A stretch of DNA of 64,000 bases from Vibrio penaeicida (GTDB lineage Bacteria > Pseudomonadota > Gammaproteobacteria > Enterobacterales > Vibrionaceae), in contig NZ_AP025145.1 in assembly GCF_019977755.1 (NCBI RefSeq), forward strand, positions 372,001 to 436,000. Direction: 5' to 3'. Below, piece after piece: positions 1 to 64,000 of this stretch. The notes below the pieces were generated by a model that ran no database searches, was not told the origin of the DNA, and saw only the letters and a program-made list of their open reading frames with translations. Position 1 is the first letter of the stretch; every line of letters begins with the position of its first letter. Position numbers and translations under genes: made by a program.

Positions 1-1120
1 CAATCGCCATCAGCTTAATGACCGTACTAGGTTGTACCTATAAAGAGCAAGATACAGCGAACGTAAACAATGACCTGGCAGCGAGTGGCGCGATAACCGT
101 GTACGTGTCGAATGATCTGATCACGTTGGCTGACAATACCCCCAAAGGCAGCAATGCCGTTGCGGTACAAGATGGCAAGATACTCGATGTGGGGCTGAAG
201 AAAAACTTGGTGAACAAATACCAAGCGCATCCAGGTTTTTCCATCAATGATGATTTTGCTGACAAAGTCATCACCCCAGGTTTTGTGGAACCTCATATCC
301 ATCTTTGGCTGAGTGGTTACAAACTCCCGAGGAACTGGAAGACAGCATGCGCCCCTACTGGGAAGATGATTATACGGTGGTGATTCATGCCAACGGAGAC
401 TTGGGCTTTGAAAGTGCTATCGAAGTGGTTGAGAAGCTCAATTCGGAACATCAACGTGAAGATCACCGCACAAGTTTTCATCATTTGGGTATCACTGACA
501 AAAACGACATTCCTAGAGCGGTTGAGTCGGGGGCGAATTTCAGCGTAAACCCTTTCTATACGCATGTTTTGGCTGAGCTATATAGTGAGTTTGGTGTTGG
601 TCAGGAAAGGGCGGAAGTGATGTCACGAGGGCGTTCATTTATTGATGCTGGAGGCGTGCTTTCTTTACATTCCGACGCTCCGATGGCACCTGCTCAGCCT
701 TTGTATTTAGTTTGGGCTGCCGTAAATCGCATTGGTTTGTCTGGCTCTACAGTGATGGGACCACAGGAAAAAATCACAGTCGATGAAGCTATGCGGGCGA
801 TAACGATTGATGCCGCCTATACAGCAAGATTGGAGAATCAAATTGGAACAATTGAACCGGGAAAATACGCAGATTTCACCATATTGGATAGCAACCCGTA
901 CAAAGTGAACCCGAAAAATATTCATGAAATAGGAGTGGAAGCGACAGTATATCGAGGTGTACCAGCCATTATTGAAAACAGCAATTCTGGTCTGGCGCTT
1001 AGTGCAACCAATCAGCGTGTCATGAGAACCTTGGCTATGCTTCCTGGTCACAGTCATAGCGATGAGTTTTGTACCACCAGCTTAATGTTTCAACAAGCCC
1101 TGACCGAAGCAACCAAATAA
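1..1120 (+). pseudogene. Broken lipoprotein amidohydrolase (YtcJ-like, amidohydrolase family 3)
   Basis: The gene enters from the left edge. The frame through position 3 reads a hydrophobic stretch ending in a VLGC lipobox, so the intact protein was probably a lipoprotein. The first part (to about 300) holds the N-terminal beta domain and the metal-binding HIH motif (FVEPHIHLW). From about 305 the reading moves to another frame, giving TPEELEDSMRPYW, a VVIHANGD motif, a later SLHSDAP metal/catalytic motif and a C-terminal IEPGKYADF segment. Family members are about 550 residues and have some 200-300 residues between the HxH and the HANGD motif; here those are gone and the frame changes at the join. 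I read this as an internal deletion with a frameshift. A functional product is unlikely. Confidence 0.82.
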
Positions 1121-1184
1121 GTGAAACCTAATGCCACGTCCGGCTTTTGAGCGGTGAATGGCATTGATTGGAGCACATTCAAGA

Positions 1185-1208
1185 AAAGGCAGTCAAATGA
1201 CTGTCTTT
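1185..1208 (+). terminator. Rho-independent terminator after the amidohydrolase remnant
   Basis: A 10-bp stem (AAAGGCAGTC / GACTGTCTTT, one G-T pair) with a 4-base loop, followed by a T-rich stretch. It lies 65 bp after the stop of the broken gene. The rest of 1121-1419 shows no gene. Confidence 0.6.
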
Positions 1209-1419
1209 GTTCTACTTTTAACGATGGTTGCAAAACGCACAGATGATTCTTTGGTACATTTGAGCCAATTAAGATAGATAATGTTTTTATCACTAGTGAA
1301 GCAATGATGACACACGGTATTGCCATTAGATGTGGTCAGCTTTGCACTTTTATGTGAGATCTCCTGCTAAAATATTGATAACAAGTTAGTAAATTAGTAC
1401 TCACTAAAAAAGAACAACT

Positions 1420-2385
1420 ATGATCAATGAAGAAAAGATAAGTCAGTGCATTGTTGATATCTATCGTCTTGCTTACGATTTGCCTATAGCTGATTTCAAA
1501 CAAGCAGCAATGAATAGGTTTAGTGAGCTTATTAAAGTAGATGTGGGGTTTTGGATAACGCGTTCCGAAATAGAAACCCCGTTTTTCGATGAAGACTCTT
1601 TCACGTACAATCTACCTGAAGGCGTTATGCAGCATTACATTGAGATCTCTTCTGTGTCTAAAACGGCTCAGGAGATATCAGGCTACTTATTTGCAAACCT
1701 TAATAAAACTTATGACGTTCAAGAAATCATTCCAGAAGAAAGATTTAAGAATTCGGATATTTACCTTATTCATTGTAAAAAATATGATTTAGAACATGCC
1801 ATGGTTACCATGACCTTAAACCCGAACAGTATGATTGTTAACGCATTCTCTTTTGTTCGAGGAGAGAGTAAGCAAAACTTTACTAAAGAAGAGCGCGAAA
1901 TTAAGCAATTTATCGTGCCAAACTTAGTGGAAGCACTAAGAATTAATCTTATTAAGTCCATCAATGATGATTCAAAAAGCAAACATAGCGTTAGAGGGAT
2001 AGTGGATAAACATGGGAAAATTATTGAATCTGAAGAGCGTTTTGAAGATTTGATGAAAGAATATGAAATGTTATCTGATAATACCGTTGACCTGAATTTA
2101 CTTGAGTCCAAACGCTTTTCTGAAAAGAATAAAGTGAGGATGAGCAATAACGACGGGCTCGTCTACATTGAAATCATCAAAGCTCCTATTAAAGATCAAC
2201 TAAGCAAGAGAAAGCTTGCTGTTTGCCAACTCCTTTGTAGGGGGCTTTCTAATAAAGAAATCGCCAGAGAGCTATTCATTTCTCAAGATGCCGTTAGTAA
2301 TCATATGAAAGAGATAAATAAAGCACTCAATGTTACTTCCCGATATCAAGCTATCGCGGTGTTATCCGAACAAGATTTAATGTGA
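1420..2385 (+). CDS. LuxR-type transcriptional regulator, upstream copy of a tandem pair
   Basis: A 321-residue protein. The last 60 residues form a LuxR/NarL-type helix-turn-helix (around LSNKEIARELFISQDAVSNHMKEI). The first 250 residues match no sensor domain I can name; no receiver aspartate pattern or membrane segment is visible, so this is a cytoplasmic one-component regulator rather than a response regulator. Its stop overlaps the next gene's start by 4 bases, and the two proteins align at both ends (EEKISQCIVDIYR versus NDKLSQYIVGIYH), so they are diverged duplicates, probably co-transcribed. The ligand and targets are unknown. The Shine-Dalgarno sequence is weak. Confidence 0.85.
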   Translation: MINEEKISQCIVDIYRLAYDLPIADFKQAAMNRFSELIKVDVGFWITRSEIETPFFDEDSFTYNLPEGVMQHYIEISSVSKTAQEISGYLFANLNKTYDVQEIIPEERFKNSDIYLIHCKKYDLEHAMVTMTLNPNSMIVNAFSFVRGESKQNFTKEEREIKQFIVPNLVEALRINLIKSINDDSKSKHSVRGIVDKHGKIIESEERFEDLMKEYEMLSDNTVDLNLLESKRFSEKNKVRMSNNDGLVYIEIIKAPIKDQLSKRKLAVCQLLCRGLSNKEIARELFISQDAVSNHMKEINKALNVTSRYQAIAVLSEQDLM

Positions 2386-3182
2386 GAGTTCAATTGCATT
2401 TACTTAATGACAAGCTGAGCCAGTATATCGTCGGCATATATCATAGCAGCCAGAGCCTACAAACAAATGATTTCAGAGTTTGGTGTATGGATAACTTAAG
2501 CAAAATACTCTCAGAAAAGACGTTTGTGTGGAGCGTTTTACGAGAGGATAGTGCCTTATCAGACATCAAACTTCATCACTTTCATTTTCAAGCAGAAGGG
2601 TCGGGGGTATCTCATATACTTGCGTTGTCAGAATCAACAGAAATCCCTTTAGATGAGAATGAAAAGAAGTTAGTCACGTTTATATTGCCCCACCTTGCAG
2701 AAGGGTTCCGCCTTAACTTGTTATCTAATTTTTATGACAGCAATAAGCACCCCAATTCTTTTAGAGCGTTGTATAGCAAAGAAGGTCATATTTTGGAGCA
2801 AGATGATGGCTATCTGCCTTTGCTGGTGTCTCAAGGAGCGGCGTTAGATCAAATTAATGCTTCTCTTTTTGACATTCAAGACAATGTCTTCACGCAATTT
2901 GGACTGATTTTCAAAGTCAATAAAAATGAAAACTACCAAATCGTCGAGGCTTGTTACCTTGGTACGAGCTTTAGCGTTTTATCGAATAAAGAAAAGGTTG
3001 TTTGTTATTACATTGGGCAAGGATTGTCTAATGAAGTAATTGCAAGCGAAATGGGTACATCAAGAAAAACGACAGAGAACCACTTAGTCAAAATTTACGA
3101 AAAGCTCGGTATTTCATCTCGTGCGCTGTTGGTTTCTAAACTCAATGACGAGAAAAACAACTTCCAGCTTTCTGTTCAGTAA
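2382..3182 (+). CDS. LuxR-type transcriptional regulator, downstream copy of a tandem pair
   Basis: A 266-residue paralogue of the preceding gene, shorter in the middle. It has the same N-terminal region and a C-terminal LuxR-type helix-turn-helix (LSNEVIASEMGTSRKTTENHLVKIYEKLGI). The GTG start at 2382 overlaps the previous stop (GTGA), typical of translational coupling; a start a few codons later cannot be excluded because similarity to the paralogue begins near LLNDKLSQ. The neighbouring surface-protein gene at 3327-6683 is convergent, so it is not part of the transcription unit. Target unknown. Confidence 0.83.
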   Translation: MRVQLHLLNDKLSQYIVGIYHSSQSLQTNDFRVWCMDNLSKILSEKTFVWSVLREDSALSDIKLHHFHFQAEGSGVSHILALSESTEIPLDENEKKLVTFILPHLAEGFRLNLLSNFYDSNKHPNSFRALYSKEGHILEQDDGYLPLLVSQGAALDQINASLFDIQDNVFTQFGLIFKVNKNENYQIVEACYLGTSFSVLSNKEKVVCYYIGQGLSNEVIASEMGTSRKTTENHLVKIYEKLGISSRALLVSKLNDEKNNFQLSVQ

Positions 3183-3262
3183 CAATGTAGTGAGACGATT
3201 GTGATTCATGAGATAATAGTTGGCTCATGAAAAAACGGTATATCAGCGAAATTTAGATAAAT

Positions 3263-3290
3263 AAGCCAGAGAATAAGTATCCTCTGGCTT
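3263..3290. terminator. Bidirectional terminator between convergent genes
   Basis: A perfect 9-bp stem AAGCCAGAG / CTCTGGCTT with a 10-base loop, between the second LuxR gene (+) and the surface-protein gene (-). On the minus strand it is followed by ATTTAT, so it probably serves mainly the minus-strand gene. Confidence 0.6.
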
Positions 3291-3326
3291 GTAAGGTTTG
3301 ATATCGGTTGGTCGGCGTAGTTAAGA

Positions 3327-6300
3327 CTATTTTTTCACTCTTCTCAACCCAATTAAGAATGCAAACAGTAACCAGCCTAGTCCAAAAGAGGCACCGCTAC
3401 TGCTTGCGCCACTGACAGTTCCGGTGCTATTGCTGATCGCCTTTGTCGTGGTTGAGAACACCGAGCTTTCGCCACCAATGGTTAGGGTTGATGTTTGCAA
3501 TGATGAGACGTTACTAGCAGACGTATGTCTAACAACAACTTCATCATTCACACTGACAGTGCCATCGACGGAAGTGAAAGCTCCCCCATTTATGCTGTAC
3601 TCACCATCAACAATCGATATGTCTGCTGGGGCGTTGATACCCGAAATCGTGATTGAAGCCGAAGCCACTAGAGTATTAAGATCAACGTCGGTCAATGCGC
3701 CTAATACAAACGCATCCGGTCTTGTGTCCGTGGTGGCTACGTTCGCTCTCGTCACGCTAGAAAATCGACCAACAATCCCACCAATCGTAAGCGTCGACGC
3801 GTTGGTATAGAGTTGACGTGGTCCCGATGTGTGGCGAACGACGACATTATCATTGAGATTTACCGTTCCCACTGCCGAGGTGAAATTCCCACCATTTACG
3901 CTGTATTCTCCATCTAGGATAGAAATTGGGGCAGGTGCATTAATGCCCGTTACGGTGATGGTGTTCGATGACACCTGAGTATTAAAGTTCACACCAGTTA
4001 CACCAGTGAAACTAAATGCATCGGGTGTTGTGTCTGCGGTTGTAGTGGCGGCTTTTGTACCGCTGACAAAGGTACTCGAAACGCCACCTATAGTGAGCGT
4101 TGTTAACGTACTAGTATTGTGTGTTGAAGCCGAAGTATGTCTGACTCGAACTTCATCTCCCGCTTCGACGGTGCTTGGCGTTGTGATATATGGTCCACTA
4201 TTAATGCTGTACTGCCCATTTGTTATCGATACAGGGCTCGGTGCATTAATTCCACCAACAGTAAATGGTGTAGAGGTAATGGTCGTGCTTAAATCAACGC
4301 CGCTTTGTCTCGCAAAACTAAATGGGCTTGGCGTGGTGTCTTTCGCTGCAGTGGTGCTGGACAAGCGAGTATTCACCCCACCTACATTTAACCCAACTTC
4401 CTTTGTGCCTGAATAGATGGCTGAAGCGTCGTAGCGGACGCTAATCACGTCATTGTTTTCAACGGTACCGCTTGAACCGAGGTATGCCCCCCCATTGATG
4501 CTGTACTGACCTCCAGCACCAACACTTATGGGTGAGGGTGCGTTGATTCCCGTAACAGTCACCACATTATTGAAAGTAATGGTTTCGTTTGGAAGGGGAG
4601 CATTACCTTGATAGTAGATGATGATAGGGAATGAATTTGGTGTAGTGTCGGCGGCCAATGTTGTGGATTCAAACGTCGCGGTAACCCCGCCAATATCAAG
4701 AGTAGAAAGCGTTGCCGTTGAAAAGCTGCTTGATGCTGTGTGCTGAACAGTCACGGTGTCGCCGTTATTCACCGTACTATTTACGCTGGTGTAAGCACCG
4801 CCATTTATGGAATATTCCCCGTTCGTAATAGATACGGGCGTGGCACCGTTAACTCCTGCTACCGTGATGGTTTCTGATGTTGCTATTGCGCTTAGCTGTG
4901 TCGGTGTTTGGGTTCCCTGAGGCTGAAGAACAAAGGCGTCTGGGGTGGTATCGACAAAATGGGTGGTAGAAGTGAACGTGGCAATGGAATCCCCAGTTGT
5001 CCACGACTTGTTGTTTCGGTGATAGCCGTTACCCGTTTTCATGATCAAGGACGTGGTGGTGTCTTGATCGGATACGCTGGACGATGTGTGAGTCAGCTCT
5101 AGGCTATCACCATCTGTTACGCCCAAAATACCGGTCATGGGGTTACCTCCTCCGTTACGAATCACCGCACCATTGGAGACAAATGCGTTAACGGTACCCG
5201 AAGGCGTGACGGAAACAGTTTGTGCATTGGATGTGACTTGAGTTGCGCCCGCAACATTGGTTTGACTGGTAAAGCTCAAGGAAGAGGCGGTTGCCGTTGC
5301 TGGTGGTATAGCAATACCTTGGTACATTATTAGCGAACCCTCAACCTTAGAACCTGTTACGTACGGAATTCCTGTGGTCCCCGCAACAATAATTTGACCA
5401 TTTTCCATGATACCTAGGGCGCTGAATTTACCTTGTTGCGAATTGTTCGTGGAAGAGTCGATAATATTGCCGGAGTTAGAGAAACTTGTTGCGGCTGAAT
5501 CTTTATCAAACTGCCACATTATCTGTTCATCAGAATTGTCGCCGATGGCAATTAAACCCGCTGATGGGCTGTATGCGACTTCGGTATAGCATTCATTGTT
5601 GGGGAGTACGTCTAGGACTCGTATACCGCCAACGCCAAATGTTGGAACAAATGCTCCAGTGCTGGTTTGGCGTTGAATGATGGCATGACCGTTTGCGTTA
5701 CAACCTACACTGACAATATCTCCACCGGGTAATATCACGCTCGCGTTCAATATGTTGTTTGTCGTCGATACCCCCGAGCCAGCGGATGAAGATAGATTGT
5801 TATGTAAAGCCCATACGTTTTGAATAGATGTATTTGCAACAGTAGGACCGAAGTTTTCAGGTTGCCCAGAAACGTTATATTTGGCAATCAACATAGAAAT
5901 CAGCGGATTGTAGCTAACATTTACACCAACATATCGACCTGTAAGATAAATGTTGTCGCTGGCATCCAATGAAATTTTTTCAAATTCAACAGAGTGGGTA
6001 TTGGATGCACCGAATCGCACCACGTTAACAAAATCCGTAGTGAACGAAGTATCTGCAGCGCCAGCCTTAGTGAGCTTTTTCATCTTGGTATAGTATTTAT
6101 CGGTGCCAAGAGAGGTTTGATAGTATTCGTGGTAGATAAAGATAATGTCGCCTGTAGAGGTTACCGCCATATCTTTTGGGTACAAGTTTTTAGACGCTTG
6201 AACAATATATTTCCCATTGGTGCCAAAGCTGGTGTCTAATGCACCACTTTCACTGAGGCGAAGTAATTCCACTTGCCAAAACCCACCCGTATTTCGGCTC

Positions 6301-6683
6301 ATGGCAAGAACCAAAATTTTTCCATCAGGTTGAATAGCGGTAGAAATGGCGCGAGCGTCATCGCGTAGGGGAAGGATCAGCTTTCCGTCGCTATCAAAGC
6401 TTGTATCGAGAGCGCCTGTTTGGCTCTGCTTCACCAGCAATACGTCGTAGATGCCGTCTGCCCGAGAGGTATACCCCGCAGCAAGGAGGTTTCCATCAGG
6501 CGTGCTTTCAATGTCTTTGAAATAGGTTCGTGAATTGCTGCCCGTGTAATCGGCATAGTTGGCGCTTAGTCTTCCATTTACTCCGAATGTACCGACAGTA
6601 TTGGAGGGTATGGCGTGGGCTATTGAGCTAGCAAGTAGCGTCCCCATTCCTAAAATGAGTTTGAATCTGTGAGTTGAATACAT
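3327..6683 (-). CDS. Secreted delta-60 repeat/Ig-like repeat protein with rhombosortase-type C-terminus
   Basis: A 1,118-residue exported protein. It has a Sec signal peptide (cleavage near AHA, residue 24), then about 430 residues of delta-60 beta-propeller repeats (recurring PDGKILV and GALDTSF motifs). Next come five to six tandem Ig-like repeats of roughly 95 residues, each carrying variants of DTTPDAF, GINAPxPISI, GEYSINGGA and TLTIGG. The end has a small Ser/Gly segment, a hydrophobic helix (FGLGWLLFAFLIGL) and RRVKK, the layout of GlyGly-CTERM rhombosortase substrates, though the usual Gly-Gly is replaced by Ser-rich SSSGAS. GAGG-type spacing (GAGGTAAAC before ATG) supports the start. 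Probable role: surface or released protein, perhaps adhesion; function not proven by sequence. Confidence 0.85.
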   Translation of the reverse strand: MYSTHRFKLILGMGTLLASSIAHAIPSNTVGTFGVNGRLSANYADYTGSNSRTYFKDIESTPDGNLLAAGYTSRADGIYDVLLVKQSQTGALDTSFDSDGKLILPLRDDARAISTAIQPDGKILVLAMSRNTGGFWQVELLRLSESGALDTSFGTNGKYIVQASKNLYPKDMAVTSTGDIIFIYHEYYQTSLGTDKYYTKMKKLTKAGAADTSFTTDFVNVVRFGASNTHSVEFEKISLDASDNIYLTGRYVGVNVSYNPLISMLIAKYNVSGQPENFGPTVANTSIQNVWALHNNLSSSAGSGVSTTNNILNASVILPGGDIVSVGCNANGHAIIQRQTSTGAFVPTFGVGGIRVLDVLPNNECYTEVAYSPSAGLIAIGDNSDEQIMWQFDKDSAATSFSNSGNIIDSSTNNSQQGKFSALGIMENGQIIVAGTTGIPYVTGSKVEGSLIMYQGIAIPPATATASSLSFTSQTNVAGATQVTSNAQTVSVTPSGTVNAFVSNGAVIRNGGGNPMTGILGVTDGDSLELTHTSSSVSDQDTTTSLIMKTGNGYHRNNKSWTTGDSIATFTSTTHFVDTTPDAFVLQPQGTQTPTQLSAIATSETITVAGVNGATPVSITNGEYSINGGAYTSVNSTVNNGDTVTVQHTASSSFSTATLSTLDIGGVTATFESTTLAADTTPNSFPIIIYYQGNAPLPNETITFNNVVTVTGINAPSPISVGAGGQYSINGGAYLGSSGTVENNDVISVRYDASAIYSGTKEVGLNVGGVNTRLSSTTAAKDTTPSPFSFARQSGVDLSTTITSTPFTVGGINAPSPVSITNGQYSINSGPYITTPSTVEAGDEVRVRHTSASTHNTSTLTTLTIGGVSSTFVSGTKAATTTADTTPDAFSFTGVTGVNFNTQVSSNTITVTGINAPAPISILDGEYSVNGGNFTSAVGTVNLNDNVVVRHTSGPRQLYTNASTLTIGGIVGRFSSVTRANVATTDTRPDAFVLGALTDVDLNTLVASASITISGINAPADISIVDGEYSINGGAFTSVDGTVSVNDEVVVRHTSASNVSSLQTSTLTIGGESSVFSTTTKAISNSTGTVSGASSSGASFGLGWLLFAFLIGLRRVKK

Positions 6684-6890
6684 GTTTACCTCTTCCTTTT
6701 GTCCCCCGCCGTGAGCGAGTGTTTTAGTCGAGGCGATTTTTTCAGGAGAGGCTTGATCGGTATATAGGTAGAATTGGTCGTTTTTTCTTAGTAAAGAAAT
6801 AAAGACTGCTAAATCAATAGATTAATTTCCGTGAGTAGCTCGAATCTGTTTCAGTATTGAGAATAAAGGTTAAAGGTAGGGATAAAGAAA

Positions 6891-6914
6891 AAGGCAGTTC
6901 CGGAGAACTGCCTT
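6891..6914 (-). terminator. Rho-independent terminator of the acyltransferase gene
   Basis: A perfect 10-bp stem AAGGCAGTTC / GAACTGCCTT with a 4-base loop. Read on the minus strand it is followed by TTTTTCTTT, four bases after the acyltransferase stop codon. The 6684-6885 stretch upstream of the surface-protein gene shows no further gene. Confidence 0.8.
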
Positions 6915-6917
6915 CCG

Positions 6918-8141
6918 CTAGTTTTGTGTTTTTGCGCTCACCGTCGTTTTGGTTTTTTGAACGTACTTTCCTTGAGACAGGTTTCGTAGCCAACGCTGGG
7001 CTGGGCGTTCGATACCGTGATAACTTAAGGTCGAAACAGCAACAGTTATCGCAAGGAACAAAGTGATGCCTATCAGTCCGGCTGTCCATGATGTCTGCTC
7101 ATACCACCATGCCAGTTTTTCTGGTGCGATGTAATGAATAACTTCCGTTCCGGCAAGTAACAACACCGCATGCCATAAGTAAACAGAGTAAGAAATATCG
7201 CCAAGGAACTGGGTGAATCGGTTGTCCAATATTCGAATAAACAGTTGCTTGGGTTGCATCTGAACAGCGGAAATACCCACCAATAAAGTCATAAAGACGT
7301 AAGTTGACATAAGGGAAAGCTGGCTGGAACGAAAGTGCATAGAAAACACCACACCCGCAATCATTGCCCAAACCCAAAATCCGCCCTGACACCTTGCCAT
7401 CCAGCTGTTATTGATGTTGCTACACATCCAAGCGCCTAACATAAACCCACTAGCACCTCGAATTAACGCTTCCGCAGACTTGGTGTGATCTAAACTATTT
7501 GATTGTGCCACCAAAGCGTAAACCATAAGTAAAGCGAGAACAGGAATCACATAACTTCTGCCAAATGGTTTAAGCAACGAAACCGCCATGGCTGGGAAGC
7601 ACAAATACACTAACCACTCGATACTGAGTGACCACGACGATATGTTCCAACTAAGCCCACCAGACGTTTCCATACTTTGCAGCATAAGTAAGTTTGAAAG
7701 AATAGCATCGCCACGGTTATAAGGCCCTTCAAATGGTGCTTGTCCAGCGAGCCCCCAGCTTTCTGCCAACGGACCGGCATAAAAGAGAATCCCTTCACTG
7801 GCTTTAAAGCTTTCCCATGCGATGAGCGTTAATAAAGTAATAAGGAACAAAGGGTAAATACGGCTGAAACGGAGCCACATAAACTGACGCCAGTTGGAGA
7901 GCGTTACCCCATCTTTGAATGTATTCCGATAGACATGGATCATCACATAGCCGCTTAGAATGAAAAACAGATCGACCCAGATGTAGCCCCTTTCAAGGAA
8001 GTATGTGTAATCCGCAATGGGGGATTTCCACTGAGGAAATAAAACAAGCCGCGCATGGTAGAGCACCACAAACAAGGCAGCAAAGCCTCGTAATGGGGTA
8101 AGCAAGGGTAATGGAGGTAAGGATGACGTAGCCATAAACAC
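6918..8141 (-). CDS. Membrane acyltransferase, acyltransferase-3 (OafA/YrhL-like) family
   Basis: A 407-residue integral membrane protein with about ten hydrophobic segments. The N-terminus has the family motif LRGFAALFVVLYHAR, whose His is the proposed catalytic residue, followed by the conserved RFSRIYPLFL motif and SYSVYLWHAVLL near the C-terminus. Such enzymes transfer acetyl or other acyl groups to exported sugars (lipopolysaccharide O-antigen, exopolysaccharide, peptidoglycan). No glycan-synthesis genes lie nearby, so the substrate cannot be inferred. It is monocistronic with its own terminator. Confidence 0.88.
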   Translation of the reverse strand: MFMATSSLPPLPLLTPLRGFAALFVVLYHARLVLFPQWKSPIADYTYFLERGYIWVDLFFILSGYVMIHVYRNTFKDGVTLSNWRQFMWLRFSRIYPLFLITLLTLIAWESFKASEGILFYAGPLAESWGLAGQAPFEGPYNRGDAILSNLLMLQSMETSGGLSWNISSWSLSIEWLVYLCFPAMAVSLLKPFGRSYVIPVLALLMVYALVAQSNSLDHTKSAEALIRGASGFMLGAWMCSNINNSWMARCQGGFWVWAMIAGVVFSMHFRSSQLSLMSTYVFMTLLVGISAVQMQPKQLFIRILDNRFTQFLGDISYSVYLWHAVLLLAGTEVIHYIAPEKLAWWYEQTSWTAGLIGITLFLAITVAVSTLSYHGIERPAQRWLRNLSQGKYVQKTKTTVSAKTQN

Positions 8142-8320
8142 ACCGATTGTGTTTCTTATTAAGTAAAGTCAGTGTCTTACATCTAGGAAAAAGAATACCA
8201 GTGGAGATTAGTTAAGCTTTGTTAATGTTAGGTATTGCTTCGCATTTCTATAAAATTAACGAGAAATTGGCGGGTATGACTGTCCATCTGTTATTTGTGA
8301 AAGCAAAAGGCACCTTACTC

Positions 8321-8825
8321 GGCGTTGTTGATCAAATCAGCTTAAGGCTCAACGATGCCATGTATGACTAGCCGTTAGCTTCTAACGGGTATACCTAGTC
8401 CTATGACTTTGTTAATCGCTTTGACATTCACCATGATTTCGCCCACTTGAGCGTTTACTGATGCAGGTGTAATCTGGGGAGGTCAGCGGAACATCTAATA
8501 GCTCAAAGATAGAGTCGATAAAGCCTTGAAGAGCACGTAATGACAGAGAGAAGATCCCCTTAATCATCAAGGCAGTTTCAATCGCTGTATCAGAGTACTG
8601 AAAGCCTCTACCACGCTTACCATGATGAGTTTTACATCGCCATGCATCTACGGCTGAATCATCTATCCAAAACGTAACGGACCCCCGTTTGCACAGAGCC
8701 CTATTGTACTCCGCCCAGTTAGTTATCTTCTTTTTCGCTTTGCCCATATCACCACCGTTCTAATCATCACAAAGGATCAGATCGCTGGTCTTGGAAAAGG
8801 TTCAACTGATTTAGGCAACAACGCC
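8321..8825 (-). mobile_element. Internally deleted IS903-like (IS5 family) element with both terminal repeats
   Basis: The left end starts GGCGTTGTTGATCAAATCAG at 8321. The right end is its imperfect inverted copy (GGCGTTGTTGCCTAAATCAG, read on the minus strand from 8825). About 17 of 20 positions match, and the tips resemble IS903-group ends (GGCTTTGTTG). Only about 505 bp lie between the tips, where a full element would be about 1.0-1.1 kb. The 9-bp flanks do not match, so no target-site duplication is visible. Outside it, 8142-8320 and 8826-8868 show nothing. Confidence 0.78.
8375..8747 (-). pseudogene. IS5-family transposase remnant
   Basis: From 8747 the minus strand encodes the transposase N-terminus (KITNWAEYNRAL, FWIDDSAVDAW, RGFQYSDTAIETALM, LTSPDYTCISKR), about 95 residues. 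Directly after ISKRSS the family's C-terminal tail appears in another frame (GEIMVNVKAINKVIGLGI, stop at 8375). About 200 central residues, including the DDE catalytic core, are missing. The product cannot be an active transposase; the element could only move if a full-length relative supplied the enzyme. Confidence 0.82.
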
Positions 8826-8868
8826 CCCACAAATTGCTGCAAAAATTATCTCGAAGGGTCAACAGAAT

Positions 8869-9942
8869 CTAGAATATGGACTTCTTCATCGCGTTAACTA
8901 TCGCATCACCTAGCTGCTGAGTAGTTGCATCCCCTCCCATGTCTCGAGTCAAATACCGTGCTTCCTTAATCACATCTTCCATAGCACTCAGTATGTTATC
9001 GTGAGCGGATTTCAACCCTAAATGATCTAGCATCATGGCACCAGCCCAAATAGCCCCCAAAGGATTAGCTATAAATTTTCCAGAAATATCGGGAGCTGAA
9101 CCGTGGACCGGTTCAAACATACTGGGAAAATCTTTCTCTGGATTAATATTTGCTGAAGGCGCAATTGCTACAGTTCCAGTACATGCAGGACCAAGATCCG
9201 ATAAAATATCACCAAACAAATTAGAGCCAACAATGACATCAAAATATTCAGGCTTTAGTACAAGATTGGCGGTAAAAATATCAATATGAAATTGGTCAAC
9301 CTGTACATGAGGAAAACGTGCTGCCATTTTTACTACTCGGTTATCCCAGTAAGGCATACTATGATAAATTCCATTGGATTTTGTCGCTGAACTAAGGTGC
9401 TTTTTAGGGCGACGATTGGCGAGTTGAAATGCGTATTTCAATATTCTATCTGTACCTTTTCGCGTAAAGACACTTTGTTGCATACAAAGCTCATGTTCCG
9501 TGCCTTCATATTGAAGCCCTCCAATTGCAGAATACTCACCTTCAACATTTTCACGAACAACATAAAAATCGATGTCACCCGCTTGTTTGTTTGCCAATGG
9601 AGATGGGATGCCTTCAAATATTCGTACTGGACGAATATTAGCATATTGGTTGAAAGCGCGACGAATAGGTAATAGTAAACCCCATAAGGAAACGTGGTCG
9701 GGCACTCCTGGGAAACCAACAGCACCAAGGTAAATAGCATCGAATTTTTTCAACTGATCCAATCCATCTTCTGGCATCATACGACCAGTTTGGTGATAAG
9801 TTTCACAGCTCCAATCAAAATATGTCCAATTAATCTTATATTCATTTAGTTTGCATGCCTGCTCAATTGCTTTAATACCTTCTGGAATTACTTCTTTGCC
9901 AATACCATCACCAGGAATAACGGCAATATCTAGTGTTTTCAT
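8869..9942 (-). CDS. dmlA: Tartrate/D-malate dehydrogenase-type beta-decarboxylating dehydrogenase
   Basis: A 357-residue cytoplasmic enzyme of the isocitrate/isopropylmalate dehydrogenase family. The start MKTLDIAVIPGDGIGKEV is typical, followed by the substrate-binding region around LLPIRRAFNQYANIRPVR, YVVRENVEGEYS, the catalytic ATKSNG Lys, the metal-binding GSNLFGDILSDLG Asp residues and the EPVHGSAPDI coenzyme motif. Length and the RENVEGEYS variant fit the TtuC/DmlA group, which oxidises and decarboxylates D-malate (or tartrate) to pyruvate (or related products) with NAD and a divalent metal. A divergent LysR-type gene sits 210 bp away, the same arrangement as dmlA-dmlR in E. coli. Symbol given by family and context; substrate not proven. 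Confidence 0.85.
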   Translation of the reverse strand: MKTLDIAVIPGDGIGKEVIPEGIKAIEQACKLNEYKINWTYFDWSCETYHQTGRMMPEDGLDQLKKFDAIYLGAVGFPGVPDHVSLWGLLLPIRRAFNQYANIRPVRIFEGIPSPLANKQAGDIDFYVVRENVEGEYSAIGGLQYEGTEHELCMQQSVFTRKGTDRILKYAFQLANRRPKKHLSSATKSNGIYHSMPYWDNRVVKMAARFPHVQVDQFHIDIFTANLVLKPEYFDVIVGSNLFGDILSDLGPACTGTVAIAPSANINPEKDFPSMFEPVHGSAPDISGKFIANPLGAIWAGAMMLDHLGLKSAHDNILSAMEDVIKEARYLTRDMGGDATTQQLGDAIVNAMKKSIF

Positions 9943-10039
9943 TATTTGTCCTTATATGTGTTGTGGAGGGTGAGGGACTGAGGGAACACTTTATCAAACT
10001 CGATAGAAATTAAGACTCTCGAGAAAGTGAAGTAATAAT

Positions 10040-10113
10040 TCACACTTTGGAAAATATGGTTACTCTGTTTTAGGAAGTGTGATGGCTTCAACTTCAATAA
10101 AACACAAAGTGTG
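10040..10113. promoter_or_regulatory. Repeated CAAAGTGTG elements in the dehydrogenase-LysR divergent region
   Basis: TCACACTT at 10040-10047 and AAGTGTGA at 10075-10082 form an 8-bp inverted repeat. A further copy, CAAAGTGTG at 10105-10113, matches the inverted CACACTTTG at 10041-10049. Three related copies in the intergenic region between a LysR regulator and its likely target suggest regulator binding sites; this is inference. Confidence 0.45.
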
Positions 10114-10152
10114 CTTTTCTTAATTGAGATAAGTATTTTAGAGCGACAAAAC

Positions 10153-11052
10153 TTGAATAATTTACCACCTTTAAATGACATAAGAGTATTTGTGATTGCA
10201 GCTAAGTTAGGTGGTTTTTCTGCAGCAGCGAGTCAGTTAAATGTGTCACCCGCATATGTTAGTAAGCGAATTGGGCTTTTAGAAAAGCAGCTCAAGGTAA
10301 AACTTTTCCTTCGCTCATCAAGGCAGGTGACGTTGACTCTCGAAGGAAAAGTCGCTCTAAAGTGGTCAATGCAGATATTAGATGCAGCTGAACGGATGTT
10401 TGTTGATATTAATTATGAGCATGAAGTACCGCGAGGAAGTTTACGTATTACGACCAGTACGGGGTTTGGCAGCCAGTGTATTGCTCCCATTATTTCTGAG
10501 TTAGTACGGAATTATCCAGAATTAAGTGTAGATCTTGAACTACTAGATAGACCAGTAGGTCTTCTAGAGGAAGGGTTTGATCTTGAGATAAAAATAGGAG
10601 GAGAGCTGCCACAAAACATGATCGCGAAAAAGTTAGCGGTAAACTCTCGTATCATATGTTCATCGAGTCGGTACATTTCAGAGCATGGTGAGCCGCGTAC
10701 TGTTGCAGAATTAAAAGATCACACATGTATTAGTATTCGAGAGCGAGATCAACATTATCAGTCATGGCAGCTCGATGGTAAAAATGGCAAAGCTTCTATT
10801 GACTTTTATCGTAAGCTAAGTACCAACAATGGCTTGGTAGCAAAGCAGTGGTGTATAGATGGTCATGGTGTAATGCTTCGATCAATTTGGAACGTCAAAG
10901 ACGAAATTACCAAAGGGAAATTGATTCGAATTTTACCCGACTTCGAGCAACAAGCAGATATTCATGCGATCTTCCCTGTTCGTCTAGAAACCTCCGCAAA
11001 GCTAAAAGTTTGTGTGAACTTGTTAAAATCTCGGCTTCCTATCTACTTGTAA
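10153..11052 (+). CDS. LysR-type regulator, probable activator of the divergent dehydrogenase gene
   Basis: About 299 residues if it begins at the TTG at 10153 (LNNLPPLNDIRVF). The open frame extends back to GTG at 10111, but that segment overlaps the repeated CAAAGTGTG element and does not look coding. Residues 5-65 are the winged helix-turn-helix (FSAAASQLNVSPAYVSKRIGLLE), and the rest is a periplasmic-binding-like effector domain beginning near PRGSLRITTSTGFG. It belongs to the DmlR/YeaT-like branch by context and likely senses the dehydrogenase substrate. The exact start remains uncertain; no strong ribosome site is visible. Confidence 0.83.
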   Translation: MNNLPPLNDIRVFVIAAKLGGFSAAASQLNVSPAYVSKRIGLLEKQLKVKLFLRSSRQVTLTLEGKVALKWSMQILDAAERMFVDINYEHEVPRGSLRITTSTGFGSQCIAPIISELVRNYPELSVDLELLDRPVGLLEEGFDLEIKIGGELPQNMIAKKLAVNSRIICSSSRYISEHGEPRTVAELKDHTCISIRERDQHYQSWQLDGKNGKASIDFYRKLSTNNGLVAKQWCIDGHGVMLRSIWNVKDEITKGKLIRILPDFEQQADIHAIFPVRLETSAKLKVCVNLLKSRLPIYL

Positions 11053-11251
11053 TGCTTAAGTTATATACCCAAGTAACCTCGCCCTTAGGAGCCCAACTTC
11101 TGTCCCACTCAACAGTAATAAGGAATCCGTGTGGTCGTTTAGCAACTGTTTCATTTATTTTTCTCACATCAGACTATCTGTACTGGATTGGTTGTTCTAA
11201 ACACTAGATTGGCATTTAAGTGGTTATCTGACGTGAAAAAGGAACCAAGGC

Positions 11252-12199
11252 ATGAAAAAAATCCTTCTACTTTCGTTCTCGGGGTTCGTGCTAATTGCCA
11301 TCATTGCCTACGCTGTAACGCCGATTCCGACACTCTTTCGATATATAGCGAATGCAGAACGAAGCATGGCAGGTTTAGAGCTTAAGCAAATCCAAGTTGG
11401 TGAACTCGATATCGAATACCTTCGTGGGGGAAGCGGCCCTCCACTTGTGCTGCTTCATGGCTTTGGTGCAGATAAGGACAATTGGGTACGAATATCCGGC
11501 GATCTTGTGAGTGACTTTGATGTTATTGCGATTGATTTACCAGGCTTTGGGAACAGCACGCAGAACATTGCGTTGGATTATGATGTGCTCTCACAAGTTA
11601 AAAGGGTAAAGCGAATAACTGAGGCTTTGAATCTCACAGAGTTTAATCTAGCTGGCAGCTCAATGGGTGGATACATAGCAGGGAACTTTGCGGCTCAATA
11701 CCCCAATACAGTGGAACACTTATGGCTTGTTAGCCCCTTTGGCGTAGAAGGCTCGGAGGTTAGCGAGATGTTTGCTGCAACCAAGAAAGGGCTTAACCCA
11801 ATGGTCTTACCCAGAACAGAAGCCGAGTTTATGGATCTGCTCGATTTTCTGTTTGTTGAACCGCCATTTATCCCTTCTCCCATCGTGCGTCATTTAGCAG
11901 GCAAAGCGAAAGAAAGCGTCGAGATAAACACCAAAATCTTCGAGCAAATACATCGAATGAAAAATGGTGAGCCTCACCCTGACTTGCCTTTGGATAGTGT
12001 TTTAGAAAATTACAGTGGTTCGGTACTGATCACATGGGGCGAGAAAGACAGAGTGCTGCATGTTTCGGGTGCGTCGGTTTTAAAGCAAGTTATCCCGCAT
12101 GCTCAACTGGATATCGCCCCTAACGTCGGCCATTTGCCTATGGTAGAAACCCCTTCAGAAACCGCACAATCGTTTCTATCATTTGCAGAAAAGCACTAA
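11252..12199 (+). CDS. Membrane-anchored or exported alpha/beta hydrolase
   Basis: A 315-residue protein with an N-terminal hydrophobic helix (residues 4-21) that is either a signal peptide or an anchor. The alpha/beta fold is clear: oxyanion region LLHGFGADKDNW, nucleophile elbow GSSMGG, catalytic acid in TWGEKDRVLH, and His in NVGHLPMVE. It is a predicted esterase or lipase of unknown substrate. It stands alone between the LysR gene and the convergent mer operon; 11053-11251 contains nothing recognisable. Confidence 0.85.
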   Translation: MKKILLLSFSGFVLIAIIAYAVTPIPTLFRYIANAERSMAGLELKQIQVGELDIEYLRGGSGPPLVLLHGFGADKDNWVRISGDLVSDFDVIAIDLPGFGNSTQNIALDYDVLSQVKRVKRITEALNLTEFNLAGSSMGGYIAGNFAAQYPNTVEHLWLVSPFGVEGSEVSEMFAATKKGLNPMVLPRTEAEFMDLLDFLFVEPPFIPSPIVRHLAGKAKESVEINTKIFEQIHRMKNGEPHPDLPLDSVLENYSGSVLITWGEKDRVLHVSGASVLKQVIPHAQLDIAPNVGHLPMVETPSETAQSFLSFAEKH

Positions 12200-12256
12200 G
12201 TTTGAGTGTTTCACTGTGTAGCCAAATCACGGGAGGTCTGTTATTGGTCTCCGAGG

Positions 12257-12475
12257 CTACCCCTTACAGCATGCCTTCGGGTTTTGTTGTATTGGGGGGC
12301 AAGGAACGGTGCCATACGAGCAATAAACGCAACAATCCCCAGGTTTCGGCTTTAATAACTGATGGCAGTGCTCACATTCGTAAAACCACTGACAGGCATT
12401 TGTGGGCATCACGTCAATTTTTTTATTCTCACAGTGCGGGCAGGTCAGTTCGGACTCTAGGACAATATCAGTCAT
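12257..12475 (-). CDS. GDCCVxC-domain small Cys-rich protein of the mer operon
   Basis: A 72-residue cytoplasmic protein with 13 Cys: CPHC near residue 12, CEHC near 34, the signature GDCCVYCSYGTVPCPP and a C-terminal ACC. The first two pairs look like a zinc ribbon. The GDCCVxC family is repeatedly found next to mercury-resistance genes, and some relatives are selenoproteins; here the motif positions are ordinary Cys codons. The start overlaps the merP stop by 8 bases, indicating co-translation. Binding or delivery of thiophilic metal is a reasonable guess, not shown. Confidence 0.8.
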   Translation of the reverse strand: MTDIVLESELTCPHCENKKIDVMPTNACQWFYECEHCHQLLKPKPGDCCVYCSYGTVPCPPIQQNPKACCKG

Positions 12476-12758
12476 GATTCGTCACCTGCTTAGCGGTGGA
12501 AGGGTAGCCGGCGTCAGTGGTGGATTTCTCCAAACTTACGATGTCCGTTAATTCATCGTCAAAAGTGACATGTGCAAGCTTGTCTTCAAGATACGTTTCA
12601 ACGTTCGTTACGCCTTCCACTCGGTTTAGTGCAGCCTTTATCGTGATTGGGCATACAGGGCAAGACATACTAGGAATATCCAACTCGACAATTTGCTCTT
12701 TTGCCATAGCAGAACTCACCGCTACGACACTGAGTAGCATTACGATCAATCTAGTCAT
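12468..12758 (-). CDS. merP: Periplasmic mercury-binding protein MerP
   Basis: A 96-residue protein with a Sec signal peptide ending near AMA, then a heavy-metal-associated (HMA) domain whose metal loop is MSCPVCPIT (CxxC; most MerP have CAAC). MerP binds Hg(II) in the periplasm and passes it to MerT. It follows merT after 12 bp and overlaps the GDCCVxC gene. Confidence 0.88.
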   Translation of the reverse strand: MTRLIVMLLSVVAVSSAMAKEQIVELDIPSMSCPVCPITIKAALNRVEGVTNVETYLEDKLAHVTFDDELTDIVSLEKSTTDAGYPSTAKQVTNHD

Positions 12759-12770
12759 TTTTCAGCTCCT

Positions 12771-13115
12771 TTAAACGAAGAACACTATCCAGTATGGACT
12801 TGCTATCAAGATTAACGCGACGACTGAAGCCATCCATAGAACCACTTTTTGACGCTTGCGAACCTTTGGAATCGAGCATGCAGCATCTTCCTGCCATTGG
12901 TCGATAGGGCGGTAGATGCGTCTAATGGCTAAAATGAAGAATGTAAGTACGGCAATGATGAAGATAGGTCGATAGGGTTCCAGCATAGTTAAACTACTGA
13001 TCCATGAACCACTCACTCCTAGCAACAGTAATATCAAAGGACCGACACAGCATAAGCTGGCACCAACAGCGGCAATCATTCCACTTATTAATGGGATAGA
13101 TGGCGTTTTATCCAC
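12771..13115 (-). CDS. merT: Mercuric transport protein MerT
   Basis: About 114 residues with three transmembrane helices. The first carries the vicinal Cys pair in ASLCCVGP; a further Cys (CSIP) lies in the cytoplasmic loop. MerT takes Hg(II) from MerP and moves it inward. I place the start at GTG 13115, six bases after AGGAG; this gives the usual family length (about 116). An open frame reaching TTG 13157 would start inside the promoter -10 region and is unlikely. Confidence 0.88.
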   Translation of the reverse strand: MDKTPSIPLISGMIAAVGASLCCVGPLILLLLGVSGSWISSLTMLEPYRPIFIIAVLTFFILAIRRIYRPIDQWQEDAACSIPKVRKRQKVVLWMASVVALILIASPYWIVFFV

Positions 13116-13148
13116 AATAGACTCCTGTTGCGACTTTTGATTTATTAA

Positions 13149-13179
13149 ATGTAGCAACCGTATCTAGGTACGGAGTCAA
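13149..13179 (-). promoter_or_regulatory. MerR-type promoter/operator between merR and merT
   Basis: Read on the minus strand: -35 TTGACT, a 19-bp spacer and -10 CTACAT (or 20 bp to TACATT). The spacer holds the dyad CCGTACCTAGATACGG, palindromic except for one position. Long 19-20 bp spacers with a dyad between the hexamers are the hallmark of MerR-activated promoters, and CCGTAC...TACGG resembles the classical mer operator. It lies entirely in the merR-merT gap. Confidence 0.85.
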
Positions 13180-13183
13180 GCGG

Positions 13184-13564
13184 TTATTTTTTGAAAGATT
13201 CGACAATGGGGCAGGAGGTGCTTGGGGAATTTGAGCATTGATCAATAAGATGGTTCAAGTTGGACTCTAAGCGCTGAAGATCAACAATCTTTTTCCTAAT
13301 GAGTACTGCTTTTTGTTTGGCTAGAGCTTGAACCTCTTGACAGTCTTTGTCTTCGAGTTTTAATAGGTTCGAGATCTCGTCTAGAGTAAAACCAAGTTCT
13401 TGTGCTCGTTTAATAAAACGCAATCGGTGTAAGGTTTCAGATGGATATTGACGAAACCCTTCGGTAGGTTTTGGGGGCTGGGTGATTAGCCCTTTCTTTT
13501 CATAAAAGCGGATGGTTTCAACATTCACACCAGCGGCATTCGCCACTTTCCCAATGGTCAACAT
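13184..13564 (-). CDS. merR: Hg(II)-responsive regulator MerR
   Basis: A 126-residue protein with an N-terminal MerR helix-turn-helix (IGKVANAAGVNVETIRFYEKKGLI), a dimerisation helix and the three Cys positions that bind Hg(II) (DKDC, IDQC and TSC near residues 75, 110 and 119). The three-Cys layout separates it from CueR or ZntR. It is co-directional with merT, with the operator between the two genes, unlike the divergent merR of Tn21/Tn501. It should repress and, with Hg(II), activate the merT promoter. Confidence 0.88.
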   Translation of the reverse strand: MLTIGKVANAAGVNVETIRFYEKKGLITQPPKPTEGFRQYPSETLHRLRFIKRAQELGFTLDEISNLLKLEDKDCQEVQALAKQKAVLIRKKIVDLQRLESNLNHLIDQCSNSPSTSCPIVESFKK

Positions 13565-13642
13565 TGTGAGTACCTCTTTGCATGTCGATATGGCATAACA
13601 AAGCCAGTTAATAAACCGAGCTTCGCTATAAACCGAGCCCTT

Positions 13643-14194
13643 CTATGAACATAGCGCTTTTAACACGTTTTTGCTTTTCGCGCACACTTCGGTGCCTTGG
13701 TGAGTCATGTACGCCGTGGTTATAGCCCCTTCCTTCATAATGCAGATTGCATCAAGGAGGTGGGAATTTTCATCGCTGAGTTTGCTTTCTATGAGTTGTT
13801 TTACTTCCCTTTTGTGGAAGGTGCAATATTGCAGAATATCGCTCTCAATGTTACTGAATTCCGCAGAGGTATTGATAAAAAAGCAGCCTCTAAACTTGCC
13901 TAAGTCTTTTGTATTTCCGTTAAACCATTGCGCTAAACCATCAAATAAATCATCAATCAACTCTTGGTCGGACTCAGCCTTTTGTAATACCACCTCTAAC
14001 CACTGCATAAAGCGTGAATGTCTTTGCTCTAATGCAGCAAGAATCAATGCGTCTTTGCTTTCAAAATGGCTGTAAAGCGTTCTTTTGGCGACACCAGACA
14101 CTTTTAATACTTCGTTGATACCAATCTCATGAATGCCTTGATGGTAGAAAAGATCGAGTGCGGTATCGATCAGCAGTTGACGTTTTTTACTCAT
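13643..14194 (-). CDS. TetR-family repressor
   Basis: A 183-residue protein starting at MSKKRQLLIDTALDLF. The open frame runs 78 codons further back but would cross the divergent operator, so ATG 14194 is chosen. Residues 5-50 form the TetR helix-turn-helix (GIHEIGINEVLKVSGVAKRTLYSHFESKDAL); the C-terminal part is a ligand domain with Cys residues, similar in layout to the AcuR/NemR-like group. It is divergent from the HPP-family gene, with a large inverted repeat between them, and probably represses that gene and itself. Confidence 0.85.
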   Translation of the reverse strand: MSKKRQLLIDTALDLFYHQGIHEIGINEVLKVSGVAKRTLYSHFESKDALILAALEQRHSRFMQWLEVVLQKAESDQELIDDLFDGLAQWFNGNTKDLGKFRGCFFINTSAEFSNIESDILQYCTFHKREVKQLIESKLSDENSHLLDAICIMKEGAITTAYMTHQGTEVCAKSKNVLKALCS

Positions 14195-14238
14195 AACTCG
14201 CCTACGTGGTTTCAAAGAGAAGACAAAAAGAGTTTGAC

Positions 14239-14290
14239 AAAAGTAGACAGACTTGTCTATTTTATTTTGTAGACAAGTCTGTCTACTTTT
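14239..14290. promoter_or_regulatory. Double TetR-type operator (21-bp perfect inverted repeat)
   Basis: Arms at 14239-14259 and 14270-14290 are perfectly inverted around a 10-base AT spacer. Each arm contains its own partial palindrome TAGACAGACTTGTCTA, so the region offers two operator sites. It lies between the tetR-like start (14194) and the HPP gene start (14305). Confidence 0.8.
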
Positions 14291-14304
14291 TTGAGTGAGA
14301 TGAT

Positions 14305-14760
14305 ATGAACAATTCTTTAATTTCTTGTATAGCAGGGGTGGGGGCAGCATTCGCAATTGGTGTTTTAACGCACATGGAAGCATCAATAACCGAAGTTGCG
14401 TTGGTAATGGCGCCTTTCGGGGCGACAACGGTCCTCGTTTTTGGCTTACCCAATAGCCCGCTAGCCCAACCTAAAAATGTTGTGCTGGGGCATTTGATTA
14501 CCGCTTTAATCGGGGTGATTTTTACGCAATGGATTGGGGTAACGCCATTAACGTTGGCGATAGCGACGGGGCTAGGTGTTTCAATGATGTTACTAACGAA
14601 AACGACTCATCCACCTGCTGGGGCGAACCCAATACTTATTATGTTATCTGGGCAAAGCTGGTGGTTTTTGATCTTCCCTGTGCTGAGTGGGGCGTTGATC
14701 ATTGTCGCTGTAGGTAAGCTGTTTCAATTACTGCAAGGTCGCTTACTCAACAGACCCTAG
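14305..14760 (+). CDS. HPP-family integral membrane protein
   Basis: A 151-residue protein with four hydrophobic segments and the family signature THPPAGANP near residue 103, preceded by APFGATTVLVFG. HPP proteins are small membrane proteins; some plant and cyanobacterial members move nitrite, but the role in proteobacteria is unclear. The TetR operator ends 14 bp before the start. The last four bases overlap the convergent MFS gene. Confidence 0.85.
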   Translation: MNNSLISCIAGVGAAFAIGVLTHMEASITEVALVMAPFGATTVLVFGLPNSPLAQPKNVVLGHLITALIGVIFTQWIGVTPLTLAIATGLGVSMMLLTKTTHPPAGANPILIMLSGQSWWFLIFPVLSGALIIVAVGKLFQLLQGRLLNRP

Positions 14761-15962
14761 TGCTTGCCATAATATCGGTGAAGCTGGCTAATAGCAGCGA
14801 CCCCCAACACAATGAGTAAACTAATCCATAACGTTGTTTGGGGAGAGCGCTCTGCCAACACTCCAGCGAGATAGCTACCAATCGAGACAGCCCCAATTTT
14901 CATTGCGGCAATCCACATAAAGACCTGAGAAGCACTTTGTGGAGGGGCATATTCCGTTCTTGCTGCCAAAGTTGCAGCAAAGAAAAAGGCATTGGCAATG
15001 CCACAAATCAGAAAAGCCCCAAGCCCTAATGAATAGAACGAGGCAGTCGCGATAAACAAGATCCCTACAGCAACACCGAGGGCAGAGGTTGTCATACTAG
15101 GATCGGCTTCCTTCTGATTTGGCCATCGGATTAAAAACAGGGAACCCAGCAAATTCCCGATCCCATAACCACTCACGAGAGTCGCGGCACTGGCTGGATC
15201 TTGCTGCCAGCCAGACACCAAAAAGATGGCGCAAATGGGTAACGCCGCCAAAGAAAAAGAAGTGGTCATGGTTAGGTAGAGGGTTCGGCTCAACGCACCG
15301 TTTTGAAGGATCTGTTTGGCGACAACGGTAACGGTAGGCACTGTTTGCCTGTCGTTGGTTTGTTTTTCATGTTTAGGAAGCCTCATCACCAAAAAGGCAG
15401 TGATCAACGGCAGTATTGCAATGGTCGCCACGGCTACCTGAGCATTGAAGTTTTTGGTAAGTAGAGCCACCAGCATGGGACCAGTGGTTGTGCCTATGGC
15501 ATAACAAGCGACATCCCACCCTTGTGCTTTTCTTCTTAACTGCTGGTTGGCTTTAAACAGGTAGTTGAGTTGTCCGCTAATACCGCCCATCAAAAAGGGA
15601 GCGGAACCACCGCACACAACTAAAATCGCAGTCAATATGGGGTACGGAAGCGCAGGAAAAAGGAGAGCTGCTAACAGTAAAAATGCACTGTAACAGCAAG
15701 CGGCGAGAGCGACTAACTTGCGTGAATCGGCCACTGTATCCAAGAAGCGCCCCCAAATAGGACCCAGTAAATGCGGAGCCGTAAGGCACGCGGCAAGTAT
15801 GCCTATTTGTTGACCGTTAATCCCATTTTCAGCAGCCAAAACCAAAATACCGACAGTCGAGGCACCTGTCGCTGTTCGCGCAAAACTGGCAAGAATGGCG
15901 AAAAGAGTAAGGAGAGCAGAAGTGTTATTAAGCTCAGGGTGTTTTTTGCTTATACCGTCCAT
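14757..15962 (-). CDS. Major facilitator superfamily transporter
   Basis: A 401-residue protein with about 12 transmembrane helices and an MFS-type loop after helix 2 (GPIWGRFLDTVADSRK). It is downstream of the DapA-family gene on the same strand (38-bp gap), so the two are likely an operon controlled by the divergent MocR-type regulator. Substrate unknown; context suggests a small amino-acid or keto-acid related compound. Confidence 0.82.
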   Translation of the reverse strand: MDGISKKHPELNNTSALLTLFAILASFARTATGASTVGILVLAAENGINGQQIGILAACLTAPHLLGPIWGRFLDTVADSRKLVALAACCYSAFLLLAALLFPALPYPILTAILVVCGGSAPFLMGGISGQLNYLFKANQQLRRKAQGWDVACYAIGTTTGPMLVALLTKNFNAQVAVATIAILPLITAFLVMRLPKHEKQTNDRQTVPTVTVVAKQILQNGALSRTLYLTMTTSFSLAALPICAIFLVSGWQQDPASAATLVSGYGIGNLLGSLFLIRWPNQKEADPSMTTSALGVAVGILFIATASFYSLGLGAFLICGIANAFFFAATLAARTEYAPPQSASQVFMWIAAMKIGAVSIGSYLAGVLAERSPQTTLWISLLIVLGVAAISQLHRYYGKH

Positions 15963-16000
15963 ACTTTTGCTCCTAATCTTCTTTTTTCTTTTCTTGAGTT

Positions 16001-16891
16001 TTATATCAGTTCTAACTCTGAAATAAGTTTGTGAAGGATTGCTTGCGACTCGGTGTTAAGCCCAGTGAGTGGTGAGGGCAAACACGGGGCTTCGGCATAC
16101 CCTAATATTTCTGCGGCAGATGCCATTACTCGCATTCCGCCCAGATTTTCAGAGAATAGAACCCACAAAGGATCAAATTTCTGTGAAAGCTCTGTGGCTT
16201 GTTTGGAATTACACTGTTGAGCTCGATAGAAGATATGCTGGGCGGTACGAGGGAAAAGCCCCGCCAGCACGGAATACCAGATATCACAGCCCGATTGGAT
16301 ACCTGAAGGGGCAAAAACATCACCGCTCACACCAATAGTTACATCGGAAGGCAGAATAGCTTTGAGCTGCTGGATTCGTTGTTCTCCATTTTTTTCAAAT
16401 GGCATACCCGGGAACTTGATCGATTTGATCATTTCCAACTTTGCGATTTCAGTGTGAAGTTCGTCAGTGAAAGTGAAGTGGGTTGCGGGTGGATTATCGT
16501 AAACGCAAATCGGTACAGACACTTGTTCTGCAACCTGTCGGTACAGTTCATACACTTCTTCTTGGGTTAATCGCTGATAAGAAAGGGGAGCAAGTAGAAG
16601 CCCTTTCACACCCAACTTTTCGGCTTGCTCGGCATTGGCGAGTACATCCCTTAGCCTCAATGAGCCAATGCCTGCAAGTACGGGTATATGACCAGCGTGT
16701 TCTACAGCTATTTGGATTGCCTGTTCTTTCTCCTTAGTATTCAAATAAGGGTATAAACCAGTCGAACCGAGCGCACAGATAGAATCAATTTGAGTGTCGG
16801 CCAAGCGATTAATAAGGTTAGCGTAGGCTGAGTGATCTATTTGGTCGTCAGTAAAAGGAGTGATAGGGAAGCCACTTAATCCAGTAAACAT
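16001..16891 (-). CDS. DapA-family lyase (dihydrodipicolinate synthase/N-acetylneuraminate lyase superfamily)
   Basis: About 296 residues from ATG 16891, preceded by AAAGGA; the frame stays open 28 codons further but similarity starts at MFTGLSGFPITPF. It is a TIM barrel with the Schiff-base Lys in MIKSIKFPG and the catalytic Tyr in VCVYDNPPA-like context (VPICVYDNPP). The GTTGE motif of true DapA is altered (ALGSTGLYPYL), so a catabolic aldolase or lyase is more likely than lysine biosynthesis. Pyruvate is the usual co-substrate in the family. Confidence 0.83.
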   Translation of the reverse strand: MFTGLSGFPITPFTDDQIDHSAYANLINRLADTQIDSICALGSTGLYPYLNTKEKEQAIQIAVEHAGHIPVLAGIGSLRLRDVLANAEQAEKLGVKGLLLAPLSYQRLTQEEVYELYRQVAEQVSVPICVYDNPPATHFTFTDELHTEIAKLEMIKSIKFPGMPFEKNGEQRIQQLKAILPSDVTIGVSGDVFAPSGIQSGCDIWYSVLAGLFPRTAQHIFYRAQQCNSKQATELSQKFDPLWVLFSENLGGMRVMASAAEILGYAEAPCLPSPLTGLNTESQAILHKLISELELI

Positions 16892-16996
16892 ATCGCGTAT
16901 TCCTTTAAGCGTTAGTGGTAGAGAGGAATTTAAATGTTTGAACTCATGCATAAAGGGATACACAGCATCCTGCAAAGGAAAGATCAGAGTGGTATC

Positions 16997-17050
16997 ATTG
17001 TCCTAGTGCGAAACATTTATTGTCATAGTTCAATAAATATATTGTCATAG
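16997..17050. promoter_or_regulatory. Three direct repeats ATTGTC(A/C)TAG, 22 bp apart
   Basis: Copies at 16997-17006 (ATTGTCCTAG), 17019-17028 and 17041-17050 (both ATTGTCATAG). Starts are exactly 22 bp apart, about two helical turns. The last copy ends 7 bp before the MocR-type gene start. MocR regulators such as PdxR and GabR are known to bind direct repeats, so these are probable autoregulatory and divergent-operon sites. Confidence 0.75.
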
Positions 17051-17057
17051 GACAAAG

Positions 17058-18356
17058 ATGAAAATCAAGATAAAAGGACAAACTGGCCAAGAAATTTTTG
17101 AGTCGGTTCGATCGCTCATTGCTTCTGGAGAGCTTGAAGAGGGCTGTGCTTTGCCCCCAGTAAGGGAACTGGCTCAAGAAGTGGGCGTGAATAGAAATAC
17201 GGTTGCTGGTGTTTATCAACGCTTGGTGAAAGCGGGCTTGGCGGAAACTAAAGGCCGGTTGGGAACTAGGGTAAAAGCTCGGCAAACAGCCGGTCAGCAT
17301 GACGGGGTAACCGAAACTCAATTGGTGGATCTGGCGGATGGAAACTTAAAACGAGAGTGGCTTCCCGATCTAAACCAAGTTGCGCAACAAAGTAATTTTA
17401 AGCAGTTTGTTTATGGTGAATCCCCTATATTGCCGGAAATGGAAGAATTTGGCAGAGGGTGTTTTAAAGCGGATTGCCCTGAAGAAATGGGGTTCTCGAT
17501 AACAGGTGGAGCCGTCGACTCATTAGAGCGTTTGTTGGCTACCCATTTACTTCCCGGTGACAAAATTGCCGTAGAAGACCCGTGTTATCTCGGATCCGCT
17601 AATGCTATTCAACTTGCGAGTATGGTTGCCGTCGGAGCCAACATGGACGGCGATGGTATGCTGCCGGATGAACTTGAAGCCCACCTAAAAAAAGGAGCGC
17701 GAGCGGTGCTCTTCACGCCTAGAGCGCAAAACCCGACGGGGTGTTGCTACAGTGAAAAACGCGCTCAAGAAATTCGTGATGTGCTTTCTCGTTATCCCAA
17801 TGTGCTGGTGTTGGTGGATGACCACTACGCGCTACTTTCTACCTGCGAATACCAAAATCTGATCCCAGATAATGCACAGTATTGGGCTGTGTACCGCTCA
17901 GTTTCTAAAGGGTTAGGTCCAGATCTTCGGCTGGCATTTGTAGCCGCAGATTTGGTGACGACAAAGCGGCTACAAAGTCGTTTGATTCCGGGCATGACAT
18001 GGGTAAGTCGCATTTTACAATCTATGGTTCTCACCGCATTACAATCTAAGTCGGTTCAAAAGCAACTTGTTGATACGAGCGAGAAGTGTCGTCAGAGCCG
18101 ATTATGGTTGATCCAAGCATTGGCAAAACATGGATTATCCATTCGAGAGGATATTGAAGGAGTGAATGTTTGGGTGCCAGTGAAAGGTGATAGTCAGGCT
18201 TGTGCCTATGAACTGTCTAAACTGGGTTGGTTAGTCAGACCGGGAAGTTTGTATGATATTGATAGCCAATCGAAAGGATTACGAATTACAACGGTAAAAT
18301 TGGATAAGCAACAAGCCCAGCAACTGGCGAAAGATATCGTCTCGGTTTGTCTATAA
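17058..18356 (+). CDS. MocR-type regulator (GntR helix-turn-helix plus aminotransferase domain), PtsJ-like
   Basis: A 432-residue protein. Residues 8-75 are a GntR-type winged helix-turn-helix (LPPVRELAQEVGVNRNTVAGVYQRL); residues 110-430 are a fold-type I aminotransferase domain with the pyridoxal-phosphate Lys in YRSVSKGLGPDLRL. Length and sequence style resemble PtsJ. In the family the PLP domain senses amino acids, amines or vitamers. It is divergent from the DapA/MFS operon, with three direct repeats between them. Effector unknown. Confidence 0.87.
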   Translation: MKIKIKGQTGQEIFESVRSLIASGELEEGCALPPVRELAQEVGVNRNTVAGVYQRLVKAGLAETKGRLGTRVKARQTAGQHDGVTETQLVDLADGNLKREWLPDLNQVAQQSNFKQFVYGESPILPEMEEFGRGCFKADCPEEMGFSITGGAVDSLERLLATHLLPGDKIAVEDPCYLGSANAIQLASMVAVGANMDGDGMLPDELEAHLKKGARAVLFTPRAQNPTGCCYSEKRAQEIRDVLSRYPNVLVLVDDHYALLSTCEYQNLIPDNAQYWAVYRSVSKGLGPDLRLAFVAADLVTTKRLQSRLIPGMTWVSRILQSMVLTALQSKSVQKQLVDTSEKCRQSRLWLIQALAKHGLSIREDIEGVNVWVPVKGDSQACAYELSKLGWLVRPGSLYDIDSQSKGLRITTVKLDKQQAQQLAKDIVSVCL

Positions 18357-18397
18357 TCTTTTCCTACGGCGAGAGTATTGCTGAAACGAAATACAAA

Positions 18398-18424
18398 AGG
18401 AGCTTAGTGGTAAGCTAAGCTCCT
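18398..18424. terminator. Terminator between convergent MocR and serine hydrolase genes
   Basis: A 10-bp perfect stem AGGAGCTTAG / CTAAGCTCCT with a 7-base loop. On the minus strand it runs into TTTTGTATTT, so it suits the minus-strand serine hydrolase. Confidence 0.65.
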
Positions 18425-18467
18425 AATGATTTTGAGATGGCTGCTAATCTATGCTTCGACCATCCCA

Positions 18468-19958
18468 TTAATTGAATATTGGGATAATATCGTTTTTCAT
18501 TAGGTGCATTGCGTCATTTCGATTGGCGTAGTTTGTCGCGGTTTTAACCACAACCAAATCCAAATCTTTCACAATAGCGATCATTTGCCCGCCATAGCCT
18601 AAACCGTAAATGGTTTTATAGACTCGACCATCAACAAAGTGATCATCAAGCCACCAGTAATAGCCATATGTGCTGGCTCCGGGGCTGGTATATAAATAGC
18701 CACGGGTCGAATCTTCAATCCACTCTTTTGCTAGAATGGGTTCACCTTGCCAATTTCCGTCGTTATTCACCAGCATACCCAGTTTGAGCATATCTCTAGG
18801 GCGTAACATTCCACCACCAGCGGTATTACTTACGTCACCCATTTGCGCCGATATATAGGCATTTTTAAAACAGAGTTTGGATAGACCAGAATCGATTATT
18901 GCACCTGCGAATCGCTCTTTTTTATAGCTGTTGGCAATGATTTCCCCAGCTACAGTAACAATACCGCCATTGTAGTTGAATTGGGTACCGGGTTCGGATG
19001 TTAGTGGGCGATCTAAAGTGAATTTAACAGGAGTGTGGCTTCGCATTTCTTGATAGCGGATATTTTCAGGGCTGGAATAAGGCACTGTCCATTCATCCCA
19101 GTCTAAACCTGCACCCATCATGAGCAAGTGCTCTAAGGTAATTTTGCTCTTTTCACCTTGCAGATACTGAGAGTGGTTAGGTAGCAGCTCGCCGAGTGGC
19201 TGCCGAATACCAGAAAGTTTGTTCTCATAGATGGCGACCCCAGTCATGAGTGACGTAAGGCTTTTGGTGACAGACTGAATCGAGTGCGGATAGGATTGCT
19301 TCCAGCCATTCATGTATTCTTCAATAATTAACTGCCCACCTTTCATCACCAAAAAGCTACTTGCTTTCTGATAGAAGTTGTTATTGTTCTTGAATTTATT
19401 AAGCAGTTTATTGAGCTTTTCTTTATCGTATTTGACGTCTTCATTTTTGACCAACCAATCTTCGTGGCATTCAGATTGCGTTTCTATGCTGTTGAACCAG
19501 CTCGATTGGTAGATCTTGTCAACCAATTCGTCATCGCTGGCATCTTCCACTCTGGCAAAGGTATGGTCAGCTCCCCAATAAGTGATGGTCGCGTTGACGT
19601 AATTCCCATTTATGTCGGAACCAAATTTGCCTTGAGTTCCCGTCCCCGTTTCTAGAGAGCGAAAGTGCCCTTCTGAGTCAACGGTAATGGCTTCATGTCC
19701 CCATGCTGTCAATATATAGTCTTGTCCATCATGTTGATAAAACTTAACGTGCGGAAGCCCTCCAAAGTTGGATGAAAACAAGCCTAAGTGCTTATTTGAA
19801 GAGGCTATATCCTGTGAGGTGGTTCCCTGAGAGATAGCTCCCTTAGTGATGGTATCGTGGGTAATGTCATTCTGAGCGACAGAAGTGAAAGGTATGGCGA
19901 CGGCAAGTGTTGCTGCAATGGTGTAACTCAAACGAGTCAAAGGCAAAGATAAACGCAT
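18468..19958 (-). CDS. Secreted serine hydrolase, class C beta-lactamase-like
   Basis: A 496-residue protein with a Sec signal peptide (cleavage near VAQ, residue 29). The penicillin-binding/beta-lactamase-fold domain spans about 190-490, with nucleophile SVTK (SxxK) and YNG (YxN). These proteins include esterases, D-aminopeptidases and beta-lactamases; a true class C enzyme is about 360 residues and lacks this long N-terminal region. Probably periplasmic or secreted hydrolase of unknown substrate. Single-gene unit. Confidence 0.83.
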   Translation of the reverse strand: MRLSLPLTRLSYTIAATLAVAIPFTSVAQNDITHDTITKGAISQGTTSQDIASSNKHLGLFSSNFGGLPHVKFYQHDGQDYILTAWGHEAITVDSEGHFRSLETGTGTQGKFGSDINGNYVNATITYWGADHTFARVEDASDDELVDKIYQSSWFNSIETQSECHEDWLVKNEDVKYDKEKLNKLLNKFKNNNNFYQKASSFLVMKGGQLIIEEYMNGWKQSYPHSIQSVTKSLTSLMTGVAIYENKLSGIRQPLGELLPNHSQYLQGEKSKITLEHLLMMGAGLDWDEWTVPYSSPENIRYQEMRSHTPVKFTLDRPLTSEPGTQFNYNGGIVTVAGEIIANSYKKERFAGAIIDSGLSKLCFKNAYISAQMGDVSNTAGGGMLRPRDMLKLGMLVNNDGNWQGEPILAKEWIEDSTRGYLYTSPGASTYGYYWWLDDHFVDGRVYKTIYGLGYGGQMIAIVKDLDLVVVKTATNYANRNDAMHLMKNDIIPIFN

Positions 19959-20280
19959 AGTAACATCCCTATAAAACCCGCCCTGATTGAAGTGGCAACA
20001 GTGGATGCCGCCACTTCAAACAGTTTGGGTATGAAATTAAAGCCTTATTCAATTTATATTAAACGTATCCCCACATTTTATATAAGGTTTCTAAAATGCG
20101 GCCGAGGGATAAGAATTAAATAAAATGATGATGCAAACAGCCATATGAGTCATTTAGTGAAGTAATTTGTCGAGCTCATTTTGTTTCGCCTATTTAATGT
20201 GCCAGAAGTAAGGTCAATGGAAGTTTGAGGTTTTGTTAAGGATTATTAATGCTGTCAGTCAGTATTACGGTAGGGAAATA
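19959..20280. other. Intergenic region upstream of the serine hydrolase gene
   Basis: About 320 bp with no supported gene. It should hold the promoter of the minus-strand serine hydrolase; I see no clear hexamers or repeats. Confidence 0.5.
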
Positions 20281-20316
20281 AAAAAGGTTGGCTAATCTTG
20301 GTTAGCCAACCTTTTT
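20281..20316 (-). terminator. Strong terminator after ileS
   Basis: A perfect 15-bp stem AAAAAGGTTGGCTAA / TTAGCCAACCTTTTT with a 6-base loop, 16 bp after the ileS stop codon; the stem itself supplies the U-run in both directions. Confidence 0.9.
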
Positions 20317-20332
20317 AAGGAGTAGAGAGGGG

Positions 20333-23300
20333 TTATTTGCGAACGTCGATACGAACGTCACCCATCTCCAGAGCGTGGTTTTCACCAGCATCTTCGGCTA
20401 ACGAGAAATCCAATTGGTTAGCTAGCGTTTCTTCTTGCAAGTAGTCTTGGTGTTTCTCGATCCATTGCTGAACGTCTGGTGAGGTATGAATAGAAATAGA
20501 GATGGTATCCGTTACTTCTAGCCCCATGGTCTTACGGGTTTTCTGAATCCGGCTGATCACTTCTCTCACCATGCCTTCTGCAATAAGTTCGTCGGTGAGA
20601 TTAGGGTCGATTTCCATGGAAATGAATCGATTGGATACCGCGTTAAACCCTTCTTTTGCTTTACGGTAAATGACGATCTCTTCTTCGGTGAAGCTCTGAC
20701 CATCAATGTCAATTTGCCCTTGCTGCTGCAAGCGATCAATGTCGTCTGCGGTTAACTGATCAATTAAGCTGGCGAAGTGCTTCATTTGCTTACCAAGTCG
20801 TTTACCCAACACAGGGAAGTTCGCCTTGGCGTACAAGTCGATAAACTGGTTCTCTTCAGTACTGAATTCGAGGGTTTTGATATTCAGTTCCGACTTGATG
20901 TAACCGGCCAATCGTTCCACATCGCGCAACTCTTCCGGATCACGGTGAAGGACCGTAGCGCGGCTAAGAGGTGTCTTGGTTTTGACCTTCATCTCGTTAC
21001 GCTTCTGGCGACCCATAACGACGAGGTGTTTGAAGCGCTCGACACTGTTTTCCAGCTCCAGCTTTTTCGCTTCGGTGTTTGGCTGCGGGTAATCGCACAA
21101 ATGCACGGAGAGTGGCTGTTCACTTTCTTGCGAGTAGCCTTTGAGTTCTTGGTATACATGCTCCGACAAGAAAGGCGCAAAAGGTGCCATCAGTGTTGAG
21201 AAGGTATTTAAGCAGTAGTAAAGCGTTGCGTAGGCGCTGTCTTTGTCTTGGTTCATTTCAGATTGCCAAAAACGTGCGCGGTTTAAACGGATGTACCAGT
21301 TGGTTAAGTCGTCCAAGAATTCAAACAAAGGTGGTACAACTTCGTACAATCGGTACGCCTGCATTTCAGTGTTTACTTTCTGCTTTAAGCTTTCTAATCG
21401 AGACACGATCCATTGGTCTAAGATGTTATCTGTGTCCAGTTTGCCCGACGCTTTCCAATCGTCGATATCAGCGTAAGTCTTAAAGAATTTGAAACCGTTG
21501 TACCAAGGAAGCAGCACTTGTCGCACCATTTCTTGAACGCCGCTGTCTGCGAATCTTTGTTCTTCCGCTTTTACCAAGCCTGAATTGATCAAGTACAAGC
21601 GCAAGGCATCGGCACCGTATTCTTCCATCAGAATGTCTGGAGCGGTGTAGTTCTTCAAACGCTTAGACATCTTTTTGCCATCTTCTGCCATCACAATGCC
21701 GTTAACGATCACGTTGCTAAACGCAGGCTTGTTAAATAAGGCTTCGCTGAGTACTTGTAAGGTGTAGAACCAACCACGAGTTTGGTCGACCCCTTCAGCA
21801 ATGAAGGACGCTGGGAAGTTGGATTCAAACTTCTCTTTGTTTTCGAACGGGTAGTGAGCTTGCGCGTAAGGCATGGATCCAGACTCGAACCAACAGTCGA
21901 ACACTTCAGGAATACGGCGGTAAACCCCTTCTTCGTTTGGCAAACTAAAGGTAAGGTCGTCCACGTGGTCACGGTGTAAATCAGACACTTCTTTACCCGT
22001 CAGTTTGGTCAGTTCCTCAATCGAACCAACACACAAGTGGTTACCGGTTTTTTCGTTGATCCAGATTGGAAGCGGCGTTCCCCAGTAACGGTTTCGGGAA
22101 ATCGCCCAATCGATCGCGTTTTCCAACCATTTGCCCATTCTTCCTTGCTGGATATGTTCTGGAACCCATTTGATTTGTTGGTTGTTCTTGACCAGATTGT
22201 CGCGAATTTCTGTCACTCTTACATACCAGGAAGGCACGGTACGGTAGATGATTGGTGTATCGGAACGCGGGCAGAATGGGTAGCTGTGCATTAGCGTTTC
22301 TTGGCGATACAGCAATCCTTTGTCTTTAAGAGCGTGAAGGATAGGTTTGTCGGCATCTTTCACATAGGTGTTGGAAAAATCGTTCACTTCTTCAGTGAAT
22401 CGACCACGAGTGTCTAGTGGGCAAACGCTGATTTCGACACCGTGTTCACGACATACACGTTGGTCGTCTTCACCAAAGGCGGGTGCCATATGAACAATGC
22501 CTGTACCGCTATCTAGGGAAACATACCCATCTGCAAGTACTTGGAATGCGCCTTTTTCACTGTGAGCGGAAAAGTATGGGAAAAGTGGCTGGTAGGTTTT
22601 GCCTGTTAGCTCGCTGCCTTTTGCTTTGGTCAGTACTTCGAATTCATTGTTTTTCAGAACCACTTCCATTCTGGCTTCGGCAAGCCATAGGGTTTTATCC
22701 GTGGTTTTGTCCTGTACTTTTACGTAGTCAATATCTGGGTTAACACAGAGCGCTAAGTTAGAAGGTAACGTCCATGGTGTGGTTGTCCATGCGGCGAGAT
22801 AAGCATCTTCATCATCGAGTTTGAATAGAACGGTTGCGGCCGGATCTTGAACGTCTTTGTAGTTAGAAGAAGCTTCAAAGTTAGAAAGAACCGTTTCCAG
22901 TTCTGTGGAGTAAGCAACCACTTTCTCGCCTTGGTATACCAAGCCTTTGCCCCAAAGCTGCTTGAAGACCCACCAAACGGATTCCATGTACCATGGTTCC
23001 ATGGTGCGATAGTCATTTTTGAAATCGACCCAACGACCCAAACGAGAAATGGTTTTTTCCCACTCTTGGGTATAACGCTGAACGATGCCACGGCATTCAT
23101 CGTTGTATTTGGTGATGCCAAATTTTTCCACTGTCTCTTTAGCAGACATGCCCAACGCTTTATCGATTTCGTGCTCGATGGGTAATCCATGGCAATCCCA
23201 ACCGAATCGGCGTTCCACGTGATGACCTAGCATGGTTTGGTAACGAGGAACGATGTCTTTGATGGTAGAGGCAACAAGATGACCATGATGAGGCAGGCCC

Positions 23301-23506
23301 GTTGCAAACGGAGGACCATCATAGAAGATAAACTCTGGCTTGCCTTTGGATTGTTCAAGTGACTTTTCGAAGACTTGGTTTTGCTGCCAAAAATTCAATA
23401 CATCGTGTTCAGCTTGTACGAAAGAAAACTTCGTTGATGAAGTCGGTTGGGTCGATGACGCTTCTTCTTGGGATGACGAAGCGGTTTGGCTAGGTTGTGT
23501 CGACAT
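20333..23506 (-). CDS. ileS: Isoleucyl-tRNA synthetase, IleS2 (eukaryote-like) type
   Basis: A 1,057-residue class I synthetase that charges tRNA-Ile and edits misactivated valine. The HIGH-type motif is in PPFATGLPHHGHL and the KMSKS-type motif is KKMSKRLKN. The length, the PPFATGLPHHGHL form and the C-terminus mark the IleS2 group; usual gammaproteobacterial IleS1 is about 940 residues with PPYANGxIHIGH. IleS2 enzymes are generally little affected by the antibiotic mupirocin. A Ser/Thr/Gln-rich extension of about 25 residues precedes the conserved FSFVQAEHDVLNFW. AGAGGTAAGT before ATG 23506 supports the start. The gene stands alone; the leader looks like an isoleucine attenuator. A second, housekeeping ileS may exist elsewhere. 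Confidence 0.95.
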   Translation of the reverse strand: MSTQPSQTASSSQEEASSTQPTSSTKFSFVQAEHDVLNFWQQNQVFEKSLEQSKGKPEFIFYDGPPFATGLPHHGHLVASTIKDIVPRYQTMLGHHVERRFGWDCHGLPIEHEIDKALGMSAKETVEKFGITKYNDECRGIVQRYTQEWEKTISRLGRWVDFKNDYRTMEPWYMESVWWVFKQLWGKGLVYQGEKVVAYSTELETVLSNFEASSNYKDVQDPAATVLFKLDDEDAYLAAWTTTPWTLPSNLALCVNPDIDYVKVQDKTTDKTLWLAEARMEVVLKNNEFEVLTKAKGSELTGKTYQPLFPYFSAHSEKGAFQVLADGYVSLDSGTGIVHMAPAFGEDDQRVCREHGVEISVCPLDTRGRFTEEVNDFSNTYVKDADKPILHALKDKGLLYRQETLMHSYPFCPRSDTPIIYRTVPSWYVRVTEIRDNLVKNNQQIKWVPEHIQQGRMGKWLENAIDWAISRNRYWGTPLPIWINEKTGNHLCVGSIEELTKLTGKEVSDLHRDHVDDLTFSLPNEEGVYRRIPEVFDCWFESGSMPYAQAHYPFENKEKFESNFPASFIAEGVDQTRGWFYTLQVLSEALFNKPAFSNVIVNGIVMAEDGKKMSKRLKNYTAPDILMEEYGADALRLYLINSGLVKAEEQRFADSGVQEMVRQVLLPWYNGFKFFKTYADIDDWKASGKLDTDNILDQWIVSRLESLKQKVNTEMQAYRLYEVVPPLFEFLDDLTNWYIRLNRARFWQSEMNQDKDSAYATLYYCLNTFSTLMAPFAPFLSEHVYQELKGYSQESEQPLSVHLCDYPQPNTEAKKLELENSVERFKHLVVMGRQKRNEMKVKTKTPLSRATVLHRDPEELRDVERLAGYIKSELNIKTLEFSTEENQFIDLYAKANFPVLGKRLGKQMKHFASLIDQLTADDIDRLQQQGQIDIDGQSFTEEEIVIYRKAKEGFNAVSNRFISMEIDPNLTDELIAEGMVREVISRIQKTRKTMGLEVTDTISISIHTSPDVQQWIEKHQDYLQEETLANQLDFSLAEDAGENHALEMGDVRIDVRK

Positions 23507-23526
23507 ACTTACCTCTAATGGGTTTT

Positions 23527-23600
23527 CCTAAGAGGTTAAGTAAGAAACCCACCTCTTAGGTGGGTTTTTTTAGATTCTTAGCTGCGTAAGCTATCCCACC
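23527..23600 (-). promoter_or_regulatory. Candidate ileS attenuator: competing antiterminator and terminator hairpins
   Basis: On the minus strand, in order: GGTGGG at 23600-23595 (overlapping the last codons of the leader ORF), then the terminator stem AAACCCACCT / AGGTGGGTTT (23567-23558 and 23554-23545, loop of 3) with the U-rich tail TTTCTTACTT. GGTGGG is the exact complement of CCCACC in the 5' arm of the terminator, giving an alternative 2:3 pairing. A 1:2 pairing is also possible (TATCC with GGATA, flanked by GC). In addition CCTAAGAGGT (23560-23551) can pair with ACCTCTTAGG (23536-23527). The tail is less uniform than in the best terminators. Confidence 0.72.
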
Positions 23601-23659
23601 ATTCCGATTGAAATGATGATTATAATTCGTTGGATACCAGCTTGCGCGATCGTGTTCAT
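23591..23659 (-). CDS. Isoleucine-rich leader peptide of ileS
   Basis: A 22-codon ORF, ATG at 23659 and TAG ending at 23591. Eight of 22 residues are Ile, five of them consecutive (ATT ATA ATC ATC ATT at 23626-23612) and another two codons later. The stop lies 23 bases before the terminator stem. No gene was called here because of its size. Leader peptides rich in the regulated amino acid are known for ilv, leu, his, trp, thr and pheST attenuators. No Shine-Dalgarno is visible, and the predicted transcription start lies at or next to the ATG, so it may be translated leaderless. Function inferred from composition and position. Confidence 0.72.
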   Translation of the reverse strand: MNTIAQAGIQRIIIIISIGMVG

Positions 23660-23665
23660 AAATGC

Positions 23666-23694
23666 AGCATCGCAGAATGTGTTTTACCTGTCAA
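23666..23694 (-). promoter_or_regulatory. Candidate promoter of the ileS leader
   Basis: On the minus strand: consensus -35 TTGACA (23694-23689), a 17-bp spacer and -10 GATGCT (23671-23666) with an extended TGC just before it. The -10 is poor, but spacing, -35 and the TGn element are good. The start of transcription would fall about 6 bases later, at the leader ATG. Confidence 0.5.
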
Positions 23695-23759
23695 TCAAGT
23701 TGGCTAGTACATTCTTCACGTTGACTAAAAACAGGCTAGCCAACGCGAAATTTAGACCA

Positions 23760-25085
23760 TTACGCCCCAGTGCAAGTATCTGCACCTTGATCAAGCCAAG
23801 TGCCAAACTTTCCAGTGTCCGCCGGTTCTGTTTGGTTCCAGTATCTCGCTTTCCAGATTCTGCCGTTCCAGCTCACTAAATCGCCAGATTGGTAAGCTTT
23901 TCCGCTTTGCCAAGCTTCCGCGCAGCCATTCCCTGGGTTAGTTGGGTTGGAAGAGTCTGTAACCGTCGCTTTTATTGCAGCGGTGTGGATCTTTGTACCT
24001 GTTCTATCGATGGTGAAGTCCAGCTTCACTTCTGCGGTACCTGCTGCGATAGCGCCAAAGGTCGCTTGTATGGAGCACGCTCTGCCCGCAAGCAGTGGCG
24101 CGGTTGTGCATTTATCGATTGTCATGGCTGGTGTTTCAGCAACGCCTGAACCGGTTAAGTTTGCCGACGTAATATTGATGTCTGCCGTGCCAGTATTACG
24201 AATGGTAAAGAAGTGCTTTTTGCTTTGTCCAAGCTCAAACCCTTCAACCTGAATCGATTTCTTGTAAGTGAAGGCGACTTGGTCGTCTGGATGGGCGATG
24301 ACCCCTTTGATCCAATCATGGTAATGCGTCACATCGCTGTACACACCGTATTTGCCCGGACGAGCACAACCGACTCCCCAGCTCACCACACCAAGTTGGC
24401 TGACTTGTCCGCCTTGGTTAACAACGATTGGACCACCGCTGTCACCAGAGCAAGAGTCTTTCCCGCCTTCAAGGTAGCCTGCACAAAATGCCGATTTTCC
24501 GATATACCCGTTTTGGTAGGCACCGCCTGCGGCGTTACAGGTTTCGGTTGATACCAGAGGTACGTCCACTTCCTGCAATACTTTTGGCGAAGGGCCTTTT
24601 TCTACCGTACGACCTAGCCCAGCAACGGTCAGTGGATCGCCCACTCGAACATATTGGCTCAAGTTGGTTTGCCCCAAATTCACGCCACTAAATCCAGTCG
24701 GTATGCTTTTCAGCTCAATTACCGCGATGTCGTTTAAGCCATACGCTGCTTCATATTCTGGATGCATAAATACGCGTTTTACCTCGAAGCGCGTGCCTTC
24801 TTTATTCTCAAACTTATATCCACCCAGCTTAACGTCAAAGAAAGCGGTATGTTTGTTGCGCAAGCAGTGGGCAGCCGTGAGTACAAAGCCCTCACCAAGG
24901 TAGCTACCACCGCAAAAAGAGCGCTCGCTGTAAGACGGAACGATCTGAGCGAAGAATTGCCAGTCGGCTGGGTTTGCGTCGTTGCCGTTCACAATTCTGG
25001 GGGTAATGTCTGAAGCGCTTGCCGTCATAGGCAGCATAAGGCTGGTAGCCACTGCCAGCATGTTGAGTTTCATCTGTGATTTCAT
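23760..25085 (-). CDS. Secreted trypsin-like protease with chitin-binding (CBM5/12) module
   Basis: A 441-residue protein: Sec signal peptide (cleavage near ASA, residue 25), an IVNG activation site at residue 31, and an S1 peptidase domain with triad H73 (TAAHC), D119 (NDIAV) and S216 (GDSGGP). D210 in the S1 pocket position predicts cleavage after Lys/Arg. An Ig-like region (about 270-380) follows, then a CBM5/12 module (AYQSGDLVSWNGRIWKARYW) near the C-terminus. Similar secreted vibrio proteases exist. The chitin module suggests action on crustacean shell or chitin-associated protein. It is the gene just upstream of the ileS leader, on the same strand, with a separate promoter for ileS likely. 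Confidence 0.9.
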   Translation of the reverse strand: MKSQMKLNMLAVATSLMLPMTASASDITPRIVNGNDANPADWQFFAQIVPSYSERSFCGGSYLGEGFVLTAAHCLRNKHTAFFDVKLGGYKFENKEGTRFEVKRVFMHPEYEAAYGLNDIAVIELKSIPTGFSGVNLGQTNLSQYVRVGDPLTVAGLGRTVEKGPSPKVLQEVDVPLVSTETCNAAGGAYQNGYIGKSAFCAGYLEGGKDSCSGDSGGPIVVNQGGQVSQLGVVSWGVGCARPGKYGVYSDVTHYHDWIKGVIAHPDDQVAFTYKKSIQVEGFELGQSKKHFFTIRNTGTADINITSANLTGSGVAETPAMTIDKCTTAPLLAGRACSIQATFGAIAAGTAEVKLDFTIDRTGTKIHTAAIKATVTDSSNPTNPGNGCAEAWQSGKAYQSGDLVSWNGRIWKARYWNQTEPADTGKFGTWLDQGADTCTGA

Positions 25086-25352
25086 GCTTTATCCTTTTAA
25101 TTTTAGTTGTCCCAAACATTCGAAGGTTTGGGTATATGCCTCGTGGGGCATAAAGCATGTTAGTCGCCTGTTTTTTACTCAACAAATTGATTTCGAAAAT
25201 AAATGGCACTTAATAAATGTTATGCACTGAGTGTCAAAAGGCTGGCTGAAACAACACAGTGATCGGACGAGTTAGGGTGACTTTTATCTGAAATTACTGA
25301 TAGTTAACGTATTGAATTCGATTAAGAAAATCCTTGAATGTTTATGAACTCT

Positions 25353-26342
25353 CTATCTTGAGGGAGTGTGGCTCCTTCGATCGAAAGTGCGTTCTTGCCA
25401 GCATTGAATGTGTTCAGCAACTCGTTCAGGGTGGTTGACCCAGCGGAAATGACAGGGTTTTTTAAGACCGACTTCATCGGGAGCTAGAGTAACCTTATCT
25501 ACTTGAGCCGATTTTAGTTTGCTCGCCAAGTAATGGCTGCAATTTGGCGTTACATAGCTGTCTCCATCGATTGAAATAAACAGGACAGGTAATTTGCTCG
25601 TATTGAGCAGCTGTTCATAGTCTAATGAAGACTCAGTAACTTTGTACCTGCCTGTTAGAGATTCGTGTAGCCAGTCTGAGATGACATTTTTGAATTCTGT
25701 CCCTGCAAATTTAAAACGTTCCCCAGGAAAGTAACCACATATCTTGCTGAGTGCTTTAATACAGTGATAACCGACATAGCGACCAATCCTCGCTTTTAAC
25801 TTCGGTAAGTTTTTGTACCAGTTTGAGCCACTGGCAATCAGAATAGTACCTTTGACGTCTTCAGACTGAACTCCGTACAACAAGCCAAGCTGACCACCAA
25901 GGCTATGCCCTAAAATAAAAACTTCTTTGCAGTGTAAGCGATGCTTAACGGCTGCTATGATTCCCGGAATATCCGTAGATAAAATATCGTTATAGCCATA
26001 GTTGCGGTGACGACCTGCACGAACAGAGCTTTTGCCATGCCCCCTTAAATCACAGGTAACAGCGGTAATACCTTGCCCAGCAAGCTTTGTGGCAAGCACG
26101 CCATAGTATTCAGCACGCACTCCCATTGCTGGCAGACAAATACAAACGGGAGCCGAATCTTCCTCTGCCGTGAATATACTCACTTCAATGGAGGTATTGT
26201 CATGAAGCTCGACGAGTAAAGTGAACTTATCTTCAGATGGTCGGCTCTCTTCATTCATTTGTTTACTCTCGTATTGCTGAAGTGCAACGTTTTCGCTCTC
26301 ATTCAACGCCAAATTCCTTGTACATTTCAGTGAACTGTTCAC
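25353..26342 (-). CDS. Alpha/beta hydrolase, monoacylglycerol lipase-like
   Basis: A 329-residue cytoplasmic protein with ICLPAMGVRAEYY (oxyanion region), CDLRGHGKSS, nucleophile elbow GHSLGG, an Asp in ISIDGDSYVTP and a His near CHFRWVNHPERV. It is closest in layout to serine aminopeptidase S33/lysophospholipase-type hydrolases. The called start may be 28 residues too early; MNEESRP at residue 29 is an alternative. Single gene, substrate unknown; 25086-25352 and 26343-26525 show no genes. Confidence 0.83.
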   Translation of the reverse strand: MNSSLKCTRNLALNESENVALQQYESKQMNEESRPSEDKFTLLVELHDNTSIEVSIFTAEEDSAPVCICLPAMGVRAEYYGVLATKLAGQGITAVTCDLRGHGKSSVRAGRHRNYGYNDILSTDIPGIIAAVKHRLHCKEVFILGHSLGGQLGLLYGVQSEDVKGTILIASGSNWYKNLPKLKARIGRYVGYHCIKALSKICGYFPGERFKFAGTEFKNVISDWLHESLTGRYKVTESSLDYEQLLNTSKLPVLFISIDGDSYVTPNCSHYLASKLKSAQVDKVTLAPDEVGLKKPCHFRWVNHPERVAEHIQCWQERTFDRRSHTPSR

Positions 26343-26525
26343 TTTACCTAAAAATTCAAAGAGCTAAAGGAAAATCTAGGTGGTTTGAGTATTGAAGAAT
26401 GAACCAATTGATGATGTTTTACATACCGTTCTCTGAACTTTGCTGTTGCACACTTTTCTTACACAACAACTGATGTATAACTTTCTACTCCCATACTTTG
26501 TATTCCCATATTTTTAGAGACACGC

Positions 26526-27155
26526 ATGACCCGCTTACTGATTGTTGAAGACATTCCCGCATATCGACAGTTTTTATCTCAGCTTTCGGACTCTGAGCAA
26601 ATCAGCCATTGCGACAGCGCCAGTTGTCTGGCGGAGGCTTTTGAGCTGATTAAGCGGCATCAATACGATTTAGCCTTGGTTGATCTGGGCTTACCCGACG
26701 GTAATGGGCGGGAACTGATCGCTCACTTAAGAGCGCAATCCTCAAAAACGGAAATCATGGTGCTAACCATCTTTGGCGACGAAGACAATGTGCTCAAAGC
26801 CATCGAAGCGGGTGCTCGCGGTTACTTGCTGAAAGACACCCCATTCGAACAGATAGAGCAGGCGATCGCTAACCAACTCGCCGGAGGCGCACCCATGAGT
26901 GCTGCCGTGGCTGCCCATGTGCTGAACCAAATTCAGGGTGGGCAAAAAGAGCCTTTGCCGAATCCATTAACGGGCCGTGAAAACGAAGTACTGACTTTGC
27001 TGGCAAAAGGGCTTAAAAGCAGTGAAATCAGCAATATGATGGGTATTTCTCATTACACAGTGAACGATCATATCAAAGCGATTTATCGCAAACTTGAAGT
27101 CAACAGCCGCTGTGAAGCAGTGTATGAAGCCAATCAACAGGGGCTGATAAAGTAG
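26526..27155 (+). CDS. NarL/FixJ-type response regulator
   Basis: A 209-residue protein. The receiver domain spans residues 1-120, with phosphoacceptor D53 (LVDLGLPDG), acidic pocket E8-D9 and K103 (LLKDTPF). The LuxR-type helix-turn-helix occupies about 147-205 (LTGRENEVLTLLAKGLKSSEI). The probable cognate kinase is the HisKA_3-type gene at 30860-32767 on the same strand, separated by three opposite-strand genes. The regulator may control that intervening operon. Confidence 0.9.
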   Translation: MTRLLIVEDIPAYRQFLSQLSDSEQISHCDSASCLAEAFELIKRHQYDLALVDLGLPDGNGRELIAHLRAQSSKTEIMVLTIFGDEDNVLKAIEAGARGYLLKDTPFEQIEQAIANQLAGGAPMSAAVAAHVLNQIQGGQKEPLPNPLTGRENEVLTLLAKGLKSSEISNMMGISHYTVNDHIKAIYRKLEVNSRCEAVYEANQQGLIK

Positions 27156-27199
27156 CTCTGAATAACAGAACATTTTTCTAGCCCCTGCATTTTTTCAGG

Positions 27200-27877
27200 T
27201 TACTTCGCTTCCAGCATCATGATGCGCTCTTCCAATCGTTGAACCTGTTGGTGTAGTTGCTTGGTGGTTTCCAGCAGCAAAGGGATCAGCCCTTCATAGT
27301 CGACACTCTTCATGCCTTCTGCGTCTTCATCCACTAAAGATGGGATGACCGCTTCTACCTGTTGCGCAATCAGCCCGTATTCCGTAGTGTTGCTATGGCT
27401 GTCTTTCCACAAAAACGTCACGCCATTCAACTGACTGAGGATTTGCTGTGGTGAAAGGATAGGGTTGATGTTTTTCTTAAGCCTTTCATCAGACGTTCGG
27501 CGAAAGTTACGCGCTTTGATGGCTCCGGTTTCTCCATCGACGTGAATATCGGGGGTATCCTTGGGAGTGATGACTTTAATTGAGCCAGTTTCGTTGTCGA
27601 TGCGTTCTGTTACCGCTGCCACACTGCCTACACTGATCTCTTTGCGGCACTCCTGTTCTTCACAGAACACTTTATCGGACACGGTTGATTTGGTGCGAAC
27701 ACGGTTTGGCGTGATAACCGTGCGGTTGGCGCGGCTAGAAAACTCCGAAGTGATGATTAAGTTGTCGCGCAGAATCTCAACACCAGTGCCTTTGTTTTCT
27801 TCGGCTCTCTGACCAAAACGAAAGTGGTTTGCGATGTTGTCGATTCGGCGGGTGCCCAGTTTGATGTCGGTAGTCAT
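27200..27877 (-). CDS. S74 peptidase/intramolecular chaperone (tail-spike-type) protein
   Basis: A 225-residue protein. Residues 85-125 carry two beta-type repeats (IDNETGSIK, VDGETGAIK). From residue 127 it has the S74 self-cleaving chaperone domain: S129-D-E-R-L-K134, the Ser-Lys dyad five residues apart, then YGLIAQQVEAVIPSLV and a C-terminal coiled coil. In phage tail spikes this domain trimerises the fibre and cuts itself off. Here it is the last gene of a three-gene operon with no other phage gene. No signal peptide. Confidence 0.8.
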   Translation of the reverse strand: MTTDIKLGTRRIDNIANHFRFGQRAEENKGTGVEILRDNLIITSEFSSRANRTVITPNRVRTKSTVSDKVFCEEQECRKEISVGSVAAVTERIDNETGSIKVITPKDTPDIHVDGETGAIKARNFRRTSDERLKKNINPILSPQQILSQLNGVTFLWKDSHSNTTEYGLIAQQVEAVIPSLVDEDAEGMKSVDYEGLIPLLLETTKQLHQQVQRLEERIMMLEAK

Positions 27878-27889
27878 AATTAAGTCCTT

Positions 27890-29464
27890 TTAGTTTTGAG
27901 TTGGCGTAGAAAAGAGCCCGAATGGTAGCGGAGTTCCGGCACTGCTGAGTGTGCCGTTGGCCTCTTCTAAATCGAATGAGAAGGTCGCGCCGTTGATCAT
28001 CACTTGCAGATTCACGTTAGCGACTTTGTTCACCCCCGATGTCGCGCAGCGAAGGTGCAGTTTTCTGACGGATTTCATGGGAACTCGTGCCTCGGTATCC
28101 AGCACCACTTGCTCGGAAGCGTAGAGCTTCATCGCCCCCTGATTCACCAGCGATTTCACCACCAGCGGAAACTTGCGATCCCCGTAATGGAGGTTGAACA
28201 CCAGCTTTTCTGCGTTGCTTCTTGCTTGTACCGTCAGCGTTGCCCCCAGCATGTTTAACGTTTGATGAGGAATCAGATTTCGAAGCGAACCATTAAACGG
28301 AATTCCGAGTTCTTCCGTGGCTTTACGGACGCGATAATTCGGCGCGATTTGCCCCATCACTTTACGCAGGCTAAAGGTGTGATGGTCGGTCATCATGGAT
28401 TGCAGACGAGCAAAATACTGGTTTGCTCCGGATTTGTTGGGATGCAGCATGTGGGCTTTCTGGCAAGACACCGCAGTGAGCAGGTTTTGTCCCAATTCCA
28501 ACCCTTCCGATGCAGAAAAACTCAACGTTGCCTGATATTTCGGGCACATCTTGACGCGCTCGCGAGTGACAAGAGGATCGCCTCGCAATCCCCACACCTG
28601 CGGTTGCCGGGTGAACATGGCTTTGCTGGCGGACAAACCGGGGTGAACAAACCAGATGGGCGCTTTGCCACTTGCGGTGAGTTGTTGGTTGACCTTGTTG
28701 GCGGCACGCATTGCGCCCAGTTCCATGGCGGTATAGAACAGGTAAGCATTGAGTTTGATGATGTCGAGCTGGTCGGTTGGTGCAGTCAGCCCGTCGCCCA
28801 TCCATCCGAGAATGTCATCGATGGGCGTGAGCGCTTCGGCAAACTCAATAATGGTGTCGGCAAAACGGTTTCCGGTGCGAAAGTTAGCAATTTCCTGCAA
28901 CACGGAACCCGCTTGCTCCATCACGTCCAATACCTGCTCCACACTTTCAAATTTTGAATGCGGGGAAACGGCCGGGAAGTATCCCGTATAAATGATCAAC
29001 GCATTGGGGCACTGATTTCTGGCTTTCACCAGAAACGGAATCAGGCGGTCGTCGACCAGTCCATCCAGCTTTTGCACCGTCTTTTCAAAATCGGTGGCGG
29101 CAGACTTAAACCCCACGTCGTTGGCGATGCCGTTCATTAGCAGCAAGTCGACGGTTTCGGGTTGGTCGATGTCCGTGAGTTGTCTGGTAATGGTCGGGTA
29201 CGACGCAGGTAAATCACCAAAATAGGTGAGTTGCGGTAAGTTGGTGTCGTAGCTCGGGCGTCGGTGGTGCTCGTTGTCATGCCCGATAATGGCACCTGAG
29301 TGGGCTTTGTAATCGCCAGTGACGGGCTGGTGAAGATCCCGCACGTTTGCGCCACTATTTACGTTTTGTCGAAGCCAACTGACGAGTTGATTCGCATAGG
29401 TTAAGTGACGGGGAATACCTTGCCCCCACATCACGGAATCACCAATAACGGCTATTCGCATCAT
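27890..29464 (-). CDS. SGNH/GDSL-family hydrolase
   Basis: A 524-residue protein beginning MMRIAVIGDSVMWGQG, with nucleophile Ser in the GDS block, the Asn block NGIANDVG and a catalytic His block HPNKSG. Family members are esterases, lipases or carbohydrate deacetylases. The C-terminal 150 residues form an extra domain I cannot name. No signal peptide, so predicted cytoplasmic unless exported another way. AGGAGG stands 2 bases before the first ATG and 5 before the second, so the true start may be 29461. The middle gene of the operon; 12 bp separate it from the S74 gene. Confidence 0.82.
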   Translation of the reverse strand: MMRIAVIGDSVMWGQGIPRHLTYANQLVSWLRQNVNSGANVRDLHQPVTGDYKAHSGAIIGHDNEHHRRPSYDTNLPQLTYFGDLPASYPTITRQLTDIDQPETVDLLLMNGIANDVGFKSAATDFEKTVQKLDGLVDDRLIPFLVKARNQCPNALIIYTGYFPAVSPHSKFESVEQVLDVMEQAGSVLQEIANFRTGNRFADTIIEFAEALTPIDDILGWMGDGLTAPTDQLDIIKLNAYLFYTAMELGAMRAANKVNQQLTASGKAPIWFVHPGLSASKAMFTRQPQVWGLRGDPLVTRERVKMCPKYQATLSFSASEGLELGQNLLTAVSCQKAHMLHPNKSGANQYFARLQSMMTDHHTFSLRKVMGQIAPNYRVRKATEELGIPFNGSLRNLIPHQTLNMLGATLTVQARSNAEKLVFNLHYGDRKFPLVVKSLVNQGAMKLYASEQVVLDTEARVPMKSVRKLHLRCATSGVNKVANVNLQVMINGATFSFDLEEANGTLSSAGTPLPFGLFSTPTQN

Positions 29465-29533
29465 GTCCTCCTTGAGTGTAGATAATTGTAATCTGGCTGT
29501 TTTTTGCTCTGAGTAGTGCTTTGCCTAGCGCAG

Positions 29534-30709
29534 TTACCAGTGCGGCAACTGCGCTAAGCAATGATGAATAATGTCGGTATCCCGCACGTTTTGAGTCCTT
29601 TCTAAAGGGGCGATCAGCTCCGTGGCGGAATCCACTTTTATGCCCTCGTGACCTCGCCCGGCGACCACAACGATTTCATCGGGCTGCTGTGTTTTTAAAG
29701 CTTGATAAATGGCGTCCGTCCGGTTTTTGATGACTCGGGCATGTGGCAGGACTTTTTTGAGTGGTGCGAAGATCTGTTCAGGCGGCTCGCTTCGTGAGTT
29801 ATCGCTGGTGATAAAGGCTTGGTCTGCAAACTGTCTGACACTTTCTGCCATGGGTGCGCGTTTGCTTCTGTCTCGGTCCCCCCCGCAACCGAATACCACC
29901 ACCAGCTTTTTGCCAAAGGTTTGATTCAGTGAATCCAGAGACTTAATCAGCCCGTCTGGGTTGTGGGCAAAATCGACAAACACCTGTCGGTTCCCTTTAG
30001 TGGCGATGGATTCTAGCCGACCGGGTGGCAGAGAAAGAGTGGGGATATATTGGCAAGCCTGTATGAGTGCTTCCTTACCGTAAAGGCTCTGGACAATACC
30101 GAGTGAAGTCAGCAAGTTTTGAACGTTATGTTCGCCAAAGAATGGGCAATCTCCCTGCCATACAAAGCCGTTAAGATTGAGCGATAATGTGTTTCCCTCT
30201 AGCCGCCCAAACCATCCGGGGGTGGACGTTGAGTTGGCAAATAACCGAGCGTTCAATCCAGAACTCTGGCTTGCAGCGATCCATTTGAGGTGCATGGGAT
30301 CTTGCTGGTTGATCCACACGTCAGCGCCAGCTTTACAATGCTTCAGCAGTTTAAGTTTGGCATTGAGGTAGTCTTCGAGGGTGGGGTGATAGTCCAGATG
30401 ATCGTGCGTTAAGTTGGTAAAGGCAGCACAGTCGAACTCGAAATGTTGGTACTGCCCAATCTCGATCAGGCGACTAAAACACTCCATCAGACAGACATCC
30501 ACCTGATTCTGTGCGGTGAGATCTTGAATGAATTCGTGAATCCGTTGGCTGGAATTGCAATACCAGGGGACGTCTTCAAACTCCCCATCCAACCCCACCC
30601 CTAATGTGCCCCAACTGGCTGCATGAATACCAAGCTTGGAAAGCAACAGCCTTGCTAACTCTACGCTGGTGGTTTTGCCATTAGTTCCGGTAACCGCTGC
30701 CCATTTCAT
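29534..30709 (-). CDS. MurE-like Mur ligase lacking the N-terminal substrate domain
   Basis: A 391-residue protein that begins almost directly with the P-loop VTGTNGKTTS. The Mur central ATPase domain (THDHLDYHPTLEDYLNAK) and C-terminal domain (VDFAHNPDGL, GCGGDRDRSKR, GRGHEG) are complete. MurE proper is about 490 residues, with a UDP-binding N-terminal domain absent here, and its DNPR motif for the incoming amino acid is altered to DNSR. Ligation of an amino acid to an acidic acceptor is likely, but the acceptor is probably not UDP-MurNAc-dipeptide. First gene of the operon with the SGNH and S74 genes; divergent from the kinase gene. Confidence 0.8.
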   Translation of the reverse strand: MKWAAVTGTNGKTTSVELARLLLSKLGIHAASWGTLGVGLDGEFEDVPWYCNSSQRIHEFIQDLTAQNQVDVCLMECFSRLIEIGQYQHFEFDCAAFTNLTHDHLDYHPTLEDYLNAKLKLLKHCKAGADVWINQQDPMHLKWIAASQSSGLNARLFANSTSTPGWFGRLEGNTLSLNLNGFVWQGDCPFFGEHNVQNLLTSLGIVQSLYGKEALIQACQYIPTLSLPPGRLESIATKGNRQVFVDFAHNPDGLIKSLDSLNQTFGKKLVVVFGCGGDRDRSKRAPMAESVRQFADQAFITSDNSRSEPPEQIFAPLKKVLPHARVIKNRTDAIYQALKTQQPDEIVVVAGRGHEGIKVDSATELIAPLERTQNVRDTDIIHHCLAQLPHW

Positions 30710-30859
30710 TATCGAATCCTTTCGAATCAGTTAAGTTGCGTGACTGGATATTTACGTTACGCGGACAAGGGGGATTCACCATCCCCAGTTTTGGGGGGAC
30801 TTGGTTGCAGAGCGGATAGAAATGGCAGTAGACTGAGTTTTTATAAAATAGTAAACGGT

Positions 30860-32767
30860 ATGCAATTGAGCGAAAGGACATCGCTGAACAGACCTGAAAG
30901 CGCATCTCGGGAAGTATTTGTGCGCTTGGCGATCATTGTTTTGGTGCCGGTTGTAGCAATTTACGCACTGGTATCGCTACTGAGGTACGGTGATCTCGTC
31001 TCTTTACCGTCGGTGCAGTCAGGCGTGCTGGTTCTTAAAGACAATGAAACCACCAAGCTGATAGATGTCGCCCTACCTCATAATTACAGCCAGCACCTCA
31101 ATTTTTCTTATGGCGAGTATCGGATCTCGCTTCCTAAAGTCGACAAAGATTCGAACGCGACCACAGCTATCTTTTTGCCACCTTTCCGCGACACTGCCGA
31201 GTTTTACTTGGGCGAGCAGATGATCTGGCAGACGGCACCGATTGCTCATTCCCGCGATTCTATGATGCCAAGGTTTCGCTATCGCCCTTCCTATCATGAG
31301 CTGCCCAATTCGTTTTTTGAGGCGGGTGAACTGCCACTGACTGTAAAAATCGCGTCCAGTGGCGGGCTGCAAATGCCCGAGATTTTTTACGGCACACCAG
31401 AGCAGGTTAAGCCCTACTATCAGTTTCAGTACTGGTCGCAGATTGGGCTGCACATTGTGATGCAGTGGCTGACTCCGCTGATTACATTGTTTTACCTGCT
31501 GCTGTGGTGGTTTCGACGCAACAACACTGAGTACCTTTTCTTTGCATTGGGCTTTGCATGCTGGGCAATGAGTAATATGACATTTACGGTGTCGTCGCTG
31601 CCTATTTCCCAACAAACTTACTGGATGACAACAGTCACGGTTCAGCCTTTTCTCACCTTGTTTATGATGCTGTTTTTGCATCGCTGGTATCAGCTTAAAC
31701 GCCCGTCTGTCGAGTTAATCGTAAGTGTGGCGACATTGGTTCTGGCGGCATCGTCTTTCGTGATTTATGAATACGAACCGACCGAACTTTGGTGGCGATT
31801 TAACGAAAGCGCTTTACGTGGTTATGTTGCATTGAGCTCGGTGTATATCGGCTATGTATTGGTGACTCAGGCGTTATTCAATCGCAGTAAAAGCGCTTTG
31901 TTACTCGCAACGGCAGGAATGATTGGCGTGGTCTCAGGGGTATTGGATTCGCTGGACGGGATGCAACTTCTGGAGATGCATTTCCCGCTAAGCGCCCATG
32001 CAAACTTACTTATCTTTCTGACTTTGTGCGTGCTTCTTATCTATCGATATGCCAGTGCACTAAACCGCAGTGAAGAATTGCAAAGAACCCTAGAGCAGAA
32101 AGTGGTGGAAGCCATCGCGCTCTATAAAAAAGAGCAGGCAGTGGCTCACGATCTGGAAAAGAAACAGGCATTAATGGATGAGCGTCAGAGCCTGCTTTCT
32201 GACATGCATGATGGGTTAGGCAGTCAGCTCGTTGAGCTGATTACGTTACTAAGAGTGCCGAACGCCAACCAAACCGATATTCAGCTCAAAGCAACCCAAT
32301 GCCTGAACGATTTACGACTGATTCTTGATTCTCGTAACCCGCTCTTTGATGCGCAATTCAGCGTATTACTCGGGCAATGGCGAGCGCGTATTGATCCCGT
32401 GCTTCAAGCCGCCAATATAGAACTGGAATGGTTTGTGGAGTGTGAAGACAGCGCCGTGACTCTTACACCGCAGTCCAAACTGGACCTGCTACGCATTCTG
32501 CAAGAACTGATTACCAACGTCATCAAGCACGCCAACCAAGCCACAAAGGTGAGTTTTCACTGCATTCAAAACGACTCCCAGCTCATCATTCAGGTTCAGG
32601 ACAACGGGAAAAATTCCAAAGACTTTGTTGATAAGAAATCTGATGGATATGGTTTGTCCTCGATTCAAAATCGAGCAAAAAAGATGAATGGCGAGTTTAG
32701 TTTTGAGCTGACTGAAAGAGGTGGGTTAGCTGACGTACAAGTGCCACTAAAAAAGTTGGGAAAATAA
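30860..32767 (+). CDS. 7TM-type sensor histidine kinase (HisKA_3/NarX-like)
   Basis: About 635 residues from ATG 30860 (MQLSERTSLNRP); the frame is open 40 codons further, but that part looks non-coding. Layout: one N-terminal membrane helix, a periplasmic domain of about 180 residues (7TMR-DISM style), seven membrane helices, a coiled coil, the HisKA_3 dimerisation box with H450 (ERQSLLSDMHDGLGSQL), then an HATPase domain (N box QELITNVIKHANQ, GYGLSSIQNRAKKM). It is the expected partner of the response regulator at 26526-27155. Confidence 0.87.
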   Translation: MQLSERTSLNRPESASREVFVRLAIIVLVPVVAIYALVSLLRYGDLVSLPSVQSGVLVLKDNETTKLIDVALPHNYSQHLNFSYGEYRISLPKVDKDSNATTAIFLPPFRDTAEFYLGEQMIWQTAPIAHSRDSMMPRFRYRPSYHELPNSFFEAGELPLTVKIASSGGLQMPEIFYGTPEQVKPYYQFQYWSQIGLHIVMQWLTPLITLFYLLLWWFRRNNTEYLFFALGFACWAMSNMTFTVSSLPISQQTYWMTTVTVQPFLTLFMMLFLHRWYQLKRPSVELIVSVATLVLAASSFVIYEYEPTELWWRFNESALRGYVALSSVYIGYVLVTQALFNRSKSALLLATAGMIGVVSGVLDSLDGMQLLEMHFPLSAHANLLIFLTLCVLLIYRYASALNRSEELQRTLEQKVVEAIALYKKEQAVAHDLEKKQALMDERQSLLSDMHDGLGSQLVELITLLRVPNANQTDIQLKATQCLNDLRLILDSRNPLFDAQFSVLLGQWRARIDPVLQAANIELEWFVECEDSAVTLTPQSKLDLLRILQELITNVIKHANQATKVSFHCIQNDSQLIIQVQDNGKNSKDFVDKKSDGYGLSSIQNRAKKMNGEFSFELTERGGLADVQVPLKKLGK

Positions 32768-32797
32768 GTGCTTTCCCAATCTTAGACATAAAAAAAG

Positions 32798-33082
32798 CTA
32801 ACCAATAGTGACGGTTCCACCGCCAACCAAAGAGCCACCACAGCTCACCGCATCACCCGAACGGGCAACGGGTTTGCCGTTCACAAATACAGTGCCAGAA
32901 CCCGCAGCAATACTCCGACCATGGGGGGGATGTTTAGGCTTTGCGTGAGGGACCAATGGGTCGCCAACTCGCGCAATGGGAATACCATCGGCTTTTACAT
33001 CGGGAGATGCACCACAGACAGGCGTGGGAGGGAAACCGTCATGATCGGTACCAATATTTCCTAAAACTACTGCGTTACCCAT
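32798..33082 (-). CDS. PAAR-repeat spike-tip protein of T6SS unit 1
   Basis: A 94-residue protein with PAAR motifs (GDPLVPH, GKPVARSGDAVSCGG, GSGTVFVNGKPVA). PAAR proteins sharpen the VgrG spike tip and may attach effectors. It is the last gene of the minus-strand unit that starts with vgrG at 38514, an unusual distal position. Possible partner of VgrG1 and the PoNe effector. Confidence 0.9.
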   Translation of the reverse strand: MGNAVVLGNIGTDHDGFPPTPVCGASPDVKADGIPIARVGDPLVPHAKPKHPPHGRSIAAGSGTVFVNGKPVARSGDAVSCGGSLVGGGTVTIG

Positions 33083-33122
33083 GGTTTCCTCTTATACGTT
33101 ATAGATAGCGTGATTGAAGATC

Positions 33123-33653
33123 TTACTTGCTAGACCTTAGTTCCTTTAGTTTCATTACACCCCAAAGCTGATTGTAGAAAAATACGTTGCTTTTTGAGGG
33201 TTTAATTTCTTCATCTGACATGCAAAGCACTTGTCGAATTTTGTACTTAGGCAGTGGAAACATTGCTTCCTGATTTTGTTCATCCATAAATTCTAATGTA
33301 GACCTGCCACTTTTGAGTATGTCTCGAGGCTCTATGCCTTTAGCAGTAATTTTTCCTAGAATTTTACTCATAGAAGTAGATGAACTTACAGCGCATTCAG
33401 AGTTACTTAGGCTGCCACTTTTCCAATAGAGGTACTTTTCAAATTCAGCTTTTTCTTCTTCGCTCATTTTGGTTGCAAGGTGAGAACGTCCGTCAATTTT
33501 TAGGTCACTGCTTTCGCCCTTCGTAAATGCTTCAAATTGAACATTGAATTTGCCTGAGTCGTTAATGTAAACCGTGGATGTAATACCCAGGCTCGACCAA
33601 ATCACAGAACTGATCCCAATCAATATACTTAAAGGTTTTTTTAATCTTATCAC
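33123..33653 (-). CDS. Exported protein of unknown function in T6SS unit 1
   Basis: A 176-residue protein with an N-terminal hydrophobic signal or anchor (LKKPLSILIGISSVIWSSLGI) and two Cys (NSECAVSS, RQVLCMSD) that could form a disulfide. No family recognised. It sits between the PAAR gene and the PoNi-region genes, lower in GC than vgrG. It may be an extra immunity protein acting in the periplasm; no direct evidence. Confidence 0.7.
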   Translation of the reverse strand: MIRLKKPLSILIGISSVIWSSLGITSTVYINDSGKFNVQFEAFTKGESSDLKIDGRSHLATKMSEEEKAEFEKYLYWKSGSLSNSECAVSSSTSMSKILGKITAKGIEPRDILKSGRSTLEFMDEQNQEAMFPLPKYKIRQVLCMSDEEIKPSKSNVFFYNQLWGVMKLKELRSSK

Positions 33654-33728
33654 CTAAGTACTCCCAAAAAATTTGCTGCCGTTTTTGTCGTTAAATTTGC
33701 AAAAAAGCTTGTCTAGTAGCGCAAGCCA

Positions 33729-34028
33729 TCAAGGTTCTAAGAGATAAAGATTTCTTATGGAATCAACCAACTCCGATTCCTTAACAGTAAATTTCCCATG
33801 AGCTTCTATACCGCTAAGAGCTTTCCTAACTTTCTCTAAAATTTTATTAAATTCATCTACTGAAATTGTTTTCGAAAGTGAATCTAACGCCCAGTCAAAA
33901 ACTTTCACACCTTGCTGTGTATTGCGGTTAATCGCACTGTTTCTAAGTTGTTCAAGTAAAATCTGCAACTTAACCACTTTGGTTTCAAATCTCATGTATT
34001 CTATATGTTGTTTTTGGCATTCAAACAC
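33729..34028 (-). CDS. Small alpha-helical protein next to the PoNi immunity gene
   Basis: A 99-residue protein, largely helical and charged (EYMRFETKVVKLQILLEQL, ILEKVRKALSGIEAHG). Its start overlaps the PoNi stop by 8 bases, pointing to co-translation. No family recognised. Possibly a second immunity protein or a remnant of an older effector's immunity. Confidence 0.68.
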   Translation of the reverse strand: MFECQKQHIEYMRFETKVVKLQILLEQLRNSAINRNTQQGVKVFDWALDSLSKTISVDEFNKILEKVRKALSGIEAHGKFTVKESELVDSIRNLYLLEP

Positions 34029-34986
34029 TCACCCAGAATATCTTGTTTTCATCATCATCTTGAGTAGGAAGTTTCTCCCCCTGATTGACGAAAATGGATT
34101 CATTCGAAAGGTTACTTACCCATTCAGCACTTACTGGGCTTTCATCATTTGGGAAAGCAATATAGTGCTGTGGAATATTGTTTGGCTTTAGAGCTTCAGC
34201 AATACCAGCTTGACGGGCGTGATCAACAATATCTTTTGGGTAAAAAGGCAGATGGCGATAACTAGAATCATCCAGTTCATAGAGCACAGTAACAAGTGCG
34301 GCTTCAAATGCCCAATAGCCGAAAAAGGTTGGAAATCTTCCTTTATGACGATCGTGCCAGTAGCAACCTTTTGAACCTTTGTACCAATTCTTTAGATAGC
34401 GCTTAATACTTTCTTGTCTGTGTACTTTTGTTGGTGTGACTCCATCACCTTTTACGGCGTCATAAAGATCGACATATGGTGTCTCAAAAACTAATTTTTC
34501 AGCGGAGTTACGTGGTAATCCGATATACCCCAACCTAGACAGTGTGATACTCAATAGAGGGTCATCTTCTGCAATAGGGTTTTTACTTATAAGTCTTACT
34601 ACTGTACCAATACTTTCTTTTTGACCAAGAAGCACTGAAAGGCTTAGAAGCCACAAAATGTATTGGAAGCTGTCTTTTTCCCAATATTGAAGTTGAAAGT
34701 GAGAAGCTTTAGTTTTGTGTAACATTAAAGTTTCTAAGGCTTCTGCAAACTCTTGTGAAAAAATACTGAGTTCTACTCCGCCAGAATAACCACAAATAGA
34801 ATGTTCAAGAAATCGAGTAAACCTGTCCCAACCAACACGTGAGCGATGTATTGCGTCTGTCGAATTATTTATCACATCCAGAGCTTTGGTATCGTTTTTT
34901 ACCCTATCTAGGAAGAAACCTCGTTTTTTTAAAAAAGTTTCTTCTTCTAATAATGAGTCTCTTCGAATTGTGTTGTATTCGTCCAT
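34021..34986 (-). CDS. PoNe immunity protein (PoNi, DUF1910/DUF1911-like)
   Basis: About 321 residues from ATG 34986, which has AGGA five bases upstream; an in-frame start at 35007 would overlap the effector stop. The C-terminal half shows the PoNi pattern (YWAFEAALVTVLYELDDSS, HLPFYPKDIVDHAR). PoNi proteins bind and neutralise PoNe DNases in sister cells. It directly follows the PoNe gene by 10 bp, as expected for an effector-immunity pair. Confidence 0.85.
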   Translation of the reverse strand: MDEYNTIRRDSLLEEETFLKKRGFFLDRVKNDTKALDVINNSTDAIHRSRVGWDRFTRFLEHSICGYSGGVELSIFSQEFAEALETLMLHKTKASHFQLQYWEKDSFQYILWLLSLSVLLGQKESIGTVVRLISKNPIAEDDPLLSITLSRLGYIGLPRNSAEKLVFETPYVDLYDAVKGDGVTPTKVHRQESIKRYLKNWYKGSKGCYWHDRHKGRFPTFFGYWAFEAALVTVLYELDDSSYRHLPFYPKDIVDHARQAGIAEALKPNNIPQHYIAFPNDESPVSAEWVSNLSNESIFVNQGEKLPTQDDDENKIFWVSV

Positions 34987-34996
34987 CTTTTTCCTG

Positions 34997-36328
34997 CTAT
35001 AAATCAATCGACTCGGTAGAGTTTCCGAGGTGATTTAGTTTCGATATATTGACCACTTCACCACTTTCATCGACCAACATTAGCCAACGCTCATACCCAT
35101 TAGTCATGACATCATAAGCGCCATCATCACCAATTTCATCTGGTATTCGAGGGTGTATCCAAGCATCACTCATCTGTTTAGCTGCAGGGTAACCTTCTGA
35201 GCCTCTCGTTGTTGGTAATACTGAACTTCTGGCTATACCGTCCGAATCTATATATTTCCCCGAATCCAGACGAAATTTAGTTTCAGTAATTACATAGAGT
35301 GGTGGAGGATCGGTTTTTAGGTATATCCCATCAATCCCTCGTCCTCGAGGGACATCTTCTAAAGACCGCACCTGTCTTGCTTCAGGTAGCATATTTGTAA
35401 AGCCATTACTAACCATATAGTGATCACTAATGATTTCACCGTAAAGCCCTTTTTGGGTCGTCGTCAAAATCCTTGGATTAATGTCGACTACTGAATCATC
35501 GAGTTGATGGAGGTTTGGTGACGGCGTATCTGGGAAAGCTCTATGCCCTTGATCGACTTGATCTTGTAATGCTTTGGCTACGTCATCAAGTAAACTTTGA
35601 ACTGGTGTGAGTGCTTTCGCAATCATCTCATCCGCTTTTTGTCGTACGCTTAGCACAATAGTGAGCGCTTCTTGGAGCCAAATTCTGACACTGCTCGGTG
35701 CTATACGGCTGATTTTGCTTACCGTACCTTTTATGGCATCAATTACTTCGTCAAACAGTGAGAGTAAAAGATCGGCATTGACCATACCTTTTACTTCTTT
35801 GAGCTTGTTAACGACCTCCTGAAGAATGTCATAGATATTCCTGTCACCAAGAAGTTTTTGGACTTTAGGGTCAGCAAGGAACGCAAACACAGGGCGCATT
35901 GCTCTACCAACTAATACAAAAACATCTCCTCCTGCTTTGCGCAAAAACAAAAAGATTATTTTCAGAACACCTTTAACGACAGAGCCAAGAGAGGGGATCA
36001 ATCCTATTATGGTTAGACAAAGCGCTACCCATGCCCAAGTATCATTTGGCTTCTCGTTGATCTTTTTGCAGTTAGCGATGATATCTCGGCAATCAAGCAC
36101 TTGGTCGACAATTGGGATCACACCTAATACGGCGTTGGCAGCAATCTGACCAGTAGTCATGTTTTCGTTAAAGTCGCCTTGGAGTGCTTCCCAGATCCAT
36201 TGGACAGAGGCTACCGCTGCGTCAGCAACTTGGTTGGCTTTTTGGATGACGTAGTCTTCGCCAGCATCGTATGCTTCTTCAAGGTTATCGTAGAGCCAGC
36301 TTAAAAGGTCATTTCCCCACATACTCAT
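34997..36328 (-). CDS. T6SS PoNe-type DNase effector
   Basis: A 443-residue protein. The N-terminal 285 residues contain hydrophobic segments (GQIAANAVLGVIPIVDQVL; WVALCLTIIGLIPSLG) and coiled-coil-like helices, probably for loading on VgrG and entry. The C-terminal 155 residues are the PoNe nuclease: GRGIDGIY (D333) and ITETKF (E349, K351) make the PD-(D/E)xK-like active site. PoNe effectors degrade DNA of competitor cells. The ATG shares one base with the vgrG stop, so the effector is probably cargo of VgrG1. No MIX motif seen. Confidence 0.85.
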   Translation of the reverse strand: MSMWGNDLLSWLYDNLEEAYDAGEDYVIQKANQVADAAVASVQWIWEALQGDFNENMTTGQIAANAVLGVIPIVDQVLDCRDIIANCKKINEKPNDTWAWVALCLTIIGLIPSLGSVVKGVLKIIFLFLRKAGGDVFVLVGRAMRPVFAFLADPKVQKLLGDRNIYDILQEVVNKLKEVKGMVNADLLLSLFDEVIDAIKGTVSKISRIAPSSVRIWLQEALTIVLSVRQKADEMIAKALTPVQSLLDDVAKALQDQVDQGHRAFPDTPSPNLHQLDDSVVDINPRILTTTQKGLYGEIISDHYMVSNGFTNMLPEARQVRSLEDVPRGRGIDGIYLKTDPPPLYVITETKFRLDSGKYIDSDGIARSSVLPTTRGSEGYPAAKQMSDAWIHPRIPDEIGDDGAYDVMTNGYERWLMLVDESGEVVNISKLNHLGNSTESIDL

Positions 36329-38514
36329 TAGCTCCCGAGCAACTTGTCAATTCGAGACAGCACACCAGAAACAGATTCGCGAGTCAGATCTTCAAAAGGC
36401 TCTTCTGGTGGATAGAAAACATTGGCAACACCATTTGGTGCATCTTCAATGAGCGCATAGCCATCGCCATCAAGCTTGCCCGTTACTTCTGTACCATCAC
36501 TTAGGATGGCTTTATAGCTTGCGTTAGCTTTTGGTTCCATATTTCCATCTAGATGAAAAAACTCGATTTTGTGTGTCTTTTCTTCGACAACGAGTTCTTG
36601 TGCATTTTCAGGTAGCGCACCACCAAACCCGCTGCCGCTCCCAGCGCTGCCGCCAGCGTTGAGGTTGATAGCTGGACCGACTAGGTGCACGCCTGCTGGG
36701 TCGATTTTGACAAAGCTGCCTCCTGCCTTAACGGTGATCTCAGAACCTGCCTCTAGAACGATATTGCTACCAGCTTTGAAATGGGTTTCCATTCCGGCTT
36801 CGTTAAGAGTCTTTGAACCTGATTTGGTATGGAAAGAGCCATCGACTACGATGGATTTATCGGCGGTCACTTTCACTCGGCTTTCCCCATCTACCGTGAG
36901 GTGCTGATTGTTTTTCACATGGGTAAACTGGTCGTTGTCCACCGTGTGATGTTCATCGTTGTGAATGTGAGTGGTGCTGTCGTTTTGCACATCCCGTTCT
37001 AAATCCTTCTGAGCATGCAGGTAGACTTTCTCGTTCTCGGCTTGGTCCTCAAAACTCAGTTCATTGAAGCCGTCGCCTTGATGGGTTTCACTGCGGATAA
37101 CGGTTTTGGTCTTGTTGTCTGGCAACGTATAAGGCGGAATGTTGGTGGCGTGATAGGTGCGCCCAGTAATAATCGGCTGGTCAGGGTCGCCATTTAAGAA
37201 CGACACAATCACCTCATGCCCAATACGCGGTATCGCCATCATGCCGTATTGGCTGCCCGCCCAACCCTGAGAGACACGAACCCAGCACGAACTCAGCTCA
37301 TCACTGTTGGAATACCTATCCCACGGGAAATGAACTTTCACACGCCCATGCTCATCACAGAAGATTTCTTCCCCTTCCGGTCCCACCACGGTTGCCATCA
37401 TCGGACCATCGACTTGCGGCTTCGGGGTTGGCGTTGCGCGCCACTGGCGCTGAGCGGGAATGACTGTAAACGTGTTGCCATAAGTGGTGACCCCGCTGCC
37501 GCCTTCCTCTTCCAGGGCTTGAGGCTGCTTGCCTGTGTGAGTCGCACTCACCACCAGCCAAGTGCGGTTACAACTCTCATCCAAATGGTCAGATAAAGTA
37601 AACTTGGTGCCCGCTTGCAGGGCAGGGTGGTTGCTTTGCCCAGTGGCAATGTGGGCAGTACGACGAAGGTAATCCAACCGATATTGGCTGAACGCCGCGC
37701 CACTGTCGTCGTCTTTGTAGCGAGCAGGGGCATCGTAATACTCATAGCCATCGCGTTGATAGCTCATCTCCTCACCAAGCTGCTCTTGTTTAAAGGCGTA
37801 GGTGGGTTTCTTAAAGCTGTATTCTTGAAACTGAACGCTAGACACATCGGAGCGCACTCGCTCGGTGAGCCCAAAGACATAAGGGACATCCATAGTGCCG
37901 CCGGCTAGCGCGTTATAAGGCACTGGAAACGGGTAGGTGTCGTAGGCTTGGGTGTCATCACAAAACACAATCGTGTGTTTGCTCGTCTGATGAACAAAGC
38001 GATAGACCAATCCCTCTTCGGCGGCGAGGCGATGCATAAAGTCCAAATCGGTTTCCCGATACTGGACACAAAACTCTCGGGGCAAGCAGGACCGCTTCAG
38101 GGAAAAGGCATAATCGTTGATGCCCATTTCCTGAAACAGCACAGACAGAATCTCAGGCACCGTTAAATCTTGAAAGATGCGACTGTTCTGACGCAAAGAC
38201 AACCGCTCAATGGCAGGGACTAACGTCAGGGAATAAAAGGTGTGTTGATGCCCGGTGTCGCCTTTTGAAAAGGCGCGGACAATGCCGTGAACATGTTGAG
38301 TGACTTCCCCATTTTGAATCACCGACAGCCAAGCGTTTTTGTCCACCACTTGCTCAGGCGTGAGGTCCATAGAGCGGCTGGCGAGTTCAATGTGATAGCG
38401 AAAGCCATGACAGCCCTGATAGTTCGACAGGGATTCTTGCCCGTGATACTCGCGCACAATCAAGGTATCCGAAGCCAGTCCTTCGACATCCAATGAGAAG
38501 TTTAAGGTGCCCAT
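36328..38514 (-). CDS. vgrG: T6SS spike protein VgrG (unit 1)
   Basis: A 728-residue protein with gp27-like and gp5-like regions typical of VgrG ([69 protein letters not shown]). A beta-helix needle of repeated VKAGGS/TVDGES-type segments and a C-terminal extension of about 100 residues follow ([23 protein letters not shown]), likely the docking part for PoNe. The first 1,637 bases are nearly identical to vgrG of unit 2. A sigma-54 promoter lies 86 bp upstream. Confidence 0.95.
36878..38514 (-). repeat. Long direct repeat shared by the two vgrG genes, copy 1
   Basis: Pairs with 58636-60272 at a constant offset of 21,758 bases over 1,637 bp, with no insertion or deletion. About five amino-acid changes are visible across the shared N-terminal 540 residues. 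Divergence begins abruptly in the needle region at the 3' side. Confidence 0.9.
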
Positions 38515-38599
38515 TCAGTCCTCATAAATAGGGACTAAGCCCCAAACAGTAATCCATAACAAAATCCAACAGTTATTGGTCAGATCGTTAGAGGTTCAG

Positions 38600-38615
38600 A
38601 GCAAGGGGTGTGCCA
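38600..38615 (-). promoter_or_regulatory. Sigma-54 promoter of T6SS unit 1
   Basis: On the minus strand TGGCACACCCCTTGCT, a full match to the -24/-12 consensus (TGGCAC, 5 bp, TTGCW). It lies 86 bp before the vgrG start. An identical 16-mer precedes hcp of unit 2. Confidence 0.9.
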
Positions 38616-38669
38616 AAGTGAGAAAGCTTTTTAAAACAGTTGGTTAGTGTTTCTCTAAGAGGTGTGAAA

Positions 38670-38705
38670 GCGAATAATTGCTTGTGTGTGGGCGAATAAT
38701 TGCTT
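38670..38705. promoter_or_regulatory. Duplicated GCGAATAATTGCTT element upstream of the sigma-54 promoter, unit 1
   Basis: Two identical 14-bp copies at 38670-38683 and 38692-38705, starts 22 bp apart, 55-105 bp upstream of the sigma-54 promoter. The flanking sequence is also shared with unit 2. Position and duplication fit binding sites of an enhancer-binding protein (VasH-like). Confidence 0.65.
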
Positions 38706-39242
38706 AGGTAGCGAGAATGTGCCTGGATCGGTATCACTATTTATAAGCTCAAATAGCGTTATCTCAGTGGGATCTTCTCCATCATTTTACTGTTAAAAAT
38801 TTGGGAGGGTTGGTTACTCTTCAATGTTACGAATCTTAAATCGAAAGTTTGAATCGAAAAAGAAGACCGAGCTATGTAGTGAAAATTAAAATGAAACTGG
38901 ATGAGTATTCTTTGTTCTCCCTTTCTATTTACTGAATGCTTGGCTGCAAGACTTAATGTCGCTTTCATAACATCCATCACAAACCTGATAATCATATAAA
39001 AAATCACGAGATTTATGACACCGCTGGGCAAAGTGCAACTCTGTTTTCTTAAGTATACATTTCCACTGTGCAGTCACTCGAAAAGTCTTGCTGTTAAGTA
39101 AATACTCATTTGAGTGCGGCGACTTCTCTGAGCAACATACAGATAGATTCAATAAAGCGGCTTCGGGTTACTTATCTTGAACTCTGGGTAATTAAGAAGC
39201 TCGCAACGTTAAACATCCTACATCTAAGGTGCGAAGTATTTA
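38706..39242. other. Intergenic region between T6SS unit 1 and the chitinase gene
   Basis: It holds a block shared with unit 2 (to about 38735), then the upstream region of the chitinase-like gene. Two overlapping minus-strand open frames (to 90 residues) have no recognisable features. The ATG at 39243 is preceded by AAGG. Confidence 0.45.
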
Positions 39243-42131
39243 ATGACTATATTTAAGAAAAACAAGCTCATCTTTGCCGTTTCTTTAGCCGTTAGCGCAG
39301 TTAGCCCTATCAGTGCACTCGCTGCAGATGCTTGTGCTGGCATCAACGAATATCCTAACTGGACTCATAATGACTGGGCGGGTAACCCGAACCACGCGAA
39401 AACTGGTGCTCAGATGCAATACCAGGGTAAAGCGTATACCGCTAACTGGCACACTACGTCTATTCCTGGTTCCGATGGTTCTTGGACATTTGCTTTTGAC
39501 TGTGCGGGTACTGATCCAGGTACAGGAACAGGCACAAATCCTGGAACAGGTACTTCAAACGCTTCACTACTCATTCGTAAAGACCCTGTTAACTTGAAAG
39601 TTGCAGGTTGGCCTAGCACGCTTGCAATGGGTACATTTACCAACAATTCAGCGACTTTAAACGGTGCACTAGCGAGCGCTAATGTTGATTCTGTTTTCAG
39701 TGTTGTAACCAACGCTGCTGACGCTTTAGCAACGCTTAAACAAGCAAGAGACGTTGAAAAGGCAAATGGTGGTGAAGCCATCGTGCCAGTGGCCGCAGTA
39801 TCGACAGCATCTGGTTTGGGTGACACCGACATTCTGACTTACGCTAATTTGGTTGCCCATTACCAAAACCTCATTCAAATCGCAGCACAGGTTCAAGTAT
39901 TTAAAGACGCTGCGCATGCCTCTCCAGGTTCGATTGTTCTGAATGAAGATCTGTTGGCAACGTGGCAAGCAAACAAAGATACGACATTTGCTACCGCATT
40001 CGGAACAGACACAGCGTTAACAGAAGTACAGGTTAAACGTGCACTGCGTGAAGCGATTACTAATGTATCTGCTCTCACTGTGACTGACGCTGCGGGCACA
40101 TCAAAAAGCATTTCTAGCCTTTACAACCTATCAGCTATCGATACAGCAGCCGCTAATCTAGCCGACAACGTAAAAGGTTGGGTTGCTTCTCAAAACTTTG
40201 TGATGGAGCAATTTGCGAAAGACGTTTCTTACGGTTGGTCGCTAAGTGTTTCTAACCCTGGCACAACGAACTGGGTTCACAAAGATTACGCTGGCTTGCG
40301 TTCAACTTGGAATGCGGCATCACAATCTGTTGTTTCATTCGTAAACTGGACAGGCGCTTACGCAGATGCAGCCGCTAAACCCGATTTCTTAGTATTTAAC
40401 CAAAGCGGCAATAATGGCCTTTCTACAGCAGGTCGTGCAGAGCACGCATTTGGTCCTATCGCATGGGATAACTACCTTGTTTACGTTAAGCAAGTGACGG
40501 ATTCCATTGATGTACCTGCAATGCTCTACAAACTGCCGGGCGCTCACCTTGCTACTACGTCACAATCTGGTAATTACGACGCAGCGACACAAGCGGGTAC
40601 AGCGGCGAGCTTCTTCATGGGCGACAAGTCTTTGGGTAAATCGTCTGCAAACTTGCGTAGTGATGTTGCATCTATTGCACTAGACAGCGCAACTTATGGC
40701 GTGTCTTCTGTTGCTTCCTTGGTTGAACAAGAATCCCATGATTGGGGTGTAAGCCAGCTTCGCCGTGCAGCACACAGCAACGTGTTCTCGATTCTTTGGG
40801 GTAGTGACAGCGCTACACCTGTCGTATCTGCAACGGCAAATACCGACTGGCTGAAAGGCAAAGTGGCAGCTTACCAAGCGAACCCAATTCCTCTGTATTA
40901 TGTGTCTGAAAGCCTTGTTGCGACACCTCTAACTAGCGTTGCCGCTCTAAATGCAGATTTGGAAGGCGCTGAAACTGTCATGAATAACGAAGCTTTCTTG
41001 TATGAGCTTCCAGGCAACAAATGGGCTCCTTCTACTATTTACAAGTGGAAAGACTTCCTTAAAGCCCTGAATTCAATGCATAACGTAGGTGTCGCGGGTA
41101 ACCAATTCTGGCTTATCGACCCTAATGCTGATATTGAAACCAACAAGAAATACGCGAAAGTAGCGATTGCGGCGTTCTTATCTCAAAGTATGCAGGAAAC
41201 CATCCGTTACAACGCGTGTGATGAGAACAACTGGGCAGAAATCAAGTATGGTGCACCAGCGAATCACCCGAACAGTGCTTCTTGTGGTCAGCTAGATCAG
41301 AAATACGCCGATTACGGTTACAACCCAGTGACGGGGCAGGATCATCCTTACTCGTGTCCTCGTAACAACAAACTAGAGCTTTCTGCGAATACTCACGCTT
41401 CTTGGTACGGTGCTCCAGCGCCAATCTTCGTAGCACCAGATGCGGTTCTGAAAGAAGAAGGCAAGATGGCGGCAAATGCAGCAGGTCGTTGGGACATCAA
41501 TGGCGAACACTGTATGACTAGCCCTCAAACTATCGACGAGAACAAGCAAGTTTGGGAACGTTCGAAGTGTGAAATCTACGCAGGTCAAAAAGCAGGTGCA
41601 TTCTTGTGGGATGGCAGCAGCAAGCAATCTATTGAAGGTTGTGGCTGGTGGGGTCGTGGTGTTATCCAAACGACAGGTCGCCAAAACTTCGGTACATTGA
41701 ACCACTTCATTGGTCGTAGCCATGTTGACCCAGAAACTGTTGGTCAAACCATCGAAGGTACTTTAGTTGAAGCAGCACCAGCTAACCCGCTTTATGCTGA
41801 CCTAGACTTGTGTTCTAACCCTCAGTTGATTTGTTCTACTGAAGAAAACACAGAGATCAAATGGATTGCAGGTCTGTTCTTCTGGATGACATCTGTTCAG
41901 AACTACAGCGATGTTGGTGGCCCATACGCGGCTTGGAACTACCACGACGAGCTAAAAGCTTACGTTGATGGCGGTATGGTAGGTACTAAGTTTGTTGATG
42001 CGGTTTCTGGCATTGTTAACCGTGGTTGCCCAGATGATGCTTGTCCAGTAAGTGGTAAAGTTCACGCTATTGCAGAGCGTCGCGCAAACTTCAACCTAGT
42101 ACTTCAGAAGCTTGGTTTGAACCCACAATAA
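39243..42131 (+). CDS. Secreted GH19-type chitinase with CBM5/12 module
   Basis: A 962-residue protein: signal peptide (cleavage near ALA, residue 28), CBM5/12-like chitin-binding module (residues 30-83, NEYPNWTHNDWAGNPNH, YQGKAYTANWHT), and a Gly/Thr linker. A central region of some 500 residues that I cannot assign follows. The C-terminal part is GH19-like, with IAAFLSQSMQETIRYNAC (Glu aligned to the catalytic HET), YGYNPVTG and WGRGVIQTTGRQNFGTLNHFIG. GH19 enzymes cleave chitin by inversion. Codon use is uniform and well adapted. Probably secreted for chitin use; terminator at 42176. Confidence 0.82.
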   Translation: MTIFKKNKLIFAVSLAVSAVSPISALAADACAGINEYPNWTHNDWAGNPNHAKTGAQMQYQGKAYTANWHTTSIPGSDGSWTFAFDCAGTDPGTGTGTNPGTGTSNASLLIRKDPVNLKVAGWPSTLAMGTFTNNSATLNGALASANVDSVFSVVTNAADALATLKQARDVEKANGGEAIVPVAAVSTASGLGDTDILTYANLVAHYQNLIQIAAQVQVFKDAAHASPGSIVLNEDLLATWQANKDTTFATAFGTDTALTEVQVKRALREAITNVSALTVTDAAGTSKSISSLYNLSAIDTAAANLADNVKGWVASQNFVMEQFAKDVSYGWSLSVSNPGTTNWVHKDYAGLRSTWNAASQSVVSFVNWTGAYADAAAKPDFLVFNQSGNNGLSTAGRAEHAFGPIAWDNYLVYVKQVTDSIDVPAMLYKLPGAHLATTSQSGNYDAATQAGTAASFFMGDKSLGKSSANLRSDVASIALDSATYGVSSVASLVEQESHDWGVSQLRRAAHSNVFSILWGSDSATPVVSATANTDWLKGKVAAYQANPIPLYYVSESLVATPLTSVAALNADLEGAETVMNNEAFLYELPGNKWAPSTIYKWKDFLKALNSMHNVGVAGNQFWLIDPNADIETNKKYAKVAIAAFLSQSMQETIRYNACDENNWAEIKYGAPANHPNSASCGQLDQKYADYGYNPVTGQDHPYSCPRNNKLELSANTHASWYGAPAPIFVAPDAVLKEEGKMAANAAGRWDINGEHCMTSPQTIDENKQVWERSKCEIYAGQKAGAFLWDGSSKQSIEGCGWWGRGVIQTTGRQNFGTLNHFIGRSHVDPETVGQTIEGTLVEAAPANPLYADLDLCSNPQLICSTEENTEIKWIAGLFFWMTSVQNYSDVGGPYAAWNYHDELKAYVDGGMVGTKFVDAVSGIVNRGCPDDACPVSGKVHAIAERRANFNLVLQKLGLNPQ

Positions 42132-42175
42132 GTTAGTTTAATCGTTAAAACGATTTCCTAATACAGAATAAAAAA

Positions 42176-42196
42176 GGAGCTCTCATTGAGGGCTCC
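42176..42196. terminator. Bidirectional terminator after the chitinase gene
   Basis: A 9-bp stem GGAGCTCTC / GAGGGCTCC with a 3-base loop and one G-T pair, with A-run before and T-run after, between convergent genes. Confidence 0.8.
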
Positions 42197-42218
42197 TTTC
42201 TATTTAAAAAGAGTAAGT

Positions 42219-42728
42219 TTAGCTACATTGCCCAAATTTTATGTTCATGACGTCTGCTTGTTTATCTTGAACCACATCACCAGTTTTAGTTAACGCGTTG
42301 AGCGCCCCCGAACCCTCCCAGCTTCCAATACTTGATGCTTTCAGTAAGGTTTTGAACTCTTTTTTATTGAGTGAGCATTTACCTGATTCAAGCAGCGCTT
42401 TTTTTAGACTTTCTGTCGGTTTAGGCACAACCTTATCGCCGCCACACAATGGTGTTTTTGCCAAAATTTTGTCGTCTGTTTCTTGCGCTTGAATGGTGCC
42501 CTGTGTGATTAGATAGTCCTTCATTAAATGAAGAGTTGGGCGAACCCTTATACCTAAGCTTTGCGAAATGGATTGTGATGTTTCTAAATCGGAGAGATCT
42601 ACCGAACAATCGCTTTGCTCGACGTGTTGTACAAAGTTGGCAACCAAATTATCGATGGTATTGGCATGAACAGAGGGAGAAGCAAAAGCGATAGCTACCA
42701 GAAGCATCGCGGGTCTTTCGAGTTTCAT
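42219..42728 (-). CDS. Small secreted protein of unknown function
   Basis: A 169-residue protein with a signal peptide (cleavage near VHA, residue 22) and four Cys in the mature part (SDCSVD, PLCGGD, GKCSLN and a C-terminal GQCS), so two disulfides are possible. No family recognised. Convergent with the chitinase gene; not clearly linked in function. Confidence 0.78.
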   Translation of the reverse strand: MKLERPAMLLVAIAFASPSVHANTIDNLVANFVQHVEQSDCSVDLSDLETSQSISQSLGIRVRPTLHLMKDYLITQGTIQAQETDDKILAKTPLCGGDKVVPKPTESLKKALLESGKCSLNKKEFKTLLKASSIGSWEGSGALNALTKTGDVVQDKQADVMNIKFGQCS

Positions 42729-42895
42729 TTTTATATCTCATTAGGGTTTGGAGGAAAGGTCTAATGATGATGGGGAAGATGAATTTATCTTTTACGAGTA
42801 TGTAAATTCTTGGTCAATAATCAAAATTGAGAAGCGTGTATTCAATTGAAGATGATTGCCCATAACAAAGCTGTCATTTACGAAGCTAAGTCATA

Positions 42896-43741
42896 TTAAA
42901 TGGTGTCGGCAAATCGACGACAGCTTGCAATGACTTGATTCATCAGTGGAATTGAGCGCTGACTTATATTTACCGCCATACCAACAGAGAGCGAACAGTC
43001 AAAACCTTCGATTAACCTGAGTGCGATACACTCGGAGCCTGTAATTTCAGCCCAATTGGGTAGCAAGGCTGCCCCAACACCTGCTTGAACTAGGGGCCAG
43101 GCGTAATCGATGGTCCGGATATTGGCTCGGGCATTAAACTGAATTCCCCGTTGCAACAGGCTGTCTTTCAACGAATCGAGAGCGATACACGGTTCTCGGT
43201 GAATAAATGGCATTCCATCTAAGTCTTCAAAATTTAAACTCCCTTTTTGTGCTTCAGCCCAATGGTGAGGGAGAGCCAATTGATAAGTGTCTTCCCATAT
43301 TGGTACAAATTGGTCATCACTCACGCGGGAGGAGCCGACTAAAATTCGTGCGTCACAAGGTTCGTCGGCATCAACAAGTGTGAGTTCTAAATGCTCGATG
43401 TCTTGGCTAAGGTGCTGAAGCAGTAAACTCATCCGTTTGGCTCCGAGTGAGCGCATAATTCCGAGCCTTAGTGGTACGGTTACGGGTTGATCGCGAAAGG
43501 TTTGAAGGATGTTTTTTTCGCTGTCGATCATCCGCTTAGCTTCTGGATAAAGTTGTTGGGCGGCTGGCGTTGGCGCCACACCGCGAGCATGGCGAACAAA
43601 AAGGGTGGTATTGAGGACCGATTCCAAATTCTTAATGGCAGAGGTGATCGAAGGTTGAGAGACAAAGCAGTGCTTCGCAGCGCCGCTGACACTGCCTACT
43701 TCATACACCTTCAAAAAGTAGCGTAATGTTCTGAGTTCCAC
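42896..43741 (-). CDS. LysR-type regulator divergent from the DUF1338 gene
   Basis: A 281-residue protein with an N-terminal helix-turn-helix (GSVSGAAKHCFVSQPSITSAIKNLE) and a substrate-binding-like domain starting near VTVPLRLGIMRSLG. Divergent from the oxoadipate-type gene, with a dyad between them at 43788. It probably responds to a carboxylic or amino-acid breakdown product. Confidence 0.86.
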   Translation of the reverse strand: MELRTLRYFLKVYEVGSVSGAAKHCFVSQPSITSAIKNLESVLNTTLFVRHARGVAPTPAAQQLYPEAKRMIDSEKNILQTFRDQPVTVPLRLGIMRSLGAKRMSLLLQHLSQDIEHLELTLVDADEPCDARILVGSSRVSDDQFVPIWEDTYQLALPHHWAEAQKGSLNFEDLDGMPFIHREPCIALDSLKDSLLQRGIQFNARANIRTIDYAWPLVQAGVGAALLPNWAEITGSECIALRLIEGFDCSLSVGMAVNISQRSIPLMNQVIASCRRFADTI

Positions 43742-43787
43742 GTCTGCCTACCCCAATATACAAGAAACAACTCGTTTTAACGTAAGG

Positions 43788-43804
43788 TATAGGAAAAACC
43801 TATA
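43788..43804. promoter_or_regulatory. LysR-type operator dyad
   Basis: A perfect dyad TATAGG-AAAAA-CCTATA, which also fits the LysR T-N11-A rule. It lies between divergent starts at 43741 and 43939, nearer the regulator. Confidence 0.6.
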
Positions 43805-43938
43805 GTTAACATAAAAATAACATATTTCACGCAGATACACGAACAGAGTAAGGTTTGCGATAGCACGCTGCTCGGTAATACTGAGTAGCGGAAATTCGTA
43901 TTACCCTAATTGGATCAGAAGTTTAACAAGGAGTCGTT

Positions 43939-44730
43939 ATGTCGCCGGATAGCTTATTTAACTCACTTTGGCAGGACTACATCAACCGTCTTTGCCCTTC
44001 AGCACAAAAAGTTCATGACTTGCTGCAAGAAGACGAAGCGCTCATCAATGACCATATTGCGCTACGAACATTTGAAGGTAGTAAAGTAGGAATCGATGTT
44101 CTTGCCAAGCCGTTTTTAGCAGTGGGTTATCAACCAGCAGGTGACTATGTGTTTGAGTCGAAAAAGTTGATTGCAAAGCACTTTGAACACCCCGATCCAA
44201 AATACCCTAAAGTGTTCATCAGTGAATTGGAAATCCATAAATGCTCGGCTGAACTGCAAAGAATCGTGGGTAAATTACTTGATCAGGTAGACACATCGAC
44301 CTTACAAACTTCTGATTTTTTATGCAGCGGTCGTCTATGGGAACTGAATTATGCTGATTACGTGACCTTAGCAGCAGAGAGTGAATATGCCTCTTGGCTT
44401 GCGGCGCACGGATATGGCGCGAATCACTTTACGGTGAGTGTGAATCAGTTGAATCAATTTGAAGAGGTGAAACAGGTCAACCAACACCTACGAGAAGCCA
44501 GCTTTACCATCAACGAGTTTGGCGGAGAAGTGAAAGGGTCGCCAGAGGTTTTACTGGAACAGTCTTCTACAATGGCGGATAAAGTGCCAGTGCACTTTGT
44601 TGAAACAACAGAAATCATTCCTGGTGGATTTTATGAGTTTGCCAAGCGTTATCCAATGAATAATGGTGAGCTCTATTCCGGATTCGTTGCCGCCTCCGCC
44701 GACAAAATTTTTGAAAGTACCAACGGTTAG
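43939..44730 (+). CDS. DUF1338-family protein, 2-oxoadipate dioxygenase/decarboxylase-like
   Basis: A 263-residue cytoplasmic protein with the family pattern: NDHIALRTF (metal His), a SKKLIAKHFEHPD segment, VFISELEI (metal Glu), AAHGYGANHFTVSV and VETTEIIPGGFYEFAKRY. The characterised relative HglS turns 2-oxoadipate into D-2-hydroxyglutarate in D-lysine breakdown, using Fe(II). HglS is longer (about 460 residues), so this is a short member and its substrate is open. AAGGAG stands before the ATG. Controlled presumably by the divergent LysR. Confidence 0.8.
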   Translation: MSPDSLFNSLWQDYINRLCPSAQKVHDLLQEDEALINDHIALRTFEGSKVGIDVLAKPFLAVGYQPAGDYVFESKKLIAKHFEHPDPKYPKVFISELEIHKCSAELQRIVGKLLDQVDTSTLQTSDFLCSGRLWELNYADYVTLAAESEYASWLAAHGYGANHFTVSVNQLNQFEEVKQVNQHLREASFTINEFGGEVKGSPEVLLEQSSTMADKVPVHFVETTEIIPGGFYEFAKRYPMNNGELYSGFVAASADKIFESTNG

Positions 44731-44813
44731 ATAGTGAACTTAGTAAAATAATGAGGGAAGCGCGCCGACTTGTTAAGCCTATACTGCGTCCCTCGTTTCC
44801 AATTTTTATTGGA

Positions 44814-45170
44814 TTACGATTTCTTAACTGCCGCCGTCACAATAAGCTCCACTTTCAGCGTTGGGCGAGCCAGCTTTGCTTCGCCACACGCACGGGCAGG
44901 GGCTTCACCTTCATCAAACCACTCATCCCAAACCGCATTCATTTCTTGGAAATCGGACATATCAGAAAGCCAGACGATAGTTTGCAACACATGATGTTTG
45001 TCGCTGCCCGCTTCTTCAAGTAAAGCTTCTACACGCCTAATTGCTTCGCGTGTTTGGTCGGCGACACTCTCTTCCGCAATACCCACTTGACCGCACAGAT
45101 AGATCGTATCGTTATGCTTGACTATCTTGCTCATGCGTTGGTTCGTGTGCAGTCTTTCTATATCACTCAT
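44814..45170 (-). CDS. RidA-family protein
   Basis: A 118-residue protein with the RidA/YjgF fold: TIYLCGQVG, QTREAIRRVEALLEEAG, and the conserved Arg in APARACGEAKLARP. RidA members deaminate reactive 2-aminoacrylate or related imines; this one belongs to the shorter subgroup in which specificity varies. Convergent with the DUF1338 gene. Confidence 0.87.
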   Translation of the reverse strand: MSDIERLHTNQRMSKIVKHNDTIYLCGQVGIAEESVADQTREAIRRVEALLEEAGSDKHHVLQTIVWLSDMSDFQEMNAVWDEWFDEGEAPARACGEAKLARPTLKVELIVTAAVKKS

Positions 45171-45628
45171 GTTCCTTCCCTTTACGTTATCTTGATGGGT
45201 TCCAAACCCAAAATCTTACCGTCAGTGTATTGATAAAGCTATTGAAAAGAAATCTTTGGTTTTCATATGAGAGTGTCTTTAAAAACATCGTTAGATCAAA
45301 TACACAAATTGAAAAATTGCATTTACAACTCAAAGGTAGAATAGAAATAATGTCCCCTGATATGGACGTATGTGACTTTAGTTCTTTTTCTGCTTGCGAT
45401 TGTTGTCGCCACCTAGATATAAAACTTACAAAATTATTTCGTTCTCAAAATTGCTAGTTTACAAAATATAAAAGCATGATAAATATCTCAATTAGTACTT
45501 TTGGAAAGCTGAAGGTCTATTTTGATATTCGTTTGTAAACTAGAATCCTCATTTATTTTATAAGAATCTTTCTCTGATGCATAAAGGATACTAGCAGTAG
45601 AGGAAAGCGTTCATTTGGTCAGGTTGTT
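45171..45628. other. Intergenic region upstream of the Sel1/RCC1-like lipoprotein
   Basis: About 460 AT-rich bases. The single open frame (75 residues, TTG start at 45230) has no features and is not supported. A candidate promoter region for the lipoprotein gene lies after about 45480, without clear hexamers. Confidence 0.45.
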
Positions 45629-48600
45629 ATGAAAAGCGTTGTTTTAGCTACTTTGGTTAGCTTTGGATTATTGATGGGTTGTGGCGGCGGCTCCGATTCA
45701 GGAGGAGGTCAGACAGCTGAAGATGCATTTGTACAAGCGCTTAACCATGAAGAGACTGGCAATGTAAGTGCAGCATTCGCACTATACAAAAAATCGGCAG
45801 AGTTGGGGCACAGTGGTGCACAAAACAACCTGGGTTTGATGTACCTTTACGGCGAAGGTACTGAGCAAAATGAAGTAGAGTCTTTGAAATGGTTTAGTAA
45901 ATCAGCCAATCAAGGGAACAAATATGGTCAATACAATCTTGCACGTTCTTATTTCTATGGCTGGGGTACAGGAAAAAATTATTCTCAAGCATTTAATTGG
46001 GCAAGCCGTGCTAAGGATCATTCTGGTGCGATAAACCTTCTGGGTATCCTTTATGAGGAGGGTAAAGGGGTTTCAAAAAATCTTATTCAAGCTTTCCAGT
46101 TATATCAAAAGGCAGCTAACTCAGATAATGCCAGTGGAATGTTCAATTTAGGACGAATGTATCAGTACGGGATATATGTCCAGAAAAGCTTCTCAGAGGC
46201 TAAAAAGTGGTATGAACTAGCTGGATCCAGAAATCACGGTGGTGCCTATTACCAGCTGAGTCTAATGTATTTCAAAGAACAAAAAGAAAATGAAAGCACG
46301 ATCAGCTACTACGTCGAGCGTTCTGCCTCGTTGGGTTATAGCCAAGCCCAGTTCTCGCTTGCGAGAGCTTACTATACAGGAAAGTTATTTGATGAAGTTT
46401 CTCACAGGCAACATTTTGATTATGCCAGACAATGGTATGAAAAAGCCGCTTTAAACGGTCATATTGGTGCGAAAAATAATCTTGCTTTGATGCTAGCTAT
46501 GGGAGAAGGAGGAGACGCTGATTACGTTTCTGCCTACAACTTGCTAAAAGAAATTTCTGAAGAAGATTACGTAACTGGTCAAGTTAATCTGGCTGAGTTT
46601 TATGAACTGGGTCATCTTGGAACTAATGATTTCACTAAAGCATATCAGTGGTATCAAAAGGCTGAGCTTCTTTGTGAGAAGCTCACAAGCATTTCAAAAA
46701 GCTGTGCTGAAGTTTATGTTCGAATTGGGATGCTCCACGAACGGGGCGTTTTGGATGAAATAGATTACGACAAAGCTTTACATTACTTCCAGAAAGCTTC
46801 CAGTGTGTCATATCCTCCAGCATTTACTCAATTAGGAAAATTGTATCTAGATGGTTTTGCATTTGAGAAAAAGTATGACGTAGCTAAAGAGTGGTTTGAA
46901 AAAGCAATCAATTCTGGTTCTCCTGATGCTGGCGCCCAGAATTATTTGGGGTATATGTATCAGCATGGATTAGGAGTGGAAGAAAACGTCACAATAGCCG
47001 AAGAATATTATAAGAAGGCAATGGCGCAGGATTATGCCCCAGCCTTTACTAATATGGCCATCTTAGCAGGGCCTGACGGTGGAAGATATCAGCTATATTC
47101 ATCGGCTGTCTTCAGGTATGACTACGATCCTCAAGCTCTATATTACATTTCTAACTATACCTATTTCATGAGCGAGGAAGATAAAAGGAAAGATTGGCTA
47201 ATGCTTGCAGCCAATGCTGGCAGTGTGGATGCTTATCACGGACTGGGATACAGAGCGGAAACGGTTGCTAGTTTTTACGATGAAAATAGCCACAAGTACA
47301 AAGAGTTATATAAAGAAGCAGCACAGTGGTACGAAAAAGCAGCTAAACGAAATCATATTCAAGCTATGCTGAAAATTGCGTATCTATACACCAGTGGTAA
47401 TGGTGTTGCTCAAAACTCAGAGAGTGCTTCGTACTATTATTTGAAAGCAGCACGGCTTGGCAACCCAGAGGCGCAGTTCAAAATGGGGCAACTTTATCAA
47501 TCTGGATTTGGTGTTGATGTCGATTATGCACTTTCTCTTTATTGGTTTGAGAAAGCTCAGCTGCAAGGAATGGATATAGCGACGACGGAAATTGGAAAAA
47601 TACACGAATTCGGTCTAGGTGTTGCTCAAGACTACAATAAAGCCTTTAGCTATTACTCTGAAGCGGCAGACAAAAATGAAGCTGAAGCACAGTACCGTCT
47701 TGGTTTGTTGTATAGAGACGGTCTGGGTACGCAAATGAATGAGAATGCTTCTAAGACCTGGCTGATGCAGGCAGCGACCAAAGGTCATAGAGAAGCTCAT
47801 GCTTTAACTTATTCCCCTGTAAAAGAGATTTTAAATACCGTAACAGCAGGGGCAGTTCTTCGAGAAGATGGCTCAGTGATAACTTGGGGAGACGCTGTTA
47901 GCGATATTTCGTCCGTAAAAGAAAAACTTACACAAGGAGTGGTTGCCATAGGTAGCAGCTTAGCAGATTTTGCTGCTTTGAAAGAAGATGGAAGCGTCGT
48001 TCGATGGGGAAAGCTAATTGGTGACAATCTAGACGAAAGCAGGTTTGCAAGCGGTGTAAAAGAGTTACATTTTGGGCGACGAGGGCTAGCTGTGATAAAA
48101 GAAAGTGGGGAATTAATCATATGGAGTGATTGCTGTAATGACCAACCACCAGTCTTGCCTAAGCTACAATCAGGCGTCGAAAAAGTACTTTTTACTAGTT
48201 CTTCAATTGCAGCCTTGAAAGATAATGGTGAGCTTGTGACCTGGGATTGGTTAGATTCTAGCAATGTCGAAGCACAGCTAGCTTCTGGTGTTGTTGATTT
48301 TGTCTCCAATTTTCAAGCTAACTTGGCATTAAAGAATGACGGTTCCATAGTTTTGTGGGGAGTATCGAAAGGCGCCAACAATACTGAAGTTGAAGGTGAG
48401 CTAAACAATGATGTGAGTAAAGTTGTTAGCGGGTATGACAGTATGGTTGCCATTACAAATTCTGGGAAAGTCGTGGAGTGGGATGATGAACAATACAATG
48501 TCGTGTTCCCAAGAGGGATAACTAATGTCATATATGGCAATGTACAATATCTTGCCTACAAAGATGACGGAAGTGTTTATTCCTGGGGCAGTGGAATGTC

Positions 48601-49009
48601 TGTTGAATCTGTCAGTATCTCTGGGAGCAAAGTGAAAAAGGCTATCTCATCAGATGCCGGTTTTGCGGTGTTAAAAGAAGACGGAACCTTAATATCCTGG
48701 GAGCGAACCTACGTAGGAACTTACTACAATAAATATTACGATACGATTCCAAATGACGGTATTAAAGATATATTTGCAAATGAAAACTCATTTGCTGCGA
48801 TTAAGAATGATGGCAGTGCATTTTCTTGGGGAGAATTAGAATCAAGCGAAGTGTCGGACAAACTCCGTAGTGATGTTTCTAAAATCATTCCCACCAACCG
48901 AGCTTTTTATGCGATCAAATCAAATGGAGAGGTTGTATACTGGGGTGGAATTGGTGATACTTTTGACCGTATTTCACGCCCTGATATTGTATTAAACCCA
49001 CCTCAATAA
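45629..49009 (+). CDS. Lipoprotein with Sel1-like repeats and RCC1-like beta-propeller
   Basis: A 1,126-residue lipoprotein with lipobox LLMGCGGG (Cys 18). Residues 30-730 are about 15 Sel1-like TPR repeats of some 36 residues (AQNNLGLMYLYGEGTEQN-type), which mediate protein-protein contacts. Residues 735-1120 are about eight repeats of about 45 residues with AALKEDGSVVRWG or ALKNDGSIVLWG motifs, an RCC1-like propeller. Sel1 plus RCC1 in one lipoprotein is unusual. The function is probably a scaffold on the outer or inner membrane. Single gene. Confidence 0.87.
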   Translation: MKSVVLATLVSFGLLMGCGGGSDSGGGQTAEDAFVQALNHEETGNVSAAFALYKKSAELGHSGAQNNLGLMYLYGEGTEQNEVESLKWFSKSANQGNKYGQYNLARSYFYGWGTGKNYSQAFNWASRAKDHSGAINLLGILYEEGKGVSKNLIQAFQLYQKAANSDNASGMFNLGRMYQYGIYVQKSFSEAKKWYELAGSRNHGGAYYQLSLMYFKEQKENESTISYYVERSASLGYSQAQFSLARAYYTGKLFDEVSHRQHFDYARQWYEKAALNGHIGAKNNLALMLAMGEGGDADYVSAYNLLKEISEEDYVTGQVNLAEFYELGHLGTNDFTKAYQWYQKAELLCEKLTSISKSCAEVYVRIGMLHERGVLDEIDYDKALHYFQKASSVSYPPAFTQLGKLYLDGFAFEKKYDVAKEWFEKAINSGSPDAGAQNYLGYMYQHGLGVEENVTIAEEYYKKAMAQDYAPAFTNMAILAGPDGGRYQLYSSAVFRYDYDPQALYYISNYTYFMSEEDKRKDWLMLAANAGSVDAYHGLGYRAETVASFYDENSHKYKELYKEAAQWYEKAAKRNHIQAMLKIAYLYTSGNGVAQNSESASYYYLKAARLGNPEAQFKMGQLYQSGFGVDVDYALSLYWFEKAQLQGMDIATTEIGKIHEFGLGVAQDYNKAFSYYSEAADKNEAEAQYRLGLLYRDGLGTQMNENASKTWLMQAATKGHREAHALTYSPVKEILNTVTAGAVLREDGSVITWGDAVSDISSVKEKLTQGVVAIGSSLADFAALKEDGSVVRWGKLIGDNLDESRFASGVKELHFGRRGLAVIKESGELIIWSDCCNDQPPVLPKLQSGVEKVLFTSSSIAALKDNGELVTWDWLDSSNVEAQLASGVVDFVSNFQANLALKNDGSIVLWGVSKGANNTEVEGELNNDVSKVVSGYDSMVAITNSGKVVEWDDEQYNVVFPRGITNVIYGNVQYLAYKDDGSVYSWGSGMSVESVSISGSKVKKAISSDAGFAVLKEDGTLISWERTYVGTYYNKYYDTIPNDGIKDIFANENSFAAIKNDGSAFSWGELESSEVSDKLRSDVSKIIPTNRAFYAIKSNGEVVYWGGIGDTFDRISRPDIVLNPPQ

Positions 49010-49031
49010 CCTCTGTTCTTAACCGAATTAG

Positions 49032-49060
49032 GATGCCTCAAACAATTTGGTTGGGGCATC
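49032..49060 (+). terminator. Terminator of the Sel1/RCC1-like gene
   Basis: A 10-bp stem GATGCCTCAA / TTGGGGCATC with one wobble and a 9-base loop, followed by ATTTTAGG; it lies 23 bp after the stop. Confidence 0.75.
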
Positions 49061-49668
49061 ATTTTAGGCAAAAAATACTGACAAGTTCCAAGAATCTCCG
49101 TTTTTTCTGTAAAGGCGATTAAATTTCATGGAGTCCTCAGGAACATTCACTTTAAAAATGCACGAATTCCGCCAGTCACAATGAGTTAAGTTTCGACCCT
49201 TAAAGCCACTTGCAGTCTCTTCTGGCACTTAAAATACTAGCGTATGTTGTCTTCCAATCTTACCTAGAAAAGGTCGTTCATTTCATATTTAAAGCGTTGA
49301 GAGGGGCTGTATTTTCGTTAAGACAAAATTGAATACTCAGCCGAATCCCATCGATATTACTCAAGAACTCGAAGTGCTAAAAAGTGAACGAATGGTTCCT
49401 TTCTTAATGCGAGTGTCCCACTAATTTGTAATTTGTAATTTATACGCAATTAACAGTAAATATTATAGAGTTACTGCCGTTAAAGAATAGCTGGTTGAAT
49501 TATGTTAACAGTATTTGAGCGGTATTTTATGAGTTGTTTTTCTAACCTCATTTCGCTTTCCAAAAGCACATGTTAAGCAAGTTTTTCTGGCTAAATTGAT
49601 AATTTAACATTGGTTGAATGTACATCGTTTCAGATAGTTACGAGACGCCTTGCTAGGAATAAATAGAT
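49061..49668. other. Intergenic region with no supported gene
   Basis: About 600 bp. A short open stretch near 49319-49423 reads PNPIDITQELEVLKSERM and then stops, perhaps a decayed gene fragment, but there is no start or known domain. Otherwise AT-rich sequence upstream of the barrel gene. Confidence 0.4.
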
Positions 49669-50211
49669 ATGAAAAACATCACTTTTTTGCTTGCCGCACT
49701 TTTATCTACGTCCACCTTCGGAGCTAGCCATCATCTGGGTATTAAGCTTGGAGGTGCAGCTATTAATAATGATGACACTGGCGATGTTGGGGTTGCAGTC
49801 CAGTTTGAGTATGCCTATCAATTTCACCCCAATTTTTCTGCTGAAATAGGTTATGCGACCGCTTCTGGAGTGACTAACGCTATTGTGACTGGCGTACTTA
49901 CCGACAACACAGAAACGTTTGAATATGACGCTACCTTCGCAGGTTTGAAGGCTAACATTGCTCCGATGGACTTTTTTAATTTTTACGCGATGGGCGGTGT
50001 CAGCCATTCAGATCTACAACGAACACTCAAACCCAAGTCAGGTGGAGCTGAAACGGTTGAACACCACAAAGGGGCAAACCCATATTTTGGGGGCGGAGCA
50101 GAGCTCATCTTGCTGGATACTTTTAGCCTTAGCTTGGACTATCGTCGCTTCATGTTTGAAAGCAGCTATTACTCCGATACCATCTTAGCTGGGCTCAATT
50201 TCCGATTCTAA
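49669..50211 (+). CDS. Small outer-membrane beta-barrel protein
   Basis: A 180-residue protein with a signal peptide (cleavage near FGA, residue 19). Alternating aromatic/polar strands (HLGIKLGGAAI, QFEYAYQFHPNFSAEIGY, FFNFYAMGGVSHS, LSLDYRRFMF) end in a C-terminal Phe (GLNFRF), the signature recognised by the BAM complex. It resembles the OmpA N-terminal or Ail/OmpX-type 8-strand barrels. Single gene followed by a hairpin. Confidence 0.83.
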   Translation: MKNITFLLAALLSTSTFGASHHLGIKLGGAAINNDDTGDVGVAVQFEYAYQFHPNFSAEIGYATASGVTNAIVTGVLTDNTETFEYDATFAGLKANIAPMDFFNFYAMGGVSHSDLQRTLKPKSGGAETVEHHKGANPYFGGGAELILLDTFSLSLDYRRFMFESSYYSDTILAGLNFRF

Positions 50212-50240
50212 GATCTACCAACCTGCATTGATGATCCTAC

Positions 50241-50267
50241 AGCTGCCGTATCATTGGTACGGCAGCT
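50241..50267 (+). terminator. Hairpin after the beta-barrel gene
   Basis: A perfect 10-bp stem AGCTGCCGTA / TACGGCAGCT with a 7-base loop, 30 bp after the stop; the following T-run is short (TTATC). Confidence 0.6.
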
Positions 50268-50429
50268 TTATCATCAGTAAATATCTCTTTAAAGCAATAA
50301 ACTGCATAGCTGATGAACTAGTCGTATAGTCACTTTAAGCTCGAATTTAATCAGATATATAGAGCTTGGTCTTAGCAGTAAGTTATTGAATAAAAAATTC
50401 AAATAGTTCGCCAAATTAAATGGCATACT

Positions 50430-50750
50430 TTAACAATATGAACAGTCATCATCAGGGCTGTAGTAAAGGTACTCTGATTTGGTGGAATCCCACCGAAAAT
50501 ATGAGATATGAGTATCAATGCATTGTTTAATGTCATCTATCACATCTTGCACTTGGTCTTTCTTGATGATTTGAATGTTAGCAATTCGATGGTAAAAAAC
50601 AGTCCAGGAAACAACAGCGTGATCCCATCGAACGCCACCATCGTCACTGGTTGTGAAAATGTAGCGGAGTGGATCTATTTTCCCGGTATGCTCCCACTCT
50701 TTGGCAATTAGTCTGTCTAACCCTTGGCTACCAGCTTCACAGGAAGACAA
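50430..50750 (-). pseudogene. Probable 3' fragment of a truncated gene next to a REP copy
   Basis: An open frame of 106 residues with coding-like composition (LSSCEAGSQGLDRL, FTTSDDGGVRWDHAVVSW, YYSPDDDC). The only start is TTG, and the frame runs back without a stop into the REP sequence at 50775-50850, so the 5' part seems to have been replaced by the element. The SSCEAG motif weakly recalls the Cys motif of caspase-like CHAT proteins. Could also be a short intact gene of unknown function. Confidence 0.5.
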
Positions 50751-50769
50751 TGATACAAAGACTTCTCCG

Positions 50770-50848
50770 AAGAATAAGTGGGACAGTCGTTTTAAGAAAA
50801 CACGAAACCCATCAATTACAGTGAGTTGCGCCTAAATCCACAAAGGCT
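50770..50848 (-). repeat. REP-like repeat, left copy
   Basis: Read on the minus strand it carries CACTGTAATTGATGG, TTCGTGTTTTCTTAAAA and GACTGTCCC, matching about 75 bp of the right copy at 52037-52115. The two copies flank the transposase in opposite orientation. Confidence 0.8.
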
Positions 50849-51764
50849 GCACTCGCCCGTTTCCCGCTGTGTTCGGCGCTCATTCTTATGCGGCTATGAT
50901 TCGCAGCAAAACCAATGCTTTGAACATCGCAGAGGCTGGATTGAAGAGCGACTCCTCAAACTCACTCAGGTATTCTGTATTGATGTTTGCGCCTACGCCA
51001 TCATGAGTAACCACTACCATGTGGTTCTTCATATCAATGTTGAACATGAAAAAGCCCTTTCAGACGAAGAGATATGCGACCGATGGTTAAGTTTTCACGC
51101 GCCGCCTGTATTGATTCAGAAGTGGTTGAAAAAAGATGCCTTATCCGACGCAGAAGAAGTCAAAATCCACGAAATCATTGATATTTGGCGAGAGCGTTTA
51201 ACCAGCATCAGTTGGTTCATGCGCTTACTGAATCAATTCATTGCCACTCAAGCCAACAAAGAAGATGGCTGTACAGGTCACTTCTGGGAGGGGCGATTCA
51301 AAAGCCAAGCGTTATTGGATGAACAAGCCCTTGCGGCAGCGATGGCTTACGTCGATTTGAACCCAGTTCGCGCCAACATGGCAGATACCCCTGAAACGTC
51401 GGAATACACTTCTGTAAAAGCGCGAATTCAAGCGCTGAAAAACAACAAAGCTAGTGTACCTTGCTTGCATCCTTTTGTGGGGTATCCAAGAAAAGATATC
51501 CCTTCAGGCATTCCTTTTCGGCTCATGGATTACCTAGAATTGGTGGATTGGACGGACAGACAAATTCGTGAAGACAAACGCGGATCTATCAATTCAGCTC
51601 TTCCTTCCATCTTAAACCGATTAGGCATAGACCAAGCCACTTGGATGAGCGCTTGCACTCAGCTGGAGAAGGGCACGGTCGTTGGCTGTGAAACCACCAT
51701 CAAACACGTGATGCCGAAGCTAAACCGAAAGCGCATAGCCAGTTTTCGGTTACCGGATAGCTAA
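50826..51764 (+). CDS. REP-associated tyrosine transposase (RAYT, Y1/HUH family)
   Basis: A 312-residue protein with SRCVRRSFLCGYD, the HUH motif in AIMSNHYHVVLH, and the catalytic-Tyr region GHFWEGRFKSQALLDEQALAAAMAYVDLNPVRA. Such enzymes mobilise REP/BIME sequences as single strands. The TTG start at 50826 lies inside the left REP copy. The usual N-terminal segment before SRCVRR is replaced by unrelated residues (RLNPQRLHSP), so the N-terminus may be truncated or mis-started. Confidence 0.83.
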   Translation: MRLNPQRLHSPVSRCVRRSFLCGYDSQQNQCFEHRRGWIEERLLKLTQVFCIDVCAYAIMSNHYHVVLHINVEHEKALSDEEICDRWLSFHAPPVLIQKWLKKDALSDAEEVKIHEIIDIWRERLTSISWFMRLLNQFIATQANKEDGCTGHFWEGRFKSQALLDEQALAAAMAYVDLNPVRANMADTPETSEYTSVKARIQALKNNKASVPCLHPFVGYPRKDIPSGIPFRLMDYLELVDWTDRQIREDKRGSINSALPSILNRLGIDQATWMSACTQLEKGTVVGCETTIKHVMPKLNRKRIASFRLPDS

Positions 51765-52036
51765 CGCTCCCTCCTAGACAAACCACACACCTCAAACTCT
51801 TAAGCCAATAGCCACTTTGGCGGCTTTGCATACCTAAAAATCAAAAAGATAAGAGATATTTGCTAAATTTTCGGCAAATATCCCATATAGTGAGCTCAAT
51901 TTCATCGATATCAGTTGGGTTTGGTATTCGCAACAGGTAAGTACTTCAGATCCTTTCTAAAGTGTGTGTCCTGCTAAATTCGTGTCCTGCTAAATTCGAT
52001 ACTTGAAAGCCTCAGTACCCGAAATACCCCATCATC
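51765..52036. other. Sequence between the RAYT gene and the right REP copy
   Basis: No gene. It contains a short doubled phrase GTCCTGCTAAATTCG at about 51968-52000 and AT-rich sequence. Confidence 0.4.
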
Positions 52037-52149
52037 GCCTTTATGGTTCTAGGCACAAGCCACTGTAATTGATGGAGTTCGTGTTTTCTTAAAAGTGACT
52101 GTCCCTGTTTTCTTCATTTTCTTAAAAGTGACTGTCCCTGTTTTCTTCA
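52037..52149 (+). repeat. REP-like repeat, right copy, with a tandem 33-bp duplication
   Basis: The segment 52037-52115 matches the left REP copy in inverted orientation. Its end is duplicated: 33-bp units at 52084-52116 and 52117-52149 are identical (TTTTCTTAAAAGTGACTGTC core). Together with the left copy it brackets the transposase gene like the ends of a mobile unit. Confidence 0.82.
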
Positions 52150-52151
52150 AT

Positions 52152-52370
52152 CTATGCGAAATAAAACGCAATATCTTTTATTAATTCGGAATCTTTCCTA
52201 TCAATACCAATTTCCGACGAGGAAATTTCATGGAGAACTCCATTAACTCCATTAACTCCATTGAAGCCGCGTATTTCTATTTCATGTAATAACGTGTTTT
52301 TTTTGCTACTTTTGATAGTATACTTATTAGCCAAATAGTAAAGATTTTCATATAGTTGCTCATCGGTCAC
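52152..52370 (-). CDS. Small unknown protein downstream of the Rhs unit
   Basis: A 72-residue product with a GTG start (VTDEQLYENLYYLANKY). The middle holds GVNGVNGV, encoded by three 9-bp units of AACTCCATT (52236-52262). The end reaches the REP boundary at 52150, so the gene could be cut there. It may be an orphan immunity gene left from an earlier Rhs toxin tip; no family recognised. Confidence 0.5.
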   Translation of the reverse strand: MTDEQLYENLYYLANKYTIKSSKKNTLLHEIEIRGFNGVNGVNGVLHEISSSEIGIDRKDSELIKDIAFYFA

Positions 52371-52405
52371 AATATGTTTACTCCTCAGGAATTAGTTTTA
52401 TGGTT

Positions 52406-52660
52406 TTAACCCCAAAAATGAAAAAGGTCCTCTATGATTTCTTTATCTTCGTCAGGTAAGTCGCTGTAAAACTGATTTTTTTTTCTTTGAGCAATAAACT
52501 TTTCGAATATTGATCGAAATGGCAATCTTCCGCTTTTTTTAGATAAGTCAAGGATGATTTGTAACTCTTTTCTAAAGTCTGCATCGGTTACTGTTTTATC
52601 AAATATTGTTTCAAGATCTCTTATGGCTTCTTGAATCGGATAACTTTGTCGTAATTTCAT
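52406..52660 (-). CDS. Putative immunity protein for the Rhs toxin
   Basis: An 84-residue acidic helical protein (QEAIRDLETIFDKTV, LPDEDKEIIEDLFHFWG) starting one base after the Rhs stop, the usual place of Rhs-cognate immunity genes. AT-rich like the toxin tip. No family recognised; identity is from position only. Confidence 0.7.
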   Translation of the reverse strand: MKLRQSYPIQEAIRDLETIFDKTVTDADFRKELQIILDLSKKSGRLPFRSIFEKFIAQRKKNQFYSDLPDEDKEIIEDLFHFWG

Positions 52661-52661
52661 G

Positions 52662-55600
52662 TCATTCCTCCGGCAGAATATCCACTTTATTAAACCGTAT
52701 TATTTTTCTATCAGCATGTAGTTGAACCGCTCCCCCTAGACCGAATTCAGGGTATGCTTCAGTAATGGGTTCCAATGGTTTACCCTCCGTATCTCCGAAC
52801 ATTCTTGGGACTCTAGCTTTTGGGGTTCCCGTATTATCATATAGTTGAAGAGTATCAAATTCCCCTCGTAACCTAGCATCGCTCCAAGATCTGTCTAAAG
52901 GGTCTTCAGGATTAACATGTTTTAATGTTTTTATCTGGAAAGCGTCCGCAGCTTGAGTTCCATTGTCAAACTTTTCGAATCCGAAGTATGTAACTTGACC
53001 TTTATTTGTCGATAGCATGCTTTGTCCCCATTTATTTGGGGTTCCATTATCATTTAGATATCGATCATATCTGTATGCGGTAGATGGCAATGTGGATGAA
53101 GGACCATCTGGACCGACATAAAAATCTGGTTTTTGGGTTGCACCACAACAAGCCCCTACAGCCTTCTCAACCGCCAACCCCAGTGGATCCACCCATCCCG
53201 TCGGGTTAGGAACATACTGATAGTTATTTAACCCGCCTGCAAGCCCGATTGGGTCGGCGGTGGTGAACCTACCTGTGCTTGGGCTGTAGTAACGGTGGCG
53301 GTTGTAGTGTAGCCCTGTTTCGCCATCATAATACTGACCTTGGAAGCGCAATGGGTTGGCAATCTCTTCAACATGTTGGTAAAGCACATTACCGTAGGCG
53401 CGATATTGAACCGACCACACACTTTTGCCGCTGCTGTCGGTGAGGTCTGTCGGGGTGCCGATTTGGTCGAGCTGATAATGGTAAACCTCGGTGTGTTCAC
53501 CCTCGCCACTAATGAGCGCCAACGGCTTAAAGCTGCCCGGCTCGTACACATAGGTTTGGTAGTGAGAATCGCTGGTTTCCGCAATCAGGTTATCGCCTTG
53601 CCACACAAATTCGGTGTTGGTTTGCTTACCCAGTTTGTCGGTCACGGTTTTTTCAATGCGTCGCCCAAAGGCGTCGTACTGATAGTTTGCGATGGTGCCA
53701 TCGGGCAGGGTAGATTTGGTTAGGCGGTGCTGGCAGTCGTATTCGTAAGTGGTGACGAGCGTTTGCCCTTTCCCCCGCTTTTCTGCAATTAAACGCCCAA
53801 ATTCATCGTACTCATAATGTGAATCGCCATGAAATTGCAGTTGGTTACCTTGTACGCCAGATTCTACCTCTTCAAAACGCCCACCTAATGTTTGTTGCAG
53901 CAAGTTACCCGCAGGGTCGTGGGCGAAGGTCTCTTCGACTACGCCTTTCGTGGCACTTAAGCGTGAAAGTGGGTCGTAATCGTAGTGGACTTTGCCATAT
54001 CGGCTGTCCGCCATTTCCGCCAGATTGCCCTCGGCACTGTATTGGTATTGTTTGGACTGAGTGAGCTGACCGCGTTGATGATGCGTGTGAGCGATCAATC
54101 TGCCTTCTTCATCGTGCTGGAAACGGCTAGTGAGGCTCCCTTGCTGGCGAGACGTCTCCAATCCATTATCGAAGTGGTGCCGTGTAAGCTGCTCATCATT
54201 CAGCATAATGCGCGAGAGCACGCCACCAGCACTGCGCTCATACCTCAGGGTATTGGCGTCGGGCAGTTGACAATGAGTAAGGTTACCCAGCTCATCGTAT
54301 TGATAATAGTGAGAGGCCCAACCTTGGTGCTCTTGGGTAAGCCTGCCTAGCGCATCATATTGCCAGGCTAATGGGGTGTCGCCATCCTCAACTTGCGTCA
54401 GCTGCCCATATTCGTCGTAATCGTAGGTAACTTCGTTGCCATCGGGGAGGACTTTTTTGGTCAGCCTACCCATTACATCGCGTTCAAATAGCGTGTCTAG
54501 TTGGGTGCCTTGTGTGCCCGTTTCCGTTTTTTTAAGCAACTTGCCATTGAGATCGTATTCGTACTCAAAGAACCGACCATCGAAGGTGGTTTCTCTTTGC
54601 ACTAGCCCGTTAGGGTAATAATCGATAAAGTACGATTCGCCCCTTTCGTTGGTAATGGTACTGACGAAGTTTTTGGCGTTGTTGTAGTCGTATTGAAGTG
54701 AAGACCCATCGGGTTGAGTCACGCGGCTAACCAAATCCGTGTGCTGATGATAATCGAATCGGGTGACTTGCCCGTTTTCGTCCACCACTTTGGTGGGTTT
54801 ACCATAGCCGTTGTATTCGAAAGATTTGGATTTACCACCAGGTAACACAATACGAGCGAGCCTGTCTGCCGAATCCCATTCATAGCGCGTCATCGCACCT
54901 GTTACGGATTTTTCCAGCACAATCCGCCCAAAGATATCGTAGCGATAAGTCGCTTCCGAGCCGTCTGGGTAGGTTTCCCCAATGAGCATGCCCAATCGGT
55001 TCCACGCCAGTTTATGTTGGCTGCCATCGGGGTAGCGAATTTGGTCTAGCTGACCGTATTGGTTGTAGCGATAAAACGTGTCTTGGCCAAGCGGGTCACG
55101 TTTTTCGGTAATGTCGCCAAATTCGTTGTATTTGTAGCGCCAACTTCGGTCGGATTGAATGACTTTGCGCAGATTACCACGCCAGTACTGAAACTCTGTT
55201 GTTGTACCATCAGGGGCGATGGTGAGGACTTTTTGGTTTTGTTCGTTGTAGACATGTTGGGTTTCATTGCCCATAGGGTCAACGGTGAGCACCAAATCGC
55301 CATTGTCGCTGTATTGGTTTTGTGTCACCGCACCATCAGGGTCGGTGGTTTGCACTAACTGGGCGTTCTCATCGTGTTGATAAGCGGCAGTGCTGCCATC
55401 AGAATAGGTAACCACCACAGCATTGGCGTCGTCATCCCAATCGAATTCGGTGTTGTAGCCTGTGTTGCTCCAGTGGCGTAAGCATCGAACCGATTTACCA
55501 GTACCATCCCATTCCCAGCCAAATTCCACACCGCCCGCCATTTTCCGAAGCGTAATAACGTGCTGAGCATCGTAGGCGTAATCTTCACCCTCATTGCCCG

Positions 55601-56522
55601 TATTTCTCTGTGCGATGAGCTGATCATGTGCGTTGTATTGATAGGTGGCACAGGTTCTTTCCGTTATCCACTCACCCGTCGTACTGCCTTTAGTGAGAGT
55701 GCGAAAATCTATTTGGGTAATGAGGTCGTTTTGGTATACAAACCATAGGGCGATACCGTGCTCATTCACGACGGCTTCAGGGCGCTGATGCCCGTCGTAG
55801 CGAATGGTCAGTCGGTTACCATATTGGTCGGACAGCTTACTTAGGCGAGCCGAGTTACCCCGTCGTTCAAAGTGGTAAAAAGGTGAACCCGCTTGTGCGA
55901 GGATGTATTCGCCGTCTTCTTGTCCTAAGAATACCGCCGCACCAGCAAGATCGTTGTATATCTCAGGCAGTTTTTTTGTGGGCTCGGGCAATTCCGTACG
56001 TTTGTTTTCCGCATCTAACCAAAAGAGCTTTCCACCTTCGAAGGCCAAAGACTGGCTGAGTGGGTGGCTCCAGCCAAACCCTAACCCTGTGTTGATATCG
56101 CAGCTACTGGTTTTGTAGGTTCGGGTGAAGGTAAACGGCAGTGCCCCAGGTAATGTGACATCTTGTAGTTCGAGAAGCTCTTCGCCTGTGACCATTGAAA
56201 CAGGGCAACCTTCGGTATCGGTCTTCTGGTTCGATTGGGTAGCGTCACCGTTGCCATTCTTACTGGCGTTGTTTTCTACCATTCGTTTTTCGTTGGTCGC
56301 TAGGTGTGTCGATTGTTTGGCTTGGCGTTTTTCAGATGTCGCGTTTTGAACCGTTTTACCGTCGACAGTTTGATTAACCTTGGCTTGACCATTAAATTTG
56401 CTGTTTCCGTGTTGAGTCACTTTCCGTAGGTTTTCGGCATTATCCTTTGCGTCGACCTTGACTAAATCTACGACCTCTTTGATCTTTTTTACTATGGGTG
56501 CAGAGCGAGGTTTTCTAGCCAT
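52662..56522 (-). CDS. Rhs/YD-repeat T6SS effector with unidentified C-terminal toxin
   Basis: A 1,286-residue protein. Residues 1-105 are a hydrophilic Asn/Gln/Lys-rich region without PAAR or membrane helices. The Rhs shell follows (GCPVSMVTGEELLELQDVTLPGALPF, then dozens of YD repeats such as YDYDEYGQLTQVED and the RHS core LHYNRHRYYSPSTGRFTTADPIG). It ends at GWVDPLGLA, the self-cleavage site. The last 169 residues are the toxin tip: YVGPDGPSSTLPSTAYRY, TYFGFEKFDNGTQAADAFQI, LRGEFDTLQLYD, YPEFGLGGAVQL. I do not recognise its activity. It needs the 332-residue upstream protein or another PAAR for loading. Core GC is higher than in the tip. Confidence 0.93.
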   Translation of the reverse strand: MARKPRSAPIVKKIKEVVDLVKVDAKDNAENLRKVTQHGNSKFNGQAKVNQTVDGKTVQNATSEKRQAKQSTHLATNEKRMVENNASKNGNGDATQSNQKTDTEGCPVSMVTGEELLELQDVTLPGALPFTFTRTYKTSSCDINTGLGFGWSHPLSQSLAFEGGKLFWLDAENKRTELPEPTKKLPEIYNDLAGAAVFLGQEDGEYILAQAGSPFYHFERRGNSARLSKLSDQYGNRLTIRYDGHQRPEAVVNEHGIALWFVYQNDLITQIDFRTLTKGSTTGEWITERTCATYQYNAHDQLIAQRNTGNEGEDYAYDAQHVITLRKMAGGVEFGWEWDGTGKSVRCLRHWSNTGYNTEFDWDDDANAVVVTYSDGSTAAYQHDENAQLVQTTDPDGAVTQNQYSDNGDLVLTVDPMGNETQHVYNEQNQKVLTIAPDGTTTEFQYWRGNLRKVIQSDRSWRYKYNEFGDITEKRDPLGQDTFYRYNQYGQLDQIRYPDGSQHKLAWNRLGMLIGETYPDGSEATYRYDIFGRIVLEKSVTGAMTRYEWDSADRLARIVLPGGKSKSFEYNGYGKPTKVVDENGQVTRFDYHQHTDLVSRVTQPDGSSLQYDYNNAKNFVSTITNERGESYFIDYYPNGLVQRETTFDGRFFEYEYDLNGKLLKKTETGTQGTQLDTLFERDVMGRLTKKVLPDGNEVTYDYDEYGQLTQVEDGDTPLAWQYDALGRLTQEHQGWASHYYQYDELGNLTHCQLPDANTLRYERSAGGVLSRIMLNDEQLTRHHFDNGLETSRQQGSLTSRFQHDEEGRLIAHTHHQRGQLTQSKQYQYSAEGNLAEMADSRYGKVHYDYDPLSRLSATKGVVEETFAHDPAGNLLQQTLGGRFEEVESGVQGNQLQFHGDSHYEYDEFGRLIAEKRGKGQTLVTTYEYDCQHRLTKSTLPDGTIANYQYDAFGRRIEKTVTDKLGKQTNTEFVWQGDNLIAETSDSHYQTYVYEPGSFKPLALISGEGEHTEVYHYQLDQIGTPTDLTDSSGKSVWSVQYRAYGNVLYQHVEEIANPLRFQGQYYDGETGLHYNRHRYYSPSTGRFTTADPIGLAGGLNNYQYVPNPTGWVDPLGLAVEKAVGACCGATQKPDFYVGPDGPSSTLPSTAYRYDRYLNDNGTPNKWGQSMLSTNKGQVTYFGFEKFDNGTQAADAFQIKTLKHVNPEDPLDRSWSDARLRGEFDTLQLYDNTGTPKARVPRMFGDTEGKPLEPITEAYPEFGLGGAVQLHADRKIIRFNKVDILPEE

Positions 56523-56524
56523 TC

Positions 56525-57523
56525 TTATGCCCCCACCAGAGTCGCTGTGCCAGCGACATCTCTCAATCGATTCATGTTTTTCAAAATTGCGCCACCCGGT
56601 ATCACAATGCTGATCACGACTTCAACAAGCAGCGGCGCCAACATGGTGGTCGCAATACCGATGATCTGAAGTGGGCTTAGCAATTTAAACCAAGAAACTG
56701 CTGCATTTAAACAAAGGAAACAGCGTGCTTCGTCTTTTAATAAGGTGAGCATTTCAGCGGCTTCTTCTTTCGCCGAGGCAAGCTTTTCAGCTATTAACTC
56801 TGGGTTTTCAACATATTTAGCAAGTTCCTTTGCAAGCTTACTTGGGTTGGCGAGCAGCTTGAAAAGTTCGGCAATCTCATCCCAAGCATCGACGATGGCA
56901 TCCAATAACTTACTCATGAATTTTTTGACTTCGTTCCACACATCAATTGGCTCATTAATAAATAGATTCCACTCCTTGCGAAGTTCGGTGTTCCACTGTG
57001 TATCAAGCCAAGTGCTAAGTTTGCTGATGGTAGGATCATAAGAATCCAGCATTGCTTTGATGTCGCTTTCAGATACGTCGGGATAAAACGTCACGCGGAC
57101 TTGTTTGCCTCTGTGCTCTGGCGGCAGCGTAATTTCAGCGAATCCGTTGTCATCCATAGTGCCTGAAATGGCTTCGCCGTCCGCTTCGTATTCAAAATTC
57201 CCCCAGAAGTTCTTTTCAAGTTTCATGGGCTGAATTTTGAAAGGTGTACCACCAATCGGAACAAAAGCTTCCGCTTCGAAGCAGTGAACAAGAGTGATTT
57301 TTCCGTCTAGTGGGCAGGTAATTAAGTCGGCTTCGATGTTGGAATCGTCGGTGTCTGCCGAGTACTCATCCTTATTCACGATTACTTTTTGTTCCATGTC
57401 TAAAGCCCAGCCATAAAACCAGTTTTCTGAATGGCGACGATACTCGTCAATAGAACTTTCAAAGTCGGTTTTTATCGTGCTGAATAGGTTTTCTGCATCT
57501 GCCATCGTCATGGTGGTCGTCAT
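56525..57523 (-). CDS. Unknown T6SS cargo helper between the DUF4123 and Rhs genes
   Basis: A 332-residue protein. Residues 1-40 are helical, 70-150 contain a beta-sandwich-like part (CPLDGKITLVHCFEAEAFVPIGGTPFKI, with DDNGFAEITLPPEHRGKQVRVTFYP resembling the carbohydrate/VgrG-extension fold), and 155-270 are amphipathic helices. A hydrophobic region (LSPLQIIGIATTMLAPLLVEVVISIVIPGG) precedes the end. It ends 2 bp before the Rhs start and overlaps DUF4123 by 4 bases. It may supply the membrane-inserting N-terminal part that the Rhs lacks. Confidence 0.75.
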   Translation of the reverse strand: MTTTMTMADAENLFSTIKTDFESSIDEYRRHSENWFYGWALDMEQKVIVNKDEYSADTDDSNIEADLITCPLDGKITLVHCFEAEAFVPIGGTPFKIQPMKLEKNFWGNFEYEADGEAISGTMDDNGFAEITLPPEHRGKQVRVTFYPDVSESDIKAMLDSYDPTISKLSTWLDTQWNTELRKEWNLFINEPIDVWNEVKKFMSKLLDAIVDAWDEIAELFKLLANPSKLAKELAKYVENPELIAEKLASAKEEAAEMLTLLKDEARCFLCLNAAVSWFKLLSPLQIIGIATTMLAPLLVEVVISIVIPGGAILKNMNRLRDVAGTATLVGA

Positions 57524-58242
57524 CGGTATACCTCTTTCTCAAGCACACTTTTTATGTATTCGTTTAGTGAGCCAAATTCCTTTTTGTGGCGGTTCACTAA
57601 ACGCGTCACTTTGGCTATAACGGTATTTTCTGGGAAGAAAAAATAAATGTCAGCGTAACTCTCTTTTAGCCACTTTATGGAATTGGCAATCAGGGTGGAG
57701 TTATCAATGTTTGACAGTTGTAGCAGCACGTCTTCTGGCACTGTCCACCATGGGAACCCGAGCTCTATGATGTCTACAGCAGGGGTGACGTTCACCACAT
57801 CACCATGTTGAGAAAGCCAAACCTGACAGGGCCCCATAACTTTCGCTCGCTGTTCTTTATCGCAAAACTTAGCCACATTCAGGCTGAATCTTGGGTCATA
57901 GAAACGGAAGAAGGCATGAGTGCCGGATGGCATCCATATTTGTGTCAGGCTTCGAAAGTGCGCTAAGACCTGCTGAAACGTTGACGTTGTCCCTACCAAC
58001 ATCCCCCAGTCTTTCTCCGCTTTTTCAGCCACCCAGTGGATGAATTCTCCATCAGGATCAACAGGGGCGATGTAAGGCATCACTAATGTCCAATCTTCAT
58101 ATTGTGTGCCCAACCAAATTCCGTAGGCGTCTTTTCCACCTAACTGATAAAAGTCTGCCAGCGCGCTGTAATCGGTTGTTCCGTTAAAAATGGCATACCA
58201 AGACAACGCTTCTTTGCCAACGTACGAGTCTAGATCGAACAT
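57520..58242 (-). CDS. DUF4123 T6SS adaptor (Tap/TEC-type chaperone)
   Basis: About 240 residues from ATG 58242, which has AAGGA 8 bases upstream (an earlier GTG at 58257 is possible). DUF4123 features: SWYAIFNGTTDYSAL at the start, EKDWGMLVGTTSTFQQVLAHFRSLTQI and HAFFRFYDPRF. DUF4123 proteins load effectors onto a specific VgrG and are not secreted. Overlaps the vgrG 3' end by 13 bases; cargo is probably the 332-residue protein and Rhs. Confidence 0.9.
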   Translation of the reverse strand: MFDLDSYVGKEALSWYAIFNGTTDYSALADFYQLGGKDAYGIWLGTQYEDWTLVMPYIAPVDPDGEFIHWVAEKAEKDWGMLVGTTSTFQQVLAHFRSLTQIWMPSGTHAFFRFYDPRFSLNVAKFCDKEQRAKVMGPCQVWLSQHGDVVNVTPAVDIIELGFPWWTVPEDVLLQLSNIDNSTLIANSIKWLKESYADIYFFFPENTVIAKVTRLVNRHKKEFGSLNEYIKSVLEKEVYR

Positions 58243-60272
58243 TGCCCATCCTTGCACTTCTCACACTCTTCGCAGAATGGAGCCGCTGCTTTCATCGTGG
58301 CGATTTGCGCGGGTGTAAGAATCGGGGCAGGCGCACTCGGTGGTGGCTCTGGTTGCCCAGGTTGTATGGCCGCTTGTCCTCTAAACCCGCTGCCGCTGCC
58401 TGCCGCGCCACCTGAGTTTAGGTTGACACCTGCTCCAGATAGCGTGACGCCAGAAGCGTCAATGGTGACAAAACTGCCTCCCGCTTTAATCGTGATTTCA
58501 TTATCGGCTTCGAGTACGACTTTTTGTCCGGATTTTACGTGGATCTCGGTGCCTGCTTCACTCGCCCAATTATTGGATGATTTCTGATGAATAGAACCAT
58601 CGGTGATCAAGGTATGATCGGCTGCAACTTTGATCCGGCTTTCCCCATCTACCGTGAGGTGCTGATTATTTTTCACATGGGTAAACTGGTCGTTGTCCAC
58701 CGTGTGATGTTCATCGTTGTGAATGTGAGTGGTGCTGTCGTTTTGCACATCCCGTTCTAAATCCTTCTGAGCATGCAGGTAGACTTTCTCGTTCTCGGCT
58801 TGGTCCTCAAAACTCAGTTCATTGAAGCCGTCGCCTTGGTGGGTTTCACTGCGGATAACGGTTTTGGTTTTGTTGTCCGGCAAGGTATAAGGCGGAATGT
58901 TGGTGGCGTGATAGGTACGCCCAGTAATAATCGGCTGGTCAGGGTCGCCATTTAAGAACGACACAATCACCTCATGCCCAATACGCGGTATCGCCATCAT
59001 GCCGTATTGGCTGCCCGCCCAACCCTGAGAGACACGAACCCAGCACGAACTCAGCTCATCACTGTTGGAATACCTATCCCACGGGAAATGAACTTTCACA
59101 CGCCCATGCTCATCACAGAAGATTTCTTCCCCTTCCGGTCCCACCACGGTTGCCATCATCGGACCATCGACTTGCGGCTTCGGGGTTGGCGTTGCGCGCC
59201 ACTGGCGCTGAGCGGGAATGACTGTAAACGTGTTGCCATAAGTGGTGACCCCGCTGCCACCTTCCTCTTCCAGGGCTTGAGGCTGCTTGCCTGTGTGAGT
59301 CGCACTCACCACCAGCCAAGTGCGGTTACAACTCTCATCCAAATGGTCAGATAAAGTAAACTTGGTGCCCGCTTGCAGGGCAGGGTGGTTGCTTTGCCCG
59401 GTGGCAATGTGGGCAGTGCGGCGAAGGTAATCCAACCGATATTGGCTGAACGCCGCGCCACTGTCGTCGTCTTTGTAGCGAGCAGGGGCATCGTAATGCT
59501 CATAGCCATCGCGTTGATAGCTCATCTCCTCACCAAGCTGCTCTTGTTTAAAGGAGTAGGTGGGCTTCTTAAAGCTGTATTCTTGAAACTGAACGCTAGA
59601 CACATCGGAGCGCACTCGCTCGGTGAGCCCAAAGACATAAGGGGTATCCATGGTGCCGCCGGCTAGCGCGTTATAAGGCACTGGAAACGGGTAGGTGTCG
59701 TAGGCTTGGGTGTCATCACAAAACACAATCGTGTGTTTACTCGTCTGATGAACAAAGCGATAGACCAATCCCTCTTCGGCGGCGAGGCGATGCATAAAGT
59801 CCAAATCGGTTTCCCGATACTGAACACAAAACTCTCGGGGCAAGCAGGACCGCTTCAGGGAAAAGGCATAATCGTTGATGCCCATTTCCTGAAACAGCAC
59901 AGACAGAATCTCAGGCACCGTTAAATCTTGAAAGATGCGACTGTTCTGACGCAAAGACAACCGCTCAATGGCAGGGACTAACGTTAGTGAATAAAAGGTA
60001 TGCTGATGCCCAGTGTCGCCTTTTGAAAAGGCGCGGACAATGCCGTGAACACGTTGAGTGACTTCCCCATTTTGAATCACCGACAGCCAAGCGTTTTTGT
60101 CCACCACTTGTTCAGGAGTGATGTCCATAGAGCGGCTGGCGAGTTCAATGTGATAGCGAAAGCCATGACAGCCCTGATAGTTCGACAGGGATTCTTGCCC
60201 GTGATACTCGCGCACAATCAAGGTATCCGAAGCCAGTCCTTCGACATCCAATGAGAAGTTTAAGGTGCCCAT
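58230..60272 (-). CDS. vgrG: T6SS spike protein VgrG (unit 2)
   Basis: A 680-residue VgrG with the same first 540 residues as VgrG1 apart from about five substitutions (for example TQRVHG for TQHVHG). The needle then diverges (IKVAADHTLITDGSIHQKS). The C-terminus lacks the VgrG1 extension and ends in Pro-rich sequence and CEECEKCKDGQC, a Cys cluster that could bind zinc. It follows hcp by 85 bp with a hairpin between. Confidence 0.95.
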   Translation of the reverse strand: MGTLNFSLDVEGLASDTLIVREYHGQESLSNYQGCHGFRYHIELASRSMDITPEQVVDKNAWLSVIQNGEVTQRVHGIVRAFSKGDTGHQHTFYSLTLVPAIERLSLRQNSRIFQDLTVPEILSVLFQEMGINDYAFSLKRSCLPREFCVQYRETDLDFMHRLAAEEGLVYRFVHQTSKHTIVFCDDTQAYDTYPFPVPYNALAGGTMDTPYVFGLTERVRSDVSSVQFQEYSFKKPTYSFKQEQLGEEMSYQRDGYEHYDAPARYKDDDSGAAFSQYRLDYLRRTAHIATGQSNHPALQAGTKFTLSDHLDESCNRTWLVVSATHTGKQPQALEEEGGSGVTTYGNTFTVIPAQRQWRATPTPKPQVDGPMMATVVGPEGEEIFCDEHGRVKVHFPWDRYSNSDELSSCWVRVSQGWAGSQYGMMAIPRIGHEVIVSFLNGDPDQPIITGRTYHATNIPPYTLPDNKTKTVIRSETHQGDGFNELSFEDQAENEKVYLHAQKDLERDVQNDSTTHIHNDEHHTVDNDQFTHVKNNQHLTVDGESRIKVAADHTLITDGSIHQKSSNNWASEAGTEIHVKSGQKVVLEADNEITIKAGGSFVTIDASGVTLSGAGVNLNSGGAAGSGSGFRGQAAIQPGQPEPPPSAPAPILTPAQIATMKAAAPFCEECEKCKDGQCSI
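58636..60272 (-). repeat. Long direct repeat shared by the two vgrG genes, copy 2
   Basis: Partner of 36878-38514 (same strand, offset 21,758, no indels). Confidence 0.9.
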
Positions 60273-60311
60273 GCAATCAATCCGTTAATTCAAAGTACAT
60301 GTAACGACAAA

Positions 60312-60338
60312 AGCAAAGCCCCGTTTGGTGGCTTTGCT
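60312..60338 (-). terminator. Hairpin between hcp and vgrG
   Basis: A perfect 9-bp stem AGCAAAGCC / GGCTTTGCT with a 9-base loop and, on the minus strand, TTTTGTCG after it. It may reduce read-through so that Hcp is made in excess of VgrG. Confidence 0.7.
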
Positions 60339-60357
60339 CGAAAGGTATGGGGTTAAA

Positions 60358-60882
60358 TTACGCTTCAACAGGTTTACGCCAATCGTCGGAACCTGAAGTG
60401 CCTGCGTTTACATGGTCCCAATTGATCTTGCGGTAAGACAAAGAGACAGTCACATTCTGGGTAAAGTCAGATTTGGTTGGATCTTGACAGTGAGGCATCT
60501 CACAGTGAATGTCTACAATCGAAGCACTTTCCAACACAGTGGTAAAGAAGTTCTCTTGCTTGCCTTCAATTGAGGTTCGATACCACTTCAGCTCAACTGT
60601 GCTCATCTTTTCGCCAGATGCTAGTGCGTTGTACAACAAAGGTACTGCCTTGTTTAGCGCTACCGTAAATTGGAACGGCTTATGAACACGTTGACCAGAA
60701 GGTTGGCCAGATTGTGGGTCGGTTGGCACGGTTACATTGTGATTGAATTCTTGCACAAGCATTTGGTCTTCGTGCCCTTCAACAAAGGCGTCACCAATGG
60801 AATCGGTAGAAAGAGCGCCAGCGGTGATGAGCCCCTGAGTCTCGCCTTCGATAGAGATGTAACATGGAGTAGGCATAGTCAA
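60358..60882 (-). CDS. hcp: T6SS tube protein Hcp
   Basis: A 174-residue protein of the Hcp1/VipE type (MPTPCYISIEGETQGLITAGA, GHEDQMLVQEFNHNVTVPTDPQSGQPSGQRVHKP, YRKINWDHVNAG). Hexamers stack to form the tube propelled by the contractile sheath. First gene of unit 2, under a sigma-54 promoter. No sheath or baseplate genes are in this window, so this is an auxiliary cluster depending on a main T6SS elsewhere. Confidence 0.96.
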   Translation of the reverse strand: MTMPTPCYISIEGETQGLITAGALSTDSIGDAFVEGHEDQMLVQEFNHNVTVPTDPQSGQPSGQRVHKPFQFTVALNKAVPLLYNALASGEKMSTVELKWYRTSIEGKQENFFTTVLESASIVDIHCEMPHCQDPTKSDFTQNVTVSLSYRKINWDHVNAGTSGSDDWRKPVEA

Positions 60883-60982
60883 TCCTCATAAACAGGGGGC
60901 TGCCCCCTTAGCTATTAAATAAGACATTTGATAAGTAAAGAGTGCCTGAGCACAGTGTCGTGCCAGAAACTGAAGAGTATTG

Positions 60983-60998
60983 AGCAAGGGGTGTGCCA
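60983..60998 (-). promoter_or_regulatory. Sigma-54 promoter of T6SS unit 2
   Basis: TGGCACACCCCTTGCT on the minus strand, identical to the unit 1 promoter, 101 bp before the hcp start. Confidence 0.9.
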
Positions 60999-61052
60999 GA
61001 ATTATATTTTAATTTAAAACAACTGGTTAGATGAATTTGGCTATGGGGCAAA

Positions 61053-61088
61053 GCGAATAGTTGCTTGTGTGTGGGCGAATAATTGCTT
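61053..61088. promoter_or_regulatory. Duplicated GCGAATARTTGCTT element, unit 2
   Basis: Copies at 61053-61066 (GCGAATAGTTGCTT) and 61075-61088 (GCGAATAATTGCTT), starts 22 bp apart as in unit 1. The following GTAGCGAGAATGTGCCTGG (61091-61109) is conserved too. The remaining 61110-61374 shows no gene; AAAGGAT lies 10 bases before the lodA-like ATG. Confidence 0.65.
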
Positions 61089-61374
61089 GAGTAGCGAGAA
61101 TGTGCCTGGATCGGTGTCACACTTGGTTTGTTGTCGCACTAGCAATAGATTCTGAAGTGTTCGAGCTGCTTCGTTTTCTATTTGGGTGTTTATCAAAAAC
61201 TGAAACTGACACCAAAGTGAGCTCAACGATTGCTTTCCTTTTTGCCATGCTTGTTGGCGATCAAATAAAAATAAAAGTAGGTGTGAACAAAGTTGGGATA
61301 ATTGCGATTTCAACTGAAGCTCATGCCATGAATAAACGTAAATAGTCAGCATAAACATAAAGGATACTATTAAT

Positions 61375-63549
61375 ATGCCAAAGTACTACGTCTACCCAGC
61401 GATTGGCATCGCAAGGCTAGGAAACTCTGAGTCTGAGTTTTTTGTTGGTCCAGAAGTTCCGTATCAGGACATAAACCCAAATTTTACAGGCAATAATTTT
61501 AGCGAATGCTACGAAACTTACAGTTTAAACAATCGTTCAGATCAAGAACTCAATTTCAAAGACAGCCAAGGAAAAGTGAAGCGCCAAGCGGCGCGTTTTC
61601 GAATATTCGAGATAGATGATTGCGATCAAATTGTACGAGAAGTGACCGCTAAAGAAGCAACGATAGAGTGGGAAGTTCATATAGCGAATCGAAAGTCCAT
61701 TAACTACCAATTTAACAACGCTATGGACTTAGGAAAGCTCTCTCAAAATTGTGAGTTACGCAACGCCTTTGTTACCGATCTTCAGGAACGAAAAGACAAG
61801 TTACTGATTGAGCCGAGCGTACGAAACATTCAAGGTCGCGACCAATATGGGAAAGATTATCTATTTGACGATGGCACCTTTTTTGGTGGGACAAGCCAAG
61901 AAAGAACGGTCTATTTAGGTGAATTGAGAACCGATTGCGAAGGGCGCTTATTGGTTCTGGGTGGACGCGGAAAATCAGATAGTTACAACAATAGCCCCAT
62001 CACGACGTTTGCGAACAATGACAATTGGCATGATGACATCAGTGACGGCACAGTTCGAGCTTCCATCACTATTGATGGTGAAACGCATGACGCTGAACCC
62101 GCCATGGTAGCAGTAACGCCGCCAAACTTTGCTCCGGGCATGCCCAGTGTCGTTACTATGTATGATGTTGTAAACGATCTGCTTAACGATAAGCCTCAAA
62201 AAACGCAGTTTTATCGCGATATCTTCCCTATTCTTAATAGCTTAGTAGAGAACCAAGGCGTCAACTTGGGCTACTTTATGGCATTTGGTGACAATGCACC
62301 TGCGAACTTCACCAAGCCTTCCATTTTAGAAAAACTGGAATCTTCAAGTGTTGATAATCTAGCTTTACGAGAGGCGGTGTTCAAACAATTCCGTATCACA
62401 CCAGAGCTCACCGTGGCACAGAGAGCCGAAGAAGTTGAGAAGCTACTTAATTCACCGAACATTTCTGAATTGGATGAAAGTTTAAAATTGGACTTAGCAG
62501 GTACATTTAACGAAGCCATCAAGAAAGCACAAGTGCAAGTGCAAGCCGATAAGCTTCCGCCAATTTTTGGGGACAGCTACGGTGACGCGCCAGATTCACC
62601 TCTTGTGGGGTTGAGTCTAACTTCCACTCAATATCAACACATGCACAATTGGGCTATAGGTGAATTTGAGCTAGACACTAATCCCAAAGAAAACCCTACA
62701 CCGCTAGATGGCATCAATGACCCACTGGAAACAATTTTCTCTGCAAAAGAACGCGCACATACACTTACCAAAACTAACCTGCAAGAGTGCCTCGGTGGAC
62801 CGTTCCATCCCGGTATCGAATTAACGTGGTTTTTGCGCCGTGAGTCTATGTGGAATGTGTCTGATAGCGTCGACAGAATGCGCCTAAACGTTATAAACAG
62901 AGGGGAAGAAGTACAAGATTACTTTGGTCCTATTTTAACTCCAGAAGTGGCGTTAAAAGATATGTTTAATGTTAGTGGTCCTGGCACACTAACGCGTTTT
63001 ATGGGCGTGCCTTGGCAATCGGATGAAGGGAGCTGCCGCTCGAACCAAGACTACGATACAGCGCAATACTTACCAACGATCACTTTCTGGTCTGCGCGTG
63101 TTCCCAATCAAGTGTTGAGCCAGCGTTCTTTCCAGCAGACTCAAAACACAGATCTATCTGCTGCACAGCGTCACAAGTTCTTCAGTTACCGCCAAGACTG
63201 GTTGCGATTCTTACGCGAAGGCGGACAGAACCCGAGAGTTACCATGGTCGATAACTGGGACAAAATTGGGATTGTTGTTAAGAAGCCTATTGATGACTTC
63301 GAAATAGACAGTGAAGAAGTGAAAAGTGCTTGGGTTGAATCACAAGTAAATGTGCGTTATTTGGCTCACGACGCAAGTTATCGACAATTGCTTAATTTAG
63401 AAACCCTGTCGCCTAAAGATATATTGCACAGTGCAAATAGCCTTTCCAAGACAAAGGAAGACATTGAAAAGCTAAATGAAGAAGACAAGGAAGTGTCTGA
63501 ATTAGGTCTCGTGCCTAGAATCATCCCAAGTCGCGAAAAGTTGAATTAG
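61375..63549 (+). CDS. lodA: LodA-like CTQ-containing amino-acid oxidase
   Basis: A 724-residue protein, the usual length for LodA (about 726). It begins with the family start YYVYPAIGIARLGNSESEFFVGPE. Later motifs are TPPNFAPGMPSV, CLGGPFHPGIELTW (C472) and MGVPWQSD (W547), the regions where the cysteine tryptophylquinone cofactor residues are expected. LodA from Marinomonas oxidises L-lysine at the epsilon amine, giving 2-aminoadipate semialdehyde, NH3 and H2O2; relatives act on glycine or other amino acids. No signal peptide. Two bases separate it from the lodB-like gene, which should mature the cofactor. The symbol reflects family only. Confidence 0.85.
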   Translation: MPKYYVYPAIGIARLGNSESEFFVGPEVPYQDINPNFTGNNFSECYETYSLNNRSDQELNFKDSQGKVKRQAARFRIFEIDDCDQIVREVTAKEATIEWEVHIANRKSINYQFNNAMDLGKLSQNCELRNAFVTDLQERKDKLLIEPSVRNIQGRDQYGKDYLFDDGTFFGGTSQERTVYLGELRTDCEGRLLVLGGRGKSDSYNNSPITTFANNDNWHDDISDGTVRASITIDGETHDAEPAMVAVTPPNFAPGMPSVVTMYDVVNDLLNDKPQKTQFYRDIFPILNSLVENQGVNLGYFMAFGDNAPANFTKPSILEKLESSSVDNLALREAVFKQFRITPELTVAQRAEEVEKLLNSPNISELDESLKLDLAGTFNEAIKKAQVQVQADKLPPIFGDSYGDAPDSPLVGLSLTSTQYQHMHNWAIGEFELDTNPKENPTPLDGINDPLETIFSAKERAHTLTKTNLQECLGGPFHPGIELTWFLRRESMWNVSDSVDRMRLNVINRGEEVQDYFGPILTPEVALKDMFNVSGPGTLTRFMGVPWQSDEGSCRSNQDYDTAQYLPTITFWSARVPNQVLSQRSFQQTQNTDLSAAQRHKFFSYRQDWLRFLREGGQNPRVTMVDNWDKIGIVVKKPIDDFEIDSEEVKSAWVESQVNVRYLAHDASYRQLLNLETLSPKDILHSANSLSKTKEDIEKLNEEDKEVSELGLVPRIIPSREKLN

Positions 63550-63551
63550 CA

Positions 63552-64000
63552 ATGAAGGAATCACACTATCAAGTTGTGGTTCTTGGAGCAGGTGTTGCGG
63601 GTTTGTCTGCAGCACTTGCGCTGGCACAACAAGGCATCAAAGTCGCTGTATTTGATAAACAAACCGCACAAAAACAGAGTTTTGGTGAGTGTGTTCATGG
63701 AACCATGCAGCCTATTCTGTCAGAGCTGAAATTATTCGATAGTTTTATTAAAGACGCACACTTTGAACTTCAAGGATATCAAATCGATTGGGATGAATTA
63801 GGTCATCATGAACGGAGTTTGATCACCAGCCCATACGGGACAGGCTGGATCCTGAACAGAGAAAAGTTTGATACGAGTTTGATAAGTGCGGCTATAGAAG
63901 CTGGTGTCGATATCTTTTGGCAATCTCGTCTAACTGAATTCTCAGAGCAAAGTGATGGGTGGCAGCTTCATTTCATGCAGCCTGATACCAGCCAGTATGT
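63552..64000 (+). CDS. lodB: LodB-like FAD-dependent maturase (5' part, runs off the window)
   Basis: 149 complete codons before the window edge. It starts MKESHYQVVVLGAGVAGLSAALALAQQG, the dinucleotide-binding GxGxxG of an FAD oxidoreductase, then FGECVHGTMQPIL and GWILNREKFDTSLISAA, as in tryptophan-halogenase/LodB-like proteins. LodB is needed to build the quinone cofactor of LodA. The C-terminus lies outside the window. Confidence 0.82.
   Translation, partial: MKESHYQVVVLGAGVAGLSAALALAQQGIKVAVFDKQTAQKQSFGECVHGTMQPILSELKLFDSFIKDAHFELQGYQIDWDELGHHERSLITSPYGTGWILNREKFDTSLISAAIEAGVDIFWQSRLTEFSEQSDGWQLHFMQPDTSQY

Follow-up and report, generated by a model that had tools for sequence, protein, structure and literature searches.

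How a bacterium with two isoleucyl-tRNA synthetases (IleRS) might keep one of them silent until it is needed is the question raised by the ileS2 gene of Vibrio penaeicida, which follows a short isoleucine-rich open reading frame (ORF) and a hairpin. We analyzed this region in a window of 64,000 nucleotides, the whole stretch of DNA considered here, and positions are given in window coordinates. An earlier note on this DNA had recognized the layout of an amino-acid attenuator, in which a ribosome stalled on Ile codons leaves the motif GGTGGG free to pair. Comparison with related loci supports this layout, and an Ile run, a terminator and a predicted antiterminator are all found. An Ile-responsive attenuator ahead of ileS2 is predicted from the sequence with great confidence, and it is very probable that this ribosome-mediated isoleucine attenuator controls ileS2 as an accessory gene. 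Its use here would be, with moderate confidence, to switch on a spare IleRS once the housekeeping IleS1 falls short of demand. The earlier reading stands by comparison and was incomplete: it missed the membership in the Rfam family P9, the protector formed by the Ile codons, the probable leaderless start and the segment that would mask the Shine-Dalgarno (SD) sequence.

A leader ORF and a chain of complementary segments precede ileS2

The features of the locus, all on the minus strand, are as follows.

23689..23694, minus strand: predicted -35 element TTGACA, beginning 35 nt ahead of the leader ATG
23666..23671, minus strand: predicted -10 element GATGCT (poor match), spacer 17 nt, 6 nt ahead of the ATG
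23591..23659, minus strand: leader ORF of 22 codons, MNTIAQAGIQRIIIIISIGMVG, from ATG 23659 to TAG 23591, eight Ile, no SD; the predicted transcription start is the A of the ATG
23639..23647, minus strand: segment 1, lower protector strand GCGCAAGCT, partner AGCTTACGC at 23592-23584 with one mismatch (folding; permutation test, 18 loci)
23612..23626, minus strand: run of five Ile codons (ATT ATA ATC ATC ATT)
23610..23619, minus strand: segment 1, upper protector strand TCATCATTTC (Ile codons), partner GGAATGGTGG at 23605-23596 (folding and pair counts)
23595..23600, minus strand: segment 2, antiterminator strand GGTGGG, overlapping the last leader codons
23579..23593, minus strand: small hairpin TAGCT/AGCTA nested within the antiterminator (folding)
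23559..23564, minus strand: segment 3, CCCACC, terminator 5' arm, exact complement of GGTGGG
23545..23567, minus strand: terminator hairpin, 10-bp stem, AAG loop, weak U-tract
23548..23558, minus strand: segment 4, TAAGAGGTGGG, loop and 3' arm of the terminator
23527..23536, minus strand: segment 5, ACCTCTTAGG, complementary to segment 4 and the last C bases of the 5' arm (10 bp), and also to the ileS2 SD
23511..23516, minus strand: segment 6, ileS2 SD AGAGGT
20333..23506, minus strand: ileS2, predicted type-2 isoleucyl-tRNA synthetase of 1057 aa with an HHGH signature, start at 23506

Several elements described in the earlier note are confirmed from the sequence: the coordinates of the leader ORF with its eight Ile codons, five of them consecutive; the perfect 10-bp terminator stem (AAACCCACCT/AGGTGGGTTT, 23567-23558 / 23554-23545, AAG loop), which starts 23 bases past the leader stop; and the exact complementarity of GGTGGG (23600-23595) to CCCACC (23564-23559). 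The tail after the terminator is poor in T (CTTACTT), and a simple terminator scan of the window does not list the stem.

The Ile codons TCATCATT pair with AATGGTGG, so the codons predicted to sense Ile-tRNA also hold the antiterminator strand. A second, lower stem joins the start of the ORF to the bases after the GGTGGG arm, with letters that vary by species (ACGCAAAC/GTTTGCGT in locus L022, TTACTCAGCAACG/CGTTGTTGAGTAA in L044, TTGCGAT/ATCGCAA in L055). In 18 representative loci, the lower protector strands pair with their own partners at -13.2 kcal/mol versus -9.76 kcal/mol when partners are swapped between loci, and none of 20000 swaps is as good; individually, the own duplex ranks first in its row at only 5 of the 18 loci (for the window, it is 10th of 18 by row and 1st by column).

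Folding the leader, a check proposed in the earlier note, favors the attenuator. Two stretches that include the terminator fold at z -3.6 and -4.3 (0 of 200 shuffles as good), while the excess is modest for the ORF stretch without the terminator (z -1.6, 12 of 200 shuffles as good). We folded 15 leaders, eight of ileS2 and seven of other genes, none from the group in which IleS2 is the only IleRS found. The free full RNA folds as 1:2, 3:4 and 5:6 in all 15, and when the RNA is cut just before GGTGGG and ends at segment 3, the arm pairs with segment 3 (2:3) in all 15. Thus, in the model, a mutually exclusive antiterminator would form once segment 1 is removed.

The folding suggests a cascade of six segments, with 1:2, 3:4 and 5:6 formed in the OFF state and 2:3 and 4:5 in the ON state. 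From the parts, their conservation, their complementarity and their predicted folding, we infer how it may respond to the charging of Ile-tRNA. With ample Ile-tRNA, a ribosome translating the leader would reach the stop codon and cover GGTGGG, and the terminator (3:4) would form; in transcripts that escape termination, segment 5 would be free to mask the ileS2 SD in the cell (5:6). Untranslated RNA would fold OFF too, via 1:2, because the Ile codons and the lower stem hold GGTGGG. With Ile-tRNA in short supply, a ribosome stalled on the Ile run would take segment 1 away and GGTGGG would pair with segment 3 (2:3), which would leave segment 4 for segment 5 (4:5) and the ileS2 SD open. When both states are enforced with all bases before GGTGGG removed, ON lies at -25.5 versus -31.4 for OFF in the window; ON is the less stable state in 12 of the 15 leaders, including the window, and the more stable one in three (L044, L131 and L142). 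The ON state would therefore have to be kinetic, aided by the order of transcription.

The leader transcript is predicted to be leaderless

An SD ahead of the leader ORF at -4 kcal/mol or better is found in only 2 of 33 leaders, versus 25 of 29 downstream genes. In 21 of 22 ileS2 leaders, and in 18 of 19 after thinning (the exception is L017), the top-scoring promoter-like pair lies with its end 6-8 nt ahead of the ATG; TTGAC is present in 17 of the 19. The same spacing is found in 11 of 14 leaders of other genes, and 5 is the maximum that 300 shuffles reach for either set. The promoter weights are approximate, and in leaders with several in-frame starts (e.g. L043, L050, L051, L088 and L096) the start was picked by eye, which may favor the spacing. 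A promoter-like pair that abuts the ATG predicts that transcription begins with the A of this codon, and thus it is likely, judging from sequence, that the leader transcript begins at its own AUG. A simple promoter scan of the window lists none, and the -10 element GATGCT matches TATAAT at 3 of 6 positions.

Directly upstream of the -35 element, a 9-bp inverted repeat on the minus strand was seen by eye (GTTGGCTAG at 23744-23736 and CTAGCCAAC at 23707-23699, with a 28-base gap); it spans 23699-23744 and might serve as an operator or mark where the protease transcript ends. The protease, a trypsin-like protein with a CBM_5_12 carbohydrate-binding module, is encoded at 23760-25085 (minus strand). 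On the other side of ileS2 lies a serine hydrolase of the beta-lactamase fold (PF00144; 18468-19958, minus strand). Neither neighbor resembles a tRNA-charging function.

The layout is conserved across ileS2 loci

We fetched 80 loci by the IleS2 protein alone, which makes 81 with the window. The layout, comprising an Ile-rich mini-ORF, a GG-rich arm and a CCCRCC/GGYGGG terminator, is found at 18 of the 81 loci; upstream DNA is scant at some of the others (none at L094, about 155 nt at L100), so that absence of the layout there is not established. Four further ileS2 leaders came from P9 matches in the window's own order, giving 22 aligned leaders (of 23 pattern matches; L073 fits the terminator pattern, has neither a GG-rich arm nor an Ile leader and was dropped). 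The layout also occurs in Marinomonas and other gammaproteobacteria.

Most of the near-invariant columns of the alignment fall in the antiterminator arm, the CCC.CC arm and the 3' arm of the terminator. The antiterminator arm is exactly GGTGGG in 18 of the 22 leaders (not in L047, L052, L096 or L079, which has an N). It is read as Val-Gly in many leaders and lies past the stop codon in L017, L043 and L088; being kept in both positions, it is conserved as RNA and not as peptide. The 36 nt before the arm hold 3 to 7 Ile codons.

Using a structure taken from the window's row, which favors it, 89.3% of the alignment cells are paired, versus 36-53% when the structure is slid and 85.8% in letter shuffles. 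Changes on both sides occur in 6 of 20 pairs versus 1-3 when slid, and 7 of 500 shuffles reach 6; this bears out the compensatory changes that the earlier note had asked for. The six core terminator pairs are standard in all 22 leaders. The window alone has CCCACC/GGTGGG, against CCCGCC/GGCGGG in the other 21; the terminator has thus changed on both sides, and the 2:3 helix of the window becomes fully Watson-Crick as well. The earlier note had staked its reading beforehand on the conservation of an Ile run and of the pairing in close relatives, and both the Ile-rich leader and the pairings are kept.

The leader is associated with genomes that encode two IleRS

The window protein is classified as ileS by TIGR00392 (973 against 621, over the cut-off), and its assignment to type 2 rests on the HHGH signature, family models and kin. 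We rejected the mupirocin-resistant MupA/MupB type, since the protein scores 772 bits for MupB and 761 bits for MupA versus a cut-off of 1900 in the NCBIfam exception models. The same genome encodes a 946-aa IleS1-type enzyme with a zinc finger (zf-FPG_IleRS), 29% identical over the shared part, and is therefore a two-IleRS genome. Type-2 IleRS have been described as mupirocin-resistant, coexisting with type 1 in some Bacillaceae (PMC10485003). By analogy, the IleS2 of the window is presumably a spare, mupirocin-tolerant IleRS.

An IleS2 of this kind is found in only 5 of 394 genomes of the order (E up to 1e-200). In a FastTree phylogeny of 85 rows, the window belongs to a 12-member clade, fully supported by the local values, that includes Vibrio, Veronia, Marinomonas and two further families, and all 12 members have the leader. 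IleS1 is shown for 11 of them; the twelfth (L046) was outside the IleS1 search and is grouped with the two-IleRS genomes in the tree labels by assumption. The longest upstream ORFs at the 12 loci are dissimilar except for one pair of near-copies, so leader and gene appear to move together.

The IleS1 search covered the genomes of 48 loci and four further genomes, 52 in all, plus the window's own genome. IleS1 was found in 15 of the 53, many of which are metagenome-assembled, so that a sole IleS2 means here that no IleS1 was found. The leader stands before IleS2 in 12 of the 15 genomes with both types versus 9 of the 38 others (Fisher p 0.00034, uncorrected for descent). The nine leader-bearing genomes in which IleS2 is the only IleRS found indicate that a role as a spare enzyme is not universal; in such lineages, the same leader would be plain self-regulation.

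The three two-IleRS genomes without a leader (L071, L072 and L092) have closely similar IleS2. At L072 (seen in L161 at 9981-13127, Pseudoalteromonas luteoviolacea MMG009), ileS2 lies beside ketosynthase-type polyketide genes, and the switch is absent. It is also absent at L071 (seen in L162 at 931-4077, Vibrio sp. S9_S30), which shares 8.9 kb with the L161 region at 98.6% identity. The shared region is probably a mobile antibiotic cluster that brings a resistant synthetase along. L092 is P. luteoviolacea NCIMB 1944, for which thiomarinol production has been reported (PMC5069768). A thiomarinol plasmid encodes TmlM as its resistant IleRS (PMC3069032). Antibiotic producers that need no induction would fit an ileS2 without the switch.

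These distributions bear on the purpose of the switch. The attenuator might serve ordinary upkeep of Ile-tRNA during isoleucine shortage and not be an answer to IleRS inhibitors, a purpose to which we give somewhat less than an even chance: a charging sensor cannot distinguish starvation from inhibition, and the nine genomes with only IleS2 agree with it, whereas the prevalence of the leader in two-IleRS genomes and the nature of the three exceptions (one adjacent to polyketide genes, one sharing its region, one a reported thiomarinol producer) speak against it. For the accessory IleS2, we infer that it is kept off until the charging of Ile-tRNA fails, by starvation or by an inhibitor of IleS1.

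A fifth segment may couple termination to SD access

A stretch past the terminator, ACCTCTTAGG, has two pairing partners: its complement CCTAAGAGGT, which lies in the terminator, and the SD of ileS2, AGAGGT. Partners change together in L043 (GCCTCTTAGG and CCTAAGAGGC, with the SD AAGAGGC), L045 (CGGCTTC with GAAGCCG), L147, a DUF4440 gene (TCTCTTT with AAAGAGA), and L150, a kinase gene (TCCTGCTT with AAGCAGGA).

A plain four-segment transcription attenuator of the trp/ilv type, in which pairing between segment 5 and the SD is a by-product of GGAGG-like and CCTC-like letters, is the main structural alternative. It is at odds with the swap test across 30 loci (nine ileS2 of the Vibrio/Marinomonas type and 21 other genes; L129 was included with a wrong gene start, leaving a segment 5 of 7 nt), in which own partners beat all swaps between loci (0 of 20000 as good for 4:5 and 0 of 20000 for 5:6). 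The nine Vibrio/Marinomonas-type ileS2 alone give 50 and 82 of 20000, respectively. When segment 5 is shuffled, 4:5 exceeds the letter shuffles at the 5% level in 28 of 28 loci, again contrary to a by-product, whereas 5:6 does so in only 15 of 28, as a four-segment device would have it, despite being present in all 15 folds; for the window, the values are 0 of 300 (4:5) and 0.01 (5:6). The shuffle test leaves out L129 and the near-copy L025; L053, which has no sure gene start, is excluded from all 4:5 and 5:6 tests. The four-segment view is also favored by the nine ileS2 leaders outside the clade (eight sole-IleS2 loci and L049, which has both IleRS types), where no sign of segment 5 is seen (6251 and 7328 of 20000); this negative is weak, as the gene start of L079 is wrong or doubtful and the segment 5 cuts of L051 and L055 are very short. 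Overall, we consider the four-segment device rather improbable for this locus, and a working 4:5/5:6 layer within the six-segment cascade is somewhat favored.

The leader belongs to the Rfam family P9

The Rfam family P9 (RF00624, "Pseudomonas sRNA P9") matches positions 23629-23544 with 48.2 bits (gathering threshold 43, E 3.3e-7 for the window) and is the only Rfam match over gathering in a covariance-model scan of the window. To our knowledge, P9 has no stated function. Its consensus, translated by hand, reads as an Ile leader itself: AUU AUU AUU ACC GCC AUU ... AUG GCG GGU UAG, or Ile-Ile-Ile-Thr-Ala-Ile ... Met-Ala-Gly-stop. The upper hairpin and the terminator are common to both, and the score of the window element is over gathering. 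The two differ in that Rfam types P9 as a gene and names it an sRNA, and in that the model ends at the terminator, without the lower stem, segment 5 or the promoter that the ileS2 leader has. A T-box riboswitch was not among the 13 Rfam matches up to E 1 in 23400-23800, of which P9 alone is over gathering.

Of the 6 P9 matches in the V. penaeicida genome at E up to 10, the ileS2 leader alone exceeds the cut-off. Among the 394 genomes of the order, P9 matches occur in 60 at E 0.001 and in 16 over the cut-off. The genes downstream of these 16 loci are five ileS2, eight PRK08118-like kinases, one AAA_33 kinase and two DUF4440 genes, as read from the downstream ORFs (family models were run on some only). 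All five genomes of the order with this IleS2 have a P9 match over the Rfam cut-off just upstream of the gene. This test is independent, as the Rfam model does not rest on our self-built leader model R1; R1 was made from leaders that include the five of this order, and its top ranks there are circular. At E 0.01, R1 matches 241 of the 394 genomes, including thr leaders and probably chance matches, and 30 fetched loci were read. In a sample of the class, P9 is over the cut-off in 3 of 274 genomes, one of which is the V. penaeicida genome, and the two other loci precede ORFs that look DUF4440-like. Some matches below the cut-off (L034, L037 and L040) lack an Ile run, so weak P9 matches are not all of the Ile-leader kind.

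It is very improbable that the hairpin stands before ileS2 incidentally, either to end transcripts of the upstream protease gene (rejected on the dissimilar upstream ORFs, which are alike only in the two near-copies) or as a free P9 sRNA acting in trans: Rfam does file P9 as a gene and not a leader, a terminated leader of about 115-125 nt would resemble an sRNA, and the S. meliloti attenuator RNA rnTrpL is reported to act in trans too (PMC7298713), but the element contains an ORF with Ile codons, its promoter-like pair keeps its position, and it goes with ileS2 and not with the upstream gene.

Similar leaders precede small kinases and DUF4440 proteins

P-loop kinases, too, follow Ile leaders of the P9-like type (L131, L128, L129, L130, L136, L137, L138, L141, L142, L144, L145, L148, L149, L150 and L160), which often end in RIIIIP* and lie near 1480-1600 of those loci. 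For L131, L136 and L024 (the L128 locus), the match is to PRK08118, "DNA topology modulation protein", with scores under the model cut-off, and the remaining kinases were assigned by look. The same leader type precedes DUF4440/SnoaL-like genes at L127 (= L014), L139 (= L026), L143 (= L033), L147, L158 and L159, an assignment made by model scan for L014, L026 and L147 and by look for the others. An AAA_33 P-loop kinase, scanned in both cases, follows a P9-type leader at L013 and L029.

Leaders of thr genes before ORFs that look aspartokinase-like also score. The V. penaeicida genome has a Thr leader over the Rfam cut-off (L164; G000:C1:3421182-3421303, minus strand; MLNHRSIVTTTIIITDIRIVGAGW), with a G-rich arm and Ile codons that recall the P9 layout.

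Rather than an sRNA family, P9 might be a "domino" class of leaderless attenuators with six segments, which would read the charging of Ile-tRNA and act on both termination and SD access. Such a class would form a portable alarm for IleRS failure before the spare IleRS2 and other accessory genes (PRK08118-like P-loop kinases, AAA_33 kinases and DUF4440/SnoaL proteins), which may also protect against natural products that target IleRS. We regard this generalization as tentative and, on balance, unlikely. Nevertheless, a family named only as an sRNA gains a testable function, and the switch offers a concrete inducing condition with which to ask what the small kinases and DUF4440 proteins behind it do. 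The proposed attenuator, in which the position of one ribosome would set both termination and translation via a chain of alternating helices, predicts how bacteria with two IleRS silence the type-2 enzyme until the main one fails, in contrast to the switch-free version of ileS2 in or near antibiotic clusters.

Comparison with known attenuators

Classical trp, ilv and thr leaders have a 5' UTR with an SD, whereas the predicted promoter of the ileS2 leader abuts the ATG and two extra segments reach the SD of the gene. The Thr leader of the same genome also differs, with TTGACT about 70 nt ahead of its ATG (by eye, unscored). An ORF of cognate codons, a protector, an antiterminator and a terminator are common to the ileS2 leader, the trp/ilv/thr attenuators of gammaproteobacteria and pheST.

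Vecchione and Sello reportedly found an indolmycin-resistant auxiliary TrpRS of S. coelicolor to be under ribosome-mediated attenuation. That system is alike in that an inhibitor-resistant auxiliary synthetase is induced by a shortage of its own charging, and it differs in the amino acid (tryptophan) and the lineage (Actinobacteria). The locus described here would add a gammaproteobacterial Ile case to such auxiliary synthetases. A synthetase under leader-peptide attenuation is also known in pheST, candidate attenuators have been proposed before trpS2 and leuS in Streptomyces, and T-boxes precede ileS in Actinobacteria (all in PMC1262725).

In B. subtilis tlrB (yxjB), stalling on a leader peptide with tylosin relieves both termination and SD masking (PMC6851288). 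That system involves drug-dependent arrest at an RYR motif and NusG pausing, with no antiterminator identified, whereas for the ileS2 leader we predict stalling through lack of Ile-tRNA and helices that alternate in a chain. The attenuator RNA of S. meliloti trpL (rnTrpL) starts at the ATG of its leader ORF, and differs in concerning Trp, in belonging to an alphaproteobacterium and in the trans roles shown there (PMC7298713). The ilv-leu operon of S. aureus has a branched-chain leader peptide with Ile codons and is said to rise on mupirocin; the leader is Leu-rich, the genes are biosynthetic and not a synthetase, and the organism is a Firmicute (PMC5794164). In Caulobacter, a small ORF before ileS is named "ileS leader CDS" (CCNA_03934) in a figure legend, and the likeness is one of position before ileS only (PMC4117421).

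A literature search, mostly of journals readable without subscription, returned no description of an Ile attenuator before ileS in gammaproteobacteria and no paper on P9 or RF00624, and the main text of a survey of premature terminators (PMC2965389) nowhere contains "isoleuc", "ilv" or "vibrio". Attenuators before synthetases, and the coupling of termination to SD masking with a leader peptide, are already known. What is new is the combination, on an accessory IleRS, of a predicted leaderless start, a protector made of the Ile codons and six alternating segments that reach to the SD.
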